Below are positions 1 through 64,000 of a stretch of 64,000 bases of DNA, piece after piece; positions within the stretch are counted from its first letter, which is position 1, and each line of letters opens with the position of its first letter. A model generated the notes under the pieces. It did not search any database. It worked only from the letters and a program-made list of their open reading frames with translations, and was not told the origin of the DNA. This stretch comes from Hydrogenimonas sp. (lineage in GTDB: Bacteria > Campylobacterota > Campylobacteria > Campylobacterales > Hydrogenimonadaceae), in assembly GCA_003945285.1 (NCBI GenBank), contig AP019005.1:992001-1056000 (forward strand), read 5' to 3'. The translations under genes were made by a program, and so were the position numbers.

Positions 1-131
1 CTATCTTCCAGGCACTTGACAACAGCCATTCCGACCACTTTGGCGTACGGATGGTTGCGAACCATAGATCGAATATTGGGGTGTTTCGTGACGATCTTTT
101 TTACTACACGTGATGTAAGTTCGTTATTCAT
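1..131 (-). CDS. hypothetical protein, N-terminal part only
   Basis: The open frame starts at an ATG (129-131) behind a good ribosome site (GGAG about 6 nt upstream) and runs off the left edge of the window after 43 codons. A TATAAT box on the same strand at 146-151 supports transcription. The visible part is basic, rich in Val, Lys and His, without a signal peptide or membrane segment. The family is not recognised. Completeness downstream cannot be judged. Confidence 0.55.
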   Translation of the reverse strand, partial: MNNELTSRVVKKIVTKHPNIRSMVRNHPYAKVVGMAVVKCLED

Positions 132-145
132 GGTTGACTCCTTTC

Positions 146-151
146 ATTATA
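146..151 (-). promoter_or_regulatory. -10 box for the leftmost gene
   Basis: A TATAAT hexamer on the minus strand lies 15 nt before the leftmost gene's start codon. At 17-nt spacing the -35 position reads TTTGCC, a poor match, as is common for the housekeeping sigma factor of Campylobacterota. The would-be -35 falls inside the loop of the 161-185 hairpin. Confidence 0.4.
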
Positions 152-160
152 TTGTTATGC

Positions 161-280
161 AAAGAGCGGGCAAAGCCCGCTCTTTGGCGGGGAGCCGCAG
201 CCCCTAGTACTCCTGAATCTACGAAAACAGGTAAAATCCGGTTTCGACACTAAATCGTAGATTTCCGGAAAATATTAATT
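161..280 (-). repeat. copy of the multi-hairpin intergenic repeat
   Basis: On the minus strand this region follows the same plan as the tandem repeats at 23708-23957: an AAATC-GTA-GATTT palindrome, a run of G with a small CTGCGGCTC-type hairpin, a CCCCGCCAAAG block, then a hairpin whose 11-bp arms (161-171 and 175-185, AAAGAGCGGGC) are perfect. The match is by architecture and short blocks rather than continuous identity, so this is a diverged family member. Confidence 0.5.
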
Positions 281-655
281 CTTTTGTATAGTGCTTAAAA
301 CTAAGTCCGGCTTAAAGCCCTCTTTTATCGGGAACCGGCCATACTTTGAAGACTCCCGGCAGTTTCGATATCCCGTCTTCGAGACAATTTTTTGCCGACG
401 TTGCATCTTCGGCTGCGAAACAGGCTCACCGGAATGGTATTGAAAAAATATTACAGTTCCGATACGGACGGACAAACAGCTTTCAAAGCGGCAGACATAC
501 GGGTAAGACTTATAGTATATCTAAGTTTTTATAAATTTTCAAGCTACGCTTCGCAAAGCGTTTTCATGCCCGAATTTCCGCAACGTAGGCGCTTTTGGAT
601 GATCTGCCCGCTCTTTTTTGGTAAAATAACAGAATCTTTTTTCCATTGGGCGTAT
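281..655. other. intergenic region with no convincing gene
   Basis: The frame of the downstream glycosyltransferase stays open here as far as position 392, but the predicted residues are basic and unlike the family N-terminus. No RNA gene or strong promoter is visible. A decayed gene cannot be excluded. Confidence 0.4.
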
Positions 656-2125
656 ATGCAGAAAAACAGCGAACTCTTTTCACTCAAATCTTTGATTATA
701 TTTCTTGCGGCGATCTCTCTCTACAGGTTTTATGTTCTAACTCACGTCAACATAGACCTTTACGCCGATGAGGCCTACTACTGGGGGTGGGCTCAGCACT
801 TCGACTTCGGTTACTACTCGAAACCCCCGATGGTGGCATGGCTCATTATGCTTTCGACCTCTCTTTGCGGAGACTCGTTTGTCTGCATAAAGGTCGGCTC
901 GCTCTTTGTCTACTTCTTCACGACCATAAATATCTACCTTCTGGCCAAAGAGCTTTTCGAAGATGAGAAGATCGCCTTTTTCAGTGCCGCGGCTTTCGTA
1001 ACGCTCCCCGCTGTATGGCTCTCTTCGCTGATAATCTCCACCGACGTTCCGTTTCTCTTCTTCTGGTCGCTGGGGATGCTCTTTTTCGTAAAGGCGCTCA
1101 AAAGCGACAGGTGGAGCCACTGGCTCATAGTCGCCGTTGCCGGGGGCGGTGGGCTTTTAAGCAAATACACGATGATCATCTTCGTAGTCTCGGCCTTCGC
1201 CTACCTAATATTTTCACCCAAAAACAGGCACCATCTGAAAAACCCGAAGCTCTACGCGACGATGATTCTGGCCGCTCTCATATACCTGCCGAATCTCTAC
1301 TGGAACTACACCCACGAGTTTGTGAGTTTCAAACATACCGAAGACAACGCCCACCTGGAAGGAGAGCTATTCCATCCACTCAGGATGTTGGAGTTTCTGG
1401 GTGCGCAGTTCGGGGTTTTCGGGCCTATCCTTTTCGGGTGGCTCCTGGCTCTCCTGCCCAGGGTCGGCACGGTAAGGCGTGACGATAGGCTTTTCATGCT
1501 CTGGTGGTTCATTGTCCCTTTTTTCCTGCTCATCCTGACCATCAGCCTGCTTTCACGGGCCCATGCGAACTGGTCGGCGCCGATGTATGTAGCCTCGACG
1601 GTGCTCGTGGTGGCGTGGCTCGTGATGCAAAACAGAGTGAGGTGGCTCTATGTCGCCATAGCAGTGAATATAGCGCTTGGGGTAGGGCTCTACCAGTACC
1701 ATGACATTGCAAAAAGCCTGGGAATCGAGCTGACAAGAAAGAGCGACCCCTACAAGAGAGTCCTCGGATGGAGAGAGCTTGGTGCCCAAGTGAGCGGAAT
1801 CATGAAGGAGTATCCCGGCGCGAAGCTGCTGAGTGATGACAGAAAAAGCATGGCGGAGCTCATCTACTACATACAACCGCACCCCTTCGATGCGGTGAAG
1901 TGGAATCCTCGCCACACGCTTCTGGACCACTACGAGCTTACGACAGATATGGAGCGGCACAAAGGCGAAGATTTCATTTTCGTCACACAGCGCTCCAAAA
2001 TAGGGAACATCGCGAAACATTTCGCTTCAGCGAAGCTTCTGAAACGGATAGAGATACCGCTCTATAAAGATTATAAAATGGTCTATTATGTATACTATCT
2101 CAAAGATTTCAAGGGCTATAAATGA
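656..2125 (+). CDS. GT39-family membrane glycosyltransferase (PMT/ArnT-like)
   Basis: Polytopic inner-membrane protein of about 489 residues. The first periplasmic loop has the DEAYYW motif (Asp38-Glu39) followed by YYSKPP, the metal- and lipid-sugar-binding signature of family GT39/PMT_2 enzymes, which move a sugar from a polyprenyl-phosphate donor onto an acceptor outside the membrane. Many hydrophobic helices follow, with a soluble C-terminus. The ATG at 656 was chosen because the first membrane helix starts soon after it; in-frame starts at 392 and 566 would add an atypical basic extension. The TGA overlaps the ATG of ugd, so this is the first gene of a coupled envelope-glycan operon. Donor and acceptor are unknown. 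Confidence 0.85.
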
Positions 2126-3452
2126 AACTCAGCATGGTAGGAACCGGATATGTTGGCCTGGTGACAGGGACCTGTTTCGCGGAGATGGGAAACAGGGTCG
2201 TCTGTGTAGATATAGATGAAAAGAAGATAGAAAACCTCAAAAAAGGGATTATCCCCATCTACGAGCCGGGCCTCGAGACTATGGTAAAAGAGAATTACGA
2301 GCGCGGGACCCTCAGCTTCACAACAGATATAAAAGAGGCTCTCGAAAAGAGCGACATCATCTTCATCGCGGTAGGAACCCCGCAGGGTGAAGACGGCAGC
2401 GCCGATCTGCGGTACGTTCTAAAGGTGGCCGAAGAGATAGGGCAGAATATGGTCCACGATATGATCGTCGTGGACAAATCTACCGTCCCGGTAGGCACGG
2501 CCGACCTTGTAAAAGAGACGATACAAAAAGAGCTCGACAAAAGAGGCAGCTCTCTTAAGTTCTCCGTAGTCTCCAACCCGGAGTTTCTCAAAGAGGGGTC
2601 CGCCATAGAGGACTTCATGAAGCCCGACCGTGTGGTCATAGGTGCCGACGACGAAGAGGCGATGGAGACGATGAAAGAGCTCTACGCCCCTTTACCCACA
2701 ACCATGAACGCTTCATAGCGATGGATGTAAGAAGCGCAGAGATGACAAAATATGCCGCAAACGCCATGCTCGCTACAAAGATCAGTTTCATGAACGAGAT
2801 AGCCAACATATGCGAGCGTGTAGGGGCCGATGTAAACAGGGTCCGCGTAGGAATTGGAAGCGACAGAAGAATAGGCTACAGCTTCATCTACCCCGGATGC
2901 GGATACGGCGGAAGCTGCTTTCCCAAAGATGTACAGGCCCTTATGAAAATAGCCGAAGATGCGGGGTATGAGCCCAAAATCATCCGCTCCGTGGAAGAGG
3001 TCAACAGAGAGCAGAAAAGAGTGCTCGCCGAAAAGGTGATAAAACGTTTCGGTGAAGATTTGAGCGGAAAGACCTTCGCGTTGTGGGGTCTCAGCTTCAA
3101 ACCAGAAACCGACGATATGCGCGAAGCGAGCTCCATAACCGTCGTGGAGGAGCTGACGAAACGGGGAGCTAAAATAAAGGCGTACGATCCAAAGGCGATG
3201 GAGGAGGCGAAAAACTTCTATCTCAAAGGGAACGAAAACGTAGAGTATGTCAAGAGCAAATATGACGCTCTCGACGGTGCGTGCGCCATGATTCTCGTGA
3301 CGGAGTGGAAGGAGTTCAGAAGCCCCGATTTCGAAGAGATGAAGCAGAGGCTCGCTTCACCGGTAATCTTCGACGGACGAAACCAGTTCAACGCTAAAAA
3401 GATGGAGAAGAAAGGTTTCGAGTATCACCAGATAGGGGTACCCGAAGCCTGA
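2122..3452 (+). pseudogene. ugd: UDP-glucose 6-dehydrogenase, interrupted by a one-base frameshift
   Basis: UDP-glucose dehydrogenase oxidises UDP-glucose to UDP-glucuronate with NAD+. Frame 2122-2718 carries the N-terminal Rossmann fold ([10 protein letters not shown] near residue 7) and stops early after LYAP. Frame 2721-3452 carries the rest, including the catalytic cysteine motif [11 protein letters not shown] and the C-terminal UDP-binding domain. Adding one C or T in the CCCCTTT run at 2687-2693 restores the family sequence [16 protein letters not shown] across the junction, so one base is missing. Either the gene is inactivated or the assembly has an indel. All other positions look well conserved, favouring a recent lesion or a sequencing error. 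It overlaps the flanking GT39 genes by a few bases. Confidence 0.9.
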
Positions 3453-5023
3453 TGAGCCCCAAAACACCAGACTACGATCCGCTTATAGAGCGCTACGGCC
3501 TCTTCGTACTCACGGTAGTCGTATATCTCAGCTTCTTTTTCAACCTCGGTCCGGTCCCTCTTTTCGACCTGGACGAGGGGGCTTTCAGCGAAGCGACAAG
3601 GGAGATGCTCGCTTCGGGCAACTACATAACCACCTATCTCGGCGGAGATCTGAGGTTCGACAAGCCCATACTCATCTACTGGCTACAGGCTGCCAGTGTC
3701 AAGCTTTTCGGCCTGAACGAATTCGCTCTGCGCCTCCCCTCCGCACTTGCGGCTACCGCATGGGCCGCGCTGCTTTACCTTTTCACTAAGAGGCTTTTCG
3801 ACGCCAAAACTGCGCTGCTCGCTACTCTCTTCATGGTTTCGGCACTCCAGATCAGTGTCATAGCCAAAGCGGCTATCGCCGATGCGCTGCTGAACCTCTG
3901 GATAGCCGCGAGTATGTTTTCGATACTGCTTTACATAAAAAGCGACGAGAAGAGGTGGCTATACGCCGCATTTGCCGCCATCGGCTTCGGAATGCTCACG
4001 AAAGGCCCTGTAGCGGTTATGATCCCGGTTGCGGTCACATTTCTATATTTTCTCTTCAAGCGCGACCTGAAACGGTGGGCCGTTTCGGTATTCAACCCCG
4101 TCGGTATTCTCATATTCCTGGCTGTCGCGCTTCCGTGGTACCTGCTCGAGTATATGGACCAGGGGATGAAGTTTATCGAAGGCTTTTTCTTCAAGCACAA
4201 CCTTTCGCGTTTCGAGAACTCTTTCGAAGGGCACAGCGGCTCCATCTTCTACTACATCCCTGTACTTCTTGTAGGAACCATGCCGTTCACAGGGGTTTTG
4301 ACCGCCGCAATCATACGCATAAAGGAGTGGATCAGTAACGATACGACCCTCTTTCTGGTCCTCTGGTTCGGCTTTGTGTTCATCTTCTTCTCTTTTTCAG
4401 GAACGAAGCTTCCACACTACGTGATCTACGGCTACACACCGCTGTTTATAATTATGGCACTGCAGTTCTCCTCCATAAAATCTCCGCTCTGGATAGTCCT
4501 GCCGCCCGCTGTTTTGATGCTGGTTCTGATCTTTCTGCCCGAGATCGCGAACGCGGCGCTTCCTAGTGTCAAAGACCCTTACGCAAAAGCTCTGATAGAG
4601 GAGAGCGGTTCACTTTTCGGCTGGCGCTACAAGATGGAGATAGCCCTGCTGCTGGCCGCACTCGTCGTGGCGTGGCGGATGATAGAAGGGAAACTTGCCA
4701 AATCCCTGGTTACCGGCGCGGTGACGCTTCTGCTGGTAAACGGAACGATACTTCCCACATACGCGGCGCTCGCCCAGCAGCCGATAAAAGAGGCGGCCCT
4801 TTTTGCGAAAAAACATCGTCTCGATGTCGTGATGTGGGGCATCAACGTACCCTCGTTTATGGTATACTCTGAAAAAATCGTCCCCAGGCGGGACCCTGAA
4901 CCGGGTGAAATAGTCCTGACGAAGATAACCAAACTCAAAGAGGTAGAATCGTACCAGTCCATCTTCAAAAAGTACGGCATAGTTCTGGTACGGATAGACT
5001 CCATGAAAAAAGGAAAAGAATGA
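3452..5023 (+). CDS. GT39-family glycosyltransferase, ArnT-like
   Basis: Inner-membrane protein of 523 residues with about a dozen predicted helices. Near the N-terminus it has DLDEGAFSEATREM (from residue 39) and then RFDKPILIYW, the signature of the ArnT branch of GT39 that uses undecaprenyl-phosphate sugars as donors on the periplasmic side. The start overlaps the last base of ugd's stop and its end overlaps the next GT2 gene, showing translational coupling. With the adjacent GT2 enzyme, a likely scheme is that the GT2 loads a sugar on undecaprenyl phosphate and this enzyme transfers it to lipid A, a glycan or a protein. The sugar is not known; no other arn genes are in the window. Confidence 0.87.
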   Translation: MSPKTPDYDPLIERYGLFVLTVVVYLSFFFNLGPVPLFDLDEGAFSEATREMLASGNYITTYLGGDLRFDKPILIYWLQAASVKLFGLNEFALRLPSALAATAWAALLYLFTKRLFDAKTALLATLFMVSALQISVIAKAAIADALLNLWIAASMFSILLYIKSDEKRWLYAAFAAIGFGMLTKGPVAVMIPVAVTFLYFLFKRDLKRWAVSVFNPVGILIFLAVALPWYLLEYMDQGMKFIEGFFFKHNLSRFENSFEGHSGSIFYYIPVLLVGTMPFTGVLTAAIIRIKEWISNDTTLFLVLWFGFVFIFFSFSGTKLPHYVIYGYTPLFIIMALQFSSIKSPLWIVLPPAVLMLVLIFLPEIANAALPSVKDPYAKALIEESGSLFGWRYKMEIALLLAALVVAWRMIEGKLAKSLVTGAVTLLLVNGTILPTYAALAQQPIKEAALFAKKHRLDVVMWGINVPSFMVYSEKIVPRRDPEPGEIVLTKITKLKEVESYQSIFKKYGIVLVRIDSMKKGKE

Positions 5024-5973
5024 AACTCTCCGTTGTCATCCCGATGATGAACGAAGAAGAGAATGTAAAGCCGCTTTTCGAAGCGGTCAGAAAGGCTCTT
5101 CACGGAATAGATTACGAGCTGATTTTAGTCGACGACGGCTCTACCGACCATACGGTCGAGAGAATGAAAGAGCTCGCCGACGAGAGAACCAAGATAATAG
5201 TCTTCAACCGGAACTTCGGCCAGACGACGGCCATGGCGGCCGGAATCGACGAGGCGAAGGGTGAGCTCATAGCCACCCTCGACGGCGACCTGCAGAACGA
5301 CCCGGCCGACATTCCGATGATGATAGCCAAACTCGAAAGCGGCGGATGGGATGTGGTTGCCGGAAGAAGGGCCAAAAGACAGGACGGAATGTTTCTTAGA
5401 AAGATTCCGAGCAAGATAGCGAACGCCATAATCAGAAAAACAACGGGCGTATATCTGCACGACTACGGATGTACACTCAAGGTGTTCAGGAACGAGGTGG
5501 CGAAAAACCTCGGCCTCTACGGAGAGCTGCACCGTTTCATCCCCGTACTTGCGAAGATGTACGGTGCGAAGATCACCGAAGTCGATGTGCGCCACCATCC
5601 GCGTATACACGGTGAGAGCAAATATGGACTGGGGCGCACTTTCAAAGTCATAAGCGACCTTCTTCTTATGCTCTTTATGCAGAAGTACCGTACAAAACCG
5701 ATGCACCTTTTCGGAACCATCGGAGTCCCTATGCTCGGTGCCGGTCTTCTCATAGACGCCTATATGGTGATTCTCAAACTTTTCGGGGAGAGCATAGGCC
5801 ACCGCCCTATGCTGATGCTCGGGGTCCTCTTCACTCTCGGCGGCATCCAGCTTATCACTACAGGTTTCATAGCCGAACTCATCATGCGGACCTATTTCGA
5901 GTCCCAAAACAAGAAGCCCTACACGATCAAAGAGATATACACAGGGAAGTCGAAAGAGGCGAAAGAGGGTTGA
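5020..5973 (+). CDS. GT2 polyprenyl-phosphate glycosyltransferase (ArnC/GtrB/DPM1-like)
   Basis: 317 residues. The N-terminal GT-A domain has the expected series: SVVIPMMNEEENV at the start, LVDDGSTDHT near residue 36, and LDGDLQNDP around residue 87 supplying the DxD metal site. Two C-terminal hydrophobic hairpins anchor it to the membrane, as in GtrB and ArnC. The family moves a sugar from a nucleotide donor to undecaprenyl (or dolichyl) phosphate on the cytoplasmic face. Its ATG overlaps the end of the preceding ArnT-like gene, which fits a donor-making partner. Substrate not determinable from sequence. Confidence 0.9.
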   Translation: MKLSVVIPMMNEEENVKPLFEAVRKALHGIDYELILVDDGSTDHTVERMKELADERTKIIVFNRNFGQTTAMAAGIDEAKGELIATLDGDLQNDPADIPMMIAKLESGGWDVVAGRRAKRQDGMFLRKIPSKIANAIIRKTTGVYLHDYGCTLKVFRNEVAKNLGLYGELHRFIPVLAKMYGAKITEVDVRHHPRIHGESKYGLGRTFKVISDLLLMLFMQKYRTKPMHLFGTIGVPMLGAGLLIDAYMVILKLFGESIGHRPMLMLGVLFTLGGIQLITTGFIAELIMRTYFESQNKKPYTIKEIYTGKSKEAKEG

Positions 5974-6016
5974 AACGGCCCTTCGGCCTCCTCCCTGAGG
6001 CCTGTTTTGTAAGTTT

Positions 6017-6874
6017 ATGAAAAAAAAGTTCAAACTACTTCTCAAAATTCTCTTCACCACGGGAGCGCTCTGGTACGTCCTTCACAAAATTGATATAGGG
6101 GAGTTGAAAGAGGCGCTGAAAGGGGCCGACCCCCTGTGGCTCTTCGGCTCTTTCATACTCTTCAACCTCTCCAAAATAGCGAGCTCCTTCAGGCTAAATA
6201 TCTATTTCAGGGCGATAGGGCTGAAACTCAGCGAGAGCTACAACCTCATGCTCTACTATGTGGGAATGTTCTACAACCTCTTTCTGCCGGGCGGAATAGG
6301 GGGCGACGGCTACAAGGTATACCTGCTGAACAGGCACTTCAAAAGCGGCGTCAAGCCGCTCCTTCAGGCGGTTCTGCTCGACCGGCTCAGCGGTCTTGCG
6401 GCGCTGGTGCTCTATGCGTGTATACTTTTTGCGGCTAGCTCATATGCAGATATAACCCCGTATGCCCTGCCGCTCTCCCTGCTTTTTGCCGCTCTTATCT
6501 TTCCTGTCTCATATCTTGCGACTAAACTCCTTTTCAAAACCTTCCTACCGGTTTTCAAAACCACGATGCTCTGGGGACTTGGAGTGCAGTTTCTTCAGCT
6601 GCTCTGCGCATGGATGATCGTGGAGAGCCTGGGGGCCGGGCACTATCTTATCGAGTACCTGACACTGTTTCTCATATCGAGCGTAGTTGCGGTACTTCCC
6701 CTGACCATAGGCGGTGTAGGTGTAAGAGAGCTCACATTTCTCTACGGCCTCGGGTGGCTTGGGCTGGAGCCGGCAACGGGGGTGACATTCTCCTTCCTCT
6801 TTTTCATGATCACTGCCATATCTTCACTTTTCGGCCTCTTTCTGCTGGAGCGCGTAACACCCAAAGAGAGATGA
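6017..6874 (+). CDS. lysylphosphatidylglycerol synthase-like transmembrane protein (UPF0104)
   Basis: 285 residues, mostly transmembrane helices, with the family-typical FLPGGIGGDGYKVYLLNRH segment after the third helix and the conserved PLTIGGVGVRELTFLYG block near the C-terminus. This is the membrane half of MprF-like proteins without the synthase domain. Such stand-alone proteins often occur in glycan and polyprenyl gene clusters and are suspected lipid transporters. It lies 43 nt after the GT2 gene on the same strand, so it probably belongs to the same operon and may move a lipid-linked sugar. Role is inference. Confidence 0.85.
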   Translation: MKKKFKLLLKILFTTGALWYVLHKIDIGELKEALKGADPLWLFGSFILFNLSKIASSFRLNIYFRAIGLKLSESYNLMLYYVGMFYNLFLPGGIGGDGYKVYLLNRHFKSGVKPLLQAVLLDRLSGLAALVLYACILFAASSYADITPYALPLSLLFAALIFPVSYLATKLLFKTFLPVFKTTMLWGLGVQFLQLLCAWMIVESLGAGHYLIEYLTLFLISSVVAVLPLTIGGVGVRELTFLYGLGWLGLEPATGVTFSFLFFMITAISSLFGLFLLERVTPKER

Positions 6875-6973
6875 CGAGCAGCTTCAGGCAACATTAAAGA
6901 GAGCTTTGCGCCGTCCGGTTTAAAACCGCTTAATGAGCGGGGTGATATAATCGTCCCAAAAAAAGGATGAAAT

Positions 6974-7303
6974 ATGTCTGAATTGAAAAGATTCCGCTTT
7001 GTAAACAAGGTGGAGGGGTATTCGTATCTCGTTCTGCTCTTTGTAGCGATGCCTCTGAAGTATATCTTCGGCTTCGCCGTAGCCACGAAAATATTCGGCA
7101 TGATTCACGGCATTCTTTTCATCTGGTTCATATACCAGCTTGTGAAAGCCGCTCTCAAAGTTCCGTTCACCAAAAGAGAGTCGATAATATTCTTTGTAGC
7201 TTCGCTCGTTCCGTTCGGAAGCTTCTATACCGACAAACTCTGTGCGGTAAAAGAGATGATAGTAAAAGCGAGAGCCGTTACCGTGGACAATGATTACAAA
7301 TAG
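6974..7303 (+). CDS. DUF3817 membrane protein
   Basis: 109 residues with three predicted membrane helices. The pattern FVNKVEGYSYLVLLFVAMPLK and the GMIHGILFIWFIYQL helix are typical of the DUF3817 family of small integral membrane proteins of unknown function. ATG is preceded by AAAAGGATG-like ribosome site at 6960-6967. It stands alone, convergent with the cold-shock gene. Nothing in the sequence points to a substrate. Confidence 0.8.
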   Translation: MSELKRFRFVNKVEGYSYLVLLFVAMPLKYIFGFAVATKIFGMIHGILFIWFIYQLVKAALKVPFTKRESIIFFVASLVPFGSFYTDKLCAVKEMIVKARAVTVDNDYK

Positions 7304-7395
7304 AGGAGAGTTTTAGGTATAGAGGGGCGTGGGTTGTATGGCCGGGCCGGCCATCCCGTTTCCCGGGGCTTGGCCCGGAAAAGGTGTAACGTTGA

Positions 7396-7755
<360 letters not shown>

Positions 7756-7766
7756 TTTCTGCAGGA

Positions 7767-7795
7767 AGTATAGCTGAATAAAAGAGATTGTGCAA
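7767..7795 (-). promoter_or_regulatory. sigma70-type promoter of the cold-shock gene
   Basis: On the minus strand TTGCAC (7790-7795) and TATACT (7767-7772) are spaced by exactly 17 nt, matching the consensus at 4 of 6 and 5 of 6 positions. This is the most canonical promoter in the window. Confidence 0.7.
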
Positions 7796-7854
7796 GGGAA
7801 AATCGCATTTTTGCACCATTTTGTCGGTTTACCTCTCTTTTATCCCTTTTTTTC

Positions 7855-7860
7855 TATAAT
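7855..7860 (+). promoter_or_regulatory. -10 box of purL
   Basis: A perfect TATAAT lies 28 nt before the purL ATG, inside a T-rich tract and without a recognisable -35 box. This is the arrangement typical for Campylobacterota housekeeping promoters. The predicted leader is only about 20 nt, leaving no room for a purine riboswitch. Confidence 0.55.
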
Positions 7861-7888
7861 ACGCATCATTTTTACAAAAAGGTGCCCA

Positions 7889-10096
7889 ATGCAAGATATT
7901 GCCGAAATTCTTAAGGCGCACAAGCTCACTTCGGAAGATTACGAACATATAAAGCAGATTCTCGGACGCGAACCGAACATGGTCGAGATCGGCATCTTCA
8001 GTGCGATGTGGAGTGAACACTGCAGCTACAAGTCGAGCAAGAAGTATCTGCGCGGTTTCCCCACCGAAGCCCCGTGGGTCATACAGGGCCCGGGTGAGAA
8101 CGCCGGCGTCATCGACATAGGAGAGGGGTACGCGGCCGTATTCAAGATGGAGAGCCACAACCACCCGAGTTTCATAGAGCCCTACCAGGGAGCGGCAACG
8201 GGCGTGGGCGGCATACTGCGCGACGTATTTACGATGGGCGCCAGGCCGGTGGCGAACCTTAACGCCCTTCGATTCGGGCGGGTACGGGGCAACGACGAGA
8301 GTGCCGCCTACCAGCGCCACCTGGTGCGAGGTGTCGTTGCGGGCATAGGCGGCTACGGAAACTGCATGGGAGTCCCGACAGTCGGGGGTGAGACCTTTTT
8401 CGACGACAGCTACAACGGCAACATACTCGTAAACGCATTTACACTCGGCATAGCCAAAGCCGACGAGATCTTCTACGGAAAAGCGGAAGGAGCCGGGAAC
8501 CCCGTAATATATGTGGGTTCCAAAACGGGCAGAGACGGTCTCGGCGGCGCCGTGATGAGCTCCGACAGCTTCACCGAAGAGTCCAAAAGCCTGCGTCCGA
8601 CCGTCCAGGTGGGAGACCCCTTCACCGAAAAGCTGCTGCTCGAAGCGTGCCTCGAGCTCTTCAAAACGGACTACGTTGTGGGTATTCAGGATATGGGCGC
8701 CGCGGGCCTTACCTCCAGCTCTTTCGAGATGGCCGGACGAAGCGGCAGCGGCATGAGAATGGACCTCGACAAAGTACCCATGAGAGAAGAGGGGATGACC
8801 CCCTACGAGCTGATGCTCAGCGAATCTCAGGAGAGGATGCTCATCTGCGCGCGCAAGGGCACCGAAGATAAGATAATAGAGATATTCAAGAAGTGGGAGC
8901 TCGACTGCGCGGTGATAGGGGAGGTGACAGACACAGGCCTCATGGAGCTTTACTGGCACGGTGAAAAGGTGGCCGAAGTGCCTGTAGACCCGGTAAGCGA
9001 AGAGGCGCCGGTTCTCGACCGCCCGACGGCAAGGCCGAAGTATCTCGACGAGATAGAAGATATTGATATTGACAAATATGAACTACCTTCCGAGCAGGAG
9101 GCGTTCGAGACGATCATAAAATCCATAGAGGTTGTAGACAAAGCGTGGGTCTACGAGCAGTACGACTCCATGGTGCAGACAAACACCGTTAAAAAGGGCG
9201 GAGACCTCGACGGCTCGGTGATTCGCGTAAAAGAGAACGGCCGAGCCATAGCGATGAGCTCCGACTGCAACCCGCGCTACTGCTACATAGATCCGAAAGG
9301 CGGAGCCGCGGCGGCGGTGATGGAGTCCGGCAGAAACGTAGCGATGACGGGTGCCAGGCCCCTTGCCATAACAGACTGCCTAAACTACGGAAACCCCGAA
9401 AACCCCGAAGTTATGTGGCAGTTCGCACAGGGATGCGAAGGCATAAAAGAGGCATGCGCGAAACTGAACACCCCGGTAACAGGCGGTAACGTCTCACTCT
9501 ACAACGAAACAAACGGAGTGAGCGTATTCCCGACACCGACCATAGGCATGGTGGGCGTCAACGAATCCCAGCACAGAGTCCTCCCCTCGGCTTTCCGGCA
9601 GGAGGGAGACACACTTCTTCTCATAGGCGAAACCAAAAGAGAGTTCGGCGGCAGCATCTACCTCAAAGAGCTCTTCAAGGTAACGGGCGGCAAGCTGCCC
9701 AAAATCGACTACGATAAAGAGCTCGCACTCTGGGATCTGGTGATAGAAGCCAACAAAAAAGGACTCCTTAAAGCCGCAAAAGACCTGAACGTCGGCGGCC
9801 TCGCCGTAGCGGTAGCCAAAATGGCGGCGGTAGGCGACATGGGCGCTACGGTAAACGCAGAGCTCGGAGAAGATGTAAACATCTTCAGCGAAAGCTTCTC
9901 CAGGGCACTTCTCGAAGTTGAACCCCAAAACGTGCAAGAGGTAGCCCAAATGGCCAAAGAGCGCGGCCTCGCATGTCAAAACGTAGGAACCACAGGAGGA
10001 GACGCCATCCGCATAAACAACATAGCGATGCAGATGGACCACCTCAAAGATATCTACTTCAACACCTTCAAACGCATAATAGAACAAGACATCTAA
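7889..10096 (+). CDS. purL: phosphoribosylformylglycinamidine synthase subunit PurL
   Basis: 735 residues, the size of small PurL that works with separate PurQ and PurS. It converts FGAR, glutamine-derived ammonia and ATP into FGAM in purine synthesis. Visible are the catalytic SEHCSYKS (His44), GPGENAG, the NHPSF...[13 protein letters not shown]-site block and the C-terminal second AIRS-like half. The upstream in-frame start at 7790 would add 33 hydrophobic residues that do not belong to the family; the ATG at 7889 follows AAAAAGGTG and is preferred. Single-gene unit with its own -10 box and a stem-loop after the stop. Confidence 0.97.
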
Positions 10097-10100
10097 ATCG

Positions 10101-10118
10101 CGGGGGCTTTTGCCCCCG
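10101..10118 (+). terminator. stem-loop after purL
   Basis: A perfect 7-bp stem CGGGGGC/GCCCCCG with a TTTT loop begins 4 nt after the purL stop. The following tract (TTGATGTTT) is only partly T-rich, so this is a plausible but imperfect intrinsic terminator. Confidence 0.55.
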
Positions 10119-10355
10119 TTGATGTTTCGTTACATATCCAGCGGACTTGCAATTTTTTTCTAATTCATCTAAATCACCAAATGTACCAGACTTTTAGCAA
10201 ACATAATGTCTTGTTAATGGATATATCCCGTATATCTCGGCTAAAAGGACATTAGATTTCTTGTAATTGTAAGCTTTTTCAGACACAAGGTTTCAAAAAC
10301 CGTCATAATGGTATATTTTTGAAAAATTAACGGACATGATTTTGTACCGTTAATA
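10119..10355. other. AT-rich gap at the island's left edge
   Basis: No gene or RNA is recognisable. Base composition drops sharply relative to purL, marking the left boundary of the AT-rich accessory region. It may hold decayed cassette or mobile-element sequence. Confidence 0.4.
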
Positions 10356-10400
10356 CTGGATTTTAATGGTGATTTCGCTATAATGTTCCTTGAATAAATA
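10356..10400 (+). repeat. promoter-bearing direct repeat, copy A
   Basis: This 45-nt segment recurs at 13502-13546 with only a few differences. Both copies share AATGGTG, a TTTCGCTATAATG core with a perfect TATAAT (10379-10384 here) and GTTGAATA-like 3' ends. It could be a duplicated promoter able to drive the TIR cassette downstream. Confidence 0.65.
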
Positions 10401-10557
10401 GTTATCTCGGACGCTGCGCGTCCGAGATAACAGGGCCGCGGGCTGAACACCCGCTTGTTATCCGCCGCTTCGCACCAGATAACAAGCGGATGCATTGAGC
10501 AACCCTCAAGAAATTAAAATTTTTAGAGAGCCATCGGTGACCCGCGGCCCCGTTAGC
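10401..10557 (+). repeat. nested palindromes, possible long attC-like site
   Basis: Three perfect inverted repeats occur in order: a 13-bp stem at 10401-10413/10419-10431 (GTTATCTCGGACG), a 10-bp outer stem GGGCCGCGGG at 10433-10442 pairing with 10541-10550, and inside it a 12-bp stem CCGCTTGTTATC at 10451-10462/10478-10489. The right end is GTTAGC, close to the GTTRRRY core of integron attC sites, and GATAAC at 10426-10431 could be its partner. It sits where a cassette junction would be expected, 24 nt before the TIR gene. Identification as attC is tentative. Confidence 0.45.
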
Positions 10558-10580
10558 AGTAAATAACAATAGAGAAATAC

Positions 10581-11417
10581 ATGCAAAGAAAACCAAGATT
10601 ATTTATAGGTTCATCTGTAGAAAGCTTAGATATAGCTGACGCAATAAACTTAAATCTCGATCACCAAGCCGAAGTGACAATTTGGCGGAATGGAACCTTT
10701 GAATTATCCAATAACACTATTGATTCATTAGTTAAAAAAGCAGAGTCAGTAGATTTTTCTCTTTTTATTTTCTCGCCTGATGACATATCAATAATCAAAA
10801 ACAAACAAAAAGCAGTTGTGAGGGACAATGTACTATTTGAGCTTGGGTTATTTATAGGCGCAATTGGCAAAGAGCGTTGCTTCATATTGAAACCAAGAGA
10901 TGTTGATCTTCATTTTCCAACTGATTTACTTGGTGTAACCCCGGCAGATTATGAACCAAATAGGTCTGATGGTGATTTAGCTTCAGCAGTTAATCATGCA
11001 TGTGTACTTATCAAAAAACAAATGGAAAAATTACAACCATTAAGTGCGTTATCATCACCACCAAAACCAAAACCAATATCAGTAAATGTTAGCGCCGAAC
11101 TAACAGACTTAGATTTTACTGTGCTAGGCACACTTATAGGTACAGCCACATCAAGCCCTAATGGTTATGCTATTTCTACGGTCAAAAACGAACTAAAGAA
11201 CAATTCCCCAAGAGTTGATCTGTCGATTATAAAATTAGAGAAACTTGGATATATAGACAGAAGAAACGAAACTGATGAAATGAATGAATATGAGTATTTC
11301 GCATACACAATAACTACAGATGGAGTGGAATTACTTATTGAAAATGAAAACAAAGCATTCGGTACTACCGCACCCGCTAAAATAGATGATGGTTTCAATG
11401 ACGATATACCATTCTAA
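10581..11417 (+). CDS. TIR-like nucleotide-binding protein with winged-helix-like domain and SSB-type C-terminal tail
   Basis: 278 residues, AT-rich. Residues 5-150 match the TIR-like fold of the CAP12/Pycsar effector group (PF10137 type): RLFIGSSVESLDIA at the start, IWRNGTFELS near 34, SVDFSLFIFSPDD near 57, and RDNVLFELGLFIG at 81-93 with Glu87 at the position of the catalytic glutamate of NAD-degrading members; PTDLLGVTPADY follows. Residues 174-255 resemble a winged helix (NELKNNSPRVDLSIIKLEKLGYI, then a beta wing). The last residues, GFNDDIPF, copy the tip of bacterial SSB. It lies in an integron-like cassette; no cyclase or partner gene adjoins. Probable stand-alone anti-phage or stress protein; NADase activity and SSB-tail function are inference. 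Confidence 0.75.
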   Translation: MQRKPRLFIGSSVESLDIADAINLNLDHQAEVTIWRNGTFELSNNTIDSLVKKAESVDFSLFIFSPDDISIIKNKQKAVVRDNVLFELGLFIGAIGKERCFILKPRDVDLHFPTDLLGVTPADYEPNRSDGDLASAVNHACVLIKKQMEKLQPLSALSSPPKPKPISVNVSAELTDLDFTVLGTLIGTATSSPNGYAISTVKNELKNNSPRVDLSIIKLEKLGYIDRRNETDEMNEYEYFAYTITTDGVELLIENENKAFGTTAPAKIDDGFNDDIPF

Positions 11418-11420
11418 AAC

Positions 11421-11477
11421 TGCTAACAATACGCTACAGCTGACAGTCAAAAGTGGCGCTGAGCTAAGTCGTTAGGT
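11421..11477 (+). repeat. attC-like recombination site
   Basis: The site starts with TGCTAAC (6 of 7 to RYYYAAC) and ends with GTTAGGT, a full match to GTTRRRY. Inner arms ACAGCT/AGCT can pair with extra unpaired bases, as in integron attC hairpins. It follows the TIR stop codon by 3 nt and precedes the next start codon by 17 nt, the normal spacing for cassette arrays. At about 57 nt it is at the short end of the known range. Confidence 0.6.
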
Positions 11478-11494
11478 TACAAAATAGGATAAAA

Positions 11495-12289
11495 ATGAAA
11501 AATATTAAAAAAGTTAAAGAGCGAATTGAAAAATTATCATATCCTTATTTACGGAATTTACCTGATGATTCTAATTTAAGTAAAAAATATTTAACTTTAA
11601 TTAATGAAATTGCAAAGCAGGTTTATATAAAACCAAATGAGATTAATGGAACAATGAGCTTTAGTCATTTATTTGATTGTTATAATGCTTCTAAAAAATC
11701 CTGGAAACTTTATGAGAAAAATAATGATGTTAAAGCTTATATTCATGTTCAAGCCATAACATTAGCTGCAGGTGAAGCAATAAAAAACTCTTCATTAGAT
11801 GAAAATGATATTAGTATAAATGATATTATTAGTGATGAAAAGCAAAATGAACAGGGATTTATTCATATTGGTTCAATTGCATCAAAAGAATATCCCTTAC
11901 CATATAAAGAAGATTTACCTTATATCCTAATCGCAGGAGTAATTGATAGAATTTTAGAATTAAGAGAAAATAATCCCTATTTAAAATTTATTATAGCAAC
12001 AGCATTTGAAGATTCAACTGGAGATAATCATTTTTTAGGAATTCTACCAAAATATGGATTTGAATATATTGGTAAGAGCAAATCTAAAGATGAAATCTAT
12101 CAGATTGACTTAGAAGCCACTGATCGTCCTTTTAGTGAATTAATTAAAGTAGTTTCAAAAAAGCGTATTGAATATTATAAAAGAAAGAAGAAAGTAAAAA
12201 CTTTAATTGAAAAAATTCCTAGCTTTAATCACATCAAAAGTTTTGTAGATTATGTGATAAAAACATATAAAAGTATTAAAGAAACCTAA
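11495..12289 (+). CDS. hypothetical protein in second cassette
   Basis: 264 residues, very AT-rich and Lys/Ile/Asn-rich, clearly unlike its neighbours in base composition, which suggests recent transfer. It has no signal peptide or membrane helix. The segment ILIAGVIDRILELR through GILPKYGFEYIGKSK (about residues 148-208) recalls the last helix and strand of GNAT acetyltransferases, but the acetyl-CoA loop is not visible, so this is only a hint. The TAA stop lies inside ACCTAAC (12284-12290), a full match to the left core of an attC site, as is usual for cassette genes. Function unknown. Confidence 0.65.
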   Translation: MKNIKKVKERIEKLSYPYLRNLPDDSNLSKKYLTLINEIAKQVYIKPNEINGTMSFSHLFDCYNASKKSWKLYEKNNDVKAYIHVQAITLAAGEAIKNSSLDENDISINDIISDEKQNEQGFIHIGSIASKEYPLPYKEDLPYILIAGVIDRILELRENNPYLKFIIATAFEDSTGDNHFLGILPKYGFEYIGKSKSKDEIYQIDLEATDRPFSELIKVVSKKRIEYYKRKKKVKTLIEKIPSFNHIKSFVDYVIKTYKSIKET

Positions 12290-12290
12290 C
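12284..12290 (+). repeat. left half of an attC-like site, truncated
   Basis: ACCTAAC fits RYYYAAC at all 7 positions and contains the stop codon of the second cassette gene. No matching GTTRRRY right half follows; about 15 nt downstream the sequence turns into the IS30-type remnant, which seems to have cut the site. Confidence 0.45.
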
Positions 12291-12304
12291 AAAACATAGC
12301 CCAG

Positions 12305-12439
12305 ATTTAAAAACAAAGTGCAATTTCACCTCTCAAAAATTCTACCCAAAACCGCCTAAGAGACCTTCATCTTTTCATGAAAGACCTCATAAGGGGTTCT
12401 CCACCCCAAAGATTTCCTCGGCCTGTGATTGGCGGCATA
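12305..12439 (-). mobile_element. IS30-type transposase tail and element end, remnant 1
   Basis: On the minus strand the sequence encodes NHRPRKSLGWRTPYEVF then HEKMKVS and a stop, the C-terminus of IS30-family transposases, followed by a terminal region (GTGAAATTGCACTTTGTTT) also present at 33236-33361. All the upstream transposase is missing; the remnant abuts the inverted repeat of the REP-associated transposase element at 12440. Confidence 0.8.
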
Positions 12440-13308
12440 GGGGTCAGGTGATAACAATAACATAAGCCAACCTGCGCTAAACTTCATGAAAACCTGACAG
12501 AAAAGAGGGGAGTGCCATGCCAAGAAAACCTCGTATAGAAATTCCGGGCTTCTACCATATAATAAACAGAGGTGTCGAACAAAGAGTCGTCTTTCACAGT
12601 AGTGAGGACTTCCAGCACTTCATGGAAACTCTTTGCAGATTGAAAGATTTTTTCAATGTCACTTTGCACAACTACTGCCTTATGAATAACCACTACCACC
12701 TGCTGATACAGACACATAAACCGAATCTCTCAAAGTTCATGCGGCAGCTCAACTCCTCATATGCAATATACTTCAATAAAAAATATAGACGCCAAGGCCA
12801 CCTCTGGCAAGGCAGATACAAATCATGGCTGGTTACAGACGAGAGCTATCTTTTTACACTGATGCGATATATAGAACAGAACCCCCTAAACGCAAAAGCT
12901 GTAAAAAATATGGAAGATTACCCATACTGCTCCTACAGATACTTCATAGACCATGAAAATATGCCCGAATGCCTAAAAGAGTCCTGGATAGCCGAAAACT
13001 TTAAAAACGATATTGAGTCCATAAGAGCTCTTCTTGAACATCCTGTAGACAAAGATGATCTTCTTGAACTGAAAAAGGCATCCTCCATGGTCGATGCCCC
13101 CAGGATTGATACTGAACCGAATACAAAAAAGTTTGAACGTAAACTTCTAAAAGCGAAAGATATAAAAGAGCGCAACAGGATAATAGTAAAAGCTTACGAA
13201 AGTGGATTGTCACAGCACAAAATTGCGCAGATGCTGAATATATCTCAGCCGGCGGTTAGTGGTATAATAAAGAGAGTAAAGGGGTAGTTATTGTTATCAC
13301 CTGACCCC
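12440..13308 (+). mobile_element. REP-associated tyrosine transposase unit with perfect terminal inverted repeats
   Basis: The 22 nt at 12440-12461 (starting GGGGTCAGGTGATAAC) are exactly inverted at 13287-13308, the latter overlapping the last base of the transposase stop. The unit is 869 bp and holds one gene. It sits directly against the IS30 remnant, suggesting insertion into or next to it. Confidence 0.7.
12517..13287 (+). CDS. REP-associated tyrosine transposase (RAYT, Y1_Tnp family)
   Basis: 256 residues. N-terminal Y1 transposase domain with GFYHIINRGVEQ, the HUH motif within NNHYHLLIQT, and the catalytic tyrosine in LMRYIEQNPL; a C-terminal helix-turn-helix (KAYESGLSQHKIAQMLNIS) is typical of the chromosomal RAYT group. 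These enzymes act on single-stranded palindromic REP sequences. The ATG has a strong AGGGGAG ribosome site. Its palindromic partners are visible as inverted repeats on both sides and as a further direct repeat just downstream, so the enzyme may still be active on them. Confidence 0.9.
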   Translation: MPRKPRIEIPGFYHIINRGVEQRVVFHSSEDFQHFMETLCRLKDFFNVTLHNYCLMNNHYHLLIQTHKPNLSKFMRQLNSSYAIYFNKKYRRQGHLWQGRYKSWLVTDESYLFTLMRYIEQNPLNAKAVKNMEDYPYCSYRYFIDHENMPECLKESWIAENFKNDIESIRALLEHPVDKDDLLELKKASSMVDAPRIDTEPNTKKFERKLLKAKDIKERNRIIVKAYESGLSQHKIAQMLNISQPAVSGIIKRVKG

Positions 13309-13372
13309 AAAGGTGCCAAATCTGGGGTGCCCAAAGGTGCCATTGTTATCACCTGACCCCAAAGGTGCCAAA
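13290..13372 (+). repeat. 31-bp direct repeat pair behind the RAYT gene
   Basis: An identical 31-nt block (ATTGTTATCACCTGACCCC plus AAAGGTGCCAAA) occurs at 13290-13320 and 13342-13372, 21 nt apart. The core is the inverse of the sequence upstream of the RAYT gene. A GGGGTGCCCAAAGGTGCC filler separates them. They look like substrate (REP) units of the transposase. Confidence 0.75.
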
Positions 13373-13501
13373 GGTGATGAGCAGAAAATTATCACCCGGT
13401 TTTAAAAACTGGGACTGGGAGGCATAACTGACCCCGGAGGCATAAAACCGGGCTGGGGTTTTTGACACTTTGACTTCTCCTGGGCTTCCAGATTTGGGAT
13501 T
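13373..13501. other. gap between RAYT repeats and repeat copy B
   Basis: The gap holds scattered palindromes (for example CCGGTTTT and AAAACCGG-like arms around 13397-13450) and degenerate GACCCC/GGGGT pieces related to the RAYT repeats. No gene is seen. Confidence 0.4.
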
Positions 13502-13546
13502 CTGGATTTAATGGTGTTTTCGCTATAATGCTCGTTGAATAGATAT
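13502..13546 (+). repeat. promoter-bearing direct repeat, copy B
   Basis: Second copy of the 10356-10400 segment, with TATAAT at 13524-13529. It would start a transcript about 80 nt before the YbjN-like gene. Downstream the leader contains a small hairpin AGGCAC/GTGCCT at 13548-13574. Confidence 0.65.
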
Positions 13547-13618
13547 TAGGCACTTCATATTCGCCCAGGTGCCTGCCGTAATGGTTATAGGATATTAAAA
13601 GTAATGGAGACTCGGTAA

Positions 13619-14098
13619 ATGAAAAAGAGAAACAGGTTTAATTCGGTAATAGCGGCAGTTTGCTTATCTGCAATGGCAGTTGCTCCGGCAACGTTCGCAT
13701 CGGAGATTATTTCCGCTGAAAACCCAGAAGCGATTCTAAACATAGCGAAGGGATATGGCAGTGCAAAACTAATAAAGGATTCCGATAATGACCCGCTTAT
13801 TATCGGTAGAATTGATGGAAATAAATATGGGATTGTTTTTTACGGGTGTAGTAACGGGAAAAAATGTGATGATATACAGTTCACAGCTTCATGGTCAGGT
13901 GTTAAAGTTTCACTAGAAGATATAAATAGGTGGAATAGTACAAAAAGATACGGGAAAGCGTATCTGGACAGTGATGGTGACCCAACATTAATAATGCCTG
14001 TAAATATTGATTATGGCGTTACTGAAGATAATTTGGATGACACTTTCGACTGGTGGTCAAAGGTATTAAAAGGTTTCAGAAAAGATGTCCTTGAATAG
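13619..14098 (+). CDS. exported YbjN domain-like protein
   Basis: 159 residues. A clear signal peptide (basic start, hydrophobic core, cleavage near TFASE at about 27-28) sends it to the periplasm. The rest fits the YbjN/bacterial sensory transduction regulator fold: EAILNIAKGYGSAKLIKDSDNDPLI, a central strand GIVFYGC, and the C-terminal DWWSKVLKGF helix. Two cysteines (GCSNGKKC) could form a disulfide. Exported YbjN proteins have no settled role. The gene is flanked by repeat copy B upstream and an IS30 tail downstream, hence part of the mobile island. Confidence 0.7.
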   Translation: MKKRNRFNSVIAAVCLSAMAVAPATFASEIISAENPEAILNIAKGYGSAKLIKDSDNDPLIIGRIDGNKYGIVFYGCSNGKKCDDIQFTASWSGVKVSLEDINRWNSTKRYGKAYLDSDGDPTLIMPVNIDYGVTEDNLDDTFDWWSKVLKGFRKDVLE

Positions 14099-14370
14099 AG
14101 GTTTGATAAAAATATTCATATGGACTGCCATTAATGTAAAGGATTCAGGTTTACCTTTATAACGGATATACCTTTGTGTTTTCTTCTTGAAGAAGAGCTG
14201 GAAAGTTTTAATATAAATGTAAGAATTTTGTTTTAATCTCAAGTGCATTGATGATCAGTATGTTAAATATGATTTAGTATTTAGAAAGACTGGAATTTAT
14301 TGAATTTAATGTAAAATATCTTATACACTGAACGGAGTGCATGTAGAAAATGACAAATACTCAGTCCGGA
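14099..14370. other. AT-rich gap after the YbjN-like gene
   Basis: The only structure seen is a weak 6-bp stem TAAAGG/CCTTTA (14138-14160) that might end the upstream transcript. No gene. Confidence 0.35.
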
Positions 14371-14456
14371 GTGTAATTTTATCTCTACAAAACTCTACAC
14401 AAACTTTCCCAAGAGACCTTCATCTTTTCATGAAAGGTCTCATAGGGATTGTCTAC
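14371..14456 (-). mobile_element. IS30-type transposase tail, remnant 2
   Basis: On the minus strand it reads NPYETFHEKMKVS, matching the tail in remnant 1, but the stop codon is lost (VSWES). Only about 85 nt are retained and the terminal part is more diverged than in the other two copies. Confidence 0.7.
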
Positions 14457-14783
14457 TTAAAGAGCACCGCATTTTGCGGTTCAGTCTATTTCCTGCTTAA
14501 GGTTTATTAGAGCCTCTTGCTTGAAAAATATTCGGTTCACCTGAATGATTTTGTCTTCTGTTTATATTAAGTTAACACTATCTATCTATAATAGAAAAAT
14601 GACAGTAGAAATTTTCTGTTTGAAGATAGTGTGTGATTTGTCATTCAGATGATTTGTCATAGTTTTTTAAGTTGTTGCGTAGAAGGCTTTGAGTGCTATT
14701 TTGTAGACGGGGTCGGACTTTTTGAAATGTATAAGGTGTGTCTGAGTACACAGGGTTGGAAATTATAATATAAAGGAGAAAAA
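14457..14783. other. AT-rich gap before the EF-hand cytochrome
   Basis: Nothing gene-like is visible. TCTATAATAG at 14585-14594 could be a -10 box, far upstream of the next gene. Short repeats of GATGATTTGTCAT occur around 14635-14660. Confidence 0.35.
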
Positions 14784-15533
14784 GTGAGGACAAAAAAAAG
14801 AGTGGTGCTTATGGGTACTTTTTTCATGGCGACATCGCTTTTCGCATCGGTGGATGCTGAGAAGATATATGATGCGAAGTGTGCCATGTGTCATATCAAA
14901 ACCGTACCGTCAAACAGAGCCGATATGGTCGCCCCGGCATTGATCGGTATCATGAGACATGTAAAAATGGCTTATCCAAAGAGAGATGACGCTGTCGACT
15001 TCATAGTCGACTACGTGCAAAATCCGACAAAAGAAAAGGCGGTATGTATGCCTCAAAAAATTGCCAGGTTTGGCTTGATGCCTTCTCAAAAAGGAAATAT
15101 TTCATCGGAAGAGCTGAAGGAAGTTGCCGAATGGATGTATGACAATTATCCCCCGGCAAACTTCATGGGTTGCGGTTCCGGTATGCAAAAGCGTCCGACT
15201 TTCTCATCTTTTGATACCAACGGTGACGGCAAAATCACACCTGAAGAGTTTGCAGCTTTTCAAAATGCTCGTATAGGTAACAGTCAGGGGCAAGGATGTA
15301 AATGTGTCAACAAAAGAAGAAACCGCTCGACATTTGCCGACTTCGACCTGAACGGTGACGGTGTGATTACCAAAACGGAGCTGCTCGAAGTGAGAGCGAA
15401 AAAACAGCAAGCCAGGGCGAGTGCCGGTTACCCTATGCGTAAAGCGTCCAACGCTCCCAGTTTCGAAAGTATTGACAGGAACGGCGACGGCAAGATTACC
15501 CCTGAAGAGTTTAGTAACAGGTTCAATTTTTAG
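14784..15533 (+). CDS. c-type cytochrome fused to three EF-hands
   Basis: 249 residues from a GTG start behind a strong AAAGGAG. After a signal peptide (to about residue 22) comes a single-haem cytochrome c domain with CAMCH at 33-37 and a probable Met ligand in GLMPSQ (Met99). The second half has three canonical EF-hand loops: DTNGDGKITPEE (144-155), DLNGDGVITKTE (188-199) and DRNGDGKITPEE (231-242), plus a cysteine pair CKC at 172-174. It should be periplasmic, transferring electrons under calcium control or stabilised by calcium. The last part resembles the EF-hand protein at 18906, so the two share ancestry. Downstream is an IS3 insertion. Confidence 0.88.
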   Translation: MRTKKRVVLMGTFFMATSLFASVDAEKIYDAKCAMCHIKTVPSNRADMVAPALIGIMRHVKMAYPKRDDAVDFIVDYVQNPTKEKAVCMPQKIARFGLMPSQKGNISSEELKEVAEWMYDNYPPANFMGCGSGMQKRPTFSSFDTNGDGKITPEEFAAFQNARIGNSQGQGCKCVNKRRNRSTFADFDLNGDGVITKTELLEVRAKKQQARASAGYPMRKASNAPSFESIDRNGDGKITPEEFSNRFNF

Positions 15534-15536
15534 ATA

Positions 15537-15565
15537 ATGTTATGTGAATGTCATAACATCTTTTT
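15537..15565 (+). terminator. intrinsic terminator-like hairpin
   Basis: A perfect 8-bp stem ATGTTATG/CATAACAT with a 7-nt loop follows the EF-hand cytochrome stop and is followed by CTTTTTG. The stem is AT-rich but the T5 run supports a terminator. Confidence 0.5.
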
Positions 15566-15899
15566 GAAACCTTCTTTGCAGTCTCCGGGGGCACGGGTGC
15601 CAAGACTTCGGGAATAAGCGGGTCTTGCCCGTTTCCCCGGCTGGCCAAGGTTGCTATCTCGCCCTTAGCTTCGACCTCCGGGATTTATTTGACTAAGCAA
15701 AATTTGTCGACCGGTCTTTTTTAAATATTTTCGCTATTCTTGAGACGGGTCCGGTTCGGTATACCTGTTTATCTAAGGTCGATCATAAAGAGCATGCACA
15801 GATGAACAGGAGAACAAGTTGACGATAGAAGTTACTTTTTGTCACTGTGACCTGCCCCCAAATTTAGGTCCAATCCCAGAGTTAGATTTTGATTGTATA

Positions 15900-16737
15900 T
15901 CAGGCGACATATTTTCTGCCTGAAACCTTGGCCGGTGGCTGTTTGTCCAGTGAGCTGTGCGGTCGTTCGTGATTGTAATGATTTCGCCATTTTTCGATGA
16001 TGACAGCGGCCTCTTTCCGATTGTAAAACCACTCCCTGTTCAGACACTCGTCCCTGAATTTTCCATTGAAGCTTTCCACATAGGCGTTCTGCCAGGGAGA
16101 GCCTGGCTTGATGAAAGCCGGACCGATATCATTGTCTGTCAGCCATTGAATAACCGCCTTAGCCGTGAACTCCGGCCCATTGTCACTGCGGATGAATTTG
16201 GGCCTGCCGTACAGTGTCATCAGGCGAGAGAGCGTATCGATGAGATGGTGCGTCCTGATGGAAGCCGCTACCTCCAGTGCCAGGCATTCTCTTGTGTATT
16301 CGTCTACGACCACCAGAATCTTGAGCTTCTGCCCATTGGCGGCACGGTCGCTGACGAAATCGTAGCTCCAGACATGATTGATATGCCCGGATTGCAGTTT
16401 GATCGGGTCGCTTCCCGGACGTCTGCGCCTGGGACGCTTCTTCGGCAGCTGCAGGTTCAGCATTGTCCATAGGCGATAGATCCGCTTAGCGTTGATCGTC
16501 TCGTTCATTTCCCAACCCAGCATCACACCGATGCGGCGATAGCCGAAACGGGGATATTTCTCGCTGAGCGCTTTGACCGATTCGGCCAGCACCTCGTCCT
16601 TGAAGGGCTGTCTCGGTTTGTAGACCATACTCGACCGGCTCACGCCGATCTCCTGGCAGGCCCGCCGTTGCGAGACGTTGTGCGCTTGCATCATCCGCAC
16701 CGCTGCACGCTTCTGGTCGGGCCTTACCACTTTTTTT
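15900..16737 (-). CDS. IS3-family transposase OrfB (DDE integrase core)
   Basis: rve-type catalytic domain with the DDE residues in VWSYDFVSD, FIRSDNGPEF and ESFNGKFRDECL; the N-terminal HTH_21 region (MMQAHNVSQRRACQEIGVSRS) precedes it. It is read by a -1 ribosomal slip from OrfA on the seven-A run at 16731-16737 (A-AAA-AAG), giving the OrfAB fusion transposase. The minus-strand frame itself stays open up to 16871. Intact. Confidence 0.9.
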
Positions 16738-16987
16738 CGACAACATCCTTCAGCGCATCGTTGACGAGTATCTGCTCCGCCAGCAGCTTTTTCAGCCTGG
16801 CGTTCTCCCTTTCGAGCTCTTTGAGCCGCTTGACCTCGGAAACCCCCATGCCTCCATAGAGCTTTTTCCACCGGTAGAACGTCGTATCGGATATATTGTG
16901 CTTTCGGATGACCTCCTGGTCTGTCGCGGCCCGCTCCGCCTCCTGCAAAATTTTGACGATCTGCTCTTCACTAAATCGTTTCTTCAT
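16724..16987 (-). CDS. IS3-family transposase OrfA
   Basis: 87 residues: a helix-turn-helix (EEQIVKILQEAERAATDQEV...NISDTTFYRWKKLYGG) and a C-terminal leucine-zipper coiled coil (LKELERENARLKKLLAE). It binds the element ends and controls transposition. The frame ends LKDVVEKKW; the AAAAAAAG slip site lies just before the stop. Confidence 0.92.
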   Translation of the reverse strand: MKKRFSEEQIVKILQEAERAATDQEVIRKHNISDTTFYRWKKLYGGMGVSEVKRLKELERENARLKKLLAEQILVNDALKDVVEKKW

Positions 16988-17095
16988 GTTTGGCTTCCTT
17001 TGTTAGTTATATTCTAACTCTGGATATGGCTTGAATTTCGGGGAGCAGGTCAACTGTTTACGTTGCATTAACACTCTCTTTCCTATAATGAGGCC

Positions 17096-17752
17096 ATGAC
17101 AGCAGAAATACTCCTACTTGAAGATGACGATGTGCTTTCCGAAACACTGGTAGATCTGCTTGAAAGCAGAGGCTTTACCATTGTCCATACTGTGACGGGA
17201 GAGGAGGCGTTGAACGCCACTTTTGAAAAACGTTTCGATCTGCTGATTCTGGATGTAAACGTACCCGGTATCGACGGGTTTGAACTTCTTGAGGGGCTGA
17301 GAGATGCCGGTATTACCACCCCCGCCATCTTCATTACGGCACGGACGGATATATCTTCGCTGGCTCAGGGTTTCGATGCCGGTGCGGACGATTATCTGAA
17401 AAAACCGTTCGATTTCGATGAGCTGCTCATTCGGATAGATGCTCTGCTGCGCAAAGCGTTTCATACCCGCTCCGATGAGATTACGGTAGGTGAGTTTCGT
17501 TTCAATATCGGCAAGAATGAACTCTACAGGCAGGCGGAATATATTCCACTGCCACCGGCAGAGCTGAGGCTTGTCAGACTCCTTTTTCAGCATAGAGGGG
17601 AGACTCTCGAGAAAAATTTTTTACTAGAGACTCTCGGTGACGGCGCCGAGGGAAGCGAAGGGGCCTTGAGGGTCCATATCGCTAGGCTTCGAAAACTGGG
17701 CTTGCCGGTTTTGACCGTCAAGGGGATAGGATACCGTCTTGAGAGAGCATGA
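17096..17752 (+). CDS. OmpR/PhoB-family response regulator
   Basis: 218 residues. N-terminal receiver domain with the acidic pair at 10-12 (EDDD), phosphoacceptor Asp53 in LLILDVNVPGIDG and the KKPFDFDEL lysine segment; C-terminal winged-helix DNA-binding domain (ALRVHIARLRKLGLPVLTVKGIGYRL). It overlaps the histidine kinase gene by 14 nt. TATAAT at 17083-17088, 8 nt before the ATG, would give an almost leaderless transcript. Downstream EF-hand and ABC efflux genes are its likely targets. Confidence 0.93.
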   Translation: MTAEILLLEDDDVLSETLVDLLESRGFTIVHTVTGEEALNATFEKRFDLLILDVNVPGIDGFELLEGLRDAGITTPAIFITARTDISSLAQGFDAGADDYLKKPFDFDELLIRIDALLRKAFHTRSDEITVGEFRFNIGKNELYRQAEYIPLPPAELRLVRLLFQHRGETLEKNFLLETLGDGAEGSEGALRVHIARLRKLGLPVLTVKGIGYRLERA

Positions 17753-18803
17753 AAAACAGGCTTTCTGGAAATTCTTTCTCATGTACTTCGCAAGCGTTGC
17801 GATGCTGGTGGTGGCTGCTGGTTTTTTCTATTTCAAACAGTCCAAAGCGCATCTGCTCAAAAATGAAGAGTTCTCGCTTTTGGAGTTTGCCCGTCACATA
17901 AAGATGGGTGGGCCGCCCGACGAATTCCCGGATGATTACAGCTACAGGTTCGTGCCGACGGGAGACCGCCATATCGACATCAGCAACTTCAAAATCGAAG
18001 GGGGCCGCTTCGTCAAACTCATACCGCTGCGTTTCGGCGACAAGTACCTCGAAGTGAGTAAGCCGATACGCTCTTATCAAGAGACGATCGGGGAGCTCAA
18101 GCTTCGCATAGGTTTGACGCAGTTTCTGCTTCTGCTCATTTTCGGTCTGCTCAGCTACAGACTGGCTAAAAACGCGATAAAGCCGCTGGAGGAGAGTATC
18201 GAACTGCTCGACAGCTTCTCAAAAGATCTGATTCACGATCTAAACACCCCGGTTACCTCCATAAAACTCAACCTTACACTACTGGAGCAGATGCCCGGGC
18301 TGAAGGAGACACGCGTGCTGCAACGACTGCGCAAGAGTGTGCATACTATCTCCGAACTGCATGAAAACCTGACGATTCTGCTAGAAGAGAAGACTTTTCA
18401 GATGGAGCGGACCGAACTGTGTGGTATTGTCAACGAGATTGTAGAGGTTCAAAGGCCGCTATACAAAGATATCACATTCATTGTCGACTGCAAAGGCTTT
18501 TCCGCCACCGTAAATCCGAAAGCGCTGAAACAGATGTTGCAAAACATCATCTCGAACGCCTGCCGCTACAATCGCCCGGGCGGGTATGTAAAAATCTACA
18601 GCCGCGGCCGCTCGCTCATCATCGAAGACAGCGGTAAGGGTATCGAAGAGCCTGACAAGATATTCGAAAGGGATTACAGCGGGAGCGGAAGCAGCGGTCT
18701 GGGGCTCGATATCGTAAAACGGCTCGCCATGGCAATGCGGATTGAGATCGATGTAAATAGCGGCAAAGAGAGTGGAACAGTTTTTATCTTAACGATGCGT
18801 TAA
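17739..18803 (+). CDS. sensor histidine kinase
   Basis: 354 residues, read from a TTG start that overlaps the regulator gene; an internal ATG at 17781 is the alternative. Membrane helices at about 11-31 and 126-142 enclose a small periplasmic sensor loop. The dimerisation box has His166 in KDLIHDLNTPVTSIKLN, and the ATPase part shows NIISNACRYN (N box), IEDSGKGI (G1) and GSGSSGLGLDIVKR (G2). It phosphorylates the neighbouring regulator. The signal sensed is unknown; with EF-hand and efflux genes next door, a metal or envelope stress signal is possible. Confidence 0.9.
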   Translation: MREHEKQAFWKFFLMYFASVAMLVVAAGFFYFKQSKAHLLKNEEFSLLEFARHIKMGGPPDEFPDDYSYRFVPTGDRHIDISNFKIEGGRFVKLIPLRFGDKYLEVSKPIRSYQETIGELKLRIGLTQFLLLLIFGLLSYRLAKNAIKPLEESIELLDSFSKDLIHDLNTPVTSIKLNLTLLEQMPGLKETRVLQRLRKSVHTISELHENLTILLEEKTFQMERTELCGIVNEIVEVQRPLYKDITFIVDCKGFSATVNPKALKQMLQNIISNACRYNRPGGYVKIYSRGRSLIIEDSGKGIEEPDKIFERDYSGSGSSGLGLDIVKRLAMAMRIEIDVNSGKESGTVFILTMR

Positions 18804-18827
18804 TCTCCTTATGGGACAATTTATATG

Positions 18828-18841
18828 ACACTGTGCAGTGT
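18828..18841. promoter_or_regulatory. palindrome upstream of the EF-hand/efflux operon
   Basis: ACACTGTGCAGTGT is an ACACTG/CAGTGT inverted repeat with a 2-nt centre, followed at once by TAGATAAT, a possible -10 box. It lies between the kinase and the EF-hand gene and could be the binding site of the response regulator. Confidence 0.35.
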
Positions 18842-18905
18842 AGATAATTTTCACTGATGTTGCGCTGTTAGCCGATATCAGATTTTCATAGAGAAGGAGA
18901 GAAAG

Positions 18906-19226
18906 ATGAGAGTTACAGTATGGATAGCCTCATTGGCCGTAGCGGGTTCACTATTTGCAGGGCAGGGGGCGCAAATGCCTTCATTTGCCGATTTCGACAG
19001 AGATGGAGACGGAAAAGTCACCAGGCAGGAGTTTCAGAAAACACAGCAGGAGCGCATGGAAAAACGTGCAGCAGAGGGCAGGGCTATGCGCAATGCCGGT
19101 AACGCTCCGCAGTTTGGCGATATCGATGTCAATCGTGACGGTGTTATCGACAAAAACGAGTTTTTGAACCATCAGCGCAGCCGGATGCGTTCGCAGGGCG
19201 GCGGAATGGGAAGAGGCCGTTTCTAG
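18906..19226 (+). CDS. small exported EF-hand protein
   Basis: 106 residues with a signal peptide (cleavage near FAGQG, 18-21) and two EF-hand loops, DRDGDGKVTRQE (31-42) and DVNRDGVIDKNE (74-85). The linker RAMRNAGNAPQFGDID closely parallels that in the cytochrome at 14784. It probably binds calcium in the periplasm. It ends directly against the TolC gene's ATG, so it is co-transcribed with the efflux system and may sense ions for it or for the kinase. That role is inference. Confidence 0.85.
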   Translation: MRVTVWIASLAVAGSLFAGQGAQMPSFADFDRDGDGKVTRQEFQKTQQERMEKRAAEGRAMRNAGNAPQFGDIDVNRDGVIDKNEFLNHQRSRMRSQGGGMGRGRF

Positions 19227-20468
19227 ATGAAGCGCTCTCTTCTTGTACTCTCTCTTCTGCTTGCTCCTTTGTGGGCGCAGACGCTTACTCTTCAGCGATG
19301 CATCGAGAGTGCGCTTGAGACCCATCCTGATGTCAAGGCGGGCCTATACAAAGCAGAGCAGGCGAAAGAGAGTGTGACTTCGCAAAAGAGCGGCCGTTTG
19401 CCGCAGCTGTCTCTATCGGCCGAATACGATCCGCAGCGCACCTATGTGATGCCGCAGTCGGGGCAGTTTCATACCGTAGACAGCGACGGATGGAGCGTCG
19501 GACTGCAGGTGCGCCAAAAGATTTACGACTTCTCCCAGACTGCCGGCCGTATAGAAGCATCGAAAAAAAGAAGAGAGATTTCAGAGTTGAGCTACGAGGA
19601 TGCGAAAGCGCTTATGCGCTACCGTGTAAAGATATCTTACGCGCTGCTCCTGGTGCAGAAAGCGGCCTTGGAGGCAAGAAGAAAAGATCTTGCGGCCAAA
19701 GAGGCGCTCTATCATCAGGCGCAGGCACTCTACGAACAGGGGTTGAAGACAGAGGCCGACGAGAGCCGCTTCTATGCCAGTGTAAAAGAGGCCGAAGACG
19801 GCTTGGCACAGGCGCGCGCCGCCTATGAGAAGGCGAGGGTGGCACTCGAACAGCTTACCGGCCTGGAAATTTCCAAAGAGACCGAGTTTGACAAAGATGT
19901 GCTTATGCAAAAGAGTACGGTTGCGGGCGACTTGAATGCTACCCTATCGCAAAATCTTCGCCTTCGTATATCCAAAAAGAGTTTGGAGGCGGCCGGTTTT
20001 GACGCAGAAGCGGCGGATGGAGCCAAATGGGGAAGCATCGATGCCGTGGCGGAAGCGACGCATGTAGAGAGTCTATCCAATTACGACACGACACTTCTGG
20101 GAGTGCGCTACAGCCTGCCGCTTTACAGCGGGGGAAAGCTGAGTGCGGAAGCCCAGAAGGCAAGGATTGCGAAAATGCTCGCCAAGGAGCAGGATGAGAG
20201 TACTCGCCGGGCGATCGTAGAGGAGTATAGAGGAGTTGTGGCGGATTTACAGGAGTCGCAGCGGCGCATCGAAGCGAGAAAAGCACAGGAGAGAGCCATG
20301 GAAGATACGAAAAGACTGCTCAATGCACGTTACAAGGCCGGGCTTGGGACGTATGTGGAGGTACTTGATGCCGAAGCGGCCTGGCTCGATGCCAGGCTTG
20401 GGCTTTTGAGTGCTCTTTATGCCCGTGCATCATCCATTTTCAGACTGGAGTATTTGAATGGGAAATAG
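19227..20468 (+). CDS. TolC-family outer membrane efflux protein
   Basis: 413 residues with a signal peptide (MKRSLLVLSLLLAPLWAQ). Two internally similar halves of long coiled-coil helices and beta segments mark the TolC/OEP family, which forms the trimeric outer membrane channel of tripartite exporters. It overlaps the adaptor gene by 11 nt, placing it in an operon with the MacA-like adaptor and MacB-like transporter parts. Confidence 0.9.
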   Translation: MKRSLLVLSLLLAPLWAQTLTLQRCIESALETHPDVKAGLYKAEQAKESVTSQKSGRLPQLSLSAEYDPQRTYVMPQSGQFHTVDSDGWSVGLQVRQKIYDFSQTAGRIEASKKRREISELSYEDAKALMRYRVKISYALLLVQKAALEARRKDLAAKEALYHQAQALYEQGLKTEADESRFYASVKEAEDGLAQARAAYEKARVALEQLTGLEISKETEFDKDVLMQKSTVAGDLNATLSQNLRLRISKKSLEAAGFDAEAADGAKWGSIDAVAEATHVESLSNYDTTLLGVRYSLPLYSGGKLSAEAQKARIAKMLAKEQDESTRRAIVEEYRGVVADLQESQRRIEARKAQERAMEDTKRLLNARYKAGLGTYVEVLDAEAAWLDARLGLLSALYARASSIFRLEYLNGK

Positions 20469-21591
20469 GTGGGTAAGATGGGCGCTTTATGCGGTAGTAG
20501 CTTTATCGGCGGCATGGTTGTTCTATCAGAAAGTATATATCCCGAAATCTACTTACGAATATGTAGAAGCAGAAAAGGGAAGTATGGAAATAACTGTTTT
20601 CGGTACCGGAACAGTCGGTGCCAAAGATCTTTTCCCGGTATGTTCTAGTACCGGAGGCAGGCTCCTGGAAGTTACAAAAAGCGAGGGAGAATGGGTGAAA
20701 AAAGGAGAACCTGTGGCCAGACTGGACCCGGTGGATCTTCATGAGCAGCTGTTTGCGGCTGAAGCATCGTTGAAAAAGGCGAGTTTCGAGATCGAATCGG
20801 CAAAGAGAACTTTGAAAGGTCTCTCTGCCCAAAGAGAGCTGGCTCTAATCACCTTCGAGAGGTATGAGAAACTGAAGGCACAGGGTTTCGCCGCACAGGC
20901 CGAGTACGACAAGGCTCGAGCCGATCTCGAGGCGATTACGGCCCAGGTAGAGACTGCAAAAGCGCAGATAGAGTCAGCCCGCGCCGAAGCGGCAAGGGCG
21001 AGGTACAATGCATCCGCCATCAAGCAGCGGATCGCACGCCTGACTATCTATGCCCCTTTCGACGGCTACGTGGTCTCCAAAGATGCCCGTAGGTTCCAGA
21101 CGATTGCACCACAGCAGTCCGTCATAACTATAGTGAGGCCAGGTGATGTATGGGTTCGAATCAATATAGACGAGAGGAGAGCGGGTGCGATCAAACCGCA
21201 CCAAAAAGCAGAAATAAGACTCCGTTCCAAAGCAGAAACTGCTATGAGCGGGTATGTGGCACGCATTGAACCCAAAAGCGATCCGGTTACAGAGGAGCGC
21301 ATAGTGGATGTTGCTTTCGACAGACTGCCGCAGCCATTTTTTCTCAATGAGCAGGCTGAAGCGACGATCGGCGTCGGTAAGCTCGATAATACGGTAGTTG
21401 TGCCGACCAAGGTATTGGTACATGGCGGTTTGTGGATTTATGACAACGGCAGGGCCCGCTTCAAAAAGGTAGAGGTCCTTGCCGAAAATGGCGAAAAAGC
21501 TGCCGTTAAGGGGGTGGAGGCCGGGGTCAAAGTCCTGGTCCCGGCACCTCGGAAAAAGCCGCTTCGCGAAGGTGCGAGAATATATCTATGA
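20458..21591 (+). CDS. periplasmic adaptor (MacA/HlyD-like membrane fusion protein)
   Basis: 377 residues. One N-terminal membrane anchor, then the biotinyl-lipoyl halves (KSEGEWVKKGEPVARLDPVD and the matching YAPFDGYVVSKDARRF), a coiled-coil hairpin at about 95-190 and beta-barrel domains. It bridges the inner membrane transporter and TolC. Overlaps on both sides with neighbouring genes show coupling. Confidence 0.9.
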   Translation: MGNRWVRWALYAVVALSAAWLFYQKVYIPKSTYEYVEAEKGSMEITVFGTGTVGAKDLFPVCSSTGGRLLEVTKSEGEWVKKGEPVARLDPVDLHEQLFAAEASLKKASFEIESAKRTLKGLSAQRELALITFERYEKLKAQGFAAQAEYDKARADLEAITAQVETAKAQIESARAEAARARYNASAIKQRIARLTIYAPFDGYVVSKDARRFQTIAPQQSVITIVRPGDVWVRINIDERRAGAIKPHQKAEIRLRSKAETAMSGYVARIEPKSDPVTEERIVDVAFDRLPQPFFLNEQAEATIGVGKLDNTVVVPTKVLVHGGLWIYDNGRARFKKVEVLAENGEKAAVKGVEAGVKVLVPAPRKKPLREGARIYL

Positions 21592-22739
21592 TCAACCTCG
21601 CTTTCAAAGATATCGCCCATGCCAAACTTAAATTCCTGGTTACGGCGATGGGGGTAGGGATGCTGCTCGGTATCGTACTCATCATGATCGGTGTATACAG
21701 GGGAATGGTCATAGATGCCCAGGTGTTACTTGACGATACCGGAGCGGACTTGTGGATAGTGCAGGATGAGACCCTGGGGCCGTTTGCACAGAGTTCCCGT
21801 ATTCATGAAGACCTGAAAAACACGATCAAAGCCCAGCAGGGGGTCGACAAGACGGCGGCTCTCGCTTTTATGGGGTTTCAGATACGCATTCCGGACGGGC
21901 AGATGAAGCGCATTTACAGCGTTGGCTACGACCCTTTCGGAGAAATTTTGCCGATCAATCCCGACAGACTCGTCGCAGGCAGAAAAATTGAAAAGGCGCA
22001 TTACGAGGTTGTCGTTTCCGAAAAACTTGGCTTTAGACTCGGTGACAAGATACCGATGGGGCGTGATGTCTATACGGTAGTCGGCATTACGAGAGGTGCC
22101 GTCTCATCCGGAGGAGAGCCGGTTATCTATCTTAGTCTGGATGATGCGCAGAAGCTTCAGTTTCTATACTCCAACCCTAGAATACGTAACGACAGAGCCC
22201 GCGGAATGAATGTGGAGGCCGACAACCACCTTGTCAATGCAGTTGTTGCCACGCTCAAGCCCGGGTATGACCCGAATGCAGTGGCAAAAAATATAGAGCG
22301 CTGGAAGCATCTGAGTGTCTTTACGGACGAACAGGAACGGTGGATTCTCACGGTCAACGTTATCGAGATGGCGAAGAAGCAGATCGGTATGTTCACGGTG
22401 ATTCTCATTGTCGTATCGAGCATCATTATCGCACTTATCATCTATACGATGACACTTGAGAAGATCAAAGAGATCGCCATAATGAAACTTGTGGGTATAC
22501 CCAATCTGATGATTATGAAAATGATTATGCAGGAGACCTTCGTTCTGGGAATTCTCGCTTTTATCTTCGGCAACCTTTTTTCGCACGCCATATGGGACAA
22601 GTTTCCGAAGCGTGTAGTTCTGCAACTATCTGACGCATGGGGACTGTTCGGAGTTATACTACTGGCTTCTTTGGCAGCCAGCCTGTTCGGTGTCTACAAG
22701 GCGATAAAAGCAGATGAACGACAGGCAATCGGAGGATGA
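21588..22739 (+). CDS. ABC transporter permease (MacB/FtsX-type)
   Basis: 383 residues: an N-terminal membrane helix, a large periplasmic MacB_PCD domain (about residues 45-260) and three C-terminal helices forming the FtsX domain (IVVSSIIIALIIYTMTLEKI, KEIAIMKLVGIP loop). Unlike MacB it lacks a fused ATPase, which is supplied by the next gene. Such mechanotransmission-type transporters drive export of peptides, lipids or drugs across the outer membrane without moving substrate through the inner membrane. Confidence 0.9.
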   Translation: MINLAFKDIAHAKLKFLVTAMGVGMLLGIVLIMIGVYRGMVIDAQVLLDDTGADLWIVQDETLGPFAQSSRIHEDLKNTIKAQQGVDKTAALAFMGFQIRIPDGQMKRIYSVGYDPFGEILPINPDRLVAGRKIEKAHYEVVVSEKLGFRLGDKIPMGRDVYTVVGITRGAVSSGGEPVIYLSLDDAQKLQFLYSNPRIRNDRARGMNVEADNHLVNAVVATLKPGYDPNAVAKNIERWKHLSVFTDEQERWILTVNVIEMAKKQIGMFTVILIVVSSIIIALIIYTMTLEKIKEIAIMKLVGIPNLMIMKMIMQETFVLGILAFIFGNLFSHAIWDKFPKRVVLQLSDAWGLFGVILLASLAASLFGVYKAIKADERQAIGG

Positions 22740-23479
22740 TAGTGGACGGTAAAGCGGCAAACGGTTCGGGTGAGATAGGAATAAAAGTCGAAGGTTTGAG
22801 TAAAATTTTCGGTCAGGGTGATTCGGAAGTGCGCGTACTTGAATATGCCTCTTTGGAGGTGAAAAAGGGTGAGTTCGCCGCGTTGGTGGCGCCGAGCGGA
22901 GCCGGAAAAACGACGCTTTTGATGATGATTGGGTGCGTCGAAAAACCTACAAGCGGCAAGATATGGCTCGGTGACGATCTTGTCTGGGATGAAGATCACT
23001 GGAGTATACCCGACACGAGGCGTATACGCCGTGAAAAACTCGGGTTCATTTTTCAGGCTCACTATCTGATACCGTTTCTGAATGTCCTTGAAAACGTCAT
23101 CCTCATTCCCACCACCAACGGTATGTCCAGAAAAGATGCGGAAGCCAAAGCTATGGAACTTCTCGACTACTTCGATATATCCGAAAAAGCCCACAGTATG
23201 CCGAGTCAGCTCTCCGGAGGTCAGAACCAGCGTGTAGCCATCGCCAGGGCGCTCTCCAACGACCCCAATATCATACTGGCGGACGAACCCACCGCGGCCC
23301 TCGATATGAGCCGTGCCGTCAGCGTTGTGAAACTGCTGCGAAAAATCGCCAAAGAGAGAAACGTGGCTATCGTAATGGTAACTCACGACAGCAGGCTTCT
23401 TCCATATTGCGACAAGATACTTTCCATAGAAAACAGAAAAGTTGTCACAAAAACACAGGTGGCCGAAGAGTTTATATAG
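22736..23479 (+). CDS. ABC transporter ATP-binding protein (MacB/LolD-type)
   Basis: 247 residues. Walker A APSGAGKTT (52-60), Q-loop FIFQAHYLIPFLNVLENV, signature LSGGQNQRVAIARAL and Walker B IILADEPTAALD are all present, followed by the H-loop VMVTHDSR. It pairs with the FtsX-type permease whose stop overlaps its start. The signature has GGQNQRV, normal for this group. Last gene of the TCS-EF-hand-efflux block. Confidence 0.93.
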   Translation: MIVDGKAANGSGEIGIKVEGLSKIFGQGDSEVRVLEYASLEVKKGEFAALVAPSGAGKTTLLMMIGCVEKPTSGKIWLGDDLVWDEDHWSIPDTRRIRREKLGFIFQAHYLIPFLNVLENVILIPTTNGMSRKDAEAKAMELLDYFDISEKAHSMPSQLSGGQNQRVAIARALSNDPNIILADEPTAALDMSRAVSVVKLLRKIAKERNVAIVMVTHDSRLLPYCDKILSIENRKVVTKTQVAEEFI

Positions 23480-23707
23480 GGTGGTTTCGCCGCCCCGTTG
23501 GGCCGAGAGTGTGAACGGAAGTATGTTGTCGCAAAATCGCGGTGCAAATCTATGTGGGAGAGTAACATGTTGAGACGTTTTCCGAAAAATCGGATATTTT
23601 TAGTTCATAGTGTTTCGCCCCTGCTGTTATTGCTGGTACAATCTATCTCGAAGCGGCGGTTTTTAGCAGCGTTTGCGGCACTGAAACTGTTTGCTTCCAT
23701 TGTAAAA
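23480..23707. other. gap after the ABC operon
   Basis: A 77-codon open frame at 23498-23731 lacks a ribosome site and family resemblance and runs into the repeat; it is not called. No other feature is seen before the tandem repeats. Confidence 0.4.
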
Positions 23708-23957
23708 ACAGACGTTACGCAAAAAGCGTAACGTCATCTCGAAATCTACGATTTCGAAGCTTTAGGGGGGTGCAGGGGACGTACAGTCCCTGCCAAAGCT
23801 TGGGCTTGGCTCAAGCTTTGCATCCATCGAAGACAGATATTACGCAAAAAGCGTAACGTCATCTCGAAATCTGTGATTTCGAAGCTTCAGGGGGGTGCAG
23901 GGGACGGCCGGTCCCCGCCAAAGGTTGGGCTTGGCTCGAGCTTTGAGTAACATCAAT
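23708..23957 (+). repeat. tandem pair of 125-bp multi-hairpin repeats
   Basis: Two units (23708-23832 and 23833-23957) are nearly identical over their length. Each holds four small palindromes: TTACGC-AAAAA-GCGTAA, CGAAATC/GATTTCG, a GGGGAC/GTCCC hairpin, and AAAGCTTGGGC with its partner GCTCAAGCTTT. Compensating changes between the units (for example TACGAT/TGTGAT loops, GTACAGTCC/GGCCGGTCC) leave the stems mostly intact. Related pieces are found at 161-280, 38691-38756, 44541-44570 and 48587-48650. Confidence 0.85.
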
Positions 23958-23982
23958 AAAAAAACAGATAGAGGAGATCGTA

Positions 23983-24510
23983 ATGAAGAAAGCCATAAAG
24001 AGCTCCATGGTGCTGCTGGCTGCGGCGGCTACAATCTCCGCATATGCGGGAGAACATCACTCGACACATCATACGGCACATGACAGGGTACACACCCAAA
24101 CCGGGGTTGAAGCGCTCTCTCCGGAGCTTAGAGAGCTCCTGTCGCAGGAGATGAAAGCATTGCAAAAAGGGATGATGTCGCTTGTACCTGAGCTGGCTTC
24201 GGGTAACTGGTCCGGAATCGAAAAGATAGCGAAAAAGATAGAAGAGAGCTATATCCTGAAGCAGAAACTTACAAAAGAGCAGGCTGAAGAGCTGCACAGC
24301 AAGCTGCCGACCTCTTTTATAGAGCTGGACAGCTCTTTTCATAAAGATGCCGGTATGCTCGTGCATGTTGCCAAAAATAGAAATGCCGAGCTTGCCAACT
24401 TCTACTTTTTCAAAATGAACAATGCCTGTGTGAACTGCCATTCAAAATTCGCAACTCACAGATTTCCTGCGCTTAAAACAAAAAAGTCCTCCTCGGGGCA
24501 TAAGCATTGA
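23983..24510 (+). CDS. cytochrome c'-like (class II) periplasmic cytochrome
   Basis: 175 residues. Signal peptide to about residue 22, a His-rich stretch (EHHSTHHTAHDRVH), then a helical domain with the single haem motif CVNCH close to the C-terminus, the layout of class II cytochromes c (c' and c-556). The His-rich segments at both ends may bind metal. Ribosome site GAGGAG precedes the ATG. Transcribed just ahead of an RND efflux operon, though a 250-nt gap with no feature separates them. Confidence 0.8.
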   Translation: MKKAIKSSMVLLAAAATISAYAGEHHSTHHTAHDRVHTQTGVEALSPELRELLSQEMKALQKGMMSLVPELASGNWSGIEKIAKKIEESYILKQKLTKEQAEELHSKLPTSFIELDSSFHKDAGMLVHVAKNRNAELANFYFFKMNNACVNCHSKFATHRFPALKTKKSSSGHKH

Positions 24511-24760
24511 GCGGCATTGAACAAAATCTATATATCTGGCCCGGTTTGCTTTCCGTGGGGATTCAAACTATAGAAAAAAAAGTGGCCTTTTCGGCGGCCT
24601 GCCCGGCCGGCCGGTGCCGTTTGTCGGCCGCTGTTTCAGCTCAAACCAGGATACCGACATATTTTGTGAAATATCTGTACCCTGTTTTTAGCCGTTCTGT
24701 TCGCAAGGTTTTCAAAGCGGCCCGGAGGCATACGATTACGGCATGGAAGGAGTTTATGGC

Positions 24761-26047
24761 ATGAAGATGTTTTTCACTCTGCTGATTGTAGGTGCTTCGG
24801 TTTTTGCGGCTACACTCGAGGAGTTGACGGATTATGCGATACACCACAACACGGCAGTCAAAGAGGGTCGTGCCCAGATAGAGCTTTCCGATTTGAAGCG
24901 TAAAGAGAGCCGTACTCAGCAATATGGTGAGCTAGACTTTACCGGCAACTTTACTCACTACAACTTTGCCCGGACTCTGGCTCCGCTTACTCCGGCTACA
25001 CTTGGCACAGGTGCACCTGTAACCGCCTCAAAAGATATTTTCTATGCAGGTGTGGCCTACTCGGTGCCGCTGTTTACAGGTTTTGCGCAGACCAGGCAGA
25101 TAGAGATAAGTGACATTGCAAAGCGGATGTCCGACATCAGGCTGAAGCTCACAAAAGAGCAACTGGTCTACAATGTGCGCTCACTGTATCTCTCAATATT
25201 GGCGCAGCGTGAGATGCTGGAGGCACAGATCGCATACAAGGATGCTCTTACAGCGTTGAGGAAACAGATCGCCTACGAGGTTGAACTAGGAAAAAAAGCC
25301 GCCATAGATCTGCTCAAAGCCGAGTCGAACGAACAGGCCGCCCGGACAGAGGCAGAGGTGCTTGCCGACAATATAGAGGTTACCAGAGCGGCCCTTTCCG
25401 CTTTGGTCGGCAAAGAGGTGGAAAGAGTCGAACCTTTGGATATAGAGTTGAAAAAGCCTCTCTACTCTATAGAGAGGCTGTATGCAGAGGCGAAAGGTTT
25501 GGCAAAGGTCAAGGTGGAAGATATGGCTTTGCGTAAGGCTGACAAAGCGATACAAAAGAGTGAGTCTGGAAAGCTGCCGCAGGTGAACTTTTCAGGTTTT
25601 GCCGGAAAAAACTACGGTAAAGATGTACAGACGGACGAGTGGGGCAATGAAACCCTTTGGCAGGTCGGAGTAAATATAAAATGGAATATTTTCGATTTCG
25701 GAAAACGGGATATTCTGGTAGAACAGGCCAGGGTTGCAAAGATTGAAGCGGCTTTCAAGAAGGAGCAGACCCTTCTTGATCTACGGAAACTACTCACTCA
25801 GGCCGTTTCCAAGATGGAGCAGAGCTACGCCCGCTATATGGGTGATCTCTCCCGGCTGGAGCTGACTGAAAAGAGTGAGAAGATTGAGGAGGTACGCTAC
25901 AGGAGCAATGTCTCGACGCTGAACGACCTTCTCCTTGCAAAGTCACAGACGCAACTTGTGCGTGCAAAGTTGATTGAGAGTCGCTATAACTATCAGAAGA
26001 GTAAATACTACCTTGAGTATCTGCTGGAAAAGGGGGTGAGTGAGTGA
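24761..26047 (+). CDS. TolC-family outer membrane efflux protein of an RND system
   Basis: 428 residues from the ATG at 24761, 8 nt after AAGGAG; the in-frame ATG at 24743 would add six residues before the signal peptide. Signal MKMFFTLLIVGASVFA, then two OEP repeats with long alpha-helical hairpins. It is the outer channel for the adaptor and RND pump genes that follow with overlapping starts. Confidence 0.9.
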   Translation: MKMFFTLLIVGASVFAATLEELTDYAIHHNTAVKEGRAQIELSDLKRKESRTQQYGELDFTGNFTHYNFARTLAPLTPATLGTGAPVTASKDIFYAGVAYSVPLFTGFAQTRQIEISDIAKRMSDIRLKLTKEQLVYNVRSLYLSILAQREMLEAQIAYKDALTALRKQIAYEVELGKKAAIDLLKAESNEQAARTEAEVLADNIEVTRAALSALVGKEVERVEPLDIELKKPLYSIERLYAEAKGLAKVKVEDMALRKADKAIQKSESGKLPQVNFSGFAGKNYGKDVQTDEWGNETLWQVGVNIKWNIFDFGKRDILVEQARVAKIEAAFKKEQTLLDLRKLLTQAVSKMEQSYARYMGDLSRLELTEKSEKIEEVRYRSNVSTLNDLLLAKSQTQLVRAKLIESRYNYQKSKYYLEYLLEKGVSE

Positions 26048-27135
26048 AAAATAAAAAATTGATCATTACGGCGGTTGCGATATTGGCCGTGGTCGTTTTG
26101 GGAATAAAAGGAAAAGGGCTGCTCGAACAGAGAAAAGAGGAAGTTGCCAATGAACCGCTGCCCGCAACGGCCGAAATAAGCGTGGAGGTTACTAAGGCGG
26201 AGCATGGGGTGCTTCAAAACTCTCTATCTTTCCTGGCAGAGGTTCTTTCCGACAAAAGCATCAAGATATCTACCAAGCTTGCAGGTTACGTGGAGAAGGT
26301 TTTGGTGGAAGAGGCGCAAAAGGTAAAGAAGGGTGACCTTCTGGTGGTTATAGATTCGGTTGAACTAAAGTCGAATATTGAAGCGCTCGAATCTGCACGG
26401 GAGGCGCAGGAGAGCGACGCCCTTCTTGCACAGAGTATCTATGAGCGCAATGAAAAGCTCTATCGGATAGGCGGGATCTCGAAAGAGAAGCTGGAGATTT
26501 CAAAAGTGACTTTTGAGTTGAAGCGTGCGGCACTTGAGAATACAAAAGAGAAGATTGCGCAGTTGAAACATCAGCTGGGCTATTTGAAAATAGTCGCACC
26601 TTTTGACGGTGTTGTAGAGAGTGTCCTGCTGCATGAGGGGGATCTGGCGGCGGCGGGGAAGCCCATCATCGCCATGAGCGACCATGGGAAAAAGCTGCTC
26701 TTCTCATTTGCGCCGGATGAAAAAAAGAGTATTGCCGGGGGCCAGAGAGTATTTTTCGGAAATAGAGAAATAGGGTATGTAAAGTCTATATACCCATCCG
26801 CCAAAAACGGTCTCGTTGCAGCGGAAGTGACTCTTTCTGAAAAGCTCTCCTATCCGACCGGAACAACTATCTACATCGATGTTCTGACCAGGGAACTGGA
26901 GGGGTGTATACTGCCTGCCGGAACTCTCTTGCATAAAAAAGAGGGTACATATGTGATGGTTTACGATGACGGCAGGTTCACTCCTGCACGGGTAGATGTC
27001 GAGATAGAGACGAAAGAGAGGGTGATCGTCACTCCCTGCCCCAAGGGCTTCATCGCACTCGGCAGCGAGGCAAAACTTACAAAACTCCAGGCGCTCGACA
27101 GGGTAAACGTTCTGGGAGAGACAGATGAGAAGTGA
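26044..27135 (+). CDS. RND efflux periplasmic adaptor subunit
   Basis: 363 residues from a GTG overlapping the TolC stop. N-terminal membrane anchor (KLIITAVAILAVVVLGI), lipoyl halves around GYVEKVLVEEAQKVKKGDLLV and IVAPFDGVVESVLLHEGDL, with a helical hairpin between them, then beta-barrel and proximal domains. It links the RND pump and TolC. Overlaps the pump gene by 11 nt. Confidence 0.9.
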   Translation: MKNKKLIITAVAILAVVVLGIKGKGLLEQRKEEVANEPLPATAEISVEVTKAEHGVLQNSLSFLAEVLSDKSIKISTKLAGYVEKVLVEEAQKVKKGDLLVVIDSVELKSNIEALESAREAQESDALLAQSIYERNEKLYRIGGISKEKLEISKVTFELKRAALENTKEKIAQLKHQLGYLKIVAPFDGVVESVLLHEGDLAAAGKPIIAMSDHGKKLLFSFAPDEKKSIAGGQRVFFGNREIGYVKSIYPSAKNGLVAAEVTLSEKLSYPTGTTIYIDVLTRELEGCILPAGTLLHKKEGTYVMVYDDGRFTPARVDVEIETKERVIVTPCPKGFIALGSEAKLTKLQALDRVNVLGETDEK

Positions 27136-30100
27136 ATCTTCCGCGCACGGCTCTCCCAGCTGGGTGGAGAGGGTACTCGGCAAGCCCCATATAATCATCT
27201 CTTTTCTAGCACTCTTCGTGATGGCGGGGATGTTGGGATATGGGAAGATCCATCGCAACCTTTTTCCGAACTCGAATTATCCTGAGGTCGCAATTGTCAT
27301 TGTTGAGCCGGGTGCCAGCGCGAAAACCATGGCGAGCAATATCGCCGTACCTGTCGAGGAGGAGCTCTATGCACTCGATGAGATACGCCGCGCCTACTCC
27401 ACCACTATCGATGAAGTTACGGTGATACGTGCTGAGTTCGAGTACAGCAAAAACATAGACACCGCGGTGAACGACGTAACCAACGCTATCTCCAAAATCC
27501 GGGCGAAACTGCCGGAAGATATCAAAGAGCCCCAGATAATTAAAATCACTGAGGCTACAGCCCCTGTTTTGGTTGTAGCCATGTCGCCCAAAAAAGATGC
27601 TCGGTTGACACTGGAAGATATAAGGGATATCGCTTCAAGTGATATCAAGCATGCTCTGCTGAAAACGGAAGGGGTAGCGAATGTAGATATATTCGGCGGA
27701 TACGAGAAAGAGGTTCAGATCATCGTAGACAAAGAGAAGCTGGACAGGTATCGCCTCTCGCTGGAGAGTGTCATTGCCGCCATACAGAAGAGCGACAACG
27801 AATATGCCGTCGGCTTCGTCAGCAACGAAGACCATAGATACCTTCTCAAGTCGCAGGGCAAGCGTGACAGCGTGGAGAGGCTGAAATCTTTGCCGGTCAC
27901 TTCGGATATTAAGCTATCAGATATCGCAAATATCTATTTCGGTCACTACGAAAACTCTGCAGCCTATTTCGGCAACGGCAAAGCGGCCATAGCTCTCTCT
28001 ATCCAGCGCTCCGTCTCCGCAGATGTCATACAGACTATTGACAAAGTGGAGAAGATGCTCTCCGAATTCAGAGCCAGGTACCCCAATATCGACTTCGAAA
28101 TCAGCGACACGCAAAAAGAGACGATAGTGCAAAGCACTATTAACATGTTCGAATCCCTGCGCGATGCTATTGTGATGTCCACGATTGTCGTTTTTCTATT
28201 CCTTGCATCTTTCCGACAGATACTTGTGGTGCTTGTAACGATACCGTTGGTATACGCCTCTACCATAGCTTTGATGTGGCTGGTGGGCATCGACTTCAAC
28301 GTGGTGACACTCACGGCGATAATTTTGGCCCTCGGGCTTTTGCTTGACGATACCGTCGTGGTTATGGAGAATATCGAGAGGCACTATCGTGAGCTTCGAA
28401 AAGATATCCGTTCCGCTGTATTTGACGGTACCAAAGAGATTATGTTCGCCGACCTCTCCGGAACGGTTACCACTATGATCGCACTGGCACCCATGCTTTT
28501 TGTAGGCGGATACCCGGAAACTGTGTTTGCACCGCTGGTAGGCACACTGCTTTTGGCGCTTTTGGCATCATACGTCATCTCCATTGTAGCTGTACCGCTT
28601 CTCTCTCTGTATATCCTGGCGATAAAAAATCCTTTGCTCCTTAAAGTCGAAGGGTGGTTCCACGGAATCATCGGGAAGTCGAACGACTACATTCAAAGCT
28701 TCTTCGCTTCGTTAGTCAGGATCATCACCGACTCCAAAAAGCTGGGTTTTCTCTCCATATTCGCACTCATAGCGCTCTTTGTCACCTCTGTGAAACTGGT
28801 GATGCCGGTAGTTGGCCAGGAGCTGATGCCGCCTATGGATACGGGTGTAGTAAATATCAAAATCACCACAGACTCGAACCTTCCCATTGAAAAGTCGGAA
28901 GAGGTTATGAAAAGGGTCAACAAGATAATCTATGACCAGGGTAAGGTGTTGCGTGTATCCGGAAGCATCGGTTCCGAAGCGGGAGTACTCAGTATAGGTT
29001 CCGGCTCCGGAATCGATCATATTTCAATTGCTGCAACATATGTCAACAGATACGAAAGAGAGAAGGATATCTGGCAGATATCCAAAGCGTTGAGGGAAGC
29101 TATTGCCGAAGTTCCGTATGTAAAATATCTGGAGGTGACGCCGTACGGAGCTACGGCACTCTCAAGTATCCGTGCAAGTGTGGATGCTAAACTGAGCAGT
29201 AACAATATCGAAGCTCTTCCGGAAGCGGGCGAAAAGGTGCAAAAGGCACTTGACAACACGAGAGGAATCGTCTCTACCGCAACTACCTGGGATATGGACA
29301 AAGTTGTATACGACCTTGTCATAGATGAGGTGGAAGCCGCCCGGTACGGGTTGAAACGATCGGATATTACAACACAACTGAAGCTTGCGCTTCGAGGAGC
29401 ACCTGTGGCCAGTTTTCCGAGGGTAAACGCCATGGATTATACAGTCAGGGTCTGGTTGCCGAAAGAGCAGATAGACAATTTCGAAACCGTTTTGGGTATG
29501 TTGATAGATACTCCGACGGGCAAAATTCCGTTGAACAGGATAGCGACTTTAACAACCCACAAAGAGCCTAGCCTTATTACGCGTGAAGGCCTGCAGTATA
29601 CTCTGGAGGTTTACGGAGACAGGGAAAAGGCCGCGATTTCCCATATTATGGCAAACTTCGAAAAAGAGCTCGAAGGTGTGCAACTGGCCGAAGGTGTAAC
29701 TTTGGAGCAGATAGGGGATATCAAGCAGTTCAAAGCCTCCGCGGAGCGTATGATAGGGGCAATTATAACCGCGGTAGTGCTTATATTCTTGACATTGATA
29801 GTGATGTTCGGAAATATAAAGATCTCTTTGATGATTCTTTTTTCCATTCCTCTTACGGTCATAGGCGCATCATGGACAATGCTCGCCATAGGCTACCATG
29901 TATCGATGCCTGCAATGATGGGATTTATGCTGCTTTCAGGAATTATAGTAAACAACGCAATTCTTCTTATCCATTTTGCAATCGAGCAGATACGGGCCGG
30001 GAAAGATAAGCGGGAAGCGATGCTCGAGTCCATAAAGATAAGAACCCGTCCTGTTCTTATGACGGCTTTTGCCGTCTCTGTGGGTATGCTTCCTATTGCC

Positions 30101-30247
30101 CAGGGTGCGGCTATAGGGCTGGAGAGGCTCGCTCCCCTGGGTGCAGTGGCTATCGGAGGGCTTGTGGTCGGTACATTCATGACCCTTGTGTTTATCCCGA
30201 TGGTATTTATCTGGACGGTTAAAGAAGAGAAGATATTGGAGATGTAG
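27125..30247 (+). CDS. RND-family efflux transporter permease (AcrB-like)
   Basis: 1040 residues, the usual length. N-terminal helix, two large periplasmic loops each followed by helix clusters; the fourth helix carries the proton-relay acidic residues in LGLLLDDTVVVMENIERH, and the second half has the matching MGFMLLSGIIVNNAILLIHF. NLFPNSNYPEVAIVIVEPGAS near the start is family typical. It exports small molecules with proton influx. The substrate is not evident; heavy-metal signature residues are absent, favouring the hydrophobe/amphiphile group. Confidence 0.93.
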   Translation: MRSESSAHGSPSWVERVLGKPHIIISFLALFVMAGMLGYGKIHRNLFPNSNYPEVAIVIVEPGASAKTMASNIAVPVEEELYALDEIRRAYSTTIDEVTVIRAEFEYSKNIDTAVNDVTNAISKIRAKLPEDIKEPQIIKITEATAPVLVVAMSPKKDARLTLEDIRDIASSDIKHALLKTEGVANVDIFGGYEKEVQIIVDKEKLDRYRLSLESVIAAIQKSDNEYAVGFVSNEDHRYLLKSQGKRDSVERLKSLPVTSDIKLSDIANIYFGHYENSAAYFGNGKAAIALSIQRSVSADVIQTIDKVEKMLSEFRARYPNIDFEISDTQKETIVQSTINMFESLRDAIVMSTIVVFLFLASFRQILVVLVTIPLVYASTIALMWLVGIDFNVVTLTAIILALGLLLDDTVVVMENIERHYRELRKDIRSAVFDGTKEIMFADLSGTVTTMIALAPMLFVGGYPETVFAPLVGTLLLALLASYVISIVAVPLLSLYILAIKNPLLLKVEGWFHGIIGKSNDYIQSFFASLVRIITDSKKLGFLSIFALIALFVTSVKLVMPVVGQELMPPMDTGVVNIKITTDSNLPIEKSEEVMKRVNKIIYDQGKVLRVSGSIGSEAGVLSIGSGSGIDHISIAATYVNRYEREKDIWQISKALREAIAEVPYVKYLEVTPYGATALSSIRASVDAKLSSNNIEALPEAGEKVQKALDNTRGIVSTATTWDMDKVVYDLVIDEVEAARYGLKRSDITTQLKLALRGAPVASFPRVNAMDYTVRVWLPKEQIDNFETVLGMLIDTPTGKIPLNRIATLTTHKEPSLITREGLQYTLEVYGDREKAAISHIMANFEKELEGVQLAEGVTLEQIGDIKQFKASAERMIGAIITAVVLIFLTLIVMFGNIKISLMILFSIPLTVIGASWTMLAIGYHVSMPAMMGFMLLSGIIVNNAILLIHFAIEQIRAGKDKREAMLESIKIRTRPVLMTAFAVSVGMLPIAQGAAIGLERLAPLGAVAIGGLVVGTFMTLVFIPMVFIWTVKEEKILEM

Positions 30248-30763
30248 ATGAGGTGGATAATAGCGGTTTTGACATCTGTTTTGGTGGCCGCACATGCCGT
30301 AAATATAGGTGAGAGGCTTCCGCATGTAGTGTTGGAAAAAGAGAACGGCGGTACGAGTGACGGCAAATCCTGGGACTCTTCAACCCTCGAGTCCGGGGTG
30401 CATCTTCTGCTCTATATGGACCCGGACAGGAGAAAAGAGACGCAGCCTCTGTTTGACAGGCTGAAACGGTCGGCTACCGAAGGAAAACCGTTTCCCACTG
30501 TCGCCATAGTCAACCTTGCCGCCACATGGATGCCCGATTTCGTACTGGAGTCGATGTTGTCCAAAAAGCAGAAAGAGCTGAAAAACACTGTTTTTGTTTT
30601 CGACAGGAGAAAGTATCTGGTCGATAAGTGGCGGCTCGAAGATGAGGCTTCGAATGTCATGATAGTGGACAGGAACTCAGAGGTTCTATATTACAGGAGC
30701 GGTGAAATCTCTCCCGCGGAGGCGGAGCATATTATAAACCTGATTCAGAGTATGGTTGATTGA
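30248..30763 (+). CDS. YtfJ-like periplasmic thioredoxin-fold protein
   Basis: 171 residues starting directly after the RND stop. Signal peptide (RWIIAVLTSVLVAAHAVN) and a thioredoxin-like fold matching YtfJ: IGERLPHVVLEKENGG, LLLYMDPDRRKETQPL and a C-terminal VMIVDRNSEVLYYRSGEIS strand. There is no CxxC, as in other YtfJ proteins. Being the last gene of the RND operon suggests a link to the export function, not established for this family. Confidence 0.72.
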   Translation: MRWIIAVLTSVLVAAHAVNIGERLPHVVLEKENGGTSDGKSWDSSTLESGVHLLLYMDPDRRKETQPLFDRLKRSATEGKPFPTVAIVNLAATWMPDFVLESMLSKKQKELKNTVFVFDRRKYLVDKWRLEDEASNVMIVDRNSEVLYYRSGEISPAEAEHIINLIQSMVD

Positions 30764-30875
30764 AACCAGGTGCTGCAGTAAATTTTTTGAAGAGCATGCA
30801 GATATGGCGGAACCTGCCCCGCATACGGTTCCTGCCGTCAGGCTCTACACAACATCTGTTTGAAAGGAGAAAGAG

Positions 30876-31466
30876 ATGAAGTACCAAAGTTTTTTCGATG
30901 AGGTTGAGAGTATTACTCTTCAAGATGAGTTGGCCAGGTTTTTAGGTGTAAACGATGATGGGATAATAGAGATCTCCTATCTCGATATAGTCAAGACTGC
31001 CGGACACAGTTGCGCTACGGTTGCTGGAGCATACCTGATGGCACAGATGGGACTCGAAGCGCTTTTCGGTAAAACCGTACCGAAGCGTGGAGAGATAAAG
31101 GTAGAGCTTAAACGTGAACCTGAAGAGGAGAATGCCGGAGTGGTCGGCTGTGTGCTCTCAAATATTACAGGAGCGACGACAAATTACGGTTTCGGCGGTA
31201 TTCCCGGTGGAAAATTCAATAGAAGAGGGCTGCTCTTTTATGGAGCAGATATCGAAAGCGATGTCCGCTTTACCTACATTGAAACCGGGGCGTCTATAGG
31301 AGTCAATTACCATCCCCAGAGGCTGGTGAATCCTATGCAGATACTTATGAGTGCCATAGGTGACAACGCAACCGAAGAGGACAGGGCCTCTTTCCCTACC
31401 CGTTTTCAGAAGATGGTCAAGACAATCTTTGAGAACAAAGAGCGGGTAATCGAGCTTGTAGATTGA
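30876..31466 (+). CDS. FmdE-like domain protein
   Basis: 196 residues, cytoplasmic, behind AAAGGAGAAAG. The segment DIVKTAGHSCATVAGAYLMAQ followed by PKRGEIKVELK matches the FmdE fold, named for subunit E of formylmethanofuran dehydrogenase but widespread in organisms without that enzyme, where it often binds metal. The zinc-binding cysteines of longer FmdE proteins are not present. Overlaps the start region of the phospholipase gene. Role unknown. Confidence 0.65.
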   Translation: MKYQSFFDEVESITLQDELARFLGVNDDGIIEISYLDIVKTAGHSCATVAGAYLMAQMGLEALFGKTVPKRGEIKVELKREPEEENAGVVGCVLSNITGATTNYGFGGIPGGKFNRRGLLFYGADIESDVRFTYIETGASIGVNYHPQRLVNPMQILMSAIGDNATEEDRASFPTRFQKMVKTIFENKERVIELVD

Positions 31467-31480
31467 TCGGAACGGTCTGG

Positions 31481-32356
31481 ATGAAGCTGATTTTGTCGGG
31501 GCTCTGTCTCCTGGTTTTACCTTTTGTATCGAAGCTTCCCGCGGATGATAATATCCAAATGGTAAAAAAGCACCTGGTTGAATCCCTGGAGATTAACGGG
31601 ACCTCCAAAAAGACTATTGCGTCCATTGCATACTCCTCTTTTAACCTGAGAGCCTACAAAGCGAACTATTTTCTGCCGGTAAGCTACAGTTACAGTGGTG
31701 ACATCACACCTACCGAAGGGCACGAGACAAAGAATATCGAAACCGAGTTTCAGGTTAGCGTCCGGTACGATTTCGCATCGAACATTTTCGGGCTGGGAGG
31801 GCTCTACAGCTTCGGATATACTCAAAGGTCATGGTGGCAGCTATATGCAAAATCTGCCTATTTCAGAGAGTCAAACTATCAACCGGAGCTTTTCGGTATC
31901 ATTCCGACGTATGGAGTTTTGAAAAACAGAGCTCTCAAAGGCTTTAAAATAGCGTTGATACATCAATCCAACGGGCGCGGCGGAGAGTCTGAACGCAGCT
32001 GGAACAGAGTCTCTGTCTCTACTTTTTTTCAGACCGGAAACCTGATTACCAAGCTGGAGCTCTGGTACAGGCTGCCTGATTTTGTCGACTACAACCCTGA
32101 CTTGATAGACTACCTCGGGTACGGTCAGGTCCAATTTATACTTCCATATGAAGAGCATCTTTTCAAATTGACTTTCCGGCCGGGTGAATCAATAAGCCGG
32201 TGCTCCACGGAATTTACCTACAGTTACCCTCTTCCCGCAAGAGAAGAGAACGACCTTTTTCTCTACATCAAAACATTCAACGGCTACGGAGAGAGCCTGA
32301 TAGACTACAACCATAATGTCAATAAAATCTCCATAGGCGTTTCCATAAGCCGTTAG
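31481..32356 (+). CDS. pldA: outer membrane phospholipase A
   Basis: 291 residues. Signal peptide then a 12-strand barrel pattern. The catalytic motif HQSNGRGGESERSWNR gives His161, Ser163 and Asn175, equal to the His142-Ser144-Asn156 triad of E. coli OMPLA; YTQRSWWQLY before it is also conserved. The enzyme is a calcium-dependent dimer that hydrolyses phospholipids that reach the outer leaflet. ATG 31481 was preferred over the TTG at 31463 because the signal peptide starts there and CGGAACGG precedes it. Confidence 0.92.
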   Translation: MKLILSGLCLLVLPFVSKLPADDNIQMVKKHLVESLEINGTSKKTIASIAYSSFNLRAYKANYFLPVSYSYSGDITPTEGHETKNIETEFQVSVRYDFASNIFGLGGLYSFGYTQRSWWQLYAKSAYFRESNYQPELFGIIPTYGVLKNRALKGFKIALIHQSNGRGGESERSWNRVSVSTFFQTGNLITKLELWYRLPDFVDYNPDLIDYLGYGQVQFILPYEEHLFKLTFRPGESISRCSTEFTYSYPLPAREENDLFLYIKTFNGYGESLIDYNHNVNKISIGVSISR

Positions 32357-32455
32357 CCGTAATATTCTGCCCATCCTGTGGGCATCTTAGGCACCATGGT
32401 AACGATCGGCTAACACAAATTGAGCATAATTATACAAAACATTAAGGAAGCGTAT

Positions 32456-33163
32456 ATGAAGAGTGGAAAAGTATTGGGCTTGGTTGCAGTATCGGCGATG
32501 GTGCTGATGAGTGGATGTGGAAGTTCCGGGAGCATCGACAATGTACAGGTCACAAGCAGAGAGTTGCCGGCTGAAGTGCAGGCCGCTATAGACGGCCCGG
32601 CATCTACACTTTCCCAAGAGCTTGTAGATACGCTCTCTTATATGGGAAACGAAGAGAGACTGGCCTATGATGTCTATAACTATCTGTATACAAAGTTCGG
32701 TACGAAGCAGTTTTCCAATATTGCTACAAAGTCTGAATACAAACATATTACAGCCGTGCAAGAGTTGATACAGAAATATATGTCGGATGATACTATCGAG
32801 TTTACAAATGTAGATTTGCCGTCGCTTGGTTACATCAATACTCCGATAGAGTCTATGGAGGCTGGCGTCTACGATATCTCAGCCATACAAGCACTTTACG
32901 ATGAGTTGACGGCACTGGGTTCGGAGTCTGAGGTGGATGCATTGAAGGTGGGGTGCATTGTTGAAGTGACAGATATCTCTGACCTGGATATAGATATTGC
33001 TATAGCGGAAAGTGAAAACGCTACAGATGTTGTTACGGTATTCAACTTCTTACGTGACGGAAGTTACAAGCACTACCGGGCATTCGATGAAGCTCTCAAG
33101 AATCTCGGTGTTGAAGATGGTTGTTGTACATGGAGTGAACTTTGTCATCAAGAGTATCCATAA
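32456..33163 (+). CDS. DUF2202 lipoprotein
   Basis: 235 residues. Lipoprotein signal with lipobox MSGC (Cys at about 21). The body has the DUF2202 pattern LVDTLSYMGNEERLAYDVYNYLY and YKHITAVQELIQKY, with Glu and His residues spaced as in ferritin-like four-helix proteins. Function of the family is unknown. The ATG at 32456 follows AAGGAAG; an upstream in-frame start at 32420 would precede the signal with extra residues. Confidence 0.85.
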   Translation: MKSGKVLGLVAVSAMVLMSGCGSSGSIDNVQVTSRELPAEVQAAIDGPASTLSQELVDTLSYMGNEERLAYDVYNYLYTKFGTKQFSNIATKSEYKHITAVQELIQKYMSDDTIEFTNVDLPSLGYINTPIESMEAGVYDISAIQALYDELTALGSESEVDALKVGCIVEVTDISDLDIDIAIAESENATDVVTVFNFLRDGSYKHYRAFDEALKNLGVEDGCCTWSELCHQEYP

Positions 33164-33184
33164 AAGATTAGCATGAAAAAGTAA

Positions 33185-33226
33185 AGGGTCCAAGCGATAC
33201 TTATCGACTTGTCGGCCCTCTATTTT
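33185..33226 (+). terminator. terminator hairpin after the DUF2202 gene
   Basis: AGGG and CC, AAG, CGATA on the left pair with TATCG, ACTT, GG and CCCT on the right, giving a long stem with small bulges and a short loop, followed by CTATTTTAG. Confidence 0.55.
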
Positions 33227-33235
33227 AGCGGTCCA

Positions 33236-33361
33236 AATTTATAAACAAAATGCAATTTCACCTCTAAAAAATTCAACCCAAAACAGTCTAAGAGACCTTC
33301 ATCTTTTCATGAAAAGACCCCATATGGGATTTTCCGCCTAAAAATTCCCTTGGTCTGTGAT
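33236..33361 (-). mobile_element. IS30-type transposase tail and element end, remnant 3
   Basis: On the minus strand HRPREFLG and then FHEKMKVS-stop can be read in slightly shifted frames, and the terminal region GGTGAAATTGCATTTTGTTT matches remnant 1. Frameshifts show it is older than remnant 1. It lies between the DUF2202 gene and purH. Confidence 0.72.
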
Positions 33362-33448
33362 GCTGCAAACATGGCCTTTAGCCAACTCTAACCTCCGCAT
33401 AAACCCCGAAACGGTATAATCGCGAAAATCTTTTTGACAGGAACGTTC

Positions 33449-34981
33449 ATGCGTGCATTGATAAGTGTCAGCGACAAAACCGGAGTGGTGGAGTTCGCCA
33501 AGGGGCTTGAGGAGCTCGGTTACGAGATAGTCTCTACGGGCGGGACCTATAAAATTCTTAAAGATAACGGCATAGATGCCGTCGAGATAGACGAAGTTAC
33601 GAAGTTTCCGGAGTGTTTCGAGGGGCGTGTTAAGACTCTCAACCCTTACATTCACGGGGGTATTTTGCACAGGCGCGACAGGCAGAGCCACCTGGATCAG
33701 GCCAAAGAGCTCGGTGTGGAGGCCATAGACCTGGTCTGCGTCAACCTCTACCCGTTCAAGGCGACGATAGAGAGAACCGACGACTTCGAGGAGATCATAG
33801 AGAACATCGATATCGGCGGGCCGGCTATGGTTCGCAGTGCGGCGAAGAATTTCGACAGCGTTGTCATAGTGACCGACCCGGGCGACTACGCTGCGGTGCT
33901 GGAGGCTCTGCAGAGTGGTAGCAACACTCTCGAGATGCGCCGCAACCTTATGATAAAGGCTTTCGAGCATACGGCCGCCTACGACAGTATGATAGCAAAC
34001 TACATGAACCGCCGCTTCAACGAAGGTTTCGGAGAGAAACAGTTTGTGGTTGGCTCAAAGGTCTTCAACACCCGCTATGGTGAGAACCCTCACCAGAAGG
34101 GTGCGCTCTACGAGTTCGACGACTTCTACTCCAAAAACTTCAAAACACTCAAGGGTGAAGCTAGTTTCAACAACCTAACCGACATAAGCGGGGCGGTAAA
34201 GATAGCCGCGGCTTTCGGCGAAGAGAATGCGGTCTGCATCGTCAAACACGGCAACCCTTGCGGCTTTGCGATCCGCGGCAATCTGCCGGATGCCTACACT
34301 GAAGCTCTCAAGTGTGACCCGGTATCGGCCTTCGGCGGGGTCGTTGCGGTCAACGGTGTTGTCGACAAAGAGCTGGCGCAGAAGATGAACGAGATCTTTC
34401 TCGAGGTGGTGATTGCCGGGCGCATTACCGAAGAGGCGCAGGAGGTATTTGCAAGCAAAAAGCGCATAAAACTTTTCGAGTTCGGCGCCGATAGATTATT
34501 GGTAAGCGATGATGCCTACGACTTCAAGCATATTTCGGGAGGATTCGTCTACCAGGATGCCGACAGGGTAGGTGAAGAAGAGGTGAAAAACGCTGAGCTC
34601 AAGAGCGAGCGTGAAGCTTCTCCGCAGGAGATGAAAGACCTCGAAATTGCCTGGAAGGTTGCCGCGCTTACGAAGTCCAACTGTGTCGTATATGTCAAGG
34701 ATGGCGCCATGGTGGCCGTCGGTATGGGTATGACCAGCAGGGTAGATGCAGCCCGCTGTGCTCTGAAAAAGGCCGAAGAGATGGGCCTTGACGTTACGGG
34801 TGCGGCGATGGCCAGCGAAGCCTTCTTCCCCTTCAGGGACTCTGTAGACTCGGCCGCCGCAGCAGGTGTGAAGGCGATTATCGAGCCGGGCGGCTCCATA
34901 CGTGACGACGAGGTTATTGAGGCTGCGAACGAGCATGGCATAGCCCTCTACTTTACAGGGGTAAGGCACTTCCTGCATTAA
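33449..34981 (+). CDS. purH: bifunctional AICAR transformylase / IMP cyclohydrolase
   Basis: 510 residues. The N-terminal MGS-like IMP cyclohydrolase domain starts [12 protein letters not shown], and [15 protein letters not shown] follows; the C-terminal AICARFT domain has the catalytic [13 protein letters not shown] (Lys-His) and [11 protein letters not shown]. It performs the last two steps of IMP synthesis. The ATG at 33449 is the family start; the ATG at 33434 adds five residues only. Monocistronic, with an IS30 remnant upstream. Confidence 0.97.
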
Positions 34982-35044
34982 AGAGAAAGAGGAAAAATGC
35001 CGATTCTATTTTAAAGTTGTTCCGCCCTGTGTCTTGTAAGTTGA

Positions 35045-35074
35045 TTGACTTGGACTAAACTTTTATGATATAAT
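35045..35074 (+). promoter_or_regulatory. promoter of the cbpA-hspR operon
   Basis: TTGACT (35045-35050) and TATAAT (35069-35074) are spaced by 18 nt, ending 37 nt before cbpA's ATG. The imperfect palindrome AAGTTGATTGACTT covers the -35 box and could be part of an HspR operator; it is not a clean HAIR box (CTTGAGT-N7-ACTCAAG). Confidence 0.6.
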
Positions 35075-35111
35075 TCGGCAAAAATTAGGTGGATTCCAAG
35101 GAGTTTTAGGC

Positions 35112-35999
35112 ATGAGTAAAAGCCTGTACGAGACATTGGGTGTAAGTGAAAACGCCAGTGCGGACGAGATAAAACGTGCATACAGAAAGCTGGCGAGAAA
35201 GTATCACCCCGATATCAACAAAGATCCAGATGCCGAAGACAAGTTCAAAGAGATAAATGCAGCTTACGAGGTTCTCAGTGATCCTGAGAAGAAGAAGCAG
35301 TATGACCAGTTCGGAGACCAGATGTTCGGCGGTCAGGATTTCCGCGATTTCGCGAGAGGGCAGGGCGCCAATGTCGATTTAGACGAGATTCTGCGAAATA
35401 TTTTCGGAGGCGGAGGCTTCGGAGGCTTCGGCGGAGGCGGAGCCCACGGCGGATTTGGGGGCTTCGGCGGTTTCGATATGGGGGGTATGGATCTAGATAT
35501 CCATGCGAAAATAACGATTCCTTTCAACGTGGCGGTACTGGGAGGCACCCACTCCGTCTCTTTGAATGGTGAAAATTTCGATATACGTATTCCTGCCGGG
35601 GTAAAAAGCGGTGAGACTCTGAGAATCCGCGGTAAAGGGAAGAGCTACAACGGTCAAAGAGGCGATCTGCTTCTGAAGATCGAAGTGGCTGAGAGTCCGG
35701 AATATGAAAGAAGGGGTGATGACCTCTACAAGACGATAGATATTCCTCTCAAAATCGCGATGTTCGGAGGAAAGATCAAGGTTCGGACTCTCGAGAAAGA
35801 GATCACCCTGAAGGTTCCGAAAAATACGAAAAACGGGCAGAAGTTCCGTGTAAAAGGACTTGGTGTGCTCAACAGAAAGAGCAAAATCAAAGGAGATCTC
35901 TACCTTGTGGCCAACATAGTGCTTCCGAAGGTGGAAGATCTCGATCCTGAACTTGCCAAAATGATGGAAGAGAAGCTCCCGGGAGGTGAAAATGCATAG
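35112..35999 (+). CDS. cbpA: DnaJ-type co-chaperone CbpA
   Basis: 295 residues. J domain at 1-70 with the HPD motif ([11 protein letters not shown]) that stimulates DnaK, a Gly/Phe-rich linker (about 98-128, [12 protein letters not shown]) and two C-terminal DnaJ substrate-binding barrels. The cysteine zinc-finger region of full DnaJ is missing, as in CbpA. The downstream hspR overlaps its end by 8 nt, the same pair found in Campylobacter and Helicobacter, where HspR represses the operon. Confidence 0.92.
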
Positions 36000-36366
36000 T
36001 TACGATGAACCGGTCTATCTGATAAGTGTGGTTGCCAAGGTGCTCAACATTCATCCCCAGACACTAAGGCAGTATGAGAGAGAGGGGCTGATAGAGCCCT
36101 CGCGGACGCAGGGGAGGATGCGCCTCTATTCACAGCGCGATATCGACAGAATCAAGCTGATTCTCCGTCTTACCAGAGACTTGGGGGTCAATCTTGCCGG
36201 CGTCGACATCATAATGCAGTTGAAAGAGAAGATAGACGCGATGCAGGAGGAGATCGACTCTCTCAGAGAGCAGCTGAAGGCTGAGAACAGCTCCAGTATC
36301 ATCCCGAGCCATAAGGCTGTAGTAGCCAAAAGCAACTACGAAATCATCATATTTGAAGAGGAGTAG
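35992..36366 (+). CDS. hspR: heat-shock repressor HspR (MerR family)
   Basis: 124 residues. N-terminal MerR winged helix ([40 protein letters not shown] in parts) and a coiled coil ([19 protein letters not shown]). HspR represses chaperone operons until misfolded protein titrates DnaK or related partners. ATG at 35992 sits 5 nt after GGGAGG; the GTG at 35986 lies in that site. A hairpin AGGAGTAG/CTACTCCT covers the stops of this gene and of convergent murA. Confidence 0.92.
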
Positions 36367-36370
36367 GGCA

Positions 36371-37633
36371 CTACTCCTTCAGTCTCTCTATATGGGCCCC
36401 CAGGCTCTTGAGCTTTTCATGAAGAGCTTCGTACCCTCTGTCCAGGTGGTATATACGGTGGAGGTTTGTAACTCCGCTGGCTGCCATTCCCGCCAGAACC
36501 AGGGCGCTGCTGGCTCTCAGGTCGGTCGCCATTACGTCTGCTCCAAGCAGCTGTATGGGGCCGTTCAGCGTCGCTGTATGCCCTTTTAGGTGTATGCTGG
36601 CTCCGAGCCTCTGCAGTTCGCTCACGTGCATGAAGCGGTTTTCGAAAAGCCTCTCTTCTATTATGCTAACCCCTTCCGCCTGCGTTGCGAGCGCCATGAA
36701 CTGTGCCTGCATATCGGTAGGAAACCCGGGATACTCCGCGGTGGAGATTTCGAAAGCTTTCAGCCTGGCGGCGGGGTAGAGTGTGAGTGAATCCTCTTTT
36801 GTCTCTACTCTGCAGCCGGCTTCATGCAGTTTGGACGTGACGGCGTCGAGATGGTCGGCCCTCACACTCTTCAGAGTCACGGTGCTGTAGGTAATTGCAG
36901 CGGCGCACAGGTATGTTCCGGCCTCTATTCTGTCAGGGATAATGGAGAAGGGGTTGAGCTTGAGAGGCGCCCTGTCGGTTCCGTGGATAGTGAGCTCATC
37001 TGTGCCTATTCCCTCTATTTCTACACCCGCATCTCTTAAAACTTCGCAAAGCTGAACCACTTCGGGCTCTTTGGCTACGTTTATCAGCTCGGTTTTTCCT
37101 TTTGCCAATGCTGCGGCCATTATTATGTTTTCACTTCCTGTTACGGTTATCTTGTCGAAGATGATGCGTGCACCGGACAACCCTTCAGGTGCCGTCGCGA
37201 CTACATAGCCGTTTTTTATCTCGATCTGCGCTCCCATCTGCTCGAGTGCCTTGAGGTGCAGGTCTATCGGCCTCTGGCCTATGGCGCAGCCTCCGGGCAG
37301 ACTCACTTCGCACCGTCCGAAACGGGCGAGCAGGGGGCCCAGAACCAGAATCGAGGCGCGCATCGTTTTGACTATGTCGTATGTTGCGGTTGTGTTCTCT
37401 ATGGCTTCGTTGTCGATGGTCAGGGAGTGGTCTTCGAAGATAAACCTGCTTCCGAGTTTTCCCAGCAGCTTCAACATCGTATGTATGTCGGCGACCTCCG
37501 GCACATTCTCAATGCTGCAGGGTTGGTCGCTCAGCAGTGTGGCTGCCAGAAGGGGCAGGGCGGCATTTTTCGCACCTGATATCTCTATCTCCCCCTCAAG
37601 TCTGGCAGGTCCAGTTATAGATAGGTAGTCCAT
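36371..37633 (-). CDS. murA: UDP-N-acetylglucosamine 1-carboxyvinyltransferase
   Basis: 420 residues, the normal size. [14 protein letters not shown] has the substrate-binding Lys22-Asn23 and the active-site cysteine is Cys116 in [12 protein letters not shown], so the enzyme should be fosfomycin-sensitive. It adds enolpyruvate from PEP to UDP-GlcNAc, the first committed step of peptidoglycan synthesis. It starts directly after the Nudix gene on the same strand. Confidence 0.97.
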
Positions 37634-38056
37634 TCAGCAATTTTCCTTGTAGTTAAGGTAGTCTCTCAAAATCTTTTCGTGGTCGAATACCAGATCTTCC
37701 CACGGTATCTGCGAAAGGTGAAAGAGTGCGCACTCTTTGGCGTCATCTCCCGCTTTCGGAAAGCCGGATGCACGGCTGATGTAGACCACGGAAACCGTGT
37801 GGAATCGCGGGTCCCGCTTCGGGTCGGAGTATACACCCAGCAGGTGCCGGAGGGATACCTCCAGCCCCGTCTCCTCCTTCATCTCCCTGACGCAGGCATC
37901 TTCAACCCTCTCTCCGATCTCTACAAACCCTCCGGGCAGGGCGGTTCCGTAGGGTCTGTTCCCTCTTTTTATGAGAACAATGCCATTGAAGTTGCCGTTG
38001 TCGTCGAAACATTCGATTATGCTGTCGGTCGCTACGAAGGGGGTCTTGATCGGCAT
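37634..38056 (-). CDS. Nudix hydrolase
   Basis: 140 residues. A full Nudix box GGFVEIGERVEDACVREMKEETGLE (Gx5Ex7REUxEExGU) begins near residue 43. The family cleaves nucleoside diphosphates linked to another moiety; PGGFVEIGE and the DPRFHTVSVVYI strand recall ADP-ribose pyrophosphatases, but the substrate is not sure. Probably co-transcribed with murA. Confidence 0.9.
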   Translation of the reverse strand: MPIKTPFVATDSIIECFDDNGNFNGIVLIKRGNRPYGTALPGGFVEIGERVEDACVREMKEETGLEVSLRHLLGVYSDPKRDPRFHTVSVVYISRASGFPKAGDDAKECALFHLSQIPWEDLVFDHEKILRDYLNYKENC

Positions 38057-38138
38057 GAAAAGGTCCTTGAGAAAGTTGGGTTGATTTTACCATAAAATGA
38101 CGATAGAATTGAGTGATATTTTTTAATATGGAGTAGAG

Positions 38139-38573
38139 ATGTCCGACAAACTGAAGAGGCTCAGGGCACTTGCAGACGAGCTCACTTCGTACGAGGTCGA
38201 GAGGAAAAAGAATACCAGGCGGCTGAAAGAGCTTTTCGACCTTTTGCAGCTTGGGCAGAAGTGCGGGGAGTTCAACGCCATATTCGATTTCAAGGCGATC
38301 AATCTTTCCGGTATCACGTTGACGAAAGAGAAGCTCGGATCTGTGACGGAGGGAAAATATGCCCAGATTATCGGCATCAAATATGTAAGCGATGACGGTA
38401 AGAGGCGTGCAAAAAATATAAATCTGCGCTATTTCGGTCGGGTTGAACAGCTTGAGAGTGGGCTGAAAGAGCTTATAGTGGAGTTCGTCCTTCGCTGGCG
38501 CCTAGAGAAGAGTTACCGGGGAGTAGACCACTACAGAGAGCTGGTTGAAAGGTGTGATAACCTTCAGGAGTGA
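38139..38573 (+). CDS. conserved hypothetical protein
   Basis: 144 residues behind GGAGTAGAG. N-terminal coiled-coil-like helix (RLRALADELTSYEVERKKNTRRLKE in parts) followed by a mixed alpha/beta part; strongly charged, no signal or membrane helix. Not recognised. It diverges from the Nudix-murA pair. Confidence 0.6.
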   Translation: MSDKLKRLRALADELTSYEVERKKNTRRLKELFDLLQLGQKCGEFNAIFDFKAINLSGITLTKEKLGSVTEGKYAQIIGIKYVSDDGKRRAKNINLRYFGRVEQLESGLKELIVEFVLRWRLEKSYRGVDHYRELVERCDNLQE

Positions 38574-38690
38574 TACTGAAAAATAGAGTTTTTGACATAT
38601 TTTTCAAAGTTGAAAATTCAAGTTAAGATAAAGATTACCGATATTCTAATAGAATTACCGATATTACGTAATTTGAGCAAGAACAGACTC

Positions 38691-38756
38691 ATGCATCACC
38701 CGAAGTTATGAAATCGTAGATTTCTGGATGATTTTTTACCGTTTGCGTAATATCTA
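38691..38756 (-). repeat. inverted, diverged copy of the multi-hairpin repeat
   Basis: The minus strand reads AGATATTACGCAAA, then ATCATCCAGAAATCTACGAT and TTCATAACTTCGGG, lining up with the start of the units at 23708-23957. Only the first half of the unit is present. It lies just before the LapD-like gene. Confidence 0.6.
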
Positions 38757-38778
38757 GAACTATTGAAAAAGGTTGGTT

Positions 38779-40674
38779 TTGACACTATATAGACGTATTG
38801 GAATATTGATATCGTTTCTCCTACTGCTTTTGCTTGGCTCTGTTTTATTGATAAATTTCGTAAACTCCAAAAGCTACATAGAGAAGCAACTCGATATAAA
38901 CGCCAGGAATACAGCTTTGGCGCTCGCTCTCTCATTGGGAATAGCGAACGGTGACAAAGAGCAGATAGAGTCACTGATAGATACTGTATTCGAACGCGGT
39001 AGGTATGAGATGATAGAGCTTGAAGATATCAACAGGCTTCCAATCTATAAAAAAACGAGGGAGCCGCTAACTGATGACGTTCCGGACTGGTTCAGGAGGA
39101 GTGTTCCGATAAATACGACAATGGTAGAGATGCTAGTCTCTCCCAAAGACCGTCCAATAGGTGTTCTGCTTGTTAAAGCCGACAGTTCTACCGCATATGG
39201 GCAGTTATATTCACTTTTTAAATATACGGTAATAATATTTGCGCTTTTTGGAACTTTGGGACTCTTGTTTCTCCGTTTTACACTGAAAATCGTGTTGAAA
39301 TCTCTTGAAAGTATAAGAAGCCAGGCTGAAGGAATACTCCACAACAGGTTTGTCATTCAAAAAGAGCTCCCGAAAACCGCAGAGCTTAGAGAGATTGCAG
39401 AGGTGATGAATTCGATAGTCAAGCGTGTCAAAGAGCTTTTCGAAAGAAGCTCCGAGGCTATGAAGAAGAACCGGGAGATCTACTACTTGGATCCTTTGAC
39501 ATCTCTTTTCAACAGACGCTATTTTCAGGTGAAACTTCCGGAATATCTGCTCGCCAATGACAGCAGATCAAGAGGTTCCCTGCTCATGACAAGAGTAAAC
39601 GGTATATCCGGGGCGAACCGTAGGATAGGCCATAAAAAGGTGGATGAGTTTTTTATAGAGTTTTCGGAAATATTGAAAAAAGCTTGTGAGTCCGTACATG
39701 AGCCAACAGTCTGCCGGATCAACGGAACAGAATTTCTAATGATACTTCCAATATTGAACGGTGAAACGGCAAAAGAGGTTGCACGTAATATTATGAAAAA
39801 GTGCCTTGTTCTTACAGATAGGTATGACCTGAATGATACCATCTACTTCAGTTTCGGAATAACGGAGTATACAAGAAACGAACAGGTGGCGAAACTTATG
39901 GCGAGTGTGGACTATGCTCTTTCGGATGCTTCCTTATATAACGAGAACCATATCACCCTCTTTAAAGCGGATAAAAATAGTTTACTGGTATTGGGAAAAT
40001 CACAATGGCGAGAGATTATAACTTCGGCTCTGGATAATGAAAAACTTGTGCCGGAGCTTGCCCCGGTAATCAACCTCAAGAAGAATGAAAAGGTTGCGTA
40101 TGCACTCGCTTTTGATATAGAGCAGGATGGCTTCAGGTACAGGTATGGAGACTATCTTCCTTCTGTAGTGGAGCTTGGACTCGAACACGATCTGCTTGTG
40201 TACGAGTTAGAGTATCTAAAGAAACACAGATTCATGCATAATGCACTCAGTATTGAGATCTATGCCGAGACTCTGCTCGACAGCAGCAAATACCTCACTT
40301 TTGAAAAGTATCTAAGAGAGATAGTACCGCTTTTGAAGGGGAGGCTTTTTGTTGAGATCTCGGAGTATGAGATAGTTTCTCTCGATCCGATTGTTGTGGA
40401 GAGAATATCCGGTATACTCGATGAAATAGGGGTAAGATTCGGAATAAACAGGTTTGGTGGTGACAAGGGGACGTACGGCTACCTCAAATATACCGCACCT
40501 GCATATGTTAAAATACATGAGAGATTTTATATGGATATGGAGCAAGGTGCGAAAAGTGCCATGTTTACGCTGCTTGGAAGCCTGGATATCAAGCTGATTG
40601 TTACAGATGTACATGAAAGCAGTATAGAGCAGATAAAAGAGGAGGGCATTCGCTACATTATGCCCGTCCTGTAG
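38779..40674 (+). CDS. LapD-like degenerate GGDEF/EAL receptor
   Basis: About 631 residues from a TTG 6 nt after AAAAAGG (the in-frame TTG at 38773 is an alternative). Order: membrane helix, periplasmic LapD/MoxY-type module (about 30-140), second helix, HAMP, then a GGDEF fold in which the active loop reads RINGTEF, and a C-terminal EAL fold without the EAL catalytic residues. Both enzyme sites are degenerate, so it should bind c-di-GMP rather than make or break it. LapD proteins pass this signal outward to a periplasmic protease; no LapG or adhesin is in the window. Confidence 0.82.
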   Translation: MTLYRRIGILISFLLLLLLGSVLLINFVNSKSYIEKQLDINARNTALALALSLGIANGDKEQIESLIDTVFERGRYEMIELEDINRLPIYKKTREPLTDDVPDWFRRSVPINTTMVEMLVSPKDRPIGVLLVKADSSTAYGQLYSLFKYTVIIFALFGTLGLLFLRFTLKIVLKSLESIRSQAEGILHNRFVIQKELPKTAELREIAEVMNSIVKRVKELFERSSEAMKKNREIYYLDPLTSLFNRRYFQVKLPEYLLANDSRSRGSLLMTRVNGISGANRRIGHKKVDEFFIEFSEILKKACESVHEPTVCRINGTEFLMILPILNGETAKEVARNIMKKCLVLTDRYDLNDTIYFSFGITEYTRNEQVAKLMASVDYALSDASLYNENHITLFKADKNSLLVLGKSQWREIITSALDNEKLVPELAPVINLKKNEKVAYALAFDIEQDGFRYRYGDYLPSVVELGLEHDLLVYELEYLKKHRFMHNALSIEIYAETLLDSSKYLTFEKYLREIVPLLKGRLFVEISEYEIVSLDPIVVERISGILDEIGVRFGINRFGGDKGTYGYLKYTAPAYVKIHERFYMDMEQGAKSAMFTLLGSLDIKLIVTDVHESSIEQIKEEGIRYIMPVL

Positions 40675-40679
40675 CGATG

Positions 40680-41273
40680 TTATATAGCTACCGACTCCCA
40701 GAAGAAGTCGACATGTTTTTCGAAGTGTGCGGCTATCGGTGCCGTCGGCTTCGAGTCTGTACGCAAAAGTGAGACCATTACTCTTATGTAGAATAGGGGA
40801 GAGAGAAACTCCTGCGCCATGAACATCGGGTCGCCAGACCTAATCATTCCCTCCTGCATCATTATGAAAAGCGCCTTCGATATCGACTGTATCTCCTTGT
40901 GGTGAAGCTCCTGAAGAAAACTCTCTCTCAAATCTTCGTTCTGAAAAAGCTCTATCATCATCACCCTGAAGAGCTTCTCCATCTTTTTATCGAAAGAGAC
41001 AAGCTTGTAGGCTACCGCATACTGATGTAGAAACGACTTCCCCTTTTTCGCCTTCTCCTCTATGTCACCCGTCTCGAAAGGGGTTGAGAATATCCTGGAG
41101 AATATCTCTTTCAAAATCTCCTCTTTGTTTTTGAAATGGTTGTATATCGCACTTTCGCGAATTCCTACCGCCGCGGCAATTTTTCTAACCGAAGCTCCTT
41201 TGTATCCGTTTTTCGCGATCAACTCAATCGCCGCGGCGATGATTTTCTCTCTTGTATTTTCCTGTTTCGGCAT
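40680..41273 (-). CDS. TetR/AcrR-family transcriptional regulator
   Basis: 197 residues. The N-terminal helix-turn-helix is clear (REKIIAAAIELIAKNGYKG, then VRKIAAAVGIRESAIYNHFKNKEEIL); the ligand-binding helical domain follows. Three TGAAC-N4-GTTCA-like sites lie upstream in the gap shared with xerH, probably its own operators. Ligand unknown. Confidence 0.92.
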   Translation of the reverse strand: MPKQENTREKIIAAAIELIAKNGYKGASVRKIAAAVGIRESAIYNHFKNKEEILKEIFSRIFSTPFETGDIEEKAKKGKSFLHQYAVAYKLVSFDKKMEKLFRVMMIELFQNEDLRESFLQELHHKEIQSISKALFIMMQEGMIRSGDPMFMAQEFLSPLFYIRVMVSLLRTDSKPTAPIAAHFEKHVDFFWESVAI

Positions 41274-41305
41274 ATCAAAACTCCTATATTACGGTCTTTG
41301 CGCGG

Positions 41306-41384
41306 TGAACAACTGTTCTTGGGTAGAGTATTATATATGAACACTTGTTAATTTAATATAAAGGGCGAGTGAACGGCTGTTCAT
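41306..41384. promoter_or_regulatory. three TetR-type operator-like palindromes
   Basis: TGAACAACTGTTCT (41306-41319), TGAACACTTGTTAA (41338-41351) and TGAACGGCTGTTCA (41370-41383) share TGAAC-N4-GTTCA at regular intervals of 32 nt. The third is a perfect palindrome. They fill the divergent tetR-xerH region, so the regulator could control both. Confidence 0.6.
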
Positions 41385-41479
41385 GAGAATTTGAAAGCTC
41401 CGTTTAATGAGAGGGGTAGTAAAATAAAAGTTTGAAAATTATAGTTTTCAATACAAAAACAGATGGAAGGATTCTGTGT

Positions 41480-42556
41480 ATGCAATATCCTCTCGACCCG
41501 GCAAAGAGTTTCGACAAAAGCCTGCTCTTCTGGATAAGCCGTTATATGCACTCGAAGCTCAACTCGCTGTCTAACACACAGGTAAAGGAGCCGCGGAAGC
41601 TTGCGGAGGTCATAGCTTCGCTAAGGAGCGGATGCGACACTATCGACGAGCTGACAAAACTCGCGAAGATTGCAAGAAACGCCGGCCTTATCGGGATAAA
41701 TACATATTACAAGCCGCTGGAGAAGCTCTACGGCTATCTAACCGCCCTGCATATATCATCTATGAGAGAGATCGACGAAGAGCTTATAAGCGACTTTCTG
41801 GCTTCGGCCACCGCCGGGCTCTCCGATGCCACCAAAAAGAACTACAGGATAGCCATGATAAACTTCTTCGGGTTTATAGAGAGACAAAACGGCGAAGAGG
41901 ACGGAAAGTCCCACCACTACGGCATAGTTCTCAAAAACTGGGGCGGACTTTCCGGAAAGAGCGGTACCAAACTACCCTCCTACATGCGTGAAGAGGAGGT
42001 TGAGCGTTTTATGGAGGCTATAGATACCTACCCGTTTAGGCAAGCCGTAGCGGCCAGAAACAGGCTTCTTATAAAGATGATTCTCTTTACCGGAATACGA
42101 GTCGGTGAAGCGCTGAACCTGAAAGTCAAAGATCTGATACCGGAAGACGGCGTCTACTTGATAAGGGTCCTGGGCAAAGGGAACAAGGCACGTGTGGTGA
42201 TGATAAAAGCCTCTCATATTAATGAATATCTAAAAGAGTGGCTCTCGCTGAGAGAGTGCCGTGAAGAGTATCTCTTCTGCAATAAAAAGGGGACTCCCCT
42301 CACCCAGGCGTACGTGAGCCGGATCGTCGAGAAGATTCTAATGCGTGCGGGAATCAGAAAAGAGAAGAACGGAGCCCATATGCTCAGGCACACTTTCGCC
42401 ACGATGCTATATCTGAAGAAGAAAGATCTCGTACTTGTACAGGAGGCTCTCGGACATGCAAGTCTTGACACCTCCCGTATCTATACCCACTTCGACAAAG
42501 ATCGTCTTAAAGAGGCGGCGAACGTTATGGACGAGATAGCGGGAGGGAGCAAATGA
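41480..42556 (+). CDS. xerH: tyrosine recombinase XerH
   Basis: 358 residues from ATG 41480, behind GGAAGG; a TTG at 41432 is an alternative. The N-terminal half (LLFWISRYMHSKLNSLSNTQVKE and ARNAGLIGINTY in parts) matches XerH of Helicobacter and Campylobacter, the single recombinase that resolves chromosome dimers at difH. Catalytic residues appear in TGIRVGEALNLK (Arg), HMLRHTFA (His-x-x-Arg), LGHASL and the tyrosine in TSRIYTHFD. It overlaps rnz by 4 nt. No convincing difH site was found in the window. Confidence 0.9.
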   Translation: MQYPLDPAKSFDKSLLFWISRYMHSKLNSLSNTQVKEPRKLAEVIASLRSGCDTIDELTKLAKIARNAGLIGINTYYKPLEKLYGYLTALHISSMREIDEELISDFLASATAGLSDATKKNYRIAMINFFGFIERQNGEEDGKSHHYGIVLKNWGGLSGKSGTKLPSYMREEEVERFMEAIDTYPFRQAVAARNRLLIKMILFTGIRVGEALNLKVKDLIPEDGVYLIRVLGKGNKARVVMIKASHINEYLKEWLSLRECREEYLFCNKKGTPLTQAYVSRIVEKILMRAGIRKEKNGAHMLRHTFATMLYLKKKDLVLVQEALGHASLDTSRIYTHFDKDRLKEAANVMDEIAGGSK

Positions 42557-43470
42557 AGATTACATTCCTGGGAACTTCCGCGGGTATACCGACAAAAAAC
42601 AGATACGTTTCCGCGCTTGCCCTTCAGTTGGAAAACAGCAGGGAGTGGATGCTTTTTGACTGCGGTGAAGGGACCCAGTACAGGCTTATGCAGACTTCCC
42701 TCTCCTCTTTCAATCTGTCGAAGATATTCATAACCCACCTGCATGGAGACCATATCTACGGTATTTTCGGACTCCTGGCATCCAGAGGTCTGAGCAGAGC
42801 GGAAAAGGAAGTCGAAATTTACGGACCGTCGGGAATCAAAGAGCTTCTGGAGACGGTTCTGCGTCTCTCTCAGCTCAATCTTCCGTTCGAGATGAATGTT
42901 ACCGAAATTGAGGATGGTGATCTCTACCGTTTTGAAAAGTTTTCCGTAGAGGTCCGAAAACTCTCCCACTCCATAACCACGTTCGGTTTCATAGTCACCG
43001 AAGCCGAAAAAGAGGGGCGCTTCGATGTTGAAAGAGCCAGAAGAGCCGAGATTCCCGAAGGGCCGCTGTACGGTAGACTCAAACGCGGCGAGAGTGTAAC
43101 TCTTGCCGACGGCCGTAGAGTCGACGGAAAGAGTTTCATCGGTGCACCGAGGCGCGGAAAGAGGGTGATCATAGGTGGAGATAACGACAAGCCTTCGCTA
43201 TTCGAGGAATATAACGGTGTCGACCTGATGATACACGAGGCTACATATACCCAAAGAGACTTTGAAAAACTGCCGCGAAAATTTATGCACTCTACCGCGA
43301 AATCTGTAGCTGTTGCGGCTTCAAATATGGGGGCAAAACGATTGATATTAACTCATATCAGCCCACGCTACGATAAGGAGGGGAGAGTTTTCGAACTTCT
43401 TGAGGAGGCGAAGAGCCGCTTCGACGGGGATGTCGAAGTGGCTTATGACCTTATGTCTGTTGAGATATGA
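42553..43470 (+). CDS. rnz: ribonuclease Z
   Basis: 305 residues, metallo-beta-lactamase fold with the zinc motif THLHGDH at 61-67, DCGEGTQYRLM before it and FMHSTAKSVAVAA and LILTHISPRY after it. RNase Z cuts the 3' trailer from tRNA precursors lacking an encoded CCA. Translationally coupled to xerH; convergent with the following lipoprotein gene with a 1-nt gap. Confidence 0.95.
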   Translation: MKITFLGTSAGIPTKNRYVSALALQLENSREWMLFDCGEGTQYRLMQTSLSSFNLSKIFITHLHGDHIYGIFGLLASRGLSRAEKEVEIYGPSGIKELLETVLRLSQLNLPFEMNVTEIEDGDLYRFEKFSVEVRKLSHSITTFGFIVTEAEKEGRFDVERARRAEIPEGPLYGRLKRGESVTLADGRRVDGKSFIGAPRRGKRVIIGGDNDKPSLFEEYNGVDLMIHEATYTQRDFEKLPRKFMHSTAKSVAVAASNMGAKRLILTHISPRYDKEGRVFELLEEAKSRFDGDVEVAYDLMSVEI

Positions 43471-43471
43471 G

Positions 43472-43996
43472 TCAGCCGAGACTCTTTTCAAGCTCTTCCA
43501 CGGTGGTGACGAATTCGACTTTTTCCACTATTCCGTCACTCAGGTCGATCACCATCACGTAGTCGGCGTACTTTTCGTTTTTGAACTTTTCCGCCTCTTT
43601 CTCGTTACGAAGGAGGTAGATCGGGAAGTCGTTTTTCTGAAGTCCGGGAAGGGCCATATATTCGTAGATCACTTTGGGCATACCGCTGACATCGGCTATG
43701 AATACCGCGCTTTTGGATGCAAGGTAATCTTTCGGCTGAGTCGCCAGAAACTCTTTGACAAGATGGCCTGTCGCTTTAGAAAAGGCCATAATCACCTTTT
43801 TCGTATCCGGCCCTATTTCACCCTCTTTGTCGAACTGGTCGGTCAACTTCTTTGCACCGAACTCCTTTCCTATCTGTATAGCCGGTGCCACACTCCCCTC
43901 TTTTACCGTTACCGTCGCCTTCTCTTCAACCTTGTTGCTGCATCCGGCGAAAAGCAGAACTGTCGCAAACAGTACGGCCAATATCCCTTTTTTCAT
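43472..43996 (-). CDS. lipoprotein of unknown function
   Basis: 174 residues. Lipoprotein signal MKKGILAVLFATVLLFAGC (lipobox FAGC, Cys19). The mature part has APAIQIGKEFGAKKLTDQFDK and a C-terminal VMVIDLSDGIVEKV strand that recall a thioredoxin-like or AhpC-like fold without the redox cysteines, as in some FAD/FMN-independent envelope proteins. Assignment to a family is not firm. Confidence 0.75.
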   Translation of the reverse strand: MKKGILAVLFATVLLFAGCSNKVEEKATVTVKEGSVAPAIQIGKEFGAKKLTDQFDKEGEIGPDTKKVIMAFSKATGHLVKEFLATQPKDYLASKSAVFIADVSGMPKVIYEYMALPGLQKNDFPIYLLRNEKEAEKFKNEKYADYVMVIDLSDGIVEKVEFVTTVEELEKSLG

Positions 43997-44073
43997 CGAT
44001 CTATCCTTTAATGTTCAGGTTTTGTACCGAAGATTATACCTCTTTTTCTTAAGGGAATTATAGGCTGGAGCCA

Positions 44074-44523
44074 TTAGTTTTTTTGCAGAAGATTCTTCAC
44101 TCTTTCGATGATGGGAATCTGCGACTTTACAACGATTTTTTCGGCATCTTCCGGAGAGAACCACCCTGCTCTGTCTACTTCCGGAAACTCCTTTTTAATG
44201 CCGGAGTGAGGCGGCCACTCGATCGTGAAGCTGTTTGAAGAGATTTTTGTATCAGGTTCGGCCTCTACCGCCCAGACTGTTACTGTTTTAAATGGAGTTT
44301 TCACGGTTCCTAGCGGTATGAAGTTGCCTTCGATCTTCTGGCCGGTCTCCTCGAAGAACTCCCTAACCGCTGCCGAGAGAGGCTCTTCGCCCTCTTCCGG
44401 CTCACCTTTGACTATGCTCCATGAGCGTTTTCTCTTTTTCCAGTAGGGGCCGCCCATATGTACGAGATAGAGCTTAAGGCCCTCCTCTACTTTATACGGA
44501 AGAATTCCGAAGCTTCTTTTCAT
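44074..44523 (-). CDS. Nudix hydrolase
   Basis: 149 residues. Nudix box with GEPEEGEEPLSAAVREFFEETG. The start MKRSFGILPYKVEEG and the WSIVKGEPEEGE segment are typical of a subgroup of stand-alone Nudix proteins annotated as NTP pyrophosphohydrolases. The ATG at 44523 is preferred to the GTG at 44532. Substrate unknown. Confidence 0.88.
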   Translation of the reverse strand: MKRSFGILPYKVEEGLKLYLVHMGGPYWKKRKRSWSIVKGEPEEGEEPLSAAVREFFEETGQKIEGNFIPLGTVKTPFKTVTVWAVEAEPDTKISSNSFTIEWPPHSGIKKEFPEVDRAGWFSPEDAEKIVVKSQIPIIERVKNLLQKN

Positions 44524-44540
44524 CAATTCCACATACTTAT

Positions 44541-44570
44541 GTTATGCAAAAAGCGTAACGTCAGCTTTTC
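44541..44570 (+). repeat. fragment of the multi-hairpin repeat
   Basis: GTTATGCAAAAAGCGTAACG plus TCAGC matches the first palindrome of the 23708 units. The rest of the unit is absent; the fragment reaches the stop codon of the next minus-strand gene. Confidence 0.55.
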
Positions 44571-45273
44571 AGATCTGCTCGTAGCGATGTGTGCCTACTC
44601 TTCTGATCTTGATGAATTTTGTATCGACAAGGGTGTTTGTCGCCGTTTTGACCTCTCCGGCATACTTTATCTCTCTATGAGGCATCAGTACCCCGCCCTC
44701 CTTTGAAAACTTTTCATAAATAGTTACAAATTTCATGGTTTGGGGTCCCATTTTCAGTTTTCCAACCGTTTTGACTATACGGAAGCTCTTGGGATCGACA
44801 TAATAGTCACACTCTACCCCGTCTCTTGAAAGTGTCAGAAGATACCTGCCGTTTTCGTCGGCCACTCTCATATCGTTTTCAAACTTTTTGAGCTGCAGAG
44901 GTGTGTATAGTCTCATCAACTGAACTTTCATAGCGTCGAGCATGGGACCGGAGGCCTGTCTTTTGTCACGGTTGTTGAAGACCTTGATCCCTACACTTCC
45001 CTCCAGTATACGTGTTTCGCTTCTGTCCGGGTATGAGAGTTTTACATACAACCTGTCTGGAAGTGTAACCCTCCTGGTATCCGTTCCCTCCACTCCGTCG
45101 GTTCCTCTGACCACTCTCCAGTGCTGAGTGTAGCTGACGGCATTTGAAAGTGCTTCACTCCCCCCGTAGGCATCTACCATTTTTGAAAGGATTGAATCCT
45201 TGTTCAGCTCCCCTGCACTCATATATGTGCCGAGCAGCATGAAACATACGACAGCCAAAACGACTCTTCTCAT
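44569..45273 (-). CDS. exported LolA-like/outer-membrane lipoprotein-sorting-type protein
   Basis: 234 residues from the ATG at 45273, which follows GGGGGAAAAAG; an upstream in-frame start at 45309 adds 12 polar residues. Signal peptide RRVVLAVVCFMLLGTYMSAG. The body begins NKDSILSKMVDAYGGSEALSNA and continues with antiparallel strands (VECDYYVDPKSFRIVKTVGK), the open-barrel plan of LolA/LolB-like lipid carriers. Likely periplasmic. Partner and cargo unknown. Confidence 0.7.
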   Translation of the reverse strand: MRRVVLAVVCFMLLGTYMSAGELNKDSILSKMVDAYGGSEALSNAVSYTQHWRVVRGTDGVEGTDTRRVTLPDRLYVKLSYPDRSETRILEGSVGIKVFNNRDKRQASGPMLDAMKVQLMRLYTPLQLKKFENDMRVADENGRYLLTLSRDGVECDYYVDPKSFRIVKTVGKLKMGPQTMKFVTIYEKFSKEGGVLMPHREIKYAGEVKTATNTLVDTKFIKIRRVGTHRYEQI

Positions 45274-45507
45274 CTTTTTCCCCCATGTATGGTTTTTGCG
45301 ATTATACACCCAACGGCCTGTCAGTTGTAAAAATTTTCAAACTTTCGTTTTTTGATAATAGTTGTTTAAGGCGTAAAAAAAATGTATGTAATGCCGATAC
45401 TACCTTGTAAGCGGGGTTGTACACCCCTGGATTTTTTTCGAGCCTGAAGAGACGAAGATCATTTTGTTATAAACAACTCAGGCACTCTTTTGAGGCAAAA
45501 TGCCGAA

Positions 45508-45536
45508 TTGCAGTTGTAATATTAAAAATCTATGCT
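45508..45536 (+). promoter_or_regulatory. promoter of the tetrahaem cytochrome gene
   Basis: TTGCAG and TATGCT are separated by 17 nt and end about 32 nt before the ATG at 45569. The match is moderate. Confidence 0.45.
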
Positions 45537-45568
45537 AGACTTCGAGTCTACAAAAGAGGTGGCAAAGT

Positions 45569-46195
45569 ATGAGTTTTATGCGCACAATATCCGGCGGAAC
45601 CTTGGCGTTGGGTATACTGATATTTATGGGAACGGCTCTTTATGCCGATGTCGATCCAAGGATAAAAGAGGAGCTAGACAGTAGCAGGACGATCAATCCT
45701 TTAAAAGAGGCTCTCGGTGAAAGTGTGTATAACAAGGCCATGCGCTCGGGCAAGTACTACTATGTGGGAAATACCAAGTGTAGGCTCTGTCACAGGAAGT
45801 TTTTCCTGGGAAGGAAACGAGACCCGCACGATCATGCTATGAAAAGTCTAGAAAAGAGTGGTTATGAGGATAACCCGAAATGTCTACCATGCCACAGCAC
45901 CGGGTATGGGGTTCCAAACGGTTTTGTAAGCAAAAAAGAGACCCCCAGACTGGCCAATGTTCAGTGTGAAGGGTGCCATGGACCGGGAAACAGGCATATA
46001 AAGATAGCCAGAAAGACTAAAAAAGGGGGAGGATTCCTTGCCGGTAGTGATAACCCGCAGGTTCTGGAAAAGATGTGCAAAGCTTGCCATACCTCGAGAT
46101 GGAACAGGTCATACAAAGATTTGCATGCGGCTTATGCCAAGTATAAGAATGCCGATCCAAACAAAAGATACAAGAAAACGACAACAGGAAAATGA
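45569..46195 (+). CDS. tetrahaem cytochrome c
   Basis: 208 residues with a signal sequence (GGTLALGILIFMGTALYA) and four CxxCH haem motifs: CRLCH, CLPCH, CEGCH and CKACH. The order and the YVGNTKCRLCHRKF start match the cytochrome c-554-like multihaem family, which handles electron transfer in nitrogen or sulfur respiration. Its end overlaps the start of the diguanylate cyclase by 4 nt, an unusual pairing suggesting respiratory status feeds c-di-GMP signalling. Confidence 0.9.
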   Translation: MSFMRTISGGTLALGILIFMGTALYADVDPRIKEELDSSRTINPLKEALGESVYNKAMRSGKYYYVGNTKCRLCHRKFFLGRKRDPHDHAMKSLEKSGYEDNPKCLPCHSTGYGVPNGFVSKKETPRLANVQCEGCHGPGNRHIKIARKTKKGGGFLAGSDNPQVLEKMCKACHTSRWNRSYKDLHAAYAKYKNADPNKRYKKTTTGK

Positions 46196-47757
46196 AAAGC
46201 CTTAAAGTCTTCAATAAAAATACGATAATATGGTGGCTCGTTACACTAGTAGTCACCCTTTCAATAATCTCTTTCTACAACTACGATGTACAGAAAAAGA
46301 TCCTGCTCAAGCAGATGCAGAGCGATGCGAAAGATATAGTAAGCTCTATAACAGCCGCAATAAAGCGCTTTCAGGATATCAAATCCACGATGAACCTGCA
46401 AAAGCTGGTAAACGATATGTCGCTTGATCTGGATATATTCGAATTCAGGTACCTGGAACCCGACGGCATCATAAGCAACTCCATGTTCCAGGATGAGATA
46501 GGCAAGATACACAGCGGTAAAAGTTTCGAAAGAACAATGCAGGGAGATCAGCCTTTTGGAGAGTTTTTCTTTGAGGTAAGAGACTATGTTCCTGTAATGG
46601 CAATATACTACCCTATCCGAATAAGAAACGAACTGGTAGGTATTATCGATCTTGCGGTAGAGGTTCCGCCGGAAGTTTTGAGGTCCGGCGGTGAAGATAA
46701 CGAGGTTATAGAGTATAGAAAAGTTGATATACTCAATCTACTCAAAGCGATAGAGGGGTCGATTAAGAACAGTATATCCATATTCAGAAACACCAACATA
46801 GAGGATTTTCTTAACAAGTATGTCAGCTCTGCGGAAAACATTCTGCAGATTACCGTAATCGACAGTAACGGTACAGTTATAGTAAGCAGCAACAAAAACA
46901 TTATCGGTAAGCAGTTCGACTTAAACAGACTCAAGAGCAGACAGATTGTTGAGCTGAACGGAAGACCGGTTTACAGAATGCTTACAGACGGAAGTGTTTT
47001 CGGTGGGAACAAAAACAAACAGCTTATTCTGCTGATCGATGCGGCACCATACAAAGAGAATGAACTTAGGCTTCTCAAAACGGCATTGATTACGAGTATA
47101 ATTGCGCTACTGATAGCACTGTTTATCGCAAGAGCCATCTACCGCTCGGCAATCAGGCAGTCCAAAGAGGAGAAAGAGCGCCTAGAAAGACTCGTAAAAG
47201 AGAGGACACATGAAATAGAACTCTTAAGTAAAACAGACTCCCTCACAGGCCTTTGGAACAGGGGGTATCTTGAAGAGATGCTCGAGATAGAATTCAAACG
47301 GGCAAGAAGGTACGGGCATAACGTATCTATAGCGGTAGTCGATCTGGACCATTTCAAGCATATAAACGATAATTTCGGCCATATGGCCGGTGATGAAGTT
47401 TTACGGCAGGTCAGTGAACATATAAGGTCCTGCATAAGAGAGACCGATTTTGTAGGTCGTTACGGCGGTGAAGAGATCGTTGTCATACTGCCCGAGACAG
47501 ACATAAAGACCGCAAAAGTGATCGCCGAAAAGATAAGAGAGACTATCGAAGCGAATCCGGTTGAATTCGAGGGACAAACCATAAATGTCACATCCAGTAT
47601 AGGCGTAAGCAATCTTCGACCGGAACATAAAGATTACCTTGAGGTATTTGCCGAAGCCGACGAGGCGCTCTACCACGCCAAGGAGAACGGTCGAAACATG
47701 GTTGTAGTATCTGAGAAAGCCGAGAAAAGAGAAGAATCAGGTCCGTTTGACGACTGA
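46192..47757 (+). CDS. membrane sensor diguanylate cyclase
   Basis: 521 residues. Two membrane helices (about 12-30 and 300-320) enclose a large periplasmic sensor with tandem PAS/CACHE-like character; a coiled linker leads to a GGDEF domain. The active loop is GRYGGEEIV and the product-inhibition I-site RETD stands five residues before it, so the enzyme should be active and feedback controlled. It makes c-di-GMP from GTP. Coupled to the tetrahaem cytochrome upstream, which could serve as or beside its redox sensor. Confidence 0.92.
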   Translation: MKSLKVFNKNTIIWWLVTLVVTLSIISFYNYDVQKKILLKQMQSDAKDIVSSITAAIKRFQDIKSTMNLQKLVNDMSLDLDIFEFRYLEPDGIISNSMFQDEIGKIHSGKSFERTMQGDQPFGEFFFEVRDYVPVMAIYYPIRIRNELVGIIDLAVEVPPEVLRSGGEDNEVIEYRKVDILNLLKAIEGSIKNSISIFRNTNIEDFLNKYVSSAENILQITVIDSNGTVIVSSNKNIIGKQFDLNRLKSRQIVELNGRPVYRMLTDGSVFGGNKNKQLILLIDAAPYKENELRLLKTALITSIIALLIALFIARAIYRSAIRQSKEEKERLERLVKERTHEIELLSKTDSLTGLWNRGYLEEMLEIEFKRARRYGHNVSIAVVDLDHFKHINDNFGHMAGDEVLRQVSEHIRSCIRETDFVGRYGGEEIVVILPETDIKTAKVIAEKIRETIEANPVEFEGQTINVTSSIGVSNLRPEHKDYLEVFAEADEALYHAKENGRNMVVVSEKAEKREESGPFDD

Positions 47758-47827
47758 ATCTCCGAAGATGGTACAATAAGAGTACCCGGGCCGCAGTGCG
47801 ACGAAGCGGCCGGCAAAAGGAGATTAG

Positions 47828-48421
47828 ATGCTCTTCGACTACTCTACTACAGGCCCTGCGCTCAACTACAAACTTATGAGCCAGACCATAATACCGCGTC
47901 CTATCGCTTGGATTGTAACCGAAGATGAAGGCGTAGTTAACGTAGCACCGTTCAGCTACTTTACAGGACTCTCATCACTACCTCCGACCGTTATAGTCTC
48001 TATTGGACACAAAAGCGACGGAATGCCGAAAGATACTCTCGCAAATATTCGGAAGAACGGAAAATGTACACTCTGTATGGTGAGTGAAGATAGTGTAGAA
48101 CCCATGCACTTCAGCTCCAAAGAGATGCCGCGTTTTCAGAGTGAAGCGGAGGAGTTCGGTATTTCACTGAAGCCGTTGGTAGACGGCTTTCCTCCGATTG
48201 TGGAGAGTTCACCCTCCGCCTTTTTCTGCGAACTCTACAAAGAGATAGAGCTTCCGGGAAGTAAAACCGTCCCGCTGATTCTTGAAATTAAACGGCAGTT
48301 TATTGATGACGGAGCCGTAATCGACAAAGATCGGCTTGTCATAAGATTCGATCCTCTTGCTCGTGTAGGAAGAGAGTATGCCCTTTTGGGTGAGAATATA
48401 GCTCCACCGAAGATACCTTGA
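47828..48421 (+). CDS. flavin reductase-like FMN-binding protein
   Basis: 197 residues, split-barrel fold. The start LNYKLMSQTIIPRPIAWIVTE, APFSYFTGLSSLPPTVIVSIG and KDTLANIRKNG are typical of flavin reductase-like proteins that hold FMN and reduce flavins or act as oxidoreductases. It has an AAAGGAG ribosome site and stands alone. Confidence 0.88.
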   Translation: MLFDYSTTGPALNYKLMSQTIIPRPIAWIVTEDEGVVNVAPFSYFTGLSSLPPTVIVSIGHKSDGMPKDTLANIRKNGKCTLCMVSEDSVEPMHFSSKEMPRFQSEAEEFGISLKPLVDGFPPIVESSPSAFFCELYKEIELPGSKTVPLILEIKRQFIDDGAVIDKDRLVIRFDPLARVGREYALLGENIAPPKIP

Positions 48422-48468
48422 TTTGACGAATCAGTGTTTATGCCAAGGAGTTAATAGCTCAAAATAGC

Positions 48469-48549
48469 TCTCCCGTTTTCCCGGAATTGCATGGCTGCAA
48501 CGGTCGTGACGAGTTCTTCTATCTCTATTTCGAGATTTGGGGTTTTGGT
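48469..48549 (-). repeat. duplicated coding-like remnant, copy 1
   Basis: Similar to 51062-51150. On the minus strand both can be read as NLEIEIEELVTTVAAMQFR here and NTKIEIEELVMIIAALQFR there, each followed by about ten residues and a stop. They look like the last exon-sized piece of one vanished gene family. Confidence 0.6.
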
Positions 48550-48586
48550 AGTGGTAGAGATCTCTTCTGATATAATTAACCGGGTG

Positions 48587-48650
48587 TAATACGCAAAAAG
48601 CGTAACATCATCCGGAAACCTGTGGCTTTGCAGCTTTGGTGGTGCATAGC
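48587..48650 (+). repeat. fragment of the multi-hairpin repeat
   Basis: TAATACGCAAAAAGCGTAAC, then CATCCGGAAACCTG and CAGCTTTGGTGGTGCA, align in order with the 23708 units, with the second palindrome changed. Confidence 0.55.
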
Positions 48651-48750
48651 TGATGGATACTTTCCGTCTAAACCCGGATTCCGGTTTTGCGAAGTATCGG
48701 TTTCTGTATTTTGGGTATTTTTTAGCAGAAATTTCAACAAGGAGCCTGGT

Positions 48751-49353
48751 ATGAGAGTTGTATATTCAATATTGGTGTGTAGCTTTGCTTCCACAATGCT
48801 TTTCGCTTCTAATCACCATAATAAGCATGAGGGGATGAAGGAGGCGGAAAATAGCCTGGAAATGAGTCGTGTAGTTGAGACAGGCAAAGAAGCGAGCCGA
48901 CTTCTTCTAAAAACTCTCGGCGGAAATATGAAAAAACATATGAAGGCTGGAGGAGCGAAAGAGGCCCTCTCCTTCTGTTCGATGAATGCGGCAAGCCTTA
49001 CGGCTGAAGTAGATGAGAAACTGGGCAAAGATGTGAGTGTAAAACGTATTACGCTAAAACCCAGAAATCCTGCAAATCTTGCCGAAGGTGATGAGAAAGA
49101 GGTGCTCGAAGCGCTGGAGATTCTGAAGAGAAACGGTGTTCAACTGCCGAAATACCTTCTGCAGAAGCGTGCCGGGGGCTATAAATTTTACAAGCCTCTG
49201 GTCATAAACAAAAAGGTGTGCCTCAAATGTCACGGAAGCAATATCGATCCGAACCTGGAGGCGCAGATAAGGAAAACCTACCCGACGGACAAGGCGACAG
49301 GTTACAAAATGGGTGATCTTCGCGGGGCAATTGTCGTAACTATCGAAAAGTAG
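48751..49353 (+). CDS. DUF3365 (Tll0287-like) haem sensor-type protein
   Basis: 200 residues behind AAGGAG, with a signal peptide (VVYSILVCSFASTMLFA). The DUF3365 fold is shown by LSFCSMNAASLTAEV and the C-terminal single haem motif KVCLKCHG with ...YKMGDLRGAIVVTI. Such proteins bind a c-type haem in a PAS-like pocket and are thought to sense redox or gas ligands. A free-standing periplasmic version, just ahead of a hemerythrin-PAS gene. Confidence 0.85.
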   Translation: MRVVYSILVCSFASTMLFASNHHNKHEGMKEAENSLEMSRVVETGKEASRLLLKTLGGNMKKHMKAGGAKEALSFCSMNAASLTAEVDEKLGKDVSVKRITLKPRNPANLAEGDEKEVLEALEILKRNGVQLPKYLLQKRAGGYKFYKPLVINKKVCLKCHGSNIDPNLEAQIRKTYPTDKATGYKMGDLRGAIVVTIEK

Positions 49354-49474
49354 TACCACCGCTCTGCCTGGTTGCAATTTTTGCCGGAAATAACGGGGAT
49401 ATTTGATATGGAACAAAGATATTTCCGTCGCAATTGACTATACTGCCGACTCTACTTTTTTCCAAAGGCGGTCA

Positions 49475-50461
49475 ATGAGCGAGTTTTTTATGGAGGGTAT
49501 CGGCCCCTCACAGGAGAGTGAGCTTCCGGAGGGGCATCCGGTCAGGGTATACCTGGAGGAGAATATATATATCAGAAAAATCATCTCTGAACTGCAGAGT
49601 GTCGATCTTGAGGAGCATTACGAATATTTCCTGGAACTCTTCGGGAAGCTTCGCAGAGTAGAACTCCATTTTGCCAGAAAGGAGAACCAGCTCTTCCCCT
49701 ATCTTGAAAAGTACGGCTGGACCAGCCCCAGTCAGAATATGTGGGCGTTTCACGATCAGATACGCGAAGAGATAAAAGCGGCCGAAAGGGCCATAGAGTC
49801 GAAAGATAGATCTCTTATGGCAACTTCACTGCAGAGGGTTTTCAGAAGCCTGGAGCACATTATGCAGGTTGAGGAGGGCAGACTTCTGCCCAATGCGATG
49901 CGGATGCTGAGCGAAGATGACTGGAAAGAGTTCAGGGAAGGTGACGAGGAGATAGGGTGGATGTTTGATGAGACGCCTGCACCCTACCCTTCGCCGGAGT
50001 ATCTCCACCCATCCGAGGAGAAGAAGCGAAAAGAGCTGCCGTTCGAAATAGATGACAAGACCCATTATGACGAAGGCTATCTCACTCCCGAGCAGGTCAA
50101 TTTCATATTCAAATATATCCCGGTAGACATAACCTATGTGGACGAAAACGACAGGGTCGTATTCTACAACAGGGGCGATGAACGTGTCTTTCCGAGAAGT
50201 GCCGGAATAATCGGCCGTGAAGTTAAATTCTGCCATCCGCCGAAGAGTGTCGGGCAGGTATTGAAGATATTGGAAGCTTTCAAAAACGGAACCAAAGATG
50301 TGGCGGAATTCTGGATTCAGTTCAAAGGGAGATTCATACACATACGCTACTTTGCAGTTCGGGATGAAAACAGGAACTACAAAGGTGTCATAGAGATGAG
50401 TCAGGATGTGACAGATATAAGAGGGCTGGAGGGGGAGCGGCGCCTACTCGACTGGGAGTAG
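49475..50461 (+). CDS. hemerythrin-like (HHE) and PAS domain protein, DUF438 type
   Basis: 328 residues from ATG 49475. The first half is a four-helix HHE domain (GHPVRVYLEENIYIRK, LRRVELHFARKENQLFPYLEKYG, MWAFHDQIREE, LEHIMQVEEGRLLP) with histidine and glutamate ligands for a di-iron site. The second half is a PAS domain (VDITYVDENDRVVFYNRGDERVFPR in parts). Known relatives are suspected oxygen or nitric-oxide sensors. Cytoplasmic, with no output domain; it may act on a partner. Confidence 0.85.
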   Translation: MSEFFMEGIGPSQESELPEGHPVRVYLEENIYIRKIISELQSVDLEEHYEYFLELFGKLRRVELHFARKENQLFPYLEKYGWTSPSQNMWAFHDQIREEIKAAERAIESKDRSLMATSLQRVFRSLEHIMQVEEGRLLPNAMRMLSEDDWKEFREGDEEIGWMFDETPAPYPSPEYLHPSEEKKRKELPFEIDDKTHYDEGYLTPEQVNFIFKYIPVDITYVDENDRVVFYNRGDERVFPRSAGIIGREVKFCHPPKSVGQVLKILEAFKNGTKDVAEFWIQFKGRFIHIRYFAVRDENRNYKGVIEMSQDVTDIRGLEGERRLLDWE

Positions 50462-50463
50462 TT

Positions 50464-51003
50464 TCAGCCCTGCACGTGGGCCATCGCGGCGCAGTCGCTG
50501 TTCGAATAGGGGCAGCGCTTCGATATACTCATCGTAAACGACTCCTCCTCTATCCCCTCTTTTTTGCGCTCCATGTGGCGAACTGCGGCCCTGAAAGCCG
50601 TCAGTACCATATTCGCGCCGTCCTGCGACTGTGTGGATACAGCGGAGACCTGCTCCCCTTCGGGCTTCGTAAGGTCGATTTCCGGAGGTTCGATGCTGTC
50701 GTACGCCGCATCGAGCTCTTTTTGAAGCTCATCGACTCTTTTCCAGGCGTTATCAAGGGTGTCACCTATAACCATTTCGGTAAAAACGGAACCGAGTATC
50801 ACTATATCTTCGGAGCCGCGTGCTACGTAGGAGATCTTCTCTATCGTCTCACCTTCCATTTTCAGATATATAGTCGCATAGTTTTGTGTGGCATTGTCGA
50901 GGCCGGTACCGATGCCGTCGGCGTCATCCATCGGTCCGAAATTTTTCGGGTTTGCGAAATGGTTCAGCGCTTCGCTGTGTATATCACCGGTTTGAGTCTC
51001 CAT
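50464..51003 (-). CDS. IscU/NifU-like scaffold homologue lacking the scaffold cysteines
   Basis: 179 residues from ATG 51003 behind AAAGGATATCC. SEALNHFANPKNFGPMDDADG and YLKMEGETIEKISYVARG follow the IscU fold, but the three cluster-binding cysteines are replaced (GLDNATQNY where GNPVCGD is expected, RGSEDIVI where FGCGAAIA is expected). A C-terminal extension carries two new cysteines, KRCPYSNSDC. It may be a divergent regulator or accessory rather than a cluster scaffold. Confidence 0.75.
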   Translation of the reverse strand: METQTGDIHSEALNHFANPKNFGPMDDADGIGTGLDNATQNYATIYLKMEGETIEKISYVARGSEDIVILGSVFTEMVIGDTLDNAWKRVDELQKELDAAYDSIEPPEIDLTKPEGEQVSAVSTQSQDGANMVLTAFRAAVRHMERKKEGIEEESFTMSISKRCPYSNSDCAAMAHVQG

Positions 51004-51061
51004 CTGGATATCCTTTTTCTCTCTGTCACAAAGTGCAATATGATAACACCGTATCACTTTA

Positions 51062-51150
51062 ACTCCGCTTTTCCCAACCGGAATTGTAAGGCTGCAATGA
51101 TCATGACGAGTTCCTCTATCTCTATTTTTGTATTTGGGTTTTGGGCAATA
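51062..51150 (-). repeat. duplicated coding-like remnant, copy 2
   Basis: Imperfect copy of 48469-48549, sharing GGAATTG, GGCTGCAA, GACGAGTTC and TCTATCTCTATTT in order. It sits between the IscU-like gene's start and the nuclease-like gene, so it overlaps their promoter region. Confidence 0.6.
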
Positions 51151-51179
51151 TGGCTGAAATTCCTGCTAAAATTTATGTA

Positions 51180-52742
51180 ATGAAAAAGATAGCGATTCTA
51201 CTTCTGTTGCCGATGTTACTTCAGTGCCGTGAATTTCGTGTGGCAAGCTACAATGTGGAGAACCTATTCGACCTAAAAAAGAGCGGCACCGAATACACCG
51301 AATATATACCTTTCACAGGGTATGGCTGGAACGAGAAGATGTTCTCGCTGAAGCTTAAAAATATTTCGAGAGTAATCTGCGATCTGAAGCCGGACATACT
51401 GGCCCTTCAGGAGATCGAGAGCGACGATGCTTTACGGTCTCTACAAAAAGCCGCGGCACTCTGCGGCAGCGATTTTCCGTATCGTGCCATCGCCGACGAC
51501 AAGGAGAGCACGGTCAAAACCGCCCTGCTCTCGAGATTTCCGATTCTTTCAAAGCGTGAGATAGACCCGGACGGAACTTTGGGTACAAGAAACATACTGG
51601 AAGTCACACTCTCGGTAGATGGCAGGAGGCTTACACTCTTCGTGAACCACTGGAAGTCGCGCAGCGGGCCCGAAAGCAGAAGAGTAGTCAGTGCAGAGGC
51701 GCTAATGAAGAGGCTCAGAAATTTCCGCGGCGACTATGTACTGCTCGGCGACTTCAACAGTAACTGGGACGAGCGGCGTGTGATCAGAAGCTCGAAACGG
51801 CTCAACGACACCGGAGGGGTGACCGGGATAGGCGATATATTGAAAACCTGGAGGGGAAAAAAGAGTGTCGACAAATACACTCTTTCGCACGGCTACCACT
51901 ACGATCTGTGGCTGGAGCTGCCGCCTAGGCGCCGCTGGTCGCACAACTTCTTCGGCCGCAAAGGCTCGCTGGATCACATAATTCTACCTCCGGCCATGTT
52001 CGACGATAAGGGAGTCAACTACGTCGACAGATCGTTCAGGCGGTTTACGCCCTCCTATCTTTTTCGATCCAACGGCGCCATCTACAGATGGAAACTGGCC
52101 AAAAAGGGGCACGGCAGACATCTTGGAGAGGGCTACTCCGACCACCTTCCGATCTATGCCGAATTTACTACCGATCCGTTCCGTTTCGCAAAGAAGAGAG
52201 AGCCGAAAGAGCGTATAAAAGGTAGAGACGGAAAACTATCGCCTACAGAGGTCTCTGTCGCCGATCTCTACGGAGCGGTTCCCGGCCCGTGCAGGTTCGT
52301 GGTGCCGGAAGCGGTTGTCATCTATAAAAAGGGGCCGATAGCCATACTAAAAGAGCCCGGCGGCAGAGCTATAACGGTTTACAAAGATGTGCAATCACTG
52401 GAGTTTGGCAGAAAATACAGAGTCGAGATAAGAAGGATCTACAGATACCGCGGTCTGCAGGAGGTCACCGAGTTGAAAGTTTTAAAAGATCTTGGCAGAA
52501 CGGATACCGCACCCATGCTTCTTTTCAATCCGGAAAATATCGAAGTGCCCGCAGATATCGGCGAAGTCATAGCCGAAATTGAGGGTCTATACAAGCGCGG
52601 GTACCTCTATTACGGGAGTGGGAGGAAGATAAAACTCTATTTCAAAGATCGTTCGAAGCGCCCCAAAAGCGGTGAAAAGGTTGTGCTCCGGAATGTGAGG
52701 GTCTCAATCTACAAAAACAGGGCTGAACTTGTCATCGATTAA
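51180..52742 (+). CDS. exported endonuclease/exonuclease/phosphatase-family protein
   Basis: 520 residues from ATG 51180. A short signal sequence (KKIAILLLLPMLLQC) precedes the EEP fold: VASYNVENLFD, ILALQEIES (metal Glu), NHWKS, LLGDFNSNWDE and the final YSDHLPIYAEF (Asp-His). About 170 C-terminal residues after it resemble an OB-fold (YKDVQSLEFGRKYRVEIRR). Enzymes of this class cut nucleic acids or phosphodiesters; an exported nuclease for DNA scavenging is plausible. Confidence 0.85.
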   Translation: MKKIAILLLLPMLLQCREFRVASYNVENLFDLKKSGTEYTEYIPFTGYGWNEKMFSLKLKNISRVICDLKPDILALQEIESDDALRSLQKAAALCGSDFPYRAIADDKESTVKTALLSRFPILSKREIDPDGTLGTRNILEVTLSVDGRRLTLFVNHWKSRSGPESRRVVSAEALMKRLRNFRGDYVLLGDFNSNWDERRVIRSSKRLNDTGGVTGIGDILKTWRGKKSVDKYTLSHGYHYDLWLELPPRRRWSHNFFGRKGSLDHIILPPAMFDDKGVNYVDRSFRRFTPSYLFRSNGAIYRWKLAKKGHGRHLGEGYSDHLPIYAEFTTDPFRFAKKREPKERIKGRDGKLSPTEVSVADLYGAVPGPCRFVVPEAVVIYKKGPIAILKEPGGRAITVYKDVQSLEFGRKYRVEIRRIYRYRGLQEVTELKVLKDLGRTDTAPMLLFNPENIEVPADIGEVIAEIEGLYKRGYLYYGSGRKIKLYFKDRSKRPKSGEKVVLRNVRVSIYKNRAELVID

Positions 52743-52802
52743 CGGCCCCTTTATCAATATTGAAATAGAATTACCGCGTAATCTTGTTATAGATGATGAG
52801 TT

Positions 52803-52979
52803 ACTGACCTTACGCAAAATTCGCACGCCAAGCTGGATTTGCCCTGCAGTACGCTGCAAAATATCTAGAGGTGCCCTGAAAACCGCTAACGCCTTCGGCA
52901 CCCTACGGGCAAGCGCGGTTTTTTGAACGATATTTTTCCGCTCAAATCCCGGGGCTGACAAATTTTGCGTAAGGTCAGT
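52803..52979. mobile_element. 177-bp MITE with 19-bp terminal inverted repeats
   Basis: Perfect 19-nt inverted ends (ACTGACCTTACGCAAAATT at 52803-52821 and its inverse at 52961-52979) are flanked by GAGTT on both sides (52798-52802 and 52980-52984), a 5-bp target duplication. There is no coding frame; the centre has a hairpin with AACCGC/GCGGTT arms followed by six Ts. A piece of the same end occurs at 57796-57806. Confidence 0.85.
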
Positions 52980-53001
52980 GAGTTATTGTAAAAGGATGCC
53001 G

Positions 53002-53778
53002 ATGGGCACTATTGAGCTGAGTACTATCTTTCTTGTTGCGTTGTTGGGATCGTTCGGCCACTGTATAGGTATGTGCGGCGGTTTCGTGCTTGCATATACC
53101 GCGGCAAAAGTGGATACCCACTGGTCGAAGCAGAGACAGCTTGTAGCGCATCTTCTCTACAGCGCGGGCCGTGTGACGAGTTATATGGTTGTCGGTGCGG
53201 TTTTCGGTTTTCTCGGTCAGAAAGCCGGCTTCGATATGACGGCAAAAGGGGTGCTTTTTATTGTTGTCGGTCTTGCAATGCTGCTTATCGGTCTCTCTTT
53301 GATAGGGAAGCTCAGGTTTTTGAACTCCATCGAGTCCTCCATAGCCAGGAGCTCCTTTTTCGGAAGGATGATAAAGGCGGCTATTCATTCAAAAAATCTT
53401 GCGAGTTTCTACTTTATGGGTATGCTCAACGGTTTCATACCGTGCGGTCTTGTATACTTCTTCGCTACGGCGGCAATCGTCGCGGGTTCCGCACTCAAAG
53501 GGGCTATTGTGATGGGGGTCTTCGGCATAGCTACCATTCCGGCGATGCTCGGGGTAGGCATATTCTCCTCGTTTATAAAAGGTTCGTCATACAGGATGCT
53601 CGTGATCAAGATAGCCGCCGTAATAGTTATGCTGTTCGGTCTCTTTACGATATATAAAGGGTATATAATGATTGTAAACCCGCAGATAATGATGCACAAG
53701 ATGCACGAGATGCAGAAGCGGATGCCGATTCTTCCGACAGGCGGCGGTTCAAACGGAGATAGTCGTCACCCTATGTAG
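53002..53778 (+). CDS. TauE/SafE- or DsbD_2-like membrane protein
   Basis: 258 residues from ATG 53002 behind AAAAGGATG; a GTG at 52978 lies inside the MITE end and is rejected. Six to seven helices. FGHCIGMCGGFVLAY near the N-terminus is the cysteine motif of the UreH/DsbD_2 group; IPCGLVYFFATAA in the second half repeats it. Such proteins pass thiol electrons or metal (copper, nickel) through the membrane, often for cytochrome oxidase maturation. The insertion upstream may have changed its promoter. Confidence 0.85.
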   Translation: MGTIELSTIFLVALLGSFGHCIGMCGGFVLAYTAAKVDTHWSKQRQLVAHLLYSAGRVTSYMVVGAVFGFLGQKAGFDMTAKGVLFIVVGLAMLLIGLSLIGKLRFLNSIESSIARSSFFGRMIKAAIHSKNLASFYFMGMLNGFIPCGLVYFFATAAIVAGSALKGAIVMGVFGIATIPAMLGVGIFSSFIKGSSYRMLVIKIAAVIVMLFGLFTIYKGYIMIVNPQIMMHKMHEMQKRMPILPTGGGSNGDSRHPM

Positions 53779-54131
53779 AGGGTGTAGAGAGTCGCGACCC
53801 AGATAGATATCGTGAAGAAGACGGAAAAAAGAACCATCGCGCTTCCGGCATCTTTTGCATACTTCGCAAGCTTGTGGTGTTCGAGCGTTGCGAGGTCCAC
53901 CACCCGCTCTATTGCGCTGTTGGCAAGCTCGGATATCAGAACAGGAAAGAAAGAGAGTGCGAGAACCGCCTTAGCGACGGAGGGTATAGGCACGAAAATG
54001 AGGCAGATCCATACTACGACGGTTATCGACACCTCTATCTTGAACGCGGTTTCGTTTCTCAAAACCTCGAAAAAGCCGTCAATGGCATAGTTGGCGTTTC
54101 TCCAGAGGCTGTATCCGGGGCGGTTTCTCAT
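53766..54131 (-). CDS. dgkA: diacylglycerol kinase
   Basis: 121 residues, three membrane helices. NETAFKIEVS and the signature ELANSAIERVVDLA identify DgkA, which phosphorylates diacylglycerol released during envelope glycan synthesis back to phosphatidate. It overlaps the convergent membrane protein gene by 13 nt and the upstream HD gene by 4 nt. Confidence 0.95.
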   Translation of the reverse strand: MRNRPGYSLWRNANYAIDGFFEVLRNETAFKIEVSITVVVWICLIFVPIPSVAKAVLALSFFPVLISELANSAIERVVDLATLEHHKLAKYAKDAGSAMVLFSVFFTISIWVATLYTLYIG

Positions 54132-54673
54132 CTTTTCATCTCCAGTACGGCTCTATAGAGCCCTATTTTACCCTTCAGACGCTTGGAGAGGTATGGACTC
54201 GAGTCACCGAGCAGCTCTCTTATGAGTTCCGCATTGGAGACGATCGTCTCGATTTTCGTTTTGGACCAGTTTGTCGGCGGAGGCAGCATACTGCTGATTC
54301 GGTCGGCAAGCTTCGCCATAGCCACCTCTTTCGGCTGCTCCAGGATTCTCATGAGGGACTCTTTCAACTGCTCCTCTTTCGGAATATCACTCTTTTTTGT
54401 CATCGCTCCTACACCGGCGGCCACCTTTTTACCGAAATCCTTTTTGATGGAGTGGAGGGTCACATCACTCTTCTCTACGACATCGTGGAGAATCGCACAG
54501 AGTGCGGCCAGTTCGAAATCCGCACTCTCACCGGCAGCCGAAGCGGCCATAATCTCGTATGAAGCCGCAACCGGATGGGTAATGTACGGATCGCCGAACT
54601 TTGTGATCTGGCCGTAATGTGCCCATGCCGCAAGTCGGAGGGCTTTGTGAAACAGGTCTGTATCTGGTATCAT
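54128..54673 (-). CDS. HD-domain phosphohydrolase (SpoT/MESH1-like)
   Basis: 181 residues. RLAAWAHYGQITKFGDPYITHPVA and CAILHDVVEKSDVT carry the His and His-Asp metal ligands of the HD fold, as in the hydrolase half of RelA/SpoT and in single-domain small alarmone hydrolases. AKLADRISSMLPPP further on fits as well. It may degrade (p)ppGpp or a related nucleotide; substrate unproven. Same operon as dgkA. Confidence 0.82.
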   Translation of the reverse strand: MIPDTDLFHKALRLAAWAHYGQITKFGDPYITHPVAASYEIMAASAAGESADFELAALCAILHDVVEKSDVTLHSIKKDFGKKVAAGVGAMTKKSDIPKEEQLKESLMRILEQPKEVAMAKLADRISSMLPPPTNWSKTKIETIVSNAELIRELLGDSSPYLSKRLKGKIGLYRAVLEMKR

Positions 54674-54722
54674 TCGTAGACTTTAAAAATGTTTTTGGAA
54701 GTTTACCAAAAAAAGGAAAAAA

Positions 54723-55496
54723 TTGTTGGATAAACTGATCGGATCTCTCCTGGAAGCCGGAGATCTGTTTCGCGAAGGTTTCGACTCCGTAAAGGAGGTC
54801 AGACACAAGGGCACTGTCGACCTGGTCACCCAGTATGACCTGCAGATAGAAAACTTTCTGAAAGAGCGTCTCTCCGTGCTGCTGCCGGAGTTTACCGTAA
54901 TAGGAGAAGAGAGCTCCGACGAATCCATGCGTGCCGAAAGGGCGATATATATCGACCCTATAGACGGTACTACAAATTTTGTGCACAAAATACCGTTTTG
55001 CGCCATCTCCGTGGGAGTCTGGGAGGGTGAAAGGCCGGTTGCCGGAGTCGTCTACAACCCGATTTTAAACGAACTCTTCTATGCAGAGAGAGGTGAAGGG
55101 GTGTTTCTGAACGGAAAAAGGGTTAGGGTCTCTTCGGTCCCCGACCTGCAGCAGTCGCTTCTGGCGACGGGATTTCCGTATACGAAGGTCGAGATGGGAA
55201 GAGACTTCAGGTGGGTCATGGATACGATGGAGAACCTCCTGCCCCATACACAGGATATAAGACGTTTCGGATCGGCCGCGATCGACCTTTGCTATGTCGC
55301 GAACGGAATTTTCGACGCATTCTACGAGTGCAATCTCAAACCGTGGGATGTGGCTGCCGGAGTGCTTTTCGTAGAGGAGGCGGGTGGGCGTATCAGTAAT
55401 CATACCGGCGGCCCCTACCGTCTGGGCGATCCTGTTATAGTGGCTTCGAACGGCTTGAACCACGATGCATTGATAAAAAAACTTGCTCCATACTGA
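54723..55496 (+). CDS. inositol monophosphatase family protein
   Basis: 257 residues from a TTG after AAAAAGGAAAAAA. The metal-binding motifs VIGEESSDE, DPIDGTTNFVH and WDVAAGVLFVEEAGG are intact, with HKGTVDLVTQYD near the start. Family members dephosphorylate inositol phosphates, NADP or PAP; SuhB-like size. In bacteria the true substrate is often unclear. Confidence 0.92.
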   Translation: MLDKLIGSLLEAGDLFREGFDSVKEVRHKGTVDLVTQYDLQIENFLKERLSVLLPEFTVIGEESSDESMRAERAIYIDPIDGTTNFVHKIPFCAISVGVWEGERPVAGVVYNPILNELFYAERGEGVFLNGKRVRVSSVPDLQQSLLATGFPYTKVEMGRDFRWVMDTMENLLPHTQDIRRFGSAAIDLCYVANGIFDAFYECNLKPWDVAAGVLFVEEAGGRISNHTGGPYRLGDPVIVASNGLNHDALIKKLAPY

Positions 55497-55507
55497 AAGG
55501 TGTCTAT

Positions 55508-56032
55508 ATGAAACGTTTGAGAGAAGAAGAGGTAGGGCTTTTGATGCAGATCGTTTCCGATCACTACCCGAACCAGCAGATTCTTCATATAACGGACTGC
55601 GGAAACGATCTTCACGAATATCTTTTCAGGATGACGGAAGAGAGGGGTTTCGAATATGATCTTCTATGCATAGCGGAGACTCTTCCGACCCTTCCTGAAG
55701 GTCATCCCGGATTCAGATCGGAACTGTTTGATCTGAAAAAGAGGGCCTACAACAGGCATGCGAAACTCTATGAGTATGTCTTCGTTACGATCGGTGAGGA
55801 GAAGATGGCAGACGAGATAGTGGAGATGCTCAAGAAGATCTTTCGTGTTATGAAAAACTCGGGGGTCCTCATCTTTCTTCTGGAAAAGAGCGGCTCTCTG
55901 CCCGAGAAGATGGACAGACTTCTTGAAGAGGGCTATTTCGTAGCGGTAAACCATATCGATATTTTCAAAGAGTTCGATGTGGTAAACGGTAGAAAGATGC
56001 ACGGTTGGGGTGCATATTCGGTGGGGTTTTGA
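55508..56032 (+). CDS. conserved hypothetical protein, methyltransferase-like fold
   Basis: 174 residues following the phosphatase by 11 nt behind AAAGGTG. The strand order (QILHITDCGNDLHEYLF, YEYVFVTIG, MKNSGVLIFLLEKSG, GYFVAVNHIDIF) resembles a class I methyltransferase, but the glycine-rich SAM loop is replaced by DCGNDL, so it may not bind SAM. Not assigned to a named family. Confidence 0.6.
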   Translation: MKRLREEEVGLLMQIVSDHYPNQQILHITDCGNDLHEYLFRMTEERGFEYDLLCIAETLPTLPEGHPGFRSELFDLKKRAYNRHAKLYEYVFVTIGEEKMADEIVEMLKKIFRVMKNSGVLIFLLEKSGSLPEKMDRLLEEGYFVAVNHIDIFKEFDVVNGRKMHGWGAYSVGF

Positions 56033-56034
56033 TC

Positions 56035-56304
56035 ATGGAGGAGAGAAGATACTCACTTGACGAGGCGATAGCCTGTTACGAAGAGAACAGGTTCGACGAG
56101 GCACTGGCTGCGCTTATGCAGCATAGAAAGAATCCGGAAGCGCAATACTATATAGGAATGATCCATTACGAGGGTTTCGGAGTCCCAAAGAGCGTGGAAG
56201 AGGCGAAGAGGTGGTTCAAAAAGGCATCGAGGCTTGGAAGCCTGGATGCCGAGTATATGCTCCTTTGCATAGAGGGGAACACTTCAAGCTGCTGCAAGGC
56301 TTAA
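56035..56304 (+). CDS. Sel1-like repeat protein
   Basis: 89 residues from ATG 56035, right after the preceding stop. EAQYYIGMIHYEGFGVPKSVEEAKRWFKKAS is one full Sel1/TPR-like repeat, flanked by partial ones; two cysteines end the protein (SSCCKA). Sel1 proteins mediate protein contacts. Overlaps the convergent lipoprotein gene by 4 nt. Confidence 0.82.
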   Translation: MEERRYSLDEAIACYEENRFDEALAALMQHRKNPEAQYYIGMIHYEGFGVPKSVEEAKRWFKKASRLGSLDAEYMLLCIEGNTSSCCKA

Positions 56305-56795
56305 GGGAGTGTGATACTTATATCCTGGGCTATTTTCCCATTCGGGGCGGCCGCGGAGAGGTTGATTAGAGCGTTTCCGTTATCCTCCCAGCGTAAAAAT
56401 TTCATCCTGGGAGATCTTAGATCGTCTATATCCAGACCGGCATTTACCGTTACCCTTTCCCATATCTGTGTCAACTCCGGAACCTCTTGCGCCCGGTACA
56501 TTCCGCCACCATCTTTTCTGTAAAACCGTACCACCGTGAGGTTTGAAAGAAGAAGAGTCTCTACGGCCAGCCATGAGCCGTCAGGTGAAGGTATGACGCG
56601 GTAGTCGAGGGCATCGCCGGCCAGCTTGTAGCGGTGGTTGTCATCTTCCGAAATTATATAAAGAGCTCCATCCTGTACTTCCGATATGAAAGAGTCCATC
56701 ACCCTCTCCGAGCCGGAGCCTCTGCCTCTCTCTTCACCTGTATAACAGCCCTGGTAGAGTATCAGAGCGGTCAGAAAGAGGAGAACTCTACCCAT
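56301..56795 (-). CDS. small lipoprotein
   Basis: 164 residues from ATG 56795, giving the lipoprotein signal GRVLLFLTALILYQGC (Cys18); the frame extends to 56846 but would lengthen the signal. The mature part has beta-propeller-like strands (YRVIPSPDGSWLAVETLLLS, MKFLRWEDNGNALINL). Family not recognised. It overlaps the upstream hydrolase-like gene by 8 nt. Confidence 0.68.
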   Translation of the reverse strand: MGRVLLFLTALILYQGCYTGEERGRGSGSERVMDSFISEVQDGALYIISEDDNHRYKLAGDALDYRVIPSPDGSWLAVETLLLSNLTVVRFYRKDGGGMYRAQEVPELTQIWERVTVNAGLDIDDLRSPRMKFLRWEDNGNALINLSAAAPNGKIAQDISITLP

Positions 56796-57564
56796 TGTTT
56801 CTCGGATCTTCCGCAAGATAGAAGCCGAAGGCTTTTTTGACCGCATTCGAGGTTTTCCTGCCGGGCCGGCCGTCTACTCTCAATGTTATCCCCTCTATTC
56901 CGTTCAGAAACTCCTGAAGCTTCTCACTCCCCTCTACGAGACCTGTACTGTAGTAGAAAAGAGGCGTTTCAGGAGGCTCCGAAAAGCTTATCTCGCCTCT
57001 CTCTTCTAGCCGGCGCAATATGACCGCCGCTCCACACTGCCTGGACTTTGCGGTGTCGGACCATCGGCCGTCGGCGGTATATTTACCGCTTGTGTAGTGG
57101 TTGGAGAAGGACCAGAGATAGGGTGAAAGTACATATGGGTGGTAGAGCCTGTAGCCCCAGCCGTTATACCTCTCGAGTTCGTAGAGCACCCTCTCCAGGC
57201 TCCACGATTCGACTCTCTCTATACGCCTCATCCTGAGTGCATCTTCGGCACTCTCTTCCCATGTGAACGGAGGCTTCCCACTTTTGGGCCTTCCTGCGGG
57301 TACGTGAACGGTTCTTGCGCTCAAAGGATCTCCGTTATGCAGATGGCAGGTAAAGTCCAGCCCACTCTCCATGTTGTGTATAGCGGCCAAAAAAAACCAG
57401 GGAGCTCCTACTACGGACGATACATCTTCATACCGGTCTCTATTTTCCAGAATAGTATCGACGATCGCATCTACTTCACCGAATCTTAGAGGAGCTGTTT
57501 TGCAGCTTCGATATAGGCGGTTGTACTCTTGTGCCAGCCGGAGCGTAAAATTGACTTTCGGCAT
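56788..57564 (-). CDS. putative lysozyme/endolysin-like peptidoglycan hydrolase
   Basis: 258 residues without a signal peptide. GAPWFFLAAIHNMESGLDFTCHLHNGDPL is the pattern of a lysozyme-like fold seen in some endolysins and chromosomal relatives, with the Glu in HNMES as probable catalyst; TFTWEESAEDAL-type helices follow, and the C-terminus (LRVDGRPGRKTSNAVKKAFGF) looks like a peptidoglycan-binding domain. It may be a phage-derived muramidase kept in the chromosome. Confidence 0.65.
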   Translation of the reverse strand: MPKVNFTLRLAQEYNRLYRSCKTAPLRFGEVDAIVDTILENRDRYEDVSSVVGAPWFFLAAIHNMESGLDFTCHLHNGDPLSARTVHVPAGRPKSGKPPFTWEESAEDALRMRRIERVESWSLERVLYELERYNGWGYRLYHPYVLSPYLWSFSNHYTSGKYTADGRWSDTAKSRQCGAAVILRRLEERGEISFSEPPETPLFYYSTGLVEGSEKLQEFLNGIEGITLRVDGRPGRKTSNAVKKAFGFYLAEDPRNNG

Positions 57565-57936
57565 ATCCTGCCCTTTCTCGTCGATGAATGGTGTTGTGCA
57601 AATTTACCGGTGTTTTGCTGCCCAATCTCTACTTTTGTCTTGAATTGTTATGATACCGGAGGCTGGATCATATAATAACAATATTACAATTATGAGTGTT
57701 AATATAAGATAAACCCGAATATCGGAATAGAGTGGTTTGAAATCGTTGCAATGCTTGCGTTCAGGCGTTTTGGGGAAAATCTGAAGCGTATCCGTAAGGT
57801 CAGTTATTTAGAGATTTAGGATAAATCGAATGATTTGTCAACTTTGATTATCCAAGTAGTATAGCGCTGCCTTTGTTCGTATGCGTATCTATAGTTACCG
57901 TTTCCGGATATCTCCTAACTGTGTGTACAAGTGTTC
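57565..57936. other. AT-rich gap with a MITE-end fragment
   Basis: GTAAGGTCAGT at 57796-57806 equals the right end of the 52803 MITE, but no partner end is seen. No gene is visible. Confidence 0.45.
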
Positions 57937-58440
57937 TCACTGCCGCTCTTCGAAATATTTGCCGCTCAGCTCTTTGAGCCGCTCGTAGACCTGTTGAAAA
58001 TCAACACTGTAAACCCTCGTCTCTCCTACCGTGGTAATGAAGTTGGTGTCTCTCATGAATCGCGGAACCAGATGGAGATGGATATGCTCCGCTATGCCCG
58101 CTCCGGCCGCTGCTCCGAGATTCATACCCAGGTTGACACCCTCTGCACCGAAGCCCTCTTTCAGCATCGCCACCCCTCTTTGGGCAAGTGAACTTATACG
58201 AAGCCACACTTTCGGCTCCAGCGATTCGAGCGCGTCGGTATGGGTATGCGGGATAATCATGAAGTGGCCGGGAGTATAGGGGTATCTGTTCATGACGACG
58301 AAGCATAGTTCGTCCCTGTAGAGAACATGAAACTCTTCGTCATCTTCGGGGTGTGCGCTGATGTTGCAGAATACGCACCCTTCCCTCTTTTTTCCTTCGA
58401 TTATATATCCGCTTCTCCACGGTGCGTAGAGGTAATCCAT
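57937..58440 (-). CDS. HIT-family hydrolase
   Basis: 167 residues. The histidine triad is EHIHLHLVPR near residue 118, with the GHFMIIPHTHTD strand and zinc-type CVFCNI near the N-terminus. HIT proteins hydrolyse dinucleotides or nucleotidyl conjugates such as Ap4A; the plan (YAPWR...CVFC) matches the Ap4A phosphorylase/hydrolase group. Confidence 0.93.
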   Translation of the reverse strand: MDYLYAPWRSGYIIEGKKREGCVFCNISAHPEDDEEFHVLYRDELCFVVMNRYPYTPGHFMIIPHTHTDALESLEPKVWLRISSLAQRGVAMLKEGFGAEGVNLGMNLGAAAGAGIAEHIHLHLVPRFMRDTNFITTVGETRVYSVDFQQVYERLKELSGKYFEERQ

Positions 58441-58477
58441 TGCCGCTCCTTGACTCTTATTGTAGCAGAGAGAGTCT

Positions 58478-59773
58478 TTACCCTACCCAGTAGATGATTT
58501 TCGGCCAGACCATTATTATGACGAGAGCTGCAATCTGAAGCATAATGAAAGGAATCACCCCCCTGTATATTTGACCTGTAGCAACCCTGTCACCGGCGGC
58601 TCCTTTTAAATAAAAGAGAGCGAATCCGAAAGGGGGAGTCAGAAAAGATGCCTGCAGGTTCATCGCTATCAGTATCGCGAACCAGATCGGGTCGATCCCG
58701 AAGCTTGCCGCGATTGGGACTAGAATAGGAACAACTATAAAGGCGATCTCGATGAAGTCGACGAAGAAACCGAGCACGAATATCACAGCCATCGTAACGA
58801 GTATGAATGCCCATCTGCTTCCTATATCTTCGGTAAAGAAGGCGTGAACGAACTCACCCCCGTCGAAGGCGTTGAAGACAAGGCTGAACGCGGTCGCTCC
58901 GATGAGTATCATGAAGATCATCGCACTCAGTTTCACAGTCTCCAGAGAGGCGTAGCGGAGGGTTTCCCATGAAAAGGTTCCCTTGAAGATCGTCAGCAGC
59001 AATGCACCGACTACACCGACTGCGGCGGACTCGGTAGGGCTGGCTATGCCGGCGAATATCGACCCAAGAACGGCTACGATGAGAAGCAGAGGCGGCAGAA
59101 CCGCTTTGAGAGCCTGAACGAGCAGTTTCGCATAGGGAAGATCGGAGCGCTCCATCGCCGGGGCCGTATCGGGTTTGAGCCATGAGAGGAGCAGAATATA
59201 GACGATATAGAGTGAAGTCAGAAGCAGCCCCGGCACCACGGCGGCTTTGAAGAGGTCACCTACGCTTATATACATGACATCGCCCAGAACGATCAGCACG
59301 ACGGACGGGGGTATTATCTGCCCGAGTGTACCGCTTGCGGCGATGGTTCCGCTAGCAAGTGCCGGGCTGTACCGGTGCTTCAGCATTATCGGCAGGGTTA
59401 TAAGCCCCATCATGACGACACTGGCGCCTACTATGCCGGTACTGGCCGCAAGTATCGCACCAACCAGTACCGTCGAGATCGCGAGGCCTCCGCGGACAGG
59501 GCCGAAAAGCCTGCCCATAGACTCGAGAAGATCTTCGGCCATCTTGGACTTTTCCAGAACCAGCCCCATAAAGATGAAGAGAGGAACCGCCATCAGGGTG
59601 AAGTTCTGCATTATTCCGTATATTCTGAAGGGCAGAAGTTCGAAAACCTGCAGCCCCACATCCCACGGAAAGAGCAGCGCGAAGAGAATCGCCACGGCAC
59701 CGAAAGCGAAGGCTACAGGAACACCCAAAAGAAGAAAAACAAGGGCGGCAAGAAACATCAGCATTCCGATCAT
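58478..59773 (-). CDS. TRAP transporter large permease (DctM type)
   Basis: 431 residues with about 12 helices. Family features include LLGVPVAFAFGAVAI, GASVVMMGLITLPIML, the TESAAVG motif near 240 and a final NLQASFLTPPFGFALFYLKG. It forms the ion-coupled channel with DctQ. Its start overlaps the DctQ gene by 4 nt. No DctP-type binding protein gene is next to it; the substrate (usually an organic acid) is unknown. Confidence 0.93.
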   Translation of the reverse strand: MIGMLMFLAALVFLLLGVPVAFAFGAVAILFALLFPWDVGLQVFELLPFRIYGIMQNFTLMAVPLFIFMGLVLEKSKMAEDLLESMGRLFGPVRGGLAISTVLVGAILAASTGIVGASVVMMGLITLPIMLKHRYSPALASGTIAASGTLGQIIPPSVVLIVLGDVMYISVGDLFKAAVVPGLLLTSLYIVYILLLSWLKPDTAPAMERSDLPYAKLLVQALKAVLPPLLLIVAVLGSIFAGIASPTESAAVGVVGALLLTIFKGTFSWETLRYASLETVKLSAMIFMILIGATAFSLVFNAFDGGEFVHAFFTEDIGSRWAFILVTMAVIFVLGFFVDFIEIAFIVVPILVPIAASFGIDPIWFAILIAMNLQASFLTPPFGFALFYLKGAAGDRVATGQIYRGVIPFIMLQIAALVIIMVWPKIIYWVG

Positions 59774-60291
59774 TTAAGCTCTCCGAGTCTATAGAGCGCT
59801 TTTATGACTTCACTGACAGCCTGAAGAATAAGGAGCAGGAAGGCTGTGATTATGAAAGATTTTATGATGTATCGGCAGCATAGACCGCCCGGGTTGGGGC
59901 TCATTTCGTTCTGCAGAAAGCTCTGGAGTGTGAAGTCCCAGCTGAACCAGACCACCAGCAGCCCCAGAGGTATGACAAAAAAGAGCATGGAGACGATCTG
60001 CACATAGGCTTTCATGCGCGGCGAGAAGCGCGCATAGAGTATATCGACACGGACATGTTTGTCATGTTTCAGGGCGTAGGAGAGGCCCAGCAGAAAGAGT
60101 ATGTCGAAGAGGTGCCACTCAAGCTCCTGAAGCGCGATGGAGCCTTCGTGAAAGATGTACCGCATCGAAGCGTCGTATACTATAAGAAGCGCCAGGGCGA
60201 TCGCCGCCAAGCCTCCCAACGCTCCCGCCCACCTACTGGTTTCATCTATAATATAGGAGATTTTCAGTGCCGTGCTCTTTTTCCGCTCCAT
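59770..60291 (-). CDS. TRAP transporter small permease (DctQ type)
   Basis: 173 residues with four helices. LLIVYDASMRYIFHEGSIALQELEWHLF is typical of DctQ. It pairs with the large subunit downstream. The gene lies 11 nt after murF on the same strand, probably by chance. Confidence 0.88.
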   Translation of the reverse strand: MERKKSTALKISYIIDETSRWAGALGGLAAIALALLIVYDASMRYIFHEGSIALQELEWHLFDILFLLGLSYALKHDKHVRVDILYARFSPRMKAYVQIVSMLFFVIPLGLLVVWFSWDFTLQSFLQNEMSPNPGGLCCRYIIKSFIITAFLLLILQAVSEVIKALYRLGELK

Positions 60292-60302
60292 CTCTATTCA
60301 CC

Positions 60303-61733
60303 TCAGATAAAGTTTGGGGCATCGTTAGCGAAGAGTATCAGGTCGCCGGGCCGGGTGAGTTCGGCAAGAACATCCTGCATCTTCTGCTTATCTTCGAGAA
60401 TATAGAGTTTCTCGGAGTCTACAAGCTTTTTGAAGAGAGCTCTGTTGGCCTTTCCGGTAACTATCACAAGGTCGAAGAGTTCGTCAGCCTTCTTGGCAAC
60501 CTTCTCATTCAGCAGAATATCGCTCTCGACCAGTCCCGGTGTCACGACCACTCTTCTTCCCGGATGCTGTGCAGCCAGCTCGAAAGAGGACAACATCCCG
60601 TCCACATTGCCGTTGAAGCTGTCGTCTATGATGATTTTGCCGCCGGCATCTATGCGCTGGAGCCGGTGCTCCACCGGTTTCAGCGAAGCCGCATACCCTA
60701 CCCCTTTTTCGTAAGGGATTCCGAGCTCATTTGCCACATGTAGTGCGGCGGTGACGTTTACGGCATTGAAGTCGCCGAGAAGCGGGATCGATACTTCAAG
60801 CTCCTTGGCGGGGAGTTCCAGCTTGAACTCAACCCCGTCCAAAGTGGCATTCACATCTTTTATCTCGTCGCCGAAGAGCGTAACTCTCTCATCCGGCTTA
60901 ACATTCGCACTCTTGTGCACCCAGGCATGTTTGAGCCTCTTGCCGGAGAGGATCTCCATCTTCGTGTCTCTTATGCGCTCCAGACTTTTGAAGTACTCTA
61001 TATGCTGCGGCCCTATCACTCCCACAACGGCATAGTGGGGCTCGACGAATTCGGTAATCTCTGCAATATCTCCGGGGCCTCTAGCCCCCATCTCCACTAC
61101 ATAAACTTCACAATCTTTCGGAAGCGACTCGTTTATATCTTTCATTACACCGCCAAGCGTATTTACACTTCGAGGTGTGGCGTAGACCCGCTTTTCGTGT
61201 CCGACAATCTGTGCAATGAAGTTTTTTATACTCGTCTTTCCGTAGCTTGCCGTGACTCCTACCACGGTCAGATCGGGCATACTTTCAAGCTTGCGCTTCG
61301 CCTGGAGTCTGTAACCGTGAAGCAGTACCTTCTCTATCGCCATAGAGCCTACTACCGCTACCGTGAGCGGGAGAATGACACCGAAATGGTCGCTGCCGCG
61401 GGAGAGCATCAGTATATCCTGGGAAACGGTAAGAGTGGTCAGAAGTGCGAAGAAGCGCTTGATGCGGCCGGTTACGACCAGCTTTTTGTCCAGTTTTTTG
61501 TGCCAGAGCCAAAGGGTGGGAAGGTAGGCGAAGTAGAAGTATATCCAGAAGTAGATACCGGTGAAATAGTACGCGAAAAGGGGTATCAGAAAATAGATGA
61601 GGTGCCAGTGGTATTTCGTATGGTGCAGCACCACCCTCTCTATCTTGTAGCTGTACCACTGTAGATTCGTAGCCAGATACCAGCCGAGCGCCAGAGTGAG
61701 GAGTATGTGTGAAAAGAGTTCAAACCAGATCAT
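60303..61733 (-). CDS. murF: MurF-type ligase with N-terminal membrane domain
   Basis: 476 residues. The first 150 or so form four membrane helices, as in MurF of Campylobacterota. The Mur ligase core has the P-loop VGVTASYGKTSIKNF, VVEMGARGPGDI, HIEYF and IIDDSFNGNVDGM motifs. It adds D-Ala-D-Ala to UDP-MurNAc-tripeptide with ATP. The overlap with acylphosphatase is 4 nt. Confidence 0.92.
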   Translation of the reverse strand: MIWFELFSHILLTLALGWYLATNLQWYSYKIERVVLHHTKYHWHLIYFLIPLFAYYFTGIYFWIYFYFAYLPTLWLWHKKLDKKLVVTGRIKRFFALLTTLTVSQDILMLSRGSDHFGVILPLTVAVVGSMAIEKVLLHGYRLQAKRKLESMPDLTVVGVTASYGKTSIKNFIAQIVGHEKRVYATPRSVNTLGGVMKDINESLPKDCEVYVVEMGARGPGDIAEITEFVEPHYAVVGVIGPQHIEYFKSLERIRDTKMEILSGKRLKHAWVHKSANVKPDERVTLFGDEIKDVNATLDGVEFKLELPAKELEVSIPLLGDFNAVNVTAALHVANELGIPYEKGVGYAASLKPVEHRLQRIDAGGKIIIDDSFNGNVDGMLSSFELAAQHPGRRVVVTPGLVESDILLNEKVAKKADELFDLVIVTGKANRALFKKLVDSEKLYILEDKQKMQDVLAELTRPGDLILFANDAPNFI

Positions 61734-62002
61734 CTTACAATCCTGAAGTCATGAAACGGGGTATCATACGGCACCTCTTCACACACTATGGACTCTACCT
61801 GTGACAAGGGCGATCCTTTTTTCAAAATTTTTTCGAACTCTTCGAGCCTCTCTGCCTCCATATCGGCGACCGCTTCTACGCTGCCGTCCGGAAGGTTCTG
61901 CACGTATCCTAGAAAACCGGCGGCTTCTGCGGCTTCGGCCACATGTTTTCTGTACCAGACACCCTGAACGACACCTTTTACGATACATCTATACCTTTTC
62001 AA
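61730..62002 (-). CDS. acyP: acylphosphatase
   Basis: 90 residues, normal length. The phosphate-binding VKGVVQGVWYRK (Arg18) and catalytic Asn36 in YVQNLPDGSVE are present. It hydrolyses carboxyl-phosphate bonds. Between the alpha/beta hydrolase (14-nt overlap) and murF in one operon. Confidence 0.95.
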   Translation of the reverse strand: MKRYRCIVKGVVQGVWYRKHVAEAAEAAGFLGYVQNLPDGSVEAVADMEAERLEEFEKILKKGSPLSQVESIVCEEVPYDTPFHDFRIVR

Positions 62003-62714
62003 GAAACTCTCCTATTCTTCCGGCGACCTGATCTCTTCTTCCGAGAAAGAAGTAGTGATCCCCTTCGAAAACTTCGAGGGTCGCATTCGGCATGATCTCG
62101 GCGATCTCCCTCCCGGCAGTCAGCGGGGTGGCGCTGTCCCGAGTGCCCCAGCAGATCAGCGCCGGAGAGCTGAAAGAGGCGAAGCTGCTTCTGAAGTTCT
62201 CATCGACGACATTTTTGAAAGTCTCATACATGTTTTGGGGCATACCGGCCGCATCGGCGGAGACGAAGAGTTTTCTGAGCTCATCTCCCCCTAAGGGTTT
62301 CAGAAGTTTGAAAAGAGCGATCTTCGCCCGCACCTTTAGAGGCTTGGGCTGCGGTATGCCGGCACTCGAGAGGAGTACGAGCCTCTCGGGCTGAAGCAGT
62401 GTAGCCACTTTTCCTCCGAACGAGTGGCCCACAGCGGCATAGGGAGTGGTCTCCAGAAGAGCCAGGAAGGAGCCGACAATCGCGGCGTAGTCGTGTGTAG
62501 TCAAAACCGAGTCGTTGCCGCTTTTGCCGAAGCCCGGCAGATCGAGGTAGATATGCCTGAACTCTTCCAGGTTGGACGAAAAGGCCTGTTTCATGAGCTC
62601 TTTGTCGCTGCCCCAGCCGTGCAGAAAGAGTATGCTTCTTTTCTTGTCGGGATTCACTATGTCGTAAGAGAGACGGAACTTTTCGCCGTTGTAGTCTACA
62701 CGTTTCAGCGCCAT
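61989..62714 (-). CDS. alpha/beta hydrolase
   Basis: 241 residues. Oxyanion loop LFLHGWGSD, nucleophile elbow GHSFGGK with the serine near residue 97, CWGTRDSATPL with the acid and a C-terminal EGDHYFFLGR histidine. The substrate cannot be told. Confidence 0.92.
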   Translation of the reverse strand: MALKRVDYNGEKFRLSYDIVNPDKKRSILFLHGWGSDKELMKQAFSSNLEEFRHIYLDLPGFGKSGNDSVLTTHDYAAIVGSFLALLETTPYAAVGHSFGGKVATLLQPERLVLLSSAGIPQPKPLKVRAKIALFKLLKPLGGDELRKLFVSADAAGMPQNMYETFKNVVDENFRSSFASFSSPALICWGTRDSATPLTAGREIAEIMPNATLEVFEGDHYFFLGRRDQVAGRIGEFLEKV

Positions 62715-62715
62715 A

Positions 62716-63399
62716 TCACTCTCTTCTTAGAATAACGTTGTTTATAAAATCGGAGATGATACTCTCCTTCTCCTCTTTGAAGCGCCTCTTCATCTCCTCT
62801 CTCGGAAGATTCTCCGTCCACTCGAAGAGGTCCGCATCGGGATGGCTCTTTTTATACTTCATGAACTCCTCGAAATAGAAGTCTATGATTCCCGCGTCGG
62901 AGCTCCTGATGTGGCCGTAGGGAAGGAACTTCAACTGGTCCGTCTTTTCAAGAGGCACCCCCTCTTTCCAGTGCAGATAGAGTGTTGCGGCCAGACCGGT
63001 CCGGTCGGCTCCGGCTTTGCAGTGCATAAGCACCGGATATTCGGCCTCTTCGAACGCTTTGGCCATACTCTCCAGACGGTTTCTGTCGGGCAGGTCCCGT
63101 GAGTAGATCTCCACATCTATCATCTTCACCCCGGCCTCCCGGCAGGCTCTCCTCTCGAGCATATATACCGGACTATGAGGCTGTGTTCCCCTGAGGTTGA
63201 TGACCGTCTTTATCCCCTTCTCTCTCACTATCTTTTTGAGCTGCCACGGGGTCGGCTGGCTGGAGCGGTACATTTTGTCGCTCACTTTGTGGAGGTTGAG
63301 ACGGAATATGTTCGTGAAGTTGTGCTCCGTGATCATGGCGGTGAACCATGCTTTTATCTTCTGCCACAGCGTATCGTATTTTACCGGTTCTCTGCTCAT
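62716..63399 (-). CDS. dual-specificity/tyrosine phosphatase-like protein
   Basis: 227 residues. The P-loop HCKAGADRTGLAATLYLHW (CX5R with catalytic Cys) and the WPD-equivalent region IDVEIYSRDLPDRN are visible; NLRGTQPHSPVY earlier fits the family. Members dephosphorylate proteins or phosphoinositides. Its start overlaps the end of the ABC exporter by 4 nt. Confidence 0.88.
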   Translation of the reverse strand: MSREPVKYDTLWQKIKAWFTAMITEHNFTNIFRLNLHKVSDKMYRSSQPTPWQLKKIVREKGIKTVINLRGTQPHSPVYMLERRACREAGVKMIDVEIYSRDLPDRNRLESMAKAFEEAEYPVLMHCKAGADRTGLAATLYLHWKEGVPLEKTDQLKFLPYGHIRSSDAGIIDFYFEEFMKYKKSHPDADLFEWTENLPREEMKRRFKEEKESIISDFINNVILRRE

Positions 63400-64000
63400 T
63401 TATGTCCCATATGGTAAAGTTTTTTGAATGTTTCACACTCTCTTGCCAGCACCTCTTTGCTCCCCCTGCAGACGATCTTCCCGCTCTCGAATACAAGAAT
63501 GGTGTCTGCCCTTTCGATAGTGGAGAGCCGGTGGGCAATCATGAAGACTATCAGATCTTTCTTCAATCTGTAGATAGTCTCTATGATCGCCGCCTCGCTC
63601 TTGTTGTCGAGTGCGCTCGTAGCCTCGTCGAGGATCAGTATATCGGGCTCTTTGTAGAGGGCTCTCGCGATAGCGATACGCTGGCGCTGTCCTCCCGATA
63701 GGTTCGTGCCCCCTTCACTCAGAACCGTGTCGATCCCATCGGGAAGAGACTCCACATACTCCCACAAGTTGGCTTTCTTCAACGCCTCGGTTACCTTCTC
63801 TCTATCGGGCTCTTTGACTCCGTAGGCGATGTTTGCGGCGATCGTGTCGTTGCTAATATATATGCGCTGCGTAACGATTGCAATTCTCTCTCTGAGAGAT
63901 GTCACATCTATCTCGCGGCTGTCGATGCCGTTTATCCGTACCGTGCCCTCCGCCGGGTCGTAGAAGCGGAGTATCAGGTTCACCATTGAGCTCTTTCCTC
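63396..64000 (-). CDS. ABC exporter ATP-binding domain (MsbA-like), truncated by the window
   Basis: The frame runs in from the right edge; its first visible residues end the Walker A (GKSSMVNLI). Then come the Q-loop IAIVTQRIYISNDTIAANIAYG, signature LSGGQRQRIAIARAL, Walker B ILILDEATSALD and MIAHRLSTI. Order and spacing match lipid or peptide exporters of the MsbA type; the membrane half lies outside the window. Confidence 0.9.
   Translation of the reverse strand, partial: GKSSMVNLILRFYDPAEGTVRINGIDSREIDVTSLRERIAIVTQRIYISNDTIAANIAYGVKEPDREKVTEALKKANLWEYVESLPDGIDTVLSEGGTNLSGGQRQRIAIARALYKEPDILILDEATSALDNKSEAAIIETIYRLKKDLIVFMIAHRLSTIERADTILVFESGKIVCRGSKEVLARECETFKKLYHMGHK

Follow-up and report, generated by a model that had tools for sequence, protein, structure and literature searches.

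A conserved folded core recurs between unrelated ends in miniature transposable elements of Hydrogenimonas and other genomes of its order

Here we show that a 177-bp miniature element (MITE) in Hydrogenimonas sp. has as its interior a conserved multi-branched fold, with a core of about 106 nt, and that this core is shared by elements with unrelated ends, which is its main feature and was overlooked in the earlier note on this DNA. The element lies in a window of 64,000 nucleotides (contig AP019005.1, positions 992,001 to 1,056,000 of the forward strand), from whose first letter plain positions are counted. Its identity as a MITE is secure. We infer how ends are exchanged and what the core is for, and consider it likely that the element is non-autonomous, with ISAba11-group ends moved in trans and a core carried by several types of transposase through the exchange of ends.

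The earlier reading of 52803-52979 as a MITE of 177 bp is borne out by its ends, its duplication and its copy number (Table 1). The terminal inverted repeats (TIRs) are perfect, pairing over 19/19 positions, and GAGTT stands on both sides as a 5-bp target duplication, which may alternatively be written as 7 bp (T-GAGTT-A), sharing tip bases of the element. No credible open reading frame lies within the 177 bp, as had been claimed; an 85-aa minus-strand frame in the open reading frame list extends from the MITE into the flank. The internal hairpin and T-run described before are both present, but the loop is a 28-nt branched structure, and the fold computed for the 177-nt strand reaches -69.6 kcal/mol (z -5.69), a stability matched by 0/200 shuffles. 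The end fragment placed at 57796-57806 amounts to a 12-nt right-end match, CGTAAGGTCAGT, at 57793-57804, the remaining element being unrecognisable.

Table 1. Features of the element and its surroundings, in positions of the window
Feature	Position	Strand	Basis
Upstream gene, endonuclease/exonuclease/phosphatase family (PF19580)	51141..52742	+	ORF list, Pfam
TAGAAT, promoter -10-like box (putative promoter)	52766..52771	+	conserved (TAnAAT) before the orthologous gene in displayed relatives
Target duplication GAGTT, left copy	52798..52802	.	flank comparison
Complete MITE, 177 bp	52803..52979	+	ends, genome matches, flank comparison
Left TIR, 19 nt, ACTGACCTTACGCAAAATT, ISAba11-group type (ACTGACCTTACGCAA...)	52803..52821	+	repeat comparison, IS records
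Conserved structured core, model R1, 78 bits in window copy	52834..52950	+	alignment and covariance model
TAGAGGTGCCCTG, extra piece in core, resembles end of type C small element	52866..52878	+	comparison of copies
Core apex: stem 52879-52886/52915-52922 around two small hairpins	52879..52922	+	fold, alignment
Apex hairpin GCC-TTC-GGC	52891-52899	+	fold, alignment
Apex hairpin CCC-TAC-GGG	52901-52909	+	fold, alignment
T-run	52919-52924	+	fold, alignment
Right TIR, 19 nt	52961..52979	-	repeat comparison
Target duplication GAGTT, right copy	52980..52984	.	flank comparison
Downstream gene, DsbD_2 (PF13386) membrane protein	52996..53778	+	ORF list, Pfam

The element belongs to a sizeable family in its own genome (2,193,435 bp; G000), where BLAST finds 43 matches (about 40 copies) and a 16-nt end pattern, CTKACCTTMCGCAAAA, occurs at 133 sites with 2 mismatches allowed, against 6 for a backward control. 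Among 34 copies, the flanking 5-mers agree exactly (5/5) in 14 and at at least 4/5 positions in 23, compared with 1% and 9.4% for mismatched flanks, in which left and right flanks are taken from different copies; allowing a shift adds three copies with flanks matching over 6 bp and one over 7 bp. The insertion had been called recent, which holds only in a relative sense: full-length-matched copies are 79-94% identical to the window copy, and the family is therefore not one young burst. The corresponding site is empty elsewhere, as 0/15 displayed orthologous upstream regions in other genomes hold the MITE (16 loci were displayed, the own one among them); sharing of the sequence by relatives, which the earlier note had named as refuting the insertion, was thus not observed. 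A relative of the downstream gene is present in 17/18 genomes of the genus, and G001, the best aligned, with a gene 87% identical, is continuous through the insertion site without the MITE.

Other small elements occur in the same surroundings. In G005 (L273), the spacer before the orthologous gene carries a different small ISAba11-end element, whose end is of the CTGATGTTACGCA type; there the insertion precedes the promoter-like box. Two small elements close together at 23708-23860 of the window form family B, of about 125 bp and with another ISAba11-end type (ACAGACGTTACGCAAAA...), which also occurs in G007 and G016. The type C element, of which the window copy carries a piece in its core, is complete in two other MITE copies at the matching spot, nested with its TAGGGCACCTCTAAAGGCCCC ends in the core of L041:501-937 (G000:C1:341595) and of L033:501-936 (G000:C1:1577437); short type C pieces remain there in several further copies. 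A pseudoknot GGTGCC/GGCACC in the window copy was dropped, since GGTGCC is part of the inserted C-type piece and is missing from copies without it.

The core reaches well beyond this family. Searching 80 relatives with the MITE gave matches in 6, own genome included, and in the other five the interior alone matches, between other ends where these are readable. Twenty cores of three end types align with 94.3% paired cells, changes on both sides in 12/39 pairs, and a covariation score of 0.227, compared with 0.077 shuffled and at most 0.089 when slid. Rows for the A2 alignment were chosen by hand: an insert or an alignment shift led to the exclusion of the window copy, of L022 and of the A1 rows from G013. 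The covariance model R1 matches 32/298 genomes of the order, in 10/81 genera and often in several copies (G438 11, G490 7, G262 7, G077 5), among the best 13 matches at most per genome. In a 42-row alignment (A3), which was fitted to the R1 model and so favours the structure, both-side changes affect 32/39 pairs, with a score of 0.484 vs 0.143. Unpaired letters are conserved across these rows as well (CTAAAAA, AA(C), CCCT.CGGG and ACG), and an A5-stem-loop-stem-T6 apex is conserved across families. Rfam 15 gave 0 matches in the window stretch and 0 at the core of 13 further loci, where three tRNA matches nearby were all that it returned.

It might be argued that the element is an ordinary MITE with palindromic filler and that the matches in distant families are unrelated look-alike terminators. 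A-T stems with T-runs are indeed common, near-threshold R1 matches are weak, and plain terminators may account for some of the weaker ones (E 1e-3 and above). We nevertheless regard this as very improbable, given full-length matches over all 106 positions at E 1e-8 to 1e-17, multi-copy in other families and flanked there by inverted repeats. In addition, 40 control loci with related ends or IS are without the core, except for separate core elements in two G007 loci; the core is therefore not required for ISAba11-type ends.

The ends around the core are of several kinds. Type A elements of G000 have ends ACTGACCTTACGC and a 5-bp duplication, and type D (L010), present as one copy only, has another end, with GTATCAAAAA on both flanks (10 bp). 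In G007, a congener, the ends are TACCAATCC, and a 3-bp TNA duplication is seen in 10 of the 11 copies (out of 12) that pass the end filter, against a null of 41%, which is high because TAA is common beside all copies. In G490, of another family, ends CAGGGCTGTTTCAYG are accompanied by exact 10-bp duplications in 3/4 distinct copies (4 distinct of 7), and G438 and G053 have ends like CTGATGTTACGCA and ACTTATGTTACGCA, plus variants. Two hybrids in G000, L038 and L047, combine one A end with one D end each; no target duplication was seen by eye at either, and they may therefore be dead recombination products rather than intermediates.

The transposase behind the MITE is likely of the ISAba11 group, judging from its ends, which are of the type of that group (IS701 family). 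The earlier note had proposed a search for a full transposase flanked by the 19-nt ends; the own genome holds just a decayed C-terminal remnant with one end: an IS701-type fragment at G000:C1:1600119-1600427, whose profile match covers 104 positions only, beside an end at 1600091. A profile search of 18 genus genomes found only the remnant in G000, and a protein search, run without a positive control genome, found an intact transposase of the right type in 0/18. PF01609 gave 0 matches in the own genome, and the search for the parent therefore turned to named records that carry the exact end. MAGs of Leptospiraceae, Bacteroidetes and Desulfobacterales have the exact MITE ends too, and it was the Bacteroidetes loci that led to an IS701-type transposase: in one such genome, two IS copies with these ends adjoin a transposase scoring with NCBIfam transpos_IS701_2, one above and one just below the cut-off. 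Plasmid relatives, among them one annotated 'group ISAba11', include four named IS with IS701/IS4-type transposases and ends ACTGATGTTACGCA or TCTGATGTTACGCA; for 2/4 of these the flanks shown contain an exact 5-bp repeat. For ISAba11 itself, 5-bp repeats, TATAG and ATTTA, are reported (PMC7885321). Insertion sequences of this group, found for example on Acinetobacter plasmids, thus resemble the MITE in their terminal ACTGAYNTTACGCA and 5-bp duplication, and differ from it in being about 1.1 kb long with a transposase.

Further searches returned nothing, whether with two short C-terminal peptides in Pfam, with one in plasmids, or with the MITE by blastn in plasmids. A pattern scan of viral contigs gave 14 loci, judged from the collection size, rather than from a computed control, to be at chance level. 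The G000 remnant (L227:1592-2208, 2208-4001; G000:C1:1600091 onward) adjoins, by eye, a tRNA-like stretch, as well as a Cas9-like gene with weak Cas9_a and Cas9_REC matches below the cut-off. A Desulfobacterales genome, G436 (a 1.7-Mb MAG), has 59 end sites of the same type, and its elements measure about 200-530 bp. The loci examined there (L087, L155, L159, L163 and L167) are without the core and represent another large MITE family.

The two arms of a given copy tend to match each other. In G438, the two ends of one copy agree at 12.3/14 positions and those of different copies at 6.4/14 (p 0.0009; 7/11 copies), and in G053 the values are 11.4 and 9.5 (p 0.008; 5/7 copies, with a one-base anchoring error in one that lowers the match). 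In G000 they are 16.9 and 16.5 of 18, with 0/50,000 shuffles as high (32/38 copies). The test is strong in G438 only, with its 7 copies. By eye, end variants between G438 copies (L292-L297) are mostly transitions, mirrored on both arms. Counted over 30/38 G000 rows, truncated or rearranged ones having been dropped, the end stem has 24 single variants, 5 double complementary ones, against 0.8 expected, and 0 double non-complementary ones, and the inner stems have 72 single against 2 mirrored double changes, with 1.6 expected; most variants are thus one-sided. In the G000 family, arms match clearly at the ends but only weakly in the inner stems. This favours fold-back correction, an alternative being selection by the transposase for matched ends.

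These observations bear on whether mutation alone keeps the pairing, with template switching in the hairpin making one arm a copy of its partner and the core being an inert relic of common descent. Such a reading, which we think possible at somewhat under even chances, accords with mirrored variants in the ends too and with end pairs matching within copies, where RNA function is unneeded. The conservation of unpaired loops over several families is left unexplained by arm copying, however, and mirrored changes are few in the inner stems of G000.

Selection on RNA pairing could instead account for the covariation, if the core were kept as a host or element RNA or as a bidirectional terminator. 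The conserved apex, the conserved unpaired letters and the compensatory pairs of the 42-row alignment all speak for this, as does the position of the window copy downstream of a promoter-like box. Standing between the TAnAAT box and the DsbD_2 start codon, the MITE is probably in the 5' leader of that gene, and for the same reason it is possible that this copy stops or redirects transcription, as had been suggested. The placement of the family, taken from 30/43 copies with home-made gene calls, gives the terminator idea no support. All 30 are intergenic, against a coding share of about 89% in the window, and there is no excess at gene ends: 21 lie in tandem, 7 in divergent and 2 in convergent spacers, against 23, 7 and 3 among window spacers. 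For 16 of the 30, a predicted start follows within 60 bp, which would be odd for a strong terminator, and T-runs in tandem spacers point both ways (13 same, 8 opposite). A pattern scan for simple terminators gave 0 matches, though stem and T-run are present, the loop being long and branched. Together with the lack of Rfam matches at the core, this makes a conserved RNA or terminator role rather unlikely in our view.

The reading that we prefer is one in which the ends are exchanged around the core. An ISAba11-group transposase, since decayed in G000, would have acted in trans, excising the MITE at its ACTGAC... ends and inserting it. The long palindrome would fold back on itself when single-stranded, and repair or template switching along the hairpin would keep its two arms alike; the same process could copy a new end from one side onto the other. 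Several transposase types might in this way have come to move one and the same core, one-sided hybrids being the intermediates. Extending this, the core may act as a chassis, fold-back correction of the arms giving new ends on both sides and passage between transposase families (with 5-bp, 3-bp and 10-bp duplications), so that it persists across the order while transposases come and go; this wider proposal we offer tentatively, as one that has rather less than an even chance of being right.

Several short bacterial elements invite comparison. QMITE of Coxiella, SPRITE/BOX of pneumococcus and Correia of Neisseria are likewise short, with inverted ends, a strong fold and many copies, and are MITEs with described RNA or terminator roles; the parts consulted of these accounts, unlike the present case, mention no fixed folded core across different ends and duplication lengths (PMC10969869, PMC5896051). 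TIMEs, miniature derivatives of Tn3 that give rise to mosaic transposons, are mosaic and non-autonomous as here, their ends coming, by the title of the report, from one family (Tn3), whereas ours are of several kinds (PMC4133298). Titles and abstract openings in the open literature gave no description of this core or of end exchange in bacterial MITEs. The MITE class itself is known, and what seems new here is the combination of a conserved fold with ends that would be exchangeable around it.

For genome annotation, the core constitutes a new, unannotated structured family, and small sequenced genomes that hold hybrid copies, arms that match and ends of several types provide a concrete test system. 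MITEs are generally regarded as deletion relics bound to one parent transposase. A core recurring between unrelated ends would show how non-autonomous elements outlive their parents, and a folded module between differing ends suggests that parasites of this kind can switch from one mobilising enzyme to another.
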